34,070 nt of DNA from Methylophaga sp. (GTDB lineage Bacteria; Pseudomonadota; Gammaproteobacteria; Nitrosococcales; Methylophagaceae), in contig NVUI01000013.1 of the NCBI GenBank assembly GCA_002733105.1, positions 26,222-60,291 of the forward strand, written 5' to 3'. This document shows, piece after piece, positions 1 through 34,070 of this stretch; position 1 is the stretch's first letter, and every line of letters begins with the position of its first letter. The notes beneath the pieces were generated by a model. The model was not told the DNA's origin and did no database searches. It saw only the letters and a list, made by a program, of their open reading frames with translations. Both the position numbers and the translations under genes were made by a program.

Positions 1-1
1 A

Positions 2-202
2 CATGATGATTTTGATAGTACTGTTGTGAGTATTGTTCGAAAATATGCTGAAGATATTGGTGAGGGTGCCGTGACTACCAAACAAAGCTCTGGGGGCAAG
101 TTTACCTCTGTAACTGTGACTATCCGAGCGACGAGTAAATCTCAATTAGATTCGATCTATCAAGAATTGAGTAGTCATGAAGCCGTTAAATACGTTCTAT
201 AG
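2..202 (+). CDS. C-terminal part of YbeD/DUF493 family protein (truncated by window start)
   Basis: Open frame from position 2 (HDDFDSTVVSIVRKYAEDIGEGAVTTKQSSGGKFTSVTVTIRATSKSQLDSIYQELSSHEAVKYVL, stop TAG at 200-202); sits directly upstream of lipB, as in many gammaproteobacteria. Confidence 0.8.
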   Translation, partial: HDDFDSTVVSIVRKYAEDIGEGAVTTKQSSGGKFTSVTVTIRATSKSQLDSIYQELSSHEAVKYVL

Positions 203-211
203 TCGGTCTCT

Positions 212-823
212 GTGATAATAAAAGATTTAGGATTGGTAGATTATTTACCCACCTATGAGGCGATGCAGCAATTTACTGTACACCGTGATCAGCACACTGA
301 AGACGAGTTGTGGTTATTAGAGCATAAAGCGGTGTTTACTCAAGGATTGAATGGTAAAGATGAGCATATCTTCAACACTAATAATATTCCTGTCGTTAAC
401 ACAGACCGAGGTGGTCAAGTCACATACCATGGTCCCGGGCAATTGATTGCTTATACTCTAGTTGATTTGAAACGTCATGGCATCGGTGTTCGTCAAATGG
501 TGACATTATTGGAAAATAGCGTGATAGCATTACTCAATGATCTTGGTGTTGAGTCACAAGCTCGCGCTGATGCACCTGGCGTTTATGTGGGTGATCGAAA
601 GATTGCCTCTTTAGGATTAAAGGTAAAACGTGGCGCTTGTTATCACGGTGTTAGTTTAAATATTGATATGGATTTAACCCCATTTTCTTACATTAATCCT
701 TGTGGTTACCAAGGCTTGGAAATAATAGATTTAAAAGGTCTGGGTTGTGATGTGACGATGAGTCAGGTGAAACAACAGTTTGTTTCAGTATTCACCGAAC
801 AGATAAATCAAGGTAAAAAATGA
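212..823 (+). CDS. lipB: Octanoyl-[acyl-carrier-protein]:protein N-octanoyltransferase LipB
   Basis: GTG start; motifs [45 protein letters not shown]; overlaps lipA by ATGA. Confidence 0.96.
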
Positions 824-1776
824 CAGAAACAGTACAAATAAAGCGAGATGTGACAGCACTTAGGGGTGCATCAAAAGTGTCGCGGATCCCCATTAAAGTT
901 GAACCTAGTACGCCTAAACGCAAGCCAGAGTGGATCCGTGCAAAAGTACCGAATAGTCCAGAAGTCATCCGGTTAAAAAAGTTATTGCGTGAACATAAAT
1001 TACATTCTATTTGTGAAGAAGCGGCTTGCCCAAATTTAGGTGAATGTTTTACACATGGCACAGCCTCATTTTTGATTATGGGTAATATTTGCACGCGACG
1101 TTGTCCTTTCTGCGATGTGGCTCATGGTCGGCCTGATCCCTTGGATGAAAATGAGCCAGAACATTTAGCAAAAACAATTGCGGCAATGGGGTTAAAACAT
1201 GTCGTCGTGACCTCCGTTGACCGTGATGATCTTCGTGATGGGGGAGCCGCTCATTTTACCCAGTGTATTGATGAAATTCGCCGGCAATCACCAGGGACTA
1301 AGATTGAAATACTTGTCCCTGATTTTCGGGGCCGAATGGACTCTGCATTAGAGGTGATAATGAAGAGCCCACCGGATATTTTTAACCACAATTTAGAAAG
1401 TATTCCACGCTTATATAAGGCTGTTCGTCCAGGTTCAGATTATCAATGGTCACTTAATTTGATTAAAAAATTTCAACAATTACACCCAGGTATTCCAACT
1501 AAATCAGGTTTAATGCTAGGTTTAGGTGAAACAATGGAAGAAATACAACAAGTGATGCAAGATTTACGTGATCATGGTTGTCGTATGTTAACCTTAGGGC
1601 AATATTTACAGCCAAGCCGCCATCACTTAGCTGTAGAACGTTTTGTGACACCAGCAGAATTTGATCAGTTAGCTGAAATTGGTAAAAAAATGGGCTTTGA
1701 GCACGTGGCCAGTGGCCCAATGGTGAGATCGTCGTATCATGCTGACTTACAAGCTCAGGGTGAACACGTTTCATAA
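820..1776 (+). CDS. lipA: Lipoyl synthase LipA (radical SAM)
   Basis: [13 protein letters not shown] and [10 protein letters not shown] cysteine motifs; follows lipB. Confidence 0.97.
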
Positions 1777-1798
1777 GTAATTATTTGGAGATATTGTT

Positions 1799-3070
1799 AT
1801 GGCACTAAAACGTCGGAGCTTTATTAAGACTGCTGTTACCGCCGGTTCCATGGCAATGTTGCCAATAGTGTCTTTGACAAGCTGTACGGCAAAACCACAG
1901 CAACGCATAGTAATTATTGGCGGAGGGTTTTCGGGCGCTACGGCGGCAAAATATATCCGTATGTGGTCTCCTGACACTGAAGTCGTGATGATTGAACGTA
2001 ATGCCCAGTTTGTATCTTGTCCTCAGAGTAATTTAGTGCTTGGTGGCAGTCGTACTCTTGAGCAACTCACCCATGATTATGATAGCCTTACCAGTAAATA
2101 TGGTGTTAAAACAGTACGTGCTGAAGTGGTGGCCATTGATACTGAAAAACAAATTGTTAAATTACATGATGGTGTTGAAGTTAGTTACAATCGATTAGTC
2201 ATTGCTCCAGGTATTGAGCTGATTTATGACAATTTGCCTATGCTGGCAAATTATGAGGCACAGCAAAAAATTCCACACGCATGGAAAGCAGGACCTCAAA
2301 CTGAATTATTAAAACAACAGTTACATAGTATGAAGCAGGGTGGAACGATGGTGATGACAGTACCCGCCACGCCATTTCGATGTCCTCCTGGCCCTTATGA
2401 AAGGGCATGTCAAGTCGCCTTTTATTTAAAAAATAATAACCCGACTGCTAAGCTAGTCATATTAGATGCAAATGGTGATGTGGCATCCAAAAAAGCGTTA
2501 TTTAAAGCAGCATGGCAGCAATATTATTCAGATCTGATTGAATATGTTCCCAATAGTACAATTGAATCTATTGATATTGATAAGCTGACTGTAGATACCG
2601 AGTTTGATAGTTTTTCAGCTGATGTACTCAATGTTATCCCCCCACAAAAAGCGGGTAAAGTAGCAGAAATGGCTGGTGTCATTAATGTTGATAATCGCTG
2701 GTGTAAAGTAGATTTTTTAACCTATGAATCTACCGTAAAGAAAAATATCCATGTGATTGGTGATGCTGTTCATGCAAAACTACCTAAATCAGGACATATG
2801 GCTAATCAACAAGCAAAAATATGTGCTGCGGCGATAGCCTCATTATTAGCAGAGCAAGAACCAGAACAACAGCCGGTATTTAGTAATACTTGCTATAGCT
2901 TTGTTGATGATAAACAGGCAATGCATGTTGCTGCTATCTATCGTTACGATAAAGATAAAGGATCCATGATAGCTATGTCAGGTGGTGGCGTTTCAGCACA
3001 AGCAACACCACTTGAAGGTAGTTACGCAAATGCTTGGGCAAAAAATATTTGGGCAGATATTTTAGAATAA
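1799..3070 (+). CDS. FAD-dependent flavocytochrome c sulfide dehydrogenase-like flavoprotein (Tat signal)
   Basis: RRSFIKTA twin-arginine-like signal, LTSC lipobox-like segment, IVIIGGGFSGATAAKYIR Rossmann motif, FVSCPQSNLVLGG redox-Cys region typical of FCSD/FccB proteins. Confidence 0.85.
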   Translation: MALKRRSFIKTAVTAGSMAMLPIVSLTSCTAKPQQRIVIIGGGFSGATAAKYIRMWSPDTEVVMIERNAQFVSCPQSNLVLGGSRTLEQLTHDYDSLTSKYGVKTVRAEVVAIDTEKQIVKLHDGVEVSYNRLVIAPGIELIYDNLPMLANYEAQQKIPHAWKAGPQTELLKQQLHSMKQGGTMVMTVPATPFRCPPGPYERACQVAFYLKNNNPTAKLVILDANGDVASKKALFKAAWQQYYSDLIEYVPNSTIESIDIDKLTVDTEFDSFSADVLNVIPPQKAGKVAEMAGVINVDNRWCKVDFLTYESTVKKNIHVIGDAVHAKLPKSGHMANQQAKICAAAIASLLAEQEPEQQPVFSNTCYSFVDDKQAMHVAAIYRYDKDKGSMIAMSGGGVSAQATPLEGSYANAWAKNIWADILE

Positions 3071-3087
3071 CTAAGGATATTAAGAAT

Positions 3088-4785
3088 ATGCGCTTTAATG
3101 GACAAGAGTGTTTAGGCTATACCTTTGAAAAAAAATTATTATTGGCTGTGTCCGATCAGTTTCCCCTAAATGAGCAAGACTTGCTGGTTTGGTTGACGAC
3201 ATTACCCATGCTGAATGTGCAGAATGCCAGCAAGCAGCTACAAGAGTATTTAGTGGTGTTAAACCAAACTAATCTGGCCAATAAACAGCGATTAGTCATG
3301 CTAGAAACCCTGCGTCCTACAGTGGCTAACCTTATCGATATGTTTATTCGAAATTACAGTGGACGTGTGCCTGGATTAACTAGAGAAGGGCAAAATATTT
3401 ATGTGCTGGTTTCAGACTTAAATAAAAATATGGCTGAAGGCTATACCTTTTTGTTAAATGAAATAGCAAGTAGCGACCCCAATTGGTTATCACAAAAAAA
3501 ATATATAGTGTTGATTGAAAGGAGCCTATTTTATTTGACCGAATCACTGCATCTGACTTATTTGATGTATATGCCAAAACCAGCCAATATTTGGCGATTG
3601 ATTCACAACACATACCGTTATGCACGACAGTTTATGTTGCAGAAAATTTTGGTGGATGATCATATTGTTAGTGAAAGCGATAAGGTCACAATAGATTTTT
3701 TGTACAAGCGCATCATTTTACAATCAATGATATCTCCAGACAGCTTAAGAAGTGCCCAAATAAAAGCTATTTATCAAGGTTTATCGCCATGGCTAGATGA
3801 GATTTTAGTTGTCTCTCCTGAGTCTGCTAAAGCAATAGATAGTGTCTATTACATTAATTATTTGTCTGATAATGGACCAACGTCTCAACAAATGGCATCT
3901 GCGGAAGATGTAGATTCACTATGGTTAGTTGATAACAATCGCTTGATTGAACGAATTTGGCAATGGGAAGAAACAGGTGAAATTGAAAGTCTGAAAGGCT
4001 CGGTAGAGTTATCAAATGACTTGTTAATGTACTTGGTTAATGTTCTTGGTGTACGACCAAAATTTGAGAGAGATCGGGTTGAAATTTATGGCAATATCTC
4101 GGTGGTCATTGGTTTAACAAATATTGAGACAATCTTAGCTGAACAAGTTGTCAATACGGATATACAAGATGATGAGCCTGACAGTGGTGATAGCCAAAAC
4201 TGGGGTGTCAAAAATAATGATGATGTTTGGGATTTAATACAATATACATTACCTGAGGAAAAAGCGAAATCTGTGCCTGTTAGTCGAGAGCAAAGTGAAA
4301 TAAAAGATGAATTGATACATCATTGGCAATTTGTGAATAAAAGCCCACATGGCCTCGGCTTACTGTGTGAGTTATCAATAGATAATTTACTTGGGATTGG
4401 TCAATTACTTATATTTAAATATGAGCTCAAATCTCAAGATAAGCCATCTATTGAAAACGGGCCCCAGCGTTGGCTTTTAGGTACAGTGTGCTGGATGCGA
4501 GCCGCTCAAACCATCGGCGGTGTATATGCAGGCATTCAAATTCTAGGTGGCAATGTACGGATTGCTACCTTCTCGCAGCAAACTAATTCAAATGAAAAAC
4601 CAGAAATAGCTTTATTATTAAATAACCAGCAAACTGAACAAAAAACAGTATTACTCTCCAGAAATCACACTATTTCTGGAGGTGAACTGAATATAAAATA
4701 TCAGCATAAAACCTATAATATTCAACTAGATGATGTTGTATGGCAGAATGATGGGTTTTCCCTGATTCAGTATGAAAGAGAATAA
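3088..4785 (+). CDS. Large conserved protein, possibly PilZ/c-di-GMP-binding-like
   Basis: ORF 3034..4785; ATG at 3088 (MRFNGQECLG) is the more likely start because 3034 overlaps the upstream gene. Helical N-terminus with the LPMLNVQNASKQLQEYL...LNQT...RLVMLETLRP pattern and a beta-rich C-terminus. Confidence 0.55.
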   Translation: MRFNGQECLGYTFEKKLLLAVSDQFPLNEQDLLVWLTTLPMLNVQNASKQLQEYLVVLNQTNLANKQRLVMLETLRPTVANLIDMFIRNYSGRVPGLTREGQNIYVLVSDLNKNMAEGYTFLLNEIASSDPNWLSQKKYIVLIERSLFYLTESLHLTYLMYMPKPANIWRLIHNTYRYARQFMLQKILVDDHIVSESDKVTIDFLYKRIILQSMISPDSLRSAQIKAIYQGLSPWLDEILVVSPESAKAIDSVYYINYLSDNGPTSQQMASAEDVDSLWLVDNNRLIERIWQWEETGEIESLKGSVELSNDLLMYLVNVLGVRPKFERDRVEIYGNISVVIGLTNIETILAEQVVNTDIQDDEPDSGDSQNWGVKNNDDVWDLIQYTLPEEKAKSVPVSREQSEIKDELIHHWQFVNKSPHGLGLLCELSIDNLLGIGQLLIFKYELKSQDKPSIENGPQRWLLGTVCWMRAAQTIGGVYAGIQILGGNVRIATFSQQTNSNEKPEIALLLNNQQTEQKTVLLSRNHTISGGELNIKYQHKTYNIQLDDVVWQNDGFSLIQYERE

Positions 4786-4893
4786 AATCAATTGGTTATT
4801 ATTGATTAAGTGGCTAAAAAATAGGAAATATTTATATCTCAATATTGAAGTATAATCATTGTTTTTTGAAATTCTTCACGATTAAAATAAGAC

Positions 4894-6066
4894 ATGAGGT
4901 CAGCTATGAGTGATTTTTTACCAGGATTAGAAGGCATTGCCGCAACTAAATCAGCTATATCATTTATTGATGGTGAAAAAGGACTGCTGTCATATCGCGG
5001 TTATTCCTTACAAACTTTAGCAGAAAATAGTAGCTTTGAAGAAACAACATTATTATTGCTAGATGGTGAATTGCCCTCAGCTAAAGAGCTAGCAGGTTTT
5101 ACCAAAAAATTACGTGGACAATATCGTATTAAATATCATATTCGGGAAATGATGCACCATTTCCCTGCAACGGGTCATCCTATGGATATGTTGCAAACGG
5201 CTGTTTCGAGTCTAGGTATGTTTTATCCAGGTACAGAGTGTCTTACCGATGCAGAAGTTTGTGAAGATCTCAATTACGTTCGTAATATGACCGTCAATAT
5301 CATCGCATCAATGGCACCGCTGGTCGCCATGTGGGAACATATGCGAGCGGGTTATGACCCAATAGAGCCGCGCGAAGATTTATCAGTAGCTGAAAATTTA
5401 TTGTATATGTTTAATGGCCAAGAACCTGATCCATTAATGGCCAAAATAATGGATGTATGTTTGATCCTTCATGCAGAACACACTCTCAATGCTTCGACAT
5501 TTTCTGCATTAGTTTCAGGGTCGACATTAGCAACACCATATAGCGTTATTTCTGGTGCAATTGGCACCCTTTCAGGGCCACTACATGGTGGTGCAAATTC
5601 ACGTGTCGTTGATATGTTAAAAGAGATCGGTAGTGCCGATAATGCTGAGAAGTGGATAGATAATGCCTTAGCCAATAAAAACGTTATATGGGGTATGGGA
5701 CACCGTGAATATAAAGTAAAAGATCCTCGTGCTACTATCCTACATAAATTAGTAGCAGAGTTGATTGAGGATCGTGGAAGTAGTTTAGATACTACCTTTG
5801 AAACAGCAATGCGTGTTGAAGAAATTTGTGCGGATAGATTGGGTCATAAGGGTGTTTATCCTAATGTTGATTTCTATTCTGGTATTTTATATACCGAAAT
5901 GGGTATTCCAGCAGATCAATTTACTGCACTGTTTGCAGTGGCTCGATCAGCCGGTTGGTTGGCACATTGGCGTGAGCAAATCTCAAATAACCGTATTTAT
6001 CGGCCAACTCAAATTTATATTGGTCAAGATGAACGTGATTATATTCCGCTAGCAGATCGTGGCTAG
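4894..6066 (+). CDS. Citrate synthase / 2-methylcitrate synthase family
   Basis: GLEGIAATKSAISFIDGEKGLLSYRGY, LHAEHTLNASTF, GPLHGGAN, MGHREYKVKDPRA, NVDFYSG motifs. Start may be 4906 (MSDFLPGLEG). Confidence 0.93.
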   Translation: MRSAMSDFLPGLEGIAATKSAISFIDGEKGLLSYRGYSLQTLAENSSFEETTLLLLDGELPSAKELAGFTKKLRGQYRIKYHIREMMHHFPATGHPMDMLQTAVSSLGMFYPGTECLTDAEVCEDLNYVRNMTVNIIASMAPLVAMWEHMRAGYDPIEPREDLSVAENLLYMFNGQEPDPLMAKIMDVCLILHAEHTLNASTFSALVSGSTLATPYSVISGAIGTLSGPLHGGANSRVVDMLKEIGSADNAEKWIDNALANKNVIWGMGHREYKVKDPRATILHKLVAELIEDRGSSLDTTFETAMRVEEICADRLGHKGVYPNVDFYSGILYTEMGIPADQFTALFAVARSAGWLAHWREQISNNRIYRPTQIYIGQDERDYIPLADRG

Positions 6067-7070
6067 CTAATGATTGTTTTACTGGCTTCACCTTGTTGTT
6101 CTCGTACCAAGCGCGGCACAAGGTAGCCAGGCAAGATCTTTCTAAGTTGTTCAATCAATTGAATACCTTTTTGTTCAGACACTTCAAAGTGGCTGGCACC
6201 TGCTACACGGTCAAGTAAATGCAAATAATAAGGTATTACATTGACCTCACTCAATCGTTCACTTAATGAAGACAAACTGATGGCATCATCGTTTACACCT
6301 TTTAGTAAGACAGATTGATTGAGTAACAGGCAGTCTGCATGTCGTAAGTCGTCCAGTGCTTGTGCAACAGTGGGATCAATTTCATTAGCATGGTTAGTAT
6401 GTACAACCATAATAACTTTCAACCGAGTGTTTGAAATCCAATGGAGACATTGTTGGTCAATACGCTCTGGCAAAACAATGGGTAGTCTCGTATGGATACG
6501 TAAACGTTTAATGTGAGGGATCCTTTCCAGATCATTCACCATAGCTTCAAGTTTTCTATCTGTCAGTGCCAGTGGATCACCTCCACTTAAAATCACTTCT
6601 TTAACCGTAGCGTCGTCATGCAATGCAGATAATGTTTGTTGCCACTGACTTGCTAGTGGATTGCTATCACCATAGGGAAAATGGCGGCGAAAACAATAAC
6701 GACAGTGAATAGCACAAGCCCCTGTCGTCAGTAATAATGCTCGTCCATGATATTTTTGTAATATGCCTGGTGAGGTGACAGCTAAAGAATCACCGACGGG
6801 ATCAGCCACAAAACCTTTCACCGAATAACTTTCATCAATGAGAGGAAAAACCTGACGTAACAGAGGATCATCAGGATCGCCGTAGCGCATTTTATTGACA
6901 TAGCTTTGAGGAACACGAAGGGGAAATTGTTTGATAATACTGGCATCAACTGAGGTTAGTTTTTCAGACAAGCCTAACTGCGCCATTAGCTCTTTAGGAT
7001 CATTAATCGCATTGGCTAAAGCTATTTGCCAAGCTTGTTTTGTTACGAGTGGCTGAGTTTGCGGTATCAT
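6063..7070 (-). CDS. epmB: EF-P beta-lysylation protein EpmB (KamA-family radical SAM)
   Basis: TTGACAIHCRYCFRRHFPY, EVILSGGDPLALTD; divergent from efp. Confidence 0.94.
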   Translation of the reverse strand: MIPQTQPLVTKQAWQIALANAINDPKELMAQLGLSEKLTSVDASIIKQFPLRVPQSYVNKMRYGDPDDPLLRQVFPLIDESYSVKGFVADPVGDSLAVTSPGILQKYHGRALLLTTGACAIHCRYCFRRHFPYGDSNPLASQWQQTLSALHDDATVKEVILSGGDPLALTDRKLEAMVNDLERIPHIKRLRIHTRLPIVLPERIDQQCLHWISNTRLKVIMVVHTNHANEIDPTVAQALDDLRHADCLLLNQSVLLKGVNDDAISLSSLSERLSEVNVIPYYLHLLDRVAGASHFEVSEQKGIQLIEQLRKILPGYLVPRLVREQQGEASKTIIS

Positions 7071-7122
7071 ACTGAACCTGAATTATTTAAATTAACGATG
7101 ATCGTCCCCTAAAGAGGTTAGC

Positions 7123-7695
7123 ATGGCAAATATTAGTACAAATGAATTTAAATCCGGACTTAAATTTATGTTGGATGGTGACCCGTGCAGTATTATCGAA
7201 AATGAATTAGTAAAACCAGGTAAAGGCCAAGCTTTTAATCGTGTTAAATTTCGTAACCTAAAAACGGGTCGTGTGAATGAACGCACTTTCAAATCTGGTG
7301 ATAGCGTTGAAAGCGCAGATGTTATGGAAGTTGAGTTAGAATATTCGTACACAGATGGTGAATTTTGGTACTTTATGGATCCAGTGACATTTGAACAGCA
7401 TGCCGCAGATCTTAATGCGATTGAAGACTGTAAAAAATGGTTAAAAGAACAATATATCTATACGGTGACACAATGGAATGGCACTCCTTTATTAGTCACA
7501 GCACCTAACTTTGTAAACTTAACCGTTGCAGACACTGATCCCGGCTTGAAAGGGGATACATCAGGTGGTGGTGGAAAACCTGCAACATTAGAAACAGATG
7601 CTGTTGTGCGTGTTCCATTATTTATTACTATTGGCGAACTATTACGTATTGATACACGCAGTGGTGAATATGTAGAACGTGCAAAAAACAAATAG
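7123..7695 (+). CDS. efp: Elongation factor P
   Basis: [45 protein letters not shown] with the lysine loop PGKGQA; C-terminal [16 protein letters not shown]. Confidence 0.98.
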
Positions 7696-7698
7696 ATC

Positions 7699-8682
7699 AT
7701 GATGGTGGAAAACTGGCAACCTTTAGCTAATATAGTCACCTTAAAACAGCGGGCACAGTATTTAGCTGATATCCGCTGTTTTTTTGCTAAGCGTGAGGTA
7801 TTGGAAGTTGAAACACCGATATTGTCACCAGCGGCACCTACCGCTCCTTATTTGAATAGTTTTACCACTGACTATATACCGATAGGTAGTCAATCAAAAC
7901 AAACTCATTATCTGCAAACATCACCTGAGTTTGCTATGAAACGTCTTTTAGCAGCAGGTTCTGGCTCAATTTATCAAATAGCACGTGTTTTTAGAAATGG
8001 CGAACAAGGTAAGCTTCACTCACCAGAATTTACAATGCTAGAATGGTATCGACCTGAATTAACGTTAAATCAATTAATGGATGAGGTAAATGTACTGATC
8101 CAACAAGTATTTAACTTTAAGTCTATTTCACGACTAAGTTACCGTGGGCTATTTGAATTTTATCTTAAGTTTAATGTGTTTGATTGTGCTGATGATCAAA
8201 TTAAATATTGTGCCCAACAGCGTATTAAGGGTTTATCAGATGATTTACAACTTGATCGGGATGGTTGGCTAGAACTATTAATGAGCCATGTGATTGAACC
8301 AAGATTGGCTGCTATGAATATGCCAGTATTTGTTTACGACTTTCCAGCATCACAGGCACAATTAGCCCAAATTAAGCAAGATCAACAAGGGAATGATGTT
8401 GCTGATCGTTTTGAGCTTTATATTGAGGGGGTAGAGATAGCTAATGGCTATAATGAACTGTTAGATGCTAATGAACTACGTCAACGATTTGAAAGTGATA
8501 ATCAGCAACGGCGAGATCAGCAAAAACCTGAAATGCCTATAGACAACCATTTACTAGCAGCTATGGAATCAGGGTTACCAGCATGTTCAGGTGTCGCTTT
8601 AGGTTGGGATAGATTAATAATGTTAGCACTGAATAAGCCAGATATTAAATCTGTTCAGAGTTTTAGTTTTGAGCTGGCGTAA
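7699..8682 (+). CDS. epmA: EF-P lysine aminoacylase EpmA (class II LysRS-like)
   Basis: VETPILSPAAPTAPYLNSF, LQTSPEFAMKRLLAAGSGSIYQIARVFRNGE, HSPEFTMLEWYRP; follows efp by 3 nt. Confidence 0.96.
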   Translation: MMVENWQPLANIVTLKQRAQYLADIRCFFAKREVLEVETPILSPAAPTAPYLNSFTTDYIPIGSQSKQTHYLQTSPEFAMKRLLAAGSGSIYQIARVFRNGEQGKLHSPEFTMLEWYRPELTLNQLMDEVNVLIQQVFNFKSISRLSYRGLFEFYLKFNVFDCADDQIKYCAQQRIKGLSDDLQLDRDGWLELLMSHVIEPRLAAMNMPVFVYDFPASQAQLAQIKQDQQGNDVADRFELYIEGVEIANGYNELLDANELRQRFESDNQQRRDQQKPEMPIDNHLLAAMESGLPACSGVALGWDRLIMLALNKPDIKSVQSFSFELA

Positions 8683-9451
8683 CAGCTAAGGCTATGATTT
8701 TTTTCTTAAGCCGAAGATAAAGAGAATACATTCTTTGGAGATGCTTATTGCAAAGAATAATACGTTTGATGGGTGAGATTTGCTTATCACTAATAATATG
8801 TAGTTCTGAACTTAACATGTGGTAGTGACACCCAAGTCGATCCGCCAAGAGAGAAAGAGTGCGTGGTTGATAGAAGGTTATATGTTGCCCACTGCCAAAA
8901 GCATAGTACCACCAATCTTTTGATGGAATGGTATCTCTAAAAGTTAAGGTAGAAAAAATGATCGTTCTAGTACTATATTTCTCAAACATAGCTGAGATAA
9001 ATTGCAAAGGGTCCTCAATATGTTCTAGTACCTCAAAAGCGAGCAGTGCATCAGCTTTAAAATGAGCACTCGGCTCAAAAGTCTTCGCAAATAGATTTTG
9101 GCAATATTTATCAGTGGTATAAAATTCGAATCCTTTATCTCTCATTAACCTTGTTAGCAGGCCATATCCACCCGCTATATCTAATAATTTCCCATTTTCG
9201 ATAGAGAGACCTGTAAGAATAGTCTCTAATATACGGGCATTATTAATATTTCTACGTACAAGGCCTGTATCAGCATCTGCAATAGCGTCCTCGTAAGCTT
9301 CCTGTAGCCAATATGGACTTTCGGTTTTGAGTAAGCCACTTTTTTTACAATAGTAATATGTGACTTCGTATTTTCCTAAAATTGTCTCGGAGAAAACAGG
9401 AGCCATAGAATCACCTGATATGGGATTTTTCATATTCAATGTTATGTCCAT
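8663..9451 (-). CDS. Class I SAM-dependent methyltransferase (Methyltransf_23-like)
   Basis: KLLDIAGGYGLLTRLMRDKGFEFYTTD, ALLAFEVLEHIEDP; 3' end overlaps epmA convergently by 20 bp. Confidence 0.85.
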   Translation of the reverse strand: MDITLNMKNPISGDSMAPVFSETILGKYEVTYYYCKKSGLLKTESPYWLQEAYEDAIADADTGLVRRNINNARILETILTGLSIENGKLLDIAGGYGLLTRLMRDKGFEFYTTDKYCQNLFAKTFEPSAHFKADALLAFEVLEHIEDPLQFISAMFEKYSTRTIIFSTLTFRDTIPSKDWWYYAFGSGQHITFYQPRTLSLLADRLGCHYHMLSSELHIISDKQISPIKRIILCNKHLQRMYSLYLRLKKKIIALAVTPAQN

Positions 9452-9482
9452 ATTTTTTCTGAAACCTACTTAGAATCACAGG

Positions 9483-10457
9483 CTACTTAGCTTTATAGGA
9501 TGTATAAGCAACTTTTAATAAATCAGTATCATTATCTTTTGGCACCCAATTGAGTTCTTTTTCTCCCTTACTGACATCTAAAACACAGGTTTCATCCGCA
9601 ATTAAATATTGCTCTGGATCCATAATTGGCTTACCTATTCTATCCAAGAATGCTAGCGAAAGTTTGACTAATGATGCAGGTGTAGAGACTAAGAAAGATT
9701 TGCTATTGGCCTCATCCACTAAGCTTCTAAGAAGTTCTCGTACTGTAGGAGGGTTCAAAGAACCTAGATTGTATACTTCATTTGGAAAACCGGCTGTAAC
9801 AGCACAAAGACAAGCTTCAGCACAATCACTAACAGAGATAAATTGGTAATAATTTGAACCGTTGCCAATGAGAGGGACAGGTAAGTTAGCATCAATTAAT
9901 TTGAAGAGCTTTTCTAGAATGCCAAGACGGCCTGGGCCGATGATTAATCTAGGGCGGAAAATGGTAATGTTAATTCCTTTACCCCGATATTCTTCACATA
10001 GCAGTTCCGTTTGGTATTTGGCTTCTCCATAAGGGCCAATGGGCTTTCTAGGGTGGTCTTCAAAGCGAGGATTTGTTTGAGTATGGCCATAAACCATATC
10101 AGTTGTGTAGTAGACAAGCTTATCCAGCTTTCTTTGAAGCATAAAATTAAGTACATTTGTTGTACCAACATATAATGCTTGCCAGAAATAATCCTCTCGT
10201 TCACTTCTTTTTTTAATTGGTACCAATAATTCGGCAGCAAAGTGATACACAATATCATCTTGTTCAGTCACAATATTTTCGAATGTATCGGTCTGTTTGA
10301 CATCCATTTTAAGGTAGGTGACTTGGTTACTATCATAAATACCTGAGCTAGGTGTTTGCTTACGGTCACAGATAAGGATCTGCTCACCTTGGGCTGTGAG
10401 TTTTTTGGTTAATTCTGTACCTAGAAAACCATCACCACCAAAGATTATATGTTTCAT
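9483..10457 (-). CDS. NAD-dependent epimerase/dehydratase (extended SDR)
   Basis: IIFGGDGFLGTELTKKL nucleotide-binding motif, YGEAKYQTELL (YxxxK), FRPRLIIGPG. Confidence 0.88.
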   Translation of the reverse strand: MKHIIFGGDGFLGTELTKKLTAQGEQILICDRKQTPSSGIYDSNQVTYLKMDVKQTDTFENIVTEQDDIVYHFAAELLVPIKKRSEREDYFWQALYVGTTNVLNFMLQRKLDKLVYYTTDMVYGHTQTNPRFEDHPRKPIGPYGEAKYQTELLCEEYRGKGINITIFRPRLIIGPGRLGILEKLFKLIDANLPVPLIGNGSNYYQFISVSDCAEACLCAVTAGFPNEVYNLGSLNPPTVRELLRSLVDEANSKSFLVSTPASLVKLSLAFLDRIGKPIMDPEQYLIADETCVLDVSKGEKELNWVPKDNDTDLLKVAYTSYKAK

Positions 10458-10491
10458 TACTAAATGTTCCTTCTTTAAGTCAATGTGTAAT

Positions 10492-10860
10492 TTATGTGCG
10501 TGCCACTAAAGCGACACCTGCACTGATTAGTAGTACACCGGCTACTCGCCAGATCGTGACTGCTTCATCTAATGCAAAATGTCCGTAAATGGTAATTAAA
10601 ACAAATGATAAACCAAGAAAAGGGTAGGCAAAGCTAATTTCAACTCTTGATAAAACGACCAAATGGCAAGCCATACTGATCACCATCACAATTATCCCTC
10701 CAATGATGTACCAATTTAAGAGAACGTCAAGGGCGGAGGACATCAGTCCTGAAATGGTGAGATCAAATTTACCAATCGTTGTCATTCCTTTTTTTAGCAG
10801 GATTTGTGATAAAAAATTGGTGAGCACGGTAAATAATATTAATGGGATAAACTTGGTCAT
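10492..10860 (-). CDS. Small multidrug-resistance/EamA-type membrane transporter (possible polyprenyl-P-sugar flippase)
   Basis: Start MTKFIPLILFTVL at 10860 forms an ATGA overlap with the upstream gene; four hydrophobic segments; ISFAYPFLGLSFVLITIYGHFALDEAVTIWRVAGVLLISAGV resembles ArnE/ArnF/EmrE-type proteins. Confidence 0.75.
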   Translation of the reverse strand: MTKFIPLILFTVLTNFLSQILLKKGMTTIGKFDLTISGLMSSALDVLLNWYIIGGIIVMVISMACHLVVLSRVEISFAYPFLGLSFVLITIYGHFALDEAVTIWRVAGVLLISAGVALVART

Positions 10861-11612
10861 AGGTTTAATCTCTTGAAAATAGCTTCTGGAATACTTTTTA
10901 TTACTAACATAATCACGGCCCAAAATCTGGGTGTGTATACTTCATTTTTGCCTTTGGCAGCCGCTTTATAAATATCATCAGCTACTTTGTCAGCAGATGC
11001 CCAGAGTATGCCTTTGTCAAAATCTTTAGTCATAGGCGTATCGATAAAACCTGGCTTTATGGTAGTCACGGTACAATTTGATGGGTGAAGGCGATTCCTT
11101 AAACCTTGAAGAAAAAGGGTCAGAGCCCCTTTACCTGTACCATAGATATAGTTTGATTGACGGCCACGATCACCAGCCACTGAAGATATAACAATAATGC
11201 CTCTATCGGTTTCTTTTTCAACTTTATTGGCAATATGAGTGAGCAGTGATACAACACTTAAAAAATTTGTTGTTAGGGCGTCATACGTCATTTCCCATGA
11301 GTTTTCACAGGCCTTTTGGTCTGGAAGCATGCCATAAAAGAAATAATACTTAGCGATATCTTCGCTTTTTTGTTCAATTTGTTTCAGTAAATTCTGATGT
11401 TCTTTCATGTTGTCAAAGTCACTATAAAGGCTATCTATATTAGATGCGCCACGCAAAAGTAAATCAGCCTTGATACTATCAAGGTGGGTCTGGTTTCTCG
11501 CAATTAAGATCATTGAATCGCCCGCTTTCGCATGAATACGAGCCACCCTTTGTGCAACTTCTGAGGTTGCTCCAAAGATAACGATCGTTTCAGTTTTAAG
11601 ATTTTTTTTCAC
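10857..11612 (-). CDS. SDR oxidoreductase, DprE2-like (decaprenylphospho-2-keto-pentose reductase family)
   Basis: IVIFGATSEVAQRVARIHAKAGDSMILIARN, SSVAGDRGRQSNYIYGTGKGALTLFLQGLRNRL; adjacent to a DprE1-like gene. Confidence 0.8.
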   Translation of the reverse strand: MKKNLKTETIVIFGATSEVAQRVARIHAKAGDSMILIARNQTHLDSIKADLLLRGASNIDSLYSDFDNMKEHQNLLKQIEQKSEDIAKYYFFYGMLPDQKACENSWEMTYDALTTNFLSVVSLLTHIANKVEKETDRGIIVISSVAGDRGRQSNYIYGTGKGALTLFLQGLRNRLHPSNCTVTTIKPGFIDTPMTKDFDKGILWASADKVADDIYKAAAKGKNEVYTPRFWAVIMLVIKSIPEAIFKRLNL

Positions 11613-12906
11613 TTACGCGTCTCCAAAAGTCCGAGATAAATCTTGGATCAATGTATGCCTCAAACTCCTCATAGTTAGGGTAATAAGATTGAAATGCGGC
11701 CTGAGGCATTCGTACGTCTTTAGCTGGATATACCTTTCCTCCAGCGTTAATGACTAATTGATCAAGTTGTTGGAGCAATGCTAGGGTAGTCTCCCCTCTA
11801 TTGGCAAAATCAAGCGCCAAGCATAGCCCTGGACTGGGGAAAGATAACATTCCGGGCGAAGGCAAATCACCAAATTCTTTTAATACAGCAAGAAAGGAGC
11901 CGAGACCAGAAGCCACTATTTTATTTAAAGCTTGTTCCATCACTGAAAGTTGAGAGGAAGGAACAACAAATTGATACTGATAAAAGCCTTGGCTACCATA
12001 AATGCGATTCCAGTTTCCGATACCATCTAAGGGGTAGAAAAAACTATCATAGTGCTGATAGATTATTTTGCCTTCATTTAAACGATTTTTATTAAAATAA
12101 AGCGTGTTAAATGCTTTAACGGAATATTTGTTAATCATTTGCTTAGGCAAGTTGAAAGGAACGGAAATTTTCGGTTCGAGTACTCTTTCTTTTTCCTCTT
12201 TATCACTATTAGCGTGATCACCCACCATAAATAGGCCCCGAGCAAAATCTTTGCCTGAAGAGGCACAATCTAACCATGCAACAGAATAACGGTGGTTTGT
12301 ATTGGCTTGTTCGGAAAGAGTTTGGAATTCTTCTAAGCCATGAAATACTGTTGTTTCAACGCTCATAAATGGTGAGGGTATTTTTATGAGCTGAATTTCT
12401 GCCCAGCTAATAAAGCCAGTCAGCCCAAGCCCACCGATAGTGGCAGCAAAGAAATCAGTATTTTCTTTCGGGCTACATATGAGGCTTTTACCATCAGAGC
12501 GCAAGAGCTCAAAACAGCGTATATGCCGGCCAATTGTACCGTCATGATGGTGATTCTTACCATGAACATCATTGGCAATGGCACCACCTAAAGTGACATA
12601 TTTTGTACCTGGAGTAACAGGTAAAAACCATCCGGTAGGAACAATAAATTGTAGAATATCGGCAAACATTGTGCCTGCTTCACATCTTAAAATTCCCTGC
12701 TCTGTATCGAAGGAAATAAAACGATTAAGTGATTTACTGTCAATCACTAGACCTGATGAATTTAAGCACGAATCACCATAACTACGACCATTTCCATAAG
12801 GAAGTAATGATCCTGTGGTCGCTCCTAGATCAAAATCCATCCATGCAGGCTTAATGGCCTTTTGTGTAGACGTTGGAACATAAGCCCAACTTGTGTAACT
12901 TGTCAC
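11596..12906 (-). CDS. FAD-binding oxidoreductase, DprE1-like (decaprenylphosphoryl-ribose 2'-oxidase family)
   Basis: PYGNGRSYGDSCLNSSG, TPGTKYVTLGGAIANDVHGKNHHHDGTIG, ATIGGLGLTGFI. ORF runs to 12957; a GTG at 12906 (VTSYTSWAYVP) avoids overlap with the upstream gene and is the likelier start. Confidence 0.85.
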   Translation of the reverse strand: MTSYTSWAYVPTSTQKAIKPAWMDFDLGATTGSLLPYGNGRSYGDSCLNSSGLVIDSKSLNRFISFDTEQGILRCEAGTMFADILQFIVPTGWFLPVTPGTKYVTLGGAIANDVHGKNHHHDGTIGRHIRCFELLRSDGKSLICSPKENTDFFAATIGGLGLTGFISWAEIQLIKIPSPFMSVETTVFHGLEEFQTLSEQANTNHRYSVAWLDCASSGKDFARGLFMVGDHANSDKEEKERVLEPKISVPFNLPKQMINKYSVKAFNTLYFNKNRLNEGKIIYQHYDSFFYPLDGIGNWNRIYGSQGFYQYQFVVPSSQLSVMEQALNKIVASGLGSFLAVLKEFGDLPSPGMLSFPSPGLCLALDFANRGETTLALLQQLDQLVINAGGKVYPAKDVRMPQAAFQSYYPNYEEFEAYIDPRFISDFWRRVSEKKS

Positions 12907-12911
12907 TACTT

Positions 12912-14366
12912 TCAGCTCGGTGGTAGCGCAGTTGCGATAAGTACAATAGCACCGCATAAACAGACTGTCACAAGGCTGACACTGTCTTTGATAGCAAATA
13001 CAATGGGATCTTCATGCATTTGCCCACGTCCAGTTATTAGCCAGATTCGGCCAATCCAATAAAGTAATAGAGGGCAGATCAACCAAAGTATCTCTGGATG
13101 AGCATACATTTGACTGACTTTGGTACTATTAAGATATAACGCTATAACAAGTATAGATATAAAGCCGGATGCAGTACCAAAACTTTTCAGCATAGACTTG
13201 TCTTCTATGTAATAACCTCGTCCCGGCGCACGTCCCTCACTTTCACTTTGCAGGTTGTCCAACTCAGAAAAACGTTTGGCAAAAGCAAGACTAAGAAAGA
13301 AAAACATCGAGAATACTAGCAACCAAAATGACCATGGTCCTTGAATGGCTATAATTCCACAAAAAATCCTCAAGGTGAATAATCCTGCGAGGACACAGAC
13401 ATCTAACATGGCAGCCGTTTTAAAGTAAAAGGAATAAAGTGAAGTGGTCACTAAATAAAGTAGTAATAACAATACTAAATTGCTGGGTAGTAAGCTGGCC
13501 ATAACAATGAAGAGCAGCGTTAATATTGCCATCATAATGACAGCCTGTTTAATTGGAATTAAACCAGAAGCAAATGCACGCCCTCGTTTGTATCGATTTA
13601 ATCGGTCAGATTGTAGGTCTAGTAAATCATTCATTATGTAAGTGCCAGAGGCAAGTAGAGATAGGCAAATAAAACAAATGGCTAGCCGAAACAGGCTGTC
13701 AAAATCATCTAATTTTTGGTTAAGGAAAAAAGGCACAAAAATGAGTGTATTTTTAACCCATTGGTGAACACGGATCGCTTTTAGATAATCTTTAATGGAT
13801 GGGCTAGGCAGCAGGAATATTTTTTCAATAGTGAATTTTTTCTGAATCTGCCGTAAAAACTGATTATCTCTTGAAACCACCGACACTTGTTTAGCCGATT
13901 GCCAGACAAATATATCGTCCATATCATTACCAACATATTCAAAGCTATTTTCACCAAAGCGGTTGACTAAGTATTGGCATTTATTATGTCGAGTCATATT
14001 TATTGTCGAATCTGAGGCGATGACTTCATCAAACAATTTGAGGTGATTTGCAATTGATTCAGCCGTAGAAATATGACTACCCGTAATTAATAGCACCAAC
14101 CTATCACTAGGTTGAGATTGAATATATTGAATGACATCATCGTTGTAGGGCAGACTTTGGGGTGGAAGCTGGACCCGCTCAGCCACCTTAGCCTTAAAAT
14201 AGGCTTTAGATTTAAAGATCCAGAACAAAGCAATAATACAATAAAAAGGATTCTGCTTTAAAAGCAGTAATAATGACTCATACAAAGAATCTGTTTTAAT
14301 TAATGTACCGTCAAGGTCAATACATAGCGGGGTATTCCCCTGATCGAGATCAATATTTGACATCAA
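12912..14366 (-). CDS. HAD phosphatase-UbiA prenyltransferase fusion (DPPR synthase/NoeC-like)
   Basis: N-terminal HAD motif PLCIDLDGTLIKTD; UbiA part IRVHQWVKNTLIFVPFF...YIMNDLLDLQSDRLNRYKRGRAFASG; multiple TM segments. Confidence 0.85.
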   Translation of the reverse strand: MMSNIDLDQGNTPLCIDLDGTLIKTDSLYESLLLLLKQNPFYCIIALFWIFKSKAYFKAKVAERVQLPPQSLPYNDDVIQYIQSQPSDRLVLLITGSHISTAESIANHLKLFDEVIASDSTINMTRHNKCQYLVNRFGENSFEYVGNDMDDIFVWQSAKQVSVVSRDNQFLRQIQKKFTIEKIFLLPSPSIKDYLKAIRVHQWVKNTLIFVPFFLNQKLDDFDSLFRLAICFICLSLLASGTYIMNDLLDLQSDRLNRYKRGRAFASGLIPIKQAVIMMAILTLLFIVMASLLPSNLVLLLLLYLVTTSLYSFYFKTAAMLDVCVLAGLFTLRIFCGIIAIQGPWSFWLLVFSMFFFLSLAFAKRFSELDNLQSESEGRAPGRGYYIEDKSMLKSFGTASGFISILVIALYLNSTKVSQMYAHPEILWLICPLLLYWIGRIWLITGRGQMHEDPIVFAIKDSVSLVTVCLCGAIVLIATALPPS

Positions 14367-14747
14367 TAATAGCCCTTACTATATAGGTAGGATGAGTGGA
14401 GTCCTATGATGTAGCATGAATATAACATCGTATCATCTTATCCTTAATGCTCCCATCATTCAGTAGACTGGTCGATACTTCTCAGAATGAATAGGATTCC
14501 ATGTGTTTAACTGTGTGAGCAGAGATCAATTTAATTGAAACACAGCACAACACAAACGTGTAGAAATGTTTAACATTATATTCAATTTCAAAATGATTAT
14601 CTTAGACCTGACTCAAATAATCAACTAAATTTTTCAGTGGGTTATGAGACTATCCTATAAATTACATTAGTTTATTTAACTATCAACTTCATATTTTCTC
14701 AAAATAACTACAAAACCGATTAGTTGGTCAGTAATGAGTTCTATCTA

Positions 14748-16049
14748 TTATTCCATCAATCTAGGTAGCCATAAGGCAACATCTGGAAAGCTAATCAAAA
14801 TGGCTAATACCGCTACTTGAATAATAATGAAGGGAATAACACCACGATAAATAGTGGTGAGTTCAAGTGAGGGAGCACTGGCCTTTAGATAGAATAATGA
14901 AAAGCCAAAAGGGGGCGTTAAGAATGAAGTTTGCAGGTTAAGGGCGATCAGCAAGGCGAACCATAACGGATCAAGCCCCATATGAATGGCTACAGGGGCA
15001 ATAATGGGTACAACGATAAAACAAATTTCAATAAAATCTAAGAAGAATCCTAAGATAAAAATCAATAACATACTGACAATCAGAAAACTCCACTTACCAC
15101 CGGGTAAGGTATCGAAGATATCAAAGATCAGATCATCACCTCCCATACCAACAAAGACTAAACCAAAGGCGGTGGCACCAATTAAGATCAAAAATACCAT
15201 ACTGCTAAGGCGGGTAGTTTGTTGCAGTGCTTGACGTAGATTACTAAGATTTAATCGGCCATGTATTGCCGCCAATATCATGGCGCCTAGTGCCCCAACA
15301 GCCGCAGATTCGGTAGGCGAAGCAACACCGAAGAATATCGAACCTAATACTGCTAACACCAAGGTGAGAGGGGGTAGCAGACTTTTAATGACTTTTATCG
15401 CTAGGTGTTCATCGTTATCAGGATTTTTTTCAATAGCAGGAGCTAATTCAGGGTGTTTCCATGCTATAAATCCAATATAAGCCATGTAGGAAAACACTAA
15501 CATCATGCTGGGTATGGCGGCAGCGACAAATAATTGGCCAACGGGTACGCCAATAACATCCCCTAATAAGATAAGGATAATACTGGGAGGAATAATTTGA
15601 CCTAAGGTACCAGAGGCGGCAATAGTGCCGCTAGCTAATGTGGGTGCATAACCATGTTTTAGCATGGCCGGTAAGGCAATAACAGCCATAGTAACAACAG
15701 AGGCACCAACCACACCCGTAGTGGCTGCTAATAGTGCGCCCACAGCAACAACTGAAATAGCTAATCCACCACGAATTCGGCCAAACAATCGGCCCATAGT
15801 TTCGAGCAATTCTTCAGCGATCCCTGACTTTTCTAGTATGACACCCATAAAGATAAATAAAGGGACAGCTAACAAGGTAAAGTTAGTCATGATCCCCCAA
15901 ATTCTTAAGGGGAGCAGGTCAAAAAACCCTAAACCAAGAAAGACACTACCAAAACCAAGAGCAACAGCACCTAAAGTAAAGGCAACGGGGAAGCCTAATA
16001 ACAATAATAGAAATAAGGCGGCAAACATGACTAAAGCCCAGATTTCCAT
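14748..16049 (-). CDS. TRAP transporter large permease (DctM-like)
   Basis: LLLLLGFPVAFTLGA, VPLFIFMGVILEKSGIAEEL, VGASVVTMAVIALPAMLKHGY, FLDFIEICFIVVPIIAPVA; TAATG overlap with the upstream small permease gene. Confidence 0.95.
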   Translation of the reverse strand: MEIWALVMFAALFLLLLLGFPVAFTLGAVALGFGSVFLGLGFFDLLPLRIWGIMTNFTLLAVPLFIFMGVILEKSGIAEELLETMGRLFGRIRGGLAISVVAVGALLAATTGVVGASVVTMAVIALPAMLKHGYAPTLASGTIAASGTLGQIIPPSIILILLGDVIGVPVGQLFVAAAIPSMMLVFSYMAYIGFIAWKHPELAPAIEKNPDNDEHLAIKVIKSLLPPLTLVLAVLGSIFFGVASPTESAAVGALGAMILAAIHGRLNLSNLRQALQQTTRLSSMVFLILIGATAFGLVFVGMGGDDLIFDIFDTLPGGKWSFLIVSMLLIFILGFFLDFIEICFIVVPIIAPVAIHMGLDPLWFALLIALNLQTSFLTPPFGFSLFYLKASAPSLELTTIYRGVIPFIIIQVAVLAILISFPDVALWLPRLME

Positions 16050-16564
16050 TATTGGGCCTCAGTGTTGTTGCTAAGTTTAAGGATATTTTTTAACAAGCCT
16101 GCTAAGCCTTGCAATATCAGCAAGCTAAAGGCAATTAATAAACTACCTTTCAAAATAAAACGGTATGGCAGACCGCCTGGATCAGGAGAGCCTTCATTGT
16201 AAAAAAAAGCGTTTTCAACAAAAGGCCAAGAGGTGAATAAGATCAGCATACAAAAAGGGAATAATAAAAATAATGTGCCGAAGATATTGATAAGTGCACG
16301 TTGCCGGTCGGATACAAATCGACTTTGATAAAGGATATCAACACGGACATGTTCATCGTGTTTAAGAGTGTAGGCTGAGCCTAATAGAAAAATTAGGGCA
16401 AATAAATGCCATTCTAACTCTTGTAGTGCCACCGACCCTTGCTGGAATAAATAACGCATAGCAACGTCATAACAAATCAATAACACCATGACTAACACCA
16501 ACCATGAAGCGGCACGGCCCATCCATTCCGTGATGGATTCTATGATTGAAATAAAGGCTTTCAC
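16049..16564 (-). CDS. TRAP transporter small permease (DctQ-like)
   Basis: Four TM segments, ELEWHLFALIFLLGSAYTLKHDEHVRVDILY motif; GTG start overlaps the response regulator stop (TAGTG). Confidence 0.92.
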   Translation of the reverse strand: MKAFISIIESITEWMGRAASWLVLVMVLLICYDVAMRYLFQQGSVALQELEWHLFALIFLLGSAYTLKHDEHVRVDILYQSRFVSDRQRALINIFGTLFLLFPFCMLILFTSWPFVENAFFYNEGSPDPGGLPYRFILKGSLLIAFSLLILQGLAGLLKNILKLSNNTEAQ

Positions 16565-17184
16565 TATCGGTCTGTTTGTTGAGGAAGTAGCTGCTTAGCA
16601 ATGATGACAGCCTGAGTTCTGTTTTCGGCATTGAGCGTTTGCAGAATAGCTCGAACATGTAATTTGACGGTGTGTTCACTCAAATCCAGATTTCGTGCAA
16701 TGCGTTTATTAGATTCTCCCTGGCAAAGTTGTTTGAGTACATCTTGCTGTCTTGGTGTGAGGTCACTCAGTGTTGATTCTGTTGATAGATTAGTTGAATG
16801 ATTAGGATGGATTGATATACCACTACTCAGCATTAATTTAATCGCACTGAGCATATCATCACTTTTCATTGATTTTGACATGTAGCCTAACGCACCTGCT
16901 TGAAGAGAAAGCTGCGAATCTTTTGGATCATCAGAAGAGGTCACCACAATAATGGGGGTATTTGGCTGTTGTACCAAAAGTTGCGCAATACCCTCATAAT
17001 AGCTAAGGCCCGGCATATTGAGATCAACCAGCATTAAATCCCAATTATCGGTGGCTTTGGTAAGCTGCAATAACTCAGTGTAACTGCTGGTCAGATGAAT
17101 TTCTGTTGGCCCCTCTAAACGCTGAACTAATATGGAAAGTGCGTCTCTATAGAGCTCATGATCATCGGCAATAAGAATTTTCAT
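16564..17184 (-). CDS. LuxR/NarL-family response regulator
   Basis: MKILIADDHELYRD receiver, LMLVDLNMPG, DLTPRQQDVLKQLCQGESNKRIARNLDLSEHTVKLHVRAIL HTH. ATG at 17184 preferred over 17202. Confidence 0.94.
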   Translation of the reverse strand: MKILIADDHELYRDALSILVQRLEGPTEIHLTSSYTELLQLTKATDNWDLMLVDLNMPGLSYYEGIAQLLVQQPNTPIIVVTSSDDPKDSQLSLQAGALGYMSKSMKSDDMLSAIKLMLSSGISIHPNHSTNLSTESTLSDLTPRQQDVLKQLCQGESNKRIARNLDLSEHTVKLHVRAILQTLNAENRTQAVIIAKQLLPQQTDR

Positions 17185-17213
17185 GTGATGATAATAGAGC
17201 ATTTTCCAGTTAT

Positions 17214-19442
17214 TTGGCTATTGATGTATCCTTAAACGTCATGAATTTACCAACCGTGAACCTAAAGCAGTTACTTAAAGATAAACAAGTGCACACCCAA
17301 GCTGTTATTGCTTTGTTAGTGCTGGTGGTTGGTTTTGCATTGTCGATAGCTGGTTTTGCTGAGTTACAGGATGTGGCTAACGAGCGTTTATATCTTGAAA
17401 CACAACAACATACTGAAGCCCAACATAGACAAGTTCAAACAAATATTGATATCTCACTCGATTCATTAACAGAGATCGCTGGGCTCTATCATGCTGCGGG
17501 TGATGTGTCACGATCACAACTTGCTAGTTATATTACGTCAGACACTAAATATCATTCAGGTACTGTAGCACTTGGTTGGGTGCCTAAAATTTTGGGTAAT
17601 GAACTTTCAGCATTTGAGGCTGAAATGAGGCAAGAAGATCCTGATTTTTCAGTTTATGAAGTGACAGGACATGGTATGCCAACACCTGTAAGTCAAAAGA
17701 AAGCATCCTTTCCGATTAAAGCTATTATTTCGCCTAATAACGGCAGCATAAAGGCAGGGTTTAACTTAGCCTCAATTGCATCTAGACAACGGGTAATGAA
17801 AAAAGCGGAGCGGACGCAGGCTACTGCTATCACCCAAAGAATTTCATTGTATGCAGGTAGTCAACAATTTTATGGTTTTCAGGCGCTTCACCCCGTATTT
17901 AATAACAGTGAGTTAGGTCAGGAGCAATTAGCTGGTTTTGTGGTAGGAAATTACGATATTCAGGCATTAATTGAAGATGTATTTGTGGGCAATGAGCAGC
18001 AGCTTGATATCGCATTATATGATGCAAACACAACAAATCAGCAAGTGCTTTATTCCTCTACAGAACAATTAAGCACTGTCGATCAAGTTAGGCAACAAGA
18101 TCGAACACATTGGACTTATGCCCTGAATGTGGCGGATCAACAATGGTTAATGGTGGTGTTCCCCAACACCAATACATTAACCAACACAGCATCATGGTTA
18201 CCTTATACCGGTTTAATTGTCGGAGGCCTAATCACCTTATTATTGACACTTTATTTATTTATTTCATTGATTAAAACCCGGCAACTTGCCCAATTGTCGA
18301 TTGACTTAGCAGGGACAGAGACACAGCTTGATATTCAAACACAACTGAAACAAGAAGCCGACAAGGCGAATCGAGCTAAATCAGGATTATTAACGGCAGC
18401 AAGCCATGATTTACGGCAACCTTTGCACACGATTGGATTATTAACGACCTTATTAAAAGATAGTAATAACGAGGATGAGCGTACACATCTGATGGACAAT
18501 ATCTTAGTGGCCGTTGATGGAATGAATACAATGTTTATCAGCTTGTTAGATATTAGTTTATTAGAATCAAATCAACTACCCGTAAATAAAACACACTTCT
18601 ACTTGCAAGATTTATTAGACAAATTAGTCATTGATTTTACAGCACAAGCCAAAGACAAGGGACTCTCTTTTTCCAGCGTGGAAACATCAGTTTGTGTTGT
18701 TACGGATCAAATATTATTAGGACGAATTTTACTTAACTTATTATCTAATGCCTTTCGATACACACCAAAAGGTAAAATATTACTGGGTTGTAGAAGATTA
18801 AAAAAACATATTAGAATCAGCGTGTTAGATTCAGGTATTGGTTTATCGAAAGAAGCCCAAAACAAAGTGTTTGATTCATTCTATCGAGAGAAACAAGCAA
18901 AACAGTTATCCGACCAAGGTTTGGGTTTAGGGCTTTCTATCGTGCAAGAAGCGTCTAATTTATTAGGACTGAATATGGGTATGCAGTCACAATTGGCTAA
19001 AGGATCTGTTTTTTATGTTGATGTACCTTATGGCGATCCTGCTTTAATTGGTGAAACTCAAAATATTAAACAACAGGCCCCGATCAATAAATTGATATGG
19101 CTAATTGAGGATGACGATACGATACGATACGGCTTAGAAAAAATATTACAATCATGGCAGTGCCACATAGAGTGTCTATCTTCAGGTAAAGAAATGCAGC
19201 AGTTGCTCGACCAAAATAGTGAACTCCCCGATGTTATCATTGCAGATTATCAATTGATTAACGAAACAGGGCTTGAGCTAGTTATTCAAATACGAGATCA
19301 CTATCAGCAAACTATTCCTGTGGTGATGATAACGGGTACAGTAGATTTAAAAGTACGTAAATTAATAGAGCAGGCCGGATGTCAATTTATGCTGAAGCCC
19401 GTCAAACCAGATGACTTAAACAGCGTGCTCAATCAAATATAA
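17214..19442 (+). CDS. CHASE-domain hybrid sensor histidine kinase (HisKA-HATPase-REC)
   Basis: Two TM segments flanking a CHASE-like region (ALGWVPKILGNELSAFEAEMRQEDPDFSVYEV); SHDLRQPLHTIGLL H-box; RILLNLLSNAFRYTPKG N-box; LDSGIGLS; C-terminal REC (LIEDDDTIRYGL, VIIADYQL). Start could be ATG 17241. Confidence 0.93.
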   Translation: MAIDVSLNVMNLPTVNLKQLLKDKQVHTQAVIALLVLVVGFALSIAGFAELQDVANERLYLETQQHTEAQHRQVQTNIDISLDSLTEIAGLYHAAGDVSRSQLASYITSDTKYHSGTVALGWVPKILGNELSAFEAEMRQEDPDFSVYEVTGHGMPTPVSQKKASFPIKAIISPNNGSIKAGFNLASIASRQRVMKKAERTQATAITQRISLYAGSQQFYGFQALHPVFNNSELGQEQLAGFVVGNYDIQALIEDVFVGNEQQLDIALYDANTTNQQVLYSSTEQLSTVDQVRQQDRTHWTYALNVADQQWLMVVFPNTNTLTNTASWLPYTGLIVGGLITLLLTLYLFISLIKTRQLAQLSIDLAGTETQLDIQTQLKQEADKANRAKSGLLTAASHDLRQPLHTIGLLTTLLKDSNNEDERTHLMDNILVAVDGMNTMFISLLDISLLESNQLPVNKTHFYLQDLLDKLVIDFTAQAKDKGLSFSSVETSVCVVTDQILLGRILLNLLSNAFRYTPKGKILLGCRRLKKHIRISVLDSGIGLSKEAQNKVFDSFYREKQAKQLSDQGLGLGLSIVQEASNLLGLNMGMQSQLAKGSVFYVDVPYGDPALIGETQNIKQQAPINKLIWLIEDDDTIRYGLEKILQSWQCHIECLSSGKEMQQLLDQNSELPDVIIADYQLINETGLELVIQIRDHYQQTIPVVMITGTVDLKVRKLIEQAGCQFMLKPVKPDDLNSVLNQI

Positions 19443-19533
19443 TCCTTTGGGATTAATCCCTCAGGGGTATTTTTTTACCCTAGAACAAATAGCATAATTT
19501 AATTCCCTTTTTAATTTTAGATGGAAGAGAGTT

Positions 19534-20034
19534 ATGTTACATACAATAATCAAAACAACAGTATCAGCACTATTATTCACTGCCGCTATGGCAAGTTTTG
19601 CTGGCAACTTAAATGTCAGTAAAGAAGTAACCGTTAATGCCAGCCCTGAAACTACTTGGAAAATGATTGGTGATTTTAACCATCTAGATGTCTGGCACCC
19701 AGTTGTTGTTGCAAGTCAATTAACGCAAGGTAACAGCCAATCAGCAGGTGCAGTACGTTTATTAACACTCGGTAATGGAGCCACCATTACTGAAACATTG
19801 GTGTCTAATAACAATGCACTAAGAAGTTATACCTATGCGATTACCCAGTCACCATTACCTATTGCTGATTATGTTTCTACCATTACAGTTTCAGCAGCAG
19901 CTGATGGTAAATCTACCGTGACATGGAGCTCAAGCTTTGATGCTAGTGGAGCAACCGATGAAGAAGCCATTAATACTATTTCAGGTATTTATGATGCGGG
20001 TTTAAATAGCTTGGATAAACATTTTAATAAATAA
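19534..20034 (+). CDS. Secreted SRPBCC (polyketide cyclase/START-like) protein
   Basis: N-terminal signal peptide; VSKEVTVNASPETTWKMIGDFNHLDVWHPVV typical SRPBCC start. Confidence 0.82.
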   Translation: MLHTIIKTTVSALLFTAAMASFAGNLNVSKEVTVNASPETTWKMIGDFNHLDVWHPVVVASQLTQGNSQSAGAVRLLTLGNGATITETLVSNNNALRSYTYAITQSPLPIADYVSTITVSAAADGKSTVTWSSSFDASGATDEEAINTISGIYDAGLNSLDKHFNK

Positions 20035-20047
20035 CCATCAGCTTGTT

Positions 20048-20078
20048 GGCCCTTAATAATGGAATATTGAGGGCCTTT
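20048..20078 (+). terminator. Probable intrinsic terminator after SRPBCC gene
   Basis: GGCCCTTAATAATGGAATATTGAGGGCCTTT: GC-rich inverted repeat followed by a short T tract. Confidence 0.55.
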
Positions 20079-20160
20079 GTGTGTGAAATACACAGCTATC
20101 GGACTAAAAAATCATTTCATGGTACAGTTTCTATTGCGAATAATTATAAAGGTAGAAATA

Positions 20161-20526
20161 ATGGCTGAACAAAACAAAGCACAATTAAAGAAGAATCTGA
20201 AAGACACCAACCAATGGAGTCGGATCCTTTACATGGTATTGTTCTGGATCATCTTATATTTTGTCATGATGGTCGTGGGTGTCATTGTTTTTATTCAGGT
20301 TCTATTCGCACTATTTACTGGCTCAGATAATGAGAATTTACGTAAATTTGGTGCAGATCTAACACAATACATTCATCAAATTATCTCCTTTTTAACCTAT
20401 AACGAGAATCGTAAGCCTTTTCCTTTTGGCGCATGGGGAACGTTAGAAGAGCCTAAAGAAGACGTAGTGGATGTTGATGAGGACATTATTGAAATTGAAC
20501 CTACAGATGATAAATCATCAAGCTAA
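20161..20526 (+). CDS. DUF4389-like membrane protein
   Basis: ATG at 20161 (MAEQNKAQLKKN); WSRILYMVLFWIILYFVMMVVGVIVFIQVLFALFTGSDNENLRKFGADLTQYIHQIISFLTYNENRKPFPF. Confidence 0.8.
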   Translation: MAEQNKAQLKKNLKDTNQWSRILYMVLFWIILYFVMMVVGVIVFIQVLFALFTGSDNENLRKFGADLTQYIHQIISFLTYNENRKPFPFGAWGTLEEPKEDVVDVDEDIIEIEPTDDKSSS

Positions 20527-20538
20527 AATCAATTTACT

Positions 20539-21309
20539 ATGCTTATTGTTATTTCACCTGCAAAAACACTCGATTTTGATACACCACCCGTTATACAACA
20601 GTTCAGTCAACCTAGGTTTTTATCACGATCAACAATATTAATTGAGCAACTCAAGCGATTTTCTGACAATGATATTGCTAGCTTGATGAAATTGAGTGAC
20701 AAACTCGCTGGGCTAAATTTATCGAGATATCAAACGTGGTACACCCCCTTTAACTTAGACAATGCTAAACAAGCAATATTGGCCTTTAAAGGTGATGTTT
20801 ATACTGGGTTAGATGCGGATACTTTAGATAATAAGGGCTTTGAATTTGCTCAACAGCATTTAAGGATCTTGTCAGGTCTTTATGGCGTACTAAAACCCTT
20901 GGATTTAATTCAGCCGTATCGACTAGAAATGGGGACTAAACTAGCTAATAGTGAAGGCAATAACTTATACCAATTCTGGGGTGATGAGTTAAGAGAGTCT
21001 ATTGAAAATGAAGCCGGATTAATCGATGGTATTTTAATCAATCTTGCCTCTAATGAATATTTCAAAGCACTACAAGCCAAAAAATTATCGCTAAGAATTA
21101 TCACACCAGTATTCAAAGACTGGAAAAATGGTCAATATAAAATGATCAGCTTTTATGCAAAAAAGGCGCGTGGATTGATGAGCCGTTATATTATTAGTCA
21201 TCAAATTAATGATCCTGAGCAGATCAAAAATTTTGATAGTGACGGTTACCAGTTCAGCTCAGAGATGTCAGCAGGTGATGAATGGGTCTTTATCAGAGAT
21301 CATGCTTAA
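20539..21309 (+). CDS. yaaA: YaaA/DUF328 peroxide stress protein
   Basis: [66 protein letters not shown]. Confidence 0.95.
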
Positions 21310-21314
21310 GCCTG

Positions 21315-21602
21315 TTATAACGGCCAAAGTGTTATCCCCAGCCACATAAATCGCGCTGCTAATATTACACACACTACGGTTACAGCTGCATAGGCGGGTT
21401 TAATGCTAGTAGCGTACATATGTTTAATACCAATATATGCACCAATCGCATTAACAAAAAAACAAAATTCACTGACCACAAGTAATGTTAATAATGGCAG
21501 TGTTGTTGTGCCATCTTCGCCTATTTGACTTCCTCTCACTACCACTAGCATCAGCATCAGCCCTAAAGCAACAGCAATAAAAGGGAAGTTAATCGTTTTC
21601 AT
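21315..21602 (-). CDS. Small hypothetical membrane protein
   Basis: 95 aa, three hydrophobic segments; not overlapping other genes. Confidence 0.6.
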   Translation of the reverse strand: MKTINFPFIAVALGLMLMLVVVRGSQIGEDGTTTLPLLTLLVVSEFCFFVNAIGAYIGIKHMYATSIKPAYAAVTVVCVILAARFMWLGITLWPL

Positions 21603-21725
21603 GTTGTTATCCGATGTTTTAAATAGCTAGGCTTGTTTGGCGAGAAGATAGTATAAATAATGGGCACACTGATAAACAAGATCTATTTTAAGTGACTTAA
21701 AGGACTGTTTTTGTGATTTTATAGT

Positions 21726-22283
21726 TTATTGAAAACTGTCGATAAAAAATTGTAATTTGTTTTGTACAAGATCATATGTTTTATCGATATTACTGGCAAT
21801 GTCACCTTGCAAAACATTGAGACTGGTTAAAATATCACGAGCCTCTGCAAAGCCTGTATCAATACCCCCGCTGATAATATCAACAAAAGCAGTGACGGCT
21901 TCCTGTTGAGACAATTCAGGGTGTTGTTGTTGATATAAAGAAAAGAATCCAGTGCTTAATGAAACAATACGATCTGCAGTAGCCTCTGGGCTAACATCAA
22001 CACCAGCATCATAAGCAGCTTGAATTGAGCTATCACCAAAGGTTTCTTTTAAGGCTTCATTAATGCCTTCTAGCGCGGTTTTGAGGACCAAAGACTGTGA
22101 GTCATTTCCTGCTGTTAAATTTACATTGATGGTTGATTCTAATATAGCCGCATTGAGCTGTTTTTTAGCAGCATTTTTTGCCTGAGCTAATTCAGATACT
22201 TGAGGTCCAATAGGTCCATTTTCTTTCTTATCGTCGGCTTTAGCTAAAGATCTTACAGATTGGCTGAATGATTGAATATCCAT
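21726..22283 (-). CDS. Hypothetical protein, DUF5610-like
   Basis: Start MDIQSFSQSVRSLAK at 22283; C-terminal IISGGIDTGFAEARDILTSLNVLQGDIASNIDKTYDLVQNKLQFFIDSF pattern. Confidence 0.65.
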   Translation of the reverse strand: MDIQSFSQSVRSLAKADDKKENGPIGPQVSELAQAKNAAKKQLNAAILESTINVNLTAGNDSQSLVLKTALEGINEALKETFGDSSIQAAYDAGVDVSPEATADRIVSLSTGFFSLYQQQHPELSQQEAVTAFVDIISGGIDTGFAEARDILTSLNVLQGDIASNIDKTYDLVQNKLQFFIDSFQ

Positions 22284-22425
22284 AGTACCCTCCGGAGGTA
22301 ACAGCATTTTATGACCCTATATAGCGGTAAATTTAATAACAACTTGAATAAAATGACTTGAACTATTAGATCGGCGTCCCCATCTGCTCATTTAAGTTAA
22401 AAAAAGCCGATGGAGGCAATTTTCA

Positions 22426-24342
22426 ATGGGTATTGAAGCACATAAGGAAACGTTAGGTTTTCAAACAGAAGTTACGCAATTATTAGATCTAATGATCCAC
22501 TCGCTATACAGCAATAAGGAAATCTTTCTTCGCGAGTTGATTTCAAATGCGGCAGACGCCTCTGACAAATTACGTTTTGAAGCACTATCTGATGATGGGC
22601 TGTATGAAGATGATGCCGAATTAAAAATCCATGTTTCCTTTGATAAAGAAGCGAAAACAATCACCATTACAGATAATGGTATTGGTATGAGCCGAGAAGA
22701 AGTGATTGATAATATTGGTACTATTGCCAATTCAGGCACTAAAAAATTCTTTGATAACATGACGGGTGATCAAACAAAAGATTCACAACTCATTGGTCAG
22801 TTTGGGGTAGGTTTCTACTCAACATTTATTGTTGCTGACAATGTGACATTAAAAACACGACGTGCAGGCATGGGTAGTGAGCATGGTGTGCAATGGCAAT
22901 CAGAAGGGAAGGGTGAATTCTCTATTGAAACGATTGATATGCCACAACGTGGAACAGAAATTACCTTGCATATGCGTGAAGACCAAGATGAATTTTTGAA
23001 TAGTTGGCGTTTACGTAACATCATTAGCAAATACTCTGATCACATCAATTTGCCAATTATGATGACAAAAGAGCCTGTACCCGGTGAAGATGGAAAAATT
23101 GATGAATCTGTTGTTTTAGAACAAGAAACAGTCAACAAGGCCACGGCATTATGGACCTTGTCAAAAAATGAAATTAGTGATGATGATTACAAAGAATTTT
23201 ACAAACAAATTTCCCATGACTACCAAGACCCATTGAGCTGGAGTCATAATAAAGTTGAAGGTAAAACAGAATACACATCCTTATTGTTTATCCCTTCAAA
23301 AGCCCCCTTTGATTTGTGGGATCGTGATAGTAGCCATGGTTTAAAACTGTATGTGAAACGTGTTTTTGTGATGGAAAATGCTGAAGAATTAATGCCCCGT
23401 TATTTGCGTTTTATTCGTGGTGTAATTGATACTAATGATTTGCCATTGAATATCTCACGTGAAATTCTACAAGGCAGTAAAACCATTGATAGTATTCGTG
23501 CAGCTTCAGTGAAAAAAGTGCTGAGCGAACTAGCAAAAATGGCGAAAAAAGATACCGAAAAATATGCAGAATTCTGGAAAGAATTTGGCCAAGTAATCAA
23601 AGAAGGTGCTGGTGAAGACTTTGCCAATAAAGATGCACTAGCAAAACTAATGCGTTTTTCAACCACAGAAACAGGTTCAGAAGAACAAACAGTGTCACTT
23701 GAACAATATGTTGGTCGTATGAAAGACAAGCAAGACAAGATCTATTACATCACAGCAGAAAGCTTTGCAGCAGCGAAAAATAGCCCGCACCTTGAAGTGT
23801 TCCGTAAAAAAGGTATAGAGGTTCTATTATTAGCGGACCGTGTTGATGAATGGTTAACTAACTCACTGACTGAGTTTGATGGCAAGCAACTTCAATCTGT
23901 TGCCAAAGGTGATTTAGACCTAGGTGAGCTTGAAGATGAAAAAGAGAAAAAAGCACAAGAAAAAGTCGACAAGAAATTTGAAGACTTAGTCGAACGTGTT
24001 AAAAAATCACTAGGCGATAAAGTTAAAGATGTGCGTATTACACATCGTTTGACAGATTCTCCTGCTTGTTTAGTGGCAGATGACAATGATATGAGTGCCA
24101 ACCTTGAGCGTATGCTTAAAGCGGCTGGTCAGCAAATGGGACCAGATACAAAACCTATCTTTGAATTGAATCCTAAACATCCCATGGTTAAACGGCTAAA
24201 AGATGAGTCAGACAACAAACAGTTTAAAGACTGGTCATCTATTTTGTTTGATCAAGCCTTATTGGCTGAAGGTGGTCAATTAGAAGACCCCGCTAGCTAT
24301 GTAAAACGACTCAATAAGTTATTACTGACCTTAAGTAAATAA
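22426..24342 (+). CDS. htpG: Molecular chaperone HtpG (Hsp90)
   Basis: [73 protein letters not shown]. Confidence 0.99.
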
Positions 24343-24361
24343 ACAACTTATTTACAGTGTA

Positions 24362-24397
24362 AAATGCTGGGTAGAAAGCTACCCAGCATTTTTTTTG
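24362..24397 (+). terminator. Rho-independent terminator of htpG
   Basis: AATGCTGGGTAG-AAAG-CTACCCAGCATTTTTTTT: perfect 12-bp stem and T tract. Confidence 0.9.
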
Positions 24398-24406
24398 GAA
24401 AATAGT

Positions 24407-25330
24407 ATGAACGACACTCCCTCATTTCAGTCAGATAACTTGCAACGTTTTATCTTTGATAATGCGCCAATCCGTGGTGAATGGGTGCACTTACAAGATA
24501 GCTGGCAACAAATACTGACACGGCGTGAGTACCCAGCAGCGATACAAAAAATACTGGGTGAAATGATGGCTGCCGCCGCTTTATTAGCTGCAACCGTCAA
24601 AATAGAAGGTCGACTAGTGCTGCAAATAAAATCAACGGGCCCTGTCAGATTAATGATGGTGGAATGCACGAGCAACAATACATTAAGAGCCTTTGCACAA
24701 TGGGATGGTGAAGTAGCAGAAGATGCCACATTAGCAGAAGATGCCACATTAGCAGAAGTGGCAGGAGAGGGCTCTTTAGCGATCACCATTGAAGTTGAAG
24801 GAGCCAAACAACCCTATCAAGGTGTGGTGAGTTTGCAAGGTGATTCTATTGCTAGTGTATTAGAAACTTATTTCCAACAATCAGAACAATTAGCCACAAA
24901 AATCTGGTTGGCTGCAAGTGATAATGCCGTAGCTGGCCTGTTTATACAACAGTTACCTAGTGGAGACCAGAGCAAAGAAGAAGATGAAGAACACTGGTCA
25001 AGAATGAGTCAATTAGCAGCAACGGTTACTTCAAGTGAATTATTAGATTTAGGTGTCGGTACATTACTGCATCGCTTATTTCACGAAGAAGAATGTCGCT
25101 TATTATTAGCAACGGAACTGAGCTTTGCTTGTAGCTGTTCACGTGAGCGTGTCGCTGAAACGATTACCTTGTTAGGTGAGCAAGATGCCTTGGATTTGCT
25201 TGAAGAAAAAGGTCATATCGAAGTGGCATGTGAGTTCTGCAACGAACACTATCATTTTGACAAAGTTGATGTGCAACAGATATTTTCTAAGTCAATTTCT
25301 ACAGAAGAAGCATCATCAACCTTGCACTAA
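24407..25330 (+). CDS. hslO: Hsp33 redox chaperone HslO
   Basis: RGEWVHLQDSWQQIL; C-terminal zinc motif CSCSRERV...CEFCNEHYHFD. ATG at 24407 preferred over the TTG at 24395. Confidence 0.96.
   Translation: MNDTPSFQSDNLQRFIFDNAPIRGEWVHLQDSWQQILTRREYPAAIQKILGEMMAAAALLAATVKIEGRLVLQIKSTGPVRLMMVECTSNNTLRAFAQWDGEVAEDATLAEDATLAEVAGEGSLAITIEVEGAKQPYQGVVSLQGDSIASVLETYFQQSEQLATKIWLAASDNAVAGLFIQQLPSGDQSKEEDEEHWSRMSQLAATVTSSELLDLGVGTLLHRLFHEEECRLLLATELSFACSCSRERVAETITLLGEQDALDLLEEKGHIEVACEFCNEHYHFDKVDVQQIFSKSISTEEASSTLH
24716..24758 (+). repeat. 18-bp in-frame tandem duplication within hslO
   Basis: GCAGAAGATGCCACATTA at 24716-24733 and again at 24734-24751, followed by partial GCAGAAG; encodes AEDATLAEDATLAE. 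Confidence 0.95.
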
Positions 25331-25338
25331 TGGGCTAA

Positions 25339-25866
25339 TTATTTAAGCCTATCAACTGTAATGGTGAAGTTTGAATTGTCATCAGTCAGATAGATTTCTC
25401 CATCCTGAATATTACACTGCAATTGCATAGAACGTTGTGCCATTGAATCCAAATCTTCAGCATGAATATGAAATACGCTGAGGTTACTAAAACGCTGGCA
25501 TTTTTGCTGCTGCTGTTGCCACCACACCTTGGCTTTGCGTTGATGATAGGTATAAATAATCACCTGCTTGGCACGACCACAGGCTTTACGGATCCGTTTT
25601 TCATCTGGCTGACCTAAATCAATCCATAGCTCAATTTCATCAGAGAGAGACTTTTGCCATAAATCCGGCTCATCATCGCTGTCTATGCCTTTAGTAAAGC
25701 GGAGTGATTCACTGGCATTTAGCATAAAAGCAACCAGCCGCATCATAAAACGAAAATCTGTTTCAGAAGGGTGTTGTGCCACTATTAATTCATGGTTTTG
25801 ATAATAATGCCGATCCATATCAGCAATATTAAGAGAAACTTTATTGATTGTTGAACTAAGGGCCAT
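25339..25866 (-). CDS. YaeQ family protein
   Basis: MALSSTINKVSLNIADMDRHYYQNHELIVAQHPSETDFRFMMRLVAFML; DEPDLWQKSLSDEIELWIDLGQPDEKRIRKACGRAK. Confidence 0.94.
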   Translation of the reverse strand: MALSSTINKVSLNIADMDRHYYQNHELIVAQHPSETDFRFMMRLVAFMLNASESLRFTKGIDSDDEPDLWQKSLSDEIELWIDLGQPDEKRIRKACGRAKQVIIYTYHQRKAKVWWQQQQQKCQRFSNLSVFHIHAEDLDSMAQRSMQLQCNIQDGEIYLTDDNSNFTITVDRLK

Positions 25867-25884
25867 AAGATAAATTCAGTTTAA

Positions 25885-26613
25885 TTAAGGTGTGATTTTA
25901 TTGTAAATAACGGGCATTTTACCTTGCCATTGCTGCCAAATATCATTGTCAGTGATTAAATCAGCCATAAAGTGAGCAACATTGATTCGGCTAGTCGTTC
26001 CTGCATCAAAAATAGCACTTCGAATCGGTGAAGGATAAATCTCGTAGTCAGAGACTTTATCTTCATTAACCAGACCATCTGGACGCACAGCAGCCCATTC
26101 GATATTGTTATTAGATTGCCCAATCTGGCTACGTAAATAATCAGCCGCCTTCTCATTATCTGAATGAGGCGGGATCAATAAACGAATAAACCCAATAACA
26201 CATTGTTGGGCAAATGAAATCGACTCATCAAGATCACGATTTCTATTACCCGTGGTATTCATCAAGACAAACTTAACGGGTTTTTCTGAAGTATGTGTTT
26301 TGATAGCATCACACAATCGACGAGTAACATCCGTCACCAATAACCGTGGCTGACCATACATACCCTTAAACGTTAGATTGTGTCCTAAGCACGATGCCAC
26401 AGCATCACAACCTTGGGTGTGCAAAGCCATATCTGCATCACTCAGATCAAGCACACTGGCATGGATTATTGATAGATTTTGATGGTTTTTAATCTCATCC
26501 GGAAGATGGTTAGTTGATCGCACAATGATCTTAACCTTCAAGCCGCGATTGAGTAGTTGTTCAACTAATAATCGTCCCGTCGCACCACTTGCACCCACTA
26601 CCAGAGCAGTCAT
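25885..26613 (-). CDS. NAD(P)H-binding oxidoreductase (atypical SDR)
   Basis: MTALVVGASGATGRLLVEQLLNRGLKVKIIVRS; AVRPDGLVNE. Confidence 0.88.
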   Translation of the reverse strand: MTALVVGASGATGRLLVEQLLNRGLKVKIIVRSTNHLPDEIKNHQNLSIIHASVLDLSDADMALHTQGCDAVASCLGHNLTFKGMYGQPRLLVTDVTRRLCDAIKTHTSEKPVKFVLMNTTGNRNRDLDESISFAQQCVIGFIRLLIPPHSDNEKAADYLRSQIGQSNNNIEWAAVRPDGLVNEDKVSDYEIYPSPIRSAIFDAGTTSRINVAHFMADLITDNDIWQQWQGKMPVIYNKITP

Positions 26614-27235
26614 CGATTAATATTCTTAGTTTTTATAAATATCATTACGTTCATCTTTAAAATTGTGTCTAGGAATACTATAGGAATTGTAATATTTTGG
26701 AAGTTATTTAGTAATGACTCTAGATAAAGAGAGTCTTTCCGCTAATAGTTGTTATCAAACCCACCATAAAAATAGACTACATTGATTCGACAGTTTATCT
26801 ATCTCAAAGAATCTATTTCCTGGGAGCAGATAGTTACACATCCTAACTTTAGCTTGCAGTGGCTTCAATCATATTACTTACTGGAGTGACTTAACATCAT
26901 TAGCAGATATGATTTGTGACCCCACAAAGCCACACAAGCTATCATCAATGCGACTTAATAGAATGAAAATATATTGTTTAATTTTCTTGAAACGGAAAAA
27001 AGCAATGATAACTTAGCTGCTGATATTTAGCTGCGATCAAAACTGAAATATGTTATTTATAGCAGAGAAGGGATAAGGGAATATAAATCAATTACTTACT
27101 CTATTTTCAATGATTGGGAGTTAAACAAACCTAGTTTAGGTGATATATAGATGGTTCCACAATTATTTTTTTATAATATGATAGTATTTTAGTATAAGAC
27201 ATTGAAACTAAATAAATAATAAAGGATTATTGGCT

Positions 27236-27319
27236 ATGCGCGTAAAAAATATATACGGAAAGGTGATATACGGACGGTTCCGTATAATAAGCTGTTATGC
27301 CCAAAGGATAATCGAATAA
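27236..27319 (+). CDS. 27-codon leader ORF spanning the left junction of the cassette array
   Basis: ATG 27236, MRVKNIYGKVIYGRFRIISCYAQRIIE, TAA at 27317-27319 overlapping the cassette-1 ATG (TAATG). Purine-rich AAAGGA upstream of its ATG. Too short for confidence on its own. Confidence 0.4.
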   Translation: MRVKNIYGKVIYGRFRIISCYAQRIIE

Positions 27320-27873
27320 TGAATAAATACCTGGCTATTCTTGGACTGATTATTCTGATTTCCGGATGTGCAAACCCTCTGAATAAAGTCACATCCGATA
27401 ATTACGCAGATACATGCTCACAGGCTGAGGATTCCGGCAGACTAGATATCGCCGAGGAGGCTTGCTATAGAGCCGCAGTCAATGTTGAGTGGGGGAATCT
27501 CGGAGATGAGTTAAAATCCGAAAGAATGTACAACCTTGCCAGAATAAAGCGCCGAGTCGGGAAGCTCGATGAAGCGGAGAAGTACTTCATCGAAACAATA
27601 GAAATTGAAGATACTATTACTCCTGCAAGAGAAATACGAATAGGCAGAAGGCTTGCTGAACTTGCGGCCATCTATTATGAACAAGAAAAGTATCAAGAAG
27701 CGGCTCAATATTTAGAACGGCTTTTACCACTATCAAACCTTTATAGCGGAAAAGAGAAGGGGTTCTTGGCCAATCTATACCACCATTACGCTATCGAACT
27801 TAGCGGCAGTGAAATATCACGAAAGCTTGAACTTACCAGCATTGAGCTAGGCTTCAGCGAGGGCGGAAAGTGA
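27319..27873 (+). CDS. Cassette 1: TPR-like lipoprotein
   Basis: MNKYLAILGLIILISGCAN signal with lipobox; helical repeats (LARIKRRVGKLDEAEKYFIETIEIE..., LAAIYYEQEKYQEAAQYLERLL). Confidence 0.8.
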   Translation: MNKYLAILGLIILISGCANPLNKVTSDNYADTCSQAEDSGRLDIAEEACYRAAVNVEWGNLGDELKSERMYNLARIKRRVGKLDEAEKYFIETIEIEDTITPAREIRIGRRLAELAAIYYEQEKYQEAAQYLERLLPLSNLYSGKEKGFLANLYHHYAIELSGSEISRKLELTSIELGFSEGGK

Positions 27874-27874
27874 G

Positions 27875-27928
27875 GCATAACAATACAAGCCATGCGACGC
27901 TATCGCGCGCATGCTTTCAGCGTTAGCT
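27875..27928 (+). other. attC1 recombination site (cassette 1/2 junction)
   Basis: R'' GCATAAC 27875-27881, R' GTTAGCT 27922-27928; stem AAG(C)CATGCG / CGCATGCTT with an extrahelical base. Confidence 0.85.
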
Positions 27929-27947
27929 CTACGAGGAATATTTCAAT

Positions 27948-28292
27948 ATGGAACTTAAGGAATTTATTAAAACTGCATTAACGGAAATTGTTGTTGGTGT
28001 TTCCGAGGCTTCTACTATTGCAACCGAACATGGTGGGTCAGTAGGATCGATGAAGCTTTATGGATATGTTAAAGAAAACAAGGTAATGACTGATGACAAT
28101 GATAGGCCAGTAACAACAGTAGAATTTGATATTGCTCTATCTGAAGCAAATAGCACTGATACAAAAGGTGGGATTGGTGTTTATTTGGGTGCAGTTGGCT
28201 TGGGTTCTCAAGGGGCGTCTCACGGCGAAGCGTCAAGCCATTCAAGAATTAAATTTTCTGTTCCGGTAGTGCTACCAAGTGCCAAGAGCTAA
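27948..28292 (+). CDS. Cassette 2: trypco2-like conserved protein
   Basis: MELKEFIKTALTEIVVGVSEA N-terminus, VEFDIALSEA, GGIGVYLGAVGLGSQG, C-terminal SRIKFSVPVVLP; same architecture as trypsin-co-occurring domain proteins. Confidence 0.6.
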   Translation: MELKEFIKTALTEIVVGVSEASTIATEHGGSVGSMKLYGYVKENKVMTDDNDRPVTTVEFDIALSEANSTDTKGGIGVYLGAVGLGSQGASHGEASSHSRIKFSVPVVLPSAKS

Positions 28293-28317
28293 CAAGACGC
28301 TCCAGTTGACGTTAGGT
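28287..28317 (+). other. attC2, apparently truncated (cassette 2/3 junction)
   Basis: R'' AGCTAAC 28287-28293 and R' GTTAGGT 28311-28317 are only 31 bp apart end to end; left arm AAGACGCTCCAGTTGACG present, complementary right arm absent. Confidence 0.7.
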
Positions 28318-28343
28318 GACCTCACCGTCCTTGGAGTTAATAT

Positions 28344-28775
28344 ATGAATGATGAAAATAAAATCACCAACGGTGGATGCCTGTGTGGTGCAGTTCGATAT
28401 GAAGTAAAAGGGCCACTCAGAGATATAGTGAATTGCCATTGTAGTATGTGCCAGAAATTACATGGAAATTTCGGCCCCCATACAAAAGCAAGAAAGGTAA
28501 ATATCAAAATCACTAATAACGATGGTTTGGCCTGGTACAAGACATCCGAAATAGCCCAAAGAGGTTTCTGTCGAAAGTGTGGTTCAAGTTTATTTTGGGA
28601 ACCATTTAATTTGGACGCAACAGGAATTATCGCTGGATCACTAGATGACAGTACTGGATTAAAAACAATGGGTCATATATTTGTAGGTGAAAAGCCTGAT
28701 TTTTACGAAATCACTGACAATAATCCGCAATTTGTCCACTCATCGGATGGTCAGTTGGTAAATGATTATAAATAG
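28344..28775 (+). CDS. Cassette 3: GFA family protein (CENP-V/GFA zinc fold)
   Basis: GGCLCGAVRYEV, NCHCSMCQKLHG, FCRKCGSSLFWE cysteine motifs. Confidence 0.93.
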   Translation: MNDENKITNGGCLCGAVRYEVKGPLRDIVNCHCSMCQKLHGNFGPHTKARKVNIKITNNDGLAWYKTSEIAQRGFCRKCGSSLFWEPFNLDATGIIAGSLDDSTGLKTMGHIFVGEKPDFYEITDNNPQFVHSSDGQLVNDYK

Positions 28776-28790
28776 TTGGGCATATTAATC

Positions 28791-28889
28791 ACCTAACAAG
28801 AACTTCAAACGGAAAAAATACAGTTGGTTGTTTTCACTCCGTTCAACATTATAACCAACTATATTTTTCCGCTTAAGTAGGCGTTATGT
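28791..28889 (+). other. attC3 (cassette 3/4 junction)
   Basis: R'' ACCTAAC, R' GTTATGT; long imperfect stem CGGAAAAAATACAGTTGGTT / AACCAACTATATTTTTCCG. Confidence 0.92.
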
Positions 28890-28907
28890 CTCTAGGAGTT
28901 TTTCTGC

Positions 28908-29489
28908 ATGGTTTTGCGACCTACATCACAAGAAGAGGTTTTTTTAAGCCTTGCTTACAACAGGTTTTATGATCTTGCCGATGAAATAATTGAAGACTCA
29001 TTTTGGGAACAAGAAGACTGGTATCGTTTTAGTAAAGTGATTAACCTATTTTCAGTTTATGCAGAGTTGTTGGCTTATGAGCCCTTTAAGTATGTTCTTA
29101 AGGCAATTAAGAAACAAAGACCTCCAATGGAATCTGAAATTGGTGGCCCCTTGTTTAAATTTATTAGAAACACTTTTGCTCACTTTCCCTTATTTGAGAG
29201 CTGGAACGAGGTTTGGTTGACAAAAGGCTTAGTAAATTGGCAAAAAGAAGGGCTAACCATTGATCGTTTTCTCAAAAAGTACGCTGGGCATACCGAAATA
29301 AAGTATAGGTTTTGGGAAGCTGAGAAGAAAGAAATGACATATATGAGTATCAATTTTCCAAAAGAGTATGGTGATAATAAAATATATTTAAGCGAGATTC
29401 TCTCTGAAAAAGATGGTGTAAAATTCTCGCTTCTAATGATGCGATATATATTGAACACACAAGTAGAGTCTATTAAGAACGAGACATAA
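28908..29489 (+). CDS. Cassette 4: alpha-helical protein with RNxxxH motif, HEPN-like candidate
   Basis: 193 aa; FKFIRNTFAHFPLFESWNEVW contains R-N-x3-H (RX4H) in a predominantly helical context. Confidence 0.6.
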   Translation: MVLRPTSQEEVFLSLAYNRFYDLADEIIEDSFWEQEDWYRFSKVINLFSVYAELLAYEPFKYVLKAIKKQRPPMESEIGGPLFKFIRNTFAHFPLFESWNEVWLTKGLVNWQKEGLTIDRFLKKYAGHTEIKYRFWEAEKKEMTYMSINFPKEYGDNKIYLSEILSEKDGVKFSLLMMRYILNTQVESIKNET

Positions 29490-29586
29490 CAAGAAAATCA
29501 ACAAGGACACGTAACAGTTGGCTACGTTTCGCTTCGCTACACAATTTTAGCCAACCATTACTTAGCCTGTTATTTAGGCGTTATAC
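29484..29586 (+). other. attC4 (cassette 4/5 junction)
   Basis: R'' ACATAAC, R' GTTATAC; stem GTAACAGTTGGCT / AGCCAACCATTAC. Confidence 0.92.
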
Positions 29587-29603
29587 ACAATATCGGAGAG
29601 TAA

Positions 29604-31151
29604 ATGCCCCTTAGTAGTTCTTTAGTAGAGCAACACTTTCGTGAGACAGAAAAGCTTATACGTAAATTGTCTAGGGACGATGTTGCAGCTTGGCTACTCA
29701 ATACGGGCTACTTTCCCGAATCAAATGTATTGCCACCATCGTTTAAAATTCATGATTATGAGTTGAAGGATAAACCATATAACAGCAATATTAAGGATAT
29801 GGCAAGACGACAACTGACATCGATTTCATATCCAAAATCTTTGCTAACTGACAGAGTGTTTTCGGTTCAAGACCCACGAAATTATCATGATATTGTTTTT
29901 TATCTCCACAGTGAGTGGGAGAATATTCTTAACAGGCTTTACCCAGAAAACACAAAGATATTCTCGTACAGTATGCCTATTCCAGTGGACACAAAGCACC
30001 AAGGATCTGTTGGTAGCTTACGCTCAGGTAGAATGATTTACGAATGGATACGTATGGCTGAAAGTGACCTAGTTATTGATGCCACATCATATAAATATTT
30101 AGCTAAAACGGACATCACTAATTTTTACTCATCCGTGTATACGCATAGTGTTGCTTGGGCTATTTCTGGAAGCCGTGAGACCGCATTTGAAGACAAAAAT
30201 TTTGAATTATTCGGAAACAAAATCGACAAGCTTTTACAGTATTCAAACGACGCTAGAACAAATGGAATACCTGTAGGATCTGCTCTCAGTGATCTTATCG
30301 CCGAAATTCTACTATCTTGGGTCGATGAGAAGGTGTCACTAGAGCTGGATGGTCTTGACTTTTTGGCCGTCCGTTTTAAAGATGATTATCGAATACTGTG
30401 CAATACGGAAGAAGATGCAAAAAGGGTTTTGAATACTATTTCCGAAGAACTAAAAAAAATAAACCTTAGCTTAAACGAAACTAAGACACATATATTCTAC
30501 CTTCCTGACGGCTTATATCGACCTCATGATCGTGAGTATTTTCCTCATTCATTGAAAGAAAAGTCAAAAGTGTCATTTAAAACATTCGAGCATACGCTCT
30601 TGATAGCTTTAGACATACATAGAAAATATCCAGGGACTGGAATTTTGGAGAAGTTTTTTTCAGAGTTGCTTACAAAAGATAAAAGGCTAAAGGTACAGTT
30701 TTCAAAAAGCGAACGACAATGCCTAGTGCAGATGACTAAATTCATATCATTATTGTTTTTAATAAGACGTGAGTCAGAAAAAACATTGAGTCACGTACTT
30801 AGTCTTATTGAAATCATCTACTTAAAAGACAATTCATATAAGAAAAAGCTAAAACCGTTTATCAGGCAGATAGTTGAAAAAGAATTAGTGGCGGCATCTA
30901 ACAAAAGTTCAGCTTTTGATGTTGTTTGGTATATATTTTTCTCTCGTTATATCGGATTGGGGATCACCAATTTTAGAAGCTTGGTCACAAATGAAAAAGT
31001 AGCTAACAATATCTTTGTTCAATGCATTATTACTAGTCAAGACAAGCTGTATAGTAACTCTGGAATAAAACTGTATAGAAAACCATCAGAATGTAAGGGT
31101 GTCAGTCTTGCTTGTAGACTTGATATATTCAAACGTCGTGAACGTGTATAA
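29604..31151 (+). CDS. Cassette 5: reverse transcriptase, defence-associated/Abi-like (unknown-group) type
   Basis: RT motif A YLAKTDITNFYSSVYTHSVAWAI; motif B NGIPVGSALSDLIAEILLSWVD; motif C AVRFKDDYRIL; motif D LSLNETKTHIFYLP; about 200-aa helical C-terminal extension; no maturase, HNH or group II intron sequence recognised. Confidence 0.88.
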   Translation: MPLSSSLVEQHFRETEKLIRKLSRDDVAAWLLNTGYFPESNVLPPSFKIHDYELKDKPYNSNIKDMARRQLTSISYPKSLLTDRVFSVQDPRNYHDIVFYLHSEWENILNRLYPENTKIFSYSMPIPVDTKHQGSVGSLRSGRMIYEWIRMAESDLVIDATSYKYLAKTDITNFYSSVYTHSVAWAISGSRETAFEDKNFELFGNKIDKLLQYSNDARTNGIPVGSALSDLIAEILLSWVDEKVSLELDGLDFLAVRFKDDYRILCNTEEDAKRVLNTISEELKKINLSLNETKTHIFYLPDGLYRPHDREYFPHSLKEKSKVSFKTFEHTLLIALDIHRKYPGTGILEKFFSELLTKDKRLKVQFSKSERQCLVQMTKFISLLFLIRRESEKTLSHVLSLIEIIYLKDNSYKKKLKPFIRQIVEKELVAASNKSSAFDVVWYIFFSRYIGLGITNFRSLVTNEKVANNIFVQCIITSQDKLYSNSGIKLYRKPSECKGVSLACRLDIFKRRERV

Positions 31152-31262
31152 CAAGTAGCTGCACCCGACCCATACTGCGTAGCTGAATTTGTGTATTTCG
31201 CTGCGCTTCATAATCACACAAATACAGCCACTCCGCATGGGCGGGTGAGCTAGGCGTTAGAA
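31146..31262 (+). other. attC5 (cassette 5/6 junction)
   Basis: R'' GTATAAC overlapping the RT stop codon, R' GTTAGAA; arms CCCATACTGCGTAGCTGAATTTGTGTATT / AATCACACAAATACAGCCACTCCGCATGGGC. Confidence 0.92.
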
Positions 31263-31277
31263 GGCAATGAGAACCCA

Positions 31278-31871
31278 ATGAAGATTTCAAGTTCCAAAAT
31301 TGATCTATCCAACGGCTGGGAGTCGATAGCGGATAGCTTTATTGAAAATCGCAATACAGATATTGGTGTGTCGACCGTAGAAGAATGGTCAAAGTCTTTT
31401 AAGCTAGATGCCTCAATTTTGGATATAGGGTGTGGGTTTGGAGTTCCTCATTCGCAACTTTTGGCAAATACCGGTTTTAAGGTATATGGAATAGATGCAT
31501 CTCAAACACTGATAAATGAATTCCAAAGGAGGTTTCCTCAGGTATTAGCCAAATGCGAAACTGTTGAGGAATCTAGCTTTTTTAACAAAAAATTTGATGG
31601 GATTATTGCTATAGGCTTAATGTTTATATTATCTGAACAAACCCAATTAAAAGTATTAACAAAAGTTGCTGAAGCGCTGAATACTAATGGTAGATTCTTA
31701 TTTACGTCACCTTATCAAATTTGTGAATGGGTAGATATTTTGACTGGTCTGAAATCTCAATCTTTAGGAAAAGCTGCTTATGTGGAAGCACTTTCTAGGC
31801 AAGGGCTTTCATTGGTAGCTGAATATTCTGATGAGGGAGAAAATAATTATTTCGATTTCATCAAATTATAG
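31278..31871 (+). CDS. Cassette 6: class I SAM-dependent methyltransferase
   Basis: ASILDIGCGFGVPHSQLLANTGFKVYGIDAS motif I/II; FDGIIAIGLMFIL; ALNTNGRFLFTSP. Confidence 0.9.
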   Translation: MKISSSKIDLSNGWESIADSFIENRNTDIGVSTVEEWSKSFKLDASILDIGCGFGVPHSQLLANTGFKVYGIDASQTLINEFQRRFPQVLAKCETVEESSFFNKKFDGIIAIGLMFILSEQTQLKVLTKVAEALNTNGRFLFTSPYQICEWVDILTGLKSQSLGKAAYVEALSRQGLSLVAEYSDEGENNYFDFIKL

Positions 31872-31886
31872 GTATGTGCAGTTGCC

Positions 31887-31976
31887 TTCTAACAAACGCA
31901 TCAAGTTTGCTCCAGCCTACGGCTTCCGCCGGACGCAAAAACCTTCGGTTTTGCGCCGCTTATGCGGGCGTTAGAA
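31887..31976 (+). other. attC6 (cassette 6/7 junction)
   Basis: R'' TTCTAAC, R' GTTAGAA (exact complements); inner stem GACGCAAAAACC / GGTTTTGCGCC. Confidence 0.92.
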
Positions 31977-32024
31977 CTCCAAAAGCTCGCAGCTGTCCTA
32001 AATATGTCCTATAGTTGTCTTTTT

Positions 32025-32046
32025 CTTAAGGTACAGAAGCCTTAAG
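32025..32046. promoter_or_regulatory. Palindrome upstream of XRE gene, candidate operator
   Basis: CTTAAGG-TACAGAAG-CCTTAAG perfect 7-bp inverted repeat in the unusually long (about 130 nt) 5' leader of cassette 7. Confidence 0.4.
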
Positions 32047-32110
32047 AGTTTCCTATAAAACACTGCATACTAGTCGAGCCTTCAAACTAAACCAAAAGTC
32101 AAGAATAGAT

Positions 32111-32536
32111 ATGAAAATCAATGCTGAATTAGTTTTAAAGTTAAGAAACCAAAATTCGTGGACTCAAGACGAACTAGCTATTGCATCAGGTCTTAATCTG
32201 AAAACCATACAGCGGATAGAAAAGAAGGCATCCGCATCTCTTCAGTCTAAGAAAGCGCTAGCATCAGTATTCAACATAGATATTCAAGACCTCGACTATG
32301 AGGAACTACAAATGAAGCCATGTTCGGAATGTAAATCAGACAGAGTATATCAATATAAAGAGCCAATGGAGTTTGGTGGGTTTGGCGGAGAGCTACTACC
32401 AAATTTGGCACCAAGCTTGTTTTCCCTGGCTAAGTTTCTTCCAGTCGTATGCTTTGATTGTGGTCACATTAGGTTTTTTGCATCGAAGGAAGCCAGAGAT
32501 AAACTCGATGTTTCAGATCATTGGAAACAAATATGA
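32111..32536 (+). CDS. Cassette 7: XRE-family HTH protein with C-terminal zinc-ribbon-like CxxC pairs
   Basis: LRNQNSWTQDELAIASGLNLKTIQRIEKKASASLQSKKALASVF HTH; MKPCSECKSDRVY ... VVCFDCGHIRFF. Confidence 0.88.
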   Translation: MKINAELVLKLRNQNSWTQDELAIASGLNLKTIQRIEKKASASLQSKKALASVFNIDIQDLDYEELQMKPCSECKSDRVYQYKEPMEFGGFGGELLPNLAPSLFSLAKFLPVVCFDCGHIRFFASKEARDKLDVSDHWKQI

Positions 32537-32542
32537 GTCCAG

Positions 32543-32626
32543 TTCTAACAATGGTGTCCAGCGGATGGTTGTGTAGTTGGCTGAAAAACGCCAACTACAC
32601 AACCACCGCTGACACCGACGTTATGT
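32543..32626 (+). other. attC7 (cassette 7/8 junction)
   Basis: R'' TTCTAAC, R' GTTATGT; near-perfect stem GTGTCCAGCGGATGGTTGTGTAGTTGGC / GCCAACTACACAACCACCGCTGACAC. Confidence 0.94.
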
Positions 32627-32666
32627 GCCTAGTGTTCGCGTATTGTAATCCATACAAATATAGAAC

Positions 32667-33269
32667 TTATTCGCTCATATATTTCAAACCCACTTTGAAT
32701 TGAGTTGTAACTTGAGCCACTCTTTCACCGAGAAAGCTTGCTGTTTGTAAGTCTGCTAAAGGGGGAGTAACTTCAGCTCCTTCATCAGCATTCGCTTGTG
32801 CTGCCGCACCAAGCCAATAACCAAGACGATTTAGGTCTTTCTCAGAGCCAGTCGATGAATTATTTGCTGGAGGAAGCCCTAAATTAACCCAATGCATACC
32901 ATGCTGTGCCGCAAATATAGAAAATTGAGATAATGTTTCAGATTTATCACCAGCCTGTGAAGCTGAAATTGTAAATCCTGCAGCAATTTTATTTTTCCAT
33001 TTAAAATGCGGATAAAATACATTTGTGGATGATGCATCCATAAAAGCTTTAAATTGAGCAGTTGCAGATCCCATATAAGTTGGTGAGCCAAATATTATAG
33101 CATCAGCTTTTTCCAACTCCCCCCAAGCACTGAATTTACCATCTACTTCATACATGGTGGCTTGTGCTCCAAATTTTTCTATTCCGCTTGCTACAGCTGT
33201 TGCCTGTTTAGCGGTATGACCATGTTCACTATGGTAAACAACTGCAATTAATACTGGTAAATCTTTCAT
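32667..33269 (-). CDS. Cassette 8: flavodoxin/WrbA-like NADPH-dependent FMN reductase family
   Basis: Start MKDLPVLIAVVYHSEHGHTAKQATAVASG at 33269; DAIIFGSPTYMGSATAQFKAFMD; opposite to cassette polarity. Confidence 0.9.
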   Translation of the reverse strand: MKDLPVLIAVVYHSEHGHTAKQATAVASGIEKFGAQATMYEVDGKFSAWGELEKADAIIFGSPTYMGSATAQFKAFMDASSTNVFYPHFKWKNKIAAGFTISASQAGDKSETLSQFSIFAAQHGMHWVNLGLPPANNSSTGSEKDLNRLGYWLGAAAQANADEGAEVTPPLADLQTASFLGERVAQVTTQFKVGLKYMSE

Positions 33270-33292
33270 GTTATTCCTATTTATACTGATAC

Positions 33293-33315
33293 AGTGTTGC
33301 CAGCACAGCAACACT
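33293..33315. promoter_or_regulatory. Inverted repeat between the Rrf2 gene and the flavodoxin gene
   Basis: AGTGTTGC-CAGCACA-GCAACACT, perfect 8-bp arms, immediately upstream of the flavodoxin start. Confidence 0.4.
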
Positions 33316-33326
33316 TTGGGTTAAAA

Positions 33327-33779
33327 TTACAAGCTATTTAAGAAACCACCATGAGTTACGCCTCGCTCAGATACAGCCGAAATGATTTCACTTAATGAGA
33401 CATTATTAAGCTTTTGTTCAAGCGCATCTTGAGCATCATCCATCACAGGGGTTAAAATGGGTAGAATATTGCGCCCAACAATACAATCATTGTTTGGAGG
33501 GGCTCGATGTGTTGCGAATATCAAATCATTTTCCATTGATTTATAAATATCAAGTAGCGTTATCTTTTCAGGAGAAGTACTTAACAGTGCTCCTCCTCCC
33601 TTTCCAAGCTGAGCGGTTGTTAATCCTGACGAATTAAGCATGCTTAATATACGACGGATAACAGTGGAATGTGTATTAACGCTACTTGCGATCATATCAG
33701 ACGGTACAGGCTTCCCCTTTTGGAGAGCTATAGAGGTTAGAACATGAACGGCAACAGCAAATCTAGTACTTGTAGTCAT
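33327..33779 (-). CDS. Cassette 8: Rrf2 family transcriptional regulator
   Basis: TSTRFAVAVHVLTSIAL, PSDMIASSVNTHSTVIRRILSMLNSSGLTTAQLGKGGGALLSTSPEKITLLDIY. Confidence 0.92.
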   Translation of the reverse strand: MTTSTRFAVAVHVLTSIALQKGKPVPSDMIASSVNTHSTVIRRILSMLNSSGLTTAQLGKGGGALLSTSPEKITLLDIYKSMENDLIFATHRAPPNNDCIVGRNILPILTPVMDDAQDALEQKLNNVSLSEIISAVSERGVTHGGFLNSL

Positions 33780-33811
33780 GCATCTATGGTAAACAAGTGT
33801 GCTCGCTATAG

Positions 33812-33826
33812 CAACATATAATGTTG
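33812..33826. promoter_or_regulatory. Short palindrome upstream of the Rrf2 gene
   Basis: CAACAT-ATA-ATGTTG within the promoter region of the minus-strand Rrf2 gene. Confidence 0.3.
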
Positions 33827-33879
33827 GGTTTATTATTTAAATTAACATACTGATTTAATAATGTTAAATTATCATAGGC

Positions 33880-33978
33880 ACATAACAAGTCACTCAAAAG
33901 GACAAATAACAGTTGGTTTTTGCTCCTTCGTCGCTTATTTTAACCAACTATTATTTGCCTCTTAGTGGGGCGTTATGT
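33880..33978 (+). other. attC8 (cassette 8/9 junction)
   Basis: R'' ACATAAC, R' GTTATGT; arms AAATAACAGTTGGTT / AACCAACTATTATTT. Confidence 0.92.
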
Positions 33979-33987
33979 GTAAATTCC

Positions 33988-34070
33988 ATGGATCATAATG
34001 AAGTCAAAAATATCCTGAAAAATTGGCTTAACGGCTCTCTTGATTCTCATGAATGGGATGATTTTATTTC
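33988..34070 (+). CDS. Cassette 9: hypothetical protein, truncated by window end
   Basis: ATG 33988: MDHNEVKNILKNWLNGSLDSHEWDDFI..., right after the attC8 R' box. Confidence 0.6.
   Translation, partial: MDHNEVKNILKNWLNGSLDSHEWDDFI

Follow-up and report, generated by a model that had tools for sequence, protein, structure and literature searches.

A UG14 reverse transcriptase gene carried as an integron cassette in Methylophaga sp.

A reverse transcriptase (RT) gene of the UG14 group fills a complete integron cassette in a Methylophaga sp. contig, and an attC-type cassette context surrounds all five UG14 genes found in this analysis. UG14 is thus apparently a DRT lineage resident in integrons. 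The group itself is already known; as far as the literature searched shows (Mestre 2022 on the UG/Abi groups being outside it), its apparent residence in integron cassettes is undescribed. This suggests that the integron, and not prophages or defence islands, is the vehicle of one DRT lineage, a notable lifestyle for a known group in a setting already recognised as a biobank of defence genes. By analogy with its characterised relatives, the UG14 cassette is probably a portable anti-virus gene. The stretch of DNA analysed, called the window hereafter, is 34,070 nucleotides long, and all positions refer to it.

The reverse transcriptase and its family

The RT is a protein of 515 amino acids encoded at 29604-31151 on the plus strand. 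The open reading frame is intact and contains the RT motifs quoted in an earlier reading made from the sequence only; the set is complete, that is, motif A TDITNFY (D170), motif B GIPVGSALSD, motif C RFKDD (D260 and D261) and motif D LNETKT. The Pfam domain RVT_1 matches above its cut-off (1.1e-14). In an alignment of the five UG14 proteins, the catalytic D170, D260 and D261 are invariant, and so are Y36 and Y59, which sit in the N-terminal region matching the priming loop and are the candidate priming residues. Tyr61 of Abi-P2 aligns with Phe47 of UG14 (the column being deduced from the Tyr46/Tyr61 spacing), and therefore the priming residue may be another one.

Profile search with PADLOC gave RT_UG14 (PDLC03751) as the best match (E=6.4e-204, 676 bits, residues 6-511 of 515). 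The next models, Drt6, AbiP2 and Drt4, lie between 1e-52 and 1e-61; Drt6, the second-best model, reaches 206 bits (2.1e-61), far under the UG14 score. The Abi-P2 profile gives 193 bits against 676 bits for UG14, which does not make the protein an Abi-P2, and the NCBIfam Drt4 model gives 152.5 bits, below its cut-off of 450. In a tree of 18 proteins from the loci found in the present analysis, which contains no DRT6 row, the five UG14 proteins form a single clade (100/99), which has DRT4 as its neighbour (85/83) and is separate from that of Abi-P2 (100/99). Both the best full-length profile match and a clade separate from DRT4 and Abi-P2 thus place the protein in UG14, with which it shares motif pattern and length and from which no difference excludes it. 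The sequence-only reading had proposed a stand-alone RT of the UG/Abi type, and this is borne out, the nearest relatives including proven anti-phage RTs. It had also called the RT divergent, which is true relative to textbook RTs only, and possibly a new branch, which it is not, because it is a full-length member of a group already present in PADLOC in 2023.

DRT4 (UG15) resembles UG14 as a single-gene RT of similar size and two-part layout, but it forms another clade and its motif C reads R(Y/H)IDD in the three aligned DRT4 rows in place of RFKDD. The motif C of Abi-P2 is RYRDD, and Abi-P2 relatives, unlike UG14, were found in P2-like phages in the present searches. Among solved chains, the closest by sequence are Abi-P2 (7r08, the best), DRT4/UG15 and a DRT6 fusion. 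By fold, DRT4 comes top, followed by UG15, Abi-P2, AbiK and DRT6, the top folds being of class 1 UG/Abi enzymes; this ranking derives from a weak AlphaFold model (pLDDT 57, pTM 0.52), lends weak support and is not independent, because the multiple alignment behind the model contained Abi-P2 rows. The predicted C-terminus is helical, residues above 410 being mostly below pLDDT 50. A viral fold library returned generic polymerases only. An earlier model built from three near-identical rows (pLDDT 37) was discarded.

The cassette and the apparent integron residence of UG14

The RT gene lies in cassette 5 of the array, at 29581-31256 on the plus strand (1676 bp). Head GTTATACAC and 3' core R'' GTGTATAAC match each other perfectly as reverse complements, and all eight complete cassettes of the array show such a self-match of 8-12 nt between the head, counted from the upstream crossover G (GTT...), and their own attC R''. 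Because of this complementarity the cassette ends are fixed to the base, and the earlier description of an RT gene filling a cassette between two attC sites proved right in its coordinates and exact in its edges. The 5' boundary is the attC of cassette 4 (29481-29586, plus strand). The RT cassette's own attC occupies 31144-31262 on the plus strand and includes the core sites R'' and R'; the RT stop TAA (31149-31151) belongs to R''. In a palindrome scan, attC-like palindromes scored 13.8 at 31149-31256 and 10.7 at 29499-29569, before the RT cassette, while dinucleotide shuffles gave 0.12 per 10 kb at scores of at least 10 and 0 at scores of at least 11. The cassette structure is far beyond chance. 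Besides the ORF, the cassette contains a 23-nt leader (29581-29603, plus strand) with a Shine-Dalgarno-like GGAGA, similar in the two closest relatives, and 105 nt of attC past the stop. A promoter scan gave nothing above shuffles.

The array of eight complete cassettes extends over 27295-33972 on the plus strand and continues to the end of the window, which is also the end of the contig (C3, 60,291 bases). It is preceded by an attI-like region (26968-27298, plus strand), alignable over its whole length to one beside the intI of the genome. This integron integrase is encoded on another contig of the assembly (G000:C8; TIGR02249, 412.7 bits), where an attI-like region and cassettes come after it. 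Self-complementary attC cores, exact ends and an IntI in the genome together identify the element as an integron cassette.

Close relatives of the RT were few. Among 85,462 species genomes scanned, two carried one, an Alcanivoracaceae MAG (L002, 91%) and Vibrio genomosp. F10 (L003, 87%). Whole-genome searches added two deep relatives, one in the window's own family (G792, locus L030, 33% over the full alignment) and one in G1319 (L029, 43%), both confirmed as UG14 by PADLOC. UG14 was found in 1 of 326 Vibrionaceae, in 2 of 249 genomes from the order of the Alcanivoracaceae MAG and in 2 of 63 from the order of the window; in broader draws of 274, 369 and 399 genomes the centre genome alone reached UG14 level. 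The group is rare. Within the sensitivity of the searches, no close relatives occurred in plasmids, phage records, IMG/VR or E. coli. UG14-profile matches of 1e-40 to 1e-52 in other genomes proved to be Abi-P2 or DRT4 where they were re-scanned with PADLOC. A genome related to that of the window has a Drt3b gene directly downstream of a second RT gene (L016, 469-3434), probably a DRT3 pair.

With the exception of the window, the UG14 genes were found by protein search and not by way of the integron. In all five loci, the TAAC core of the next attC begins with the stop TAA of the RT; this was seen in 0 of 10 other class-1 RT loci (Abi-P2, DRT4 and Drt3b) handled alike. IntI adjoins the array in the Alcanivoracaceae MAG (397 bits) and in G792 (441 bits), the RT cassette being third from IntI in the former and second in the latter. 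The Vibrio contig of 3.3 kb has four attC sites and the G1319 contig of 4.7 kb has two. Three attC scores lie below the threshold of 10 (L002 5' 8.3, L029 5' 7.0 and L030 3' 6.9); the L002 5' and L030 3' sites rest on position and core motif only, and the 5' edge of L029 is not claimed. The five loci amount to three independent UG14 lineages, because the three close copies represent one recent dispersal.

The coding regions of these three copies share 83-90% identity in DNA and 87-91% in protein. Their dN/dS of 0.065-0.096 indicates strong purifying selection and therefore a working protein. The UG14 cassette has spread between genera. The attC hairpins of the window and of the Alcanivoracaceae MAG are alike for the first 20-odd bases and then diverge, and that of Vibrio is of another type, longer than that of the MAG; since the hairpins are not simple copies, ORF and recombination site have been re-combined.

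Proposed function and alternative readings

The literature searched contains no functional, phage or biochemical data on UG14. Abi-P2 and AbiK carry out protein-primed DNA synthesis on their own tyrosine without a template (PMC9508834), and the random single-stranded DNA of DRT4 turns toxic once its 3' end is protected by a phage protein to which DRT6 also responds (PMC13213688, PMC13314766). From these analogies we infer DNA synthesis, priming, oligomer, defence and trigger of UG14, and the reading favoured here, with somewhat better than even confidence, is that the RT alone acts as an abortive-infection enzyme performing protein-primed, template-independent synthesis of single-stranded DNA, in a cassette mobilised by the integron integrase. 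The enzyme would assemble as a trimer or hexamer, as do Abi-P2, AbiK and DRT4, would use Tyr36 or Tyr59 of its own N-terminal loop as primer and would make single-stranded DNA with no nucleic acid as template. During phage infection, a build-up or stabilisation of this DNA would bring cell growth to a halt. Expression may come from upstream read-through or follow shuffling to a position next to attI, and the cassette would move through IntI excision and insertion at its attC. Because it consists of just the leader, the ORF and the attC, the cassette cannot accommodate an additional ncRNA of the DRT2 or DRT9 type, which fits a single-gene system. The mechanism is constrained accordingly, since the cassette offers the enzyme nothing beyond its ORF, the 23-nt leader and a freely varying attC.

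The RT might instead be templated by RNA, like DRT2, DRT9 and DRT10, several DRTs being known to require ncRNAs (PMC12039810, PMC12483538, PMC12632851). The attC is structured and, apart from the leader, the sole non-coding part of the cassette, so its hairpin transcript is one candidate template, and a host RNA from elsewhere in the genome may act in trans. However, the attC hairpins differ among cassettes whose proteins are 87-91% identical, which argues against attC as a specific RNA template; the leader has a length of 23 nt, Rfam has no match in 26600-34070, synonymous changes occur in every 25-codon block of the ORF with none free of them, and in the tree UG14 falls next to DRT4, an RT that works as a single gene and without a template. 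An RNA template is accordingly considered unlikely. About as doubtful is a role outside defence, for example in stress or regulation, with the integron location incidental. The function of most integron cassettes is unknown, and no defence gene was recognised among the seven neighbours in the other UG14 loci; nevertheless, the relatives of known function, Abi-P2, AbiK, DRT4 and DRT6, are anti-phage, and in V. cholerae, expression revealed anti-phage activity in about 10% of integron cassettes (PMC12409362).

A further rival is that the gene encodes the RT of a group II intron or of a retron trapped in the array. The shared RVT_1 domain speaks for it, and the sequence-only reading had named such a placement as what would overturn its proposal. 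This reading fails because the profile scores are low (group II model 56 bits, cut-off 300; retron St85 model 34.9 bits, cut-off 235) and Rfam finds neither intron nor msr RNA in the array; the cassette, moreover, offers no space for an intron or msr/msd RNA, and the probability left to it is negligible. A bolder extension of the favoured reading makes UG14 an obligate integron-cassette lineage whose random single-stranded DNA, triggered by phage, loads RecA, induces SOS and IntI and shuffles the array during infection. The cassette-lineage half is directly supported and the ssDNA/SOS/IntI half is speculation; as a whole it is very improbable.

Anti-phage genes abound in integron cassettes, and integrons are established as stores of such genes (PMC12409362). 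The cassettes described by Darracq 2025, Kieffer 2025 and Getz 2025 likewise carry defence-type genes as single attC cassettes; the review covering them (PMC12409362) mentions no reverse transcriptase. A self-contained cassette of 1.7 kb in a named Vibrio species makes UG14 easy to test.

Other features of the arrays

Among seven window cassette proteins tested with PADLOC, none stands out as the product of a further known defence gene. The protein of cassette 4 (193 aa, 28908-29489) has a sub-threshold HEPN-like match alone (PF18736, E 0.07). In G792, the UG14 cassette is preceded by the cassette nearest to IntI, whose 347-aa ORF (L030, 11459-12502) has no NCBIfam or PADLOC match. The attI-like region of the window (26968-27298, considered together with L022, 2479-2805) is the second of the genome; it adjoins NmrA-like and YaeQ genes, is not accompanied by intI and may be a duplicated attI, an intI-less array or a strain mix in the MAG. 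A TPR cassette that is first in the window array is also second on contig C8. Cassette 2 terminates in a very short attC of about 30 nt (28285-28316), probably deleted internally. Finally, cassette 8 (32621-33972) contains two minus-strand genes, one for a WrbA-like flavoprotein and one for an Rrf2 regulator, which run against the direction of the array and possibly form a self-regulated two-gene cassette.
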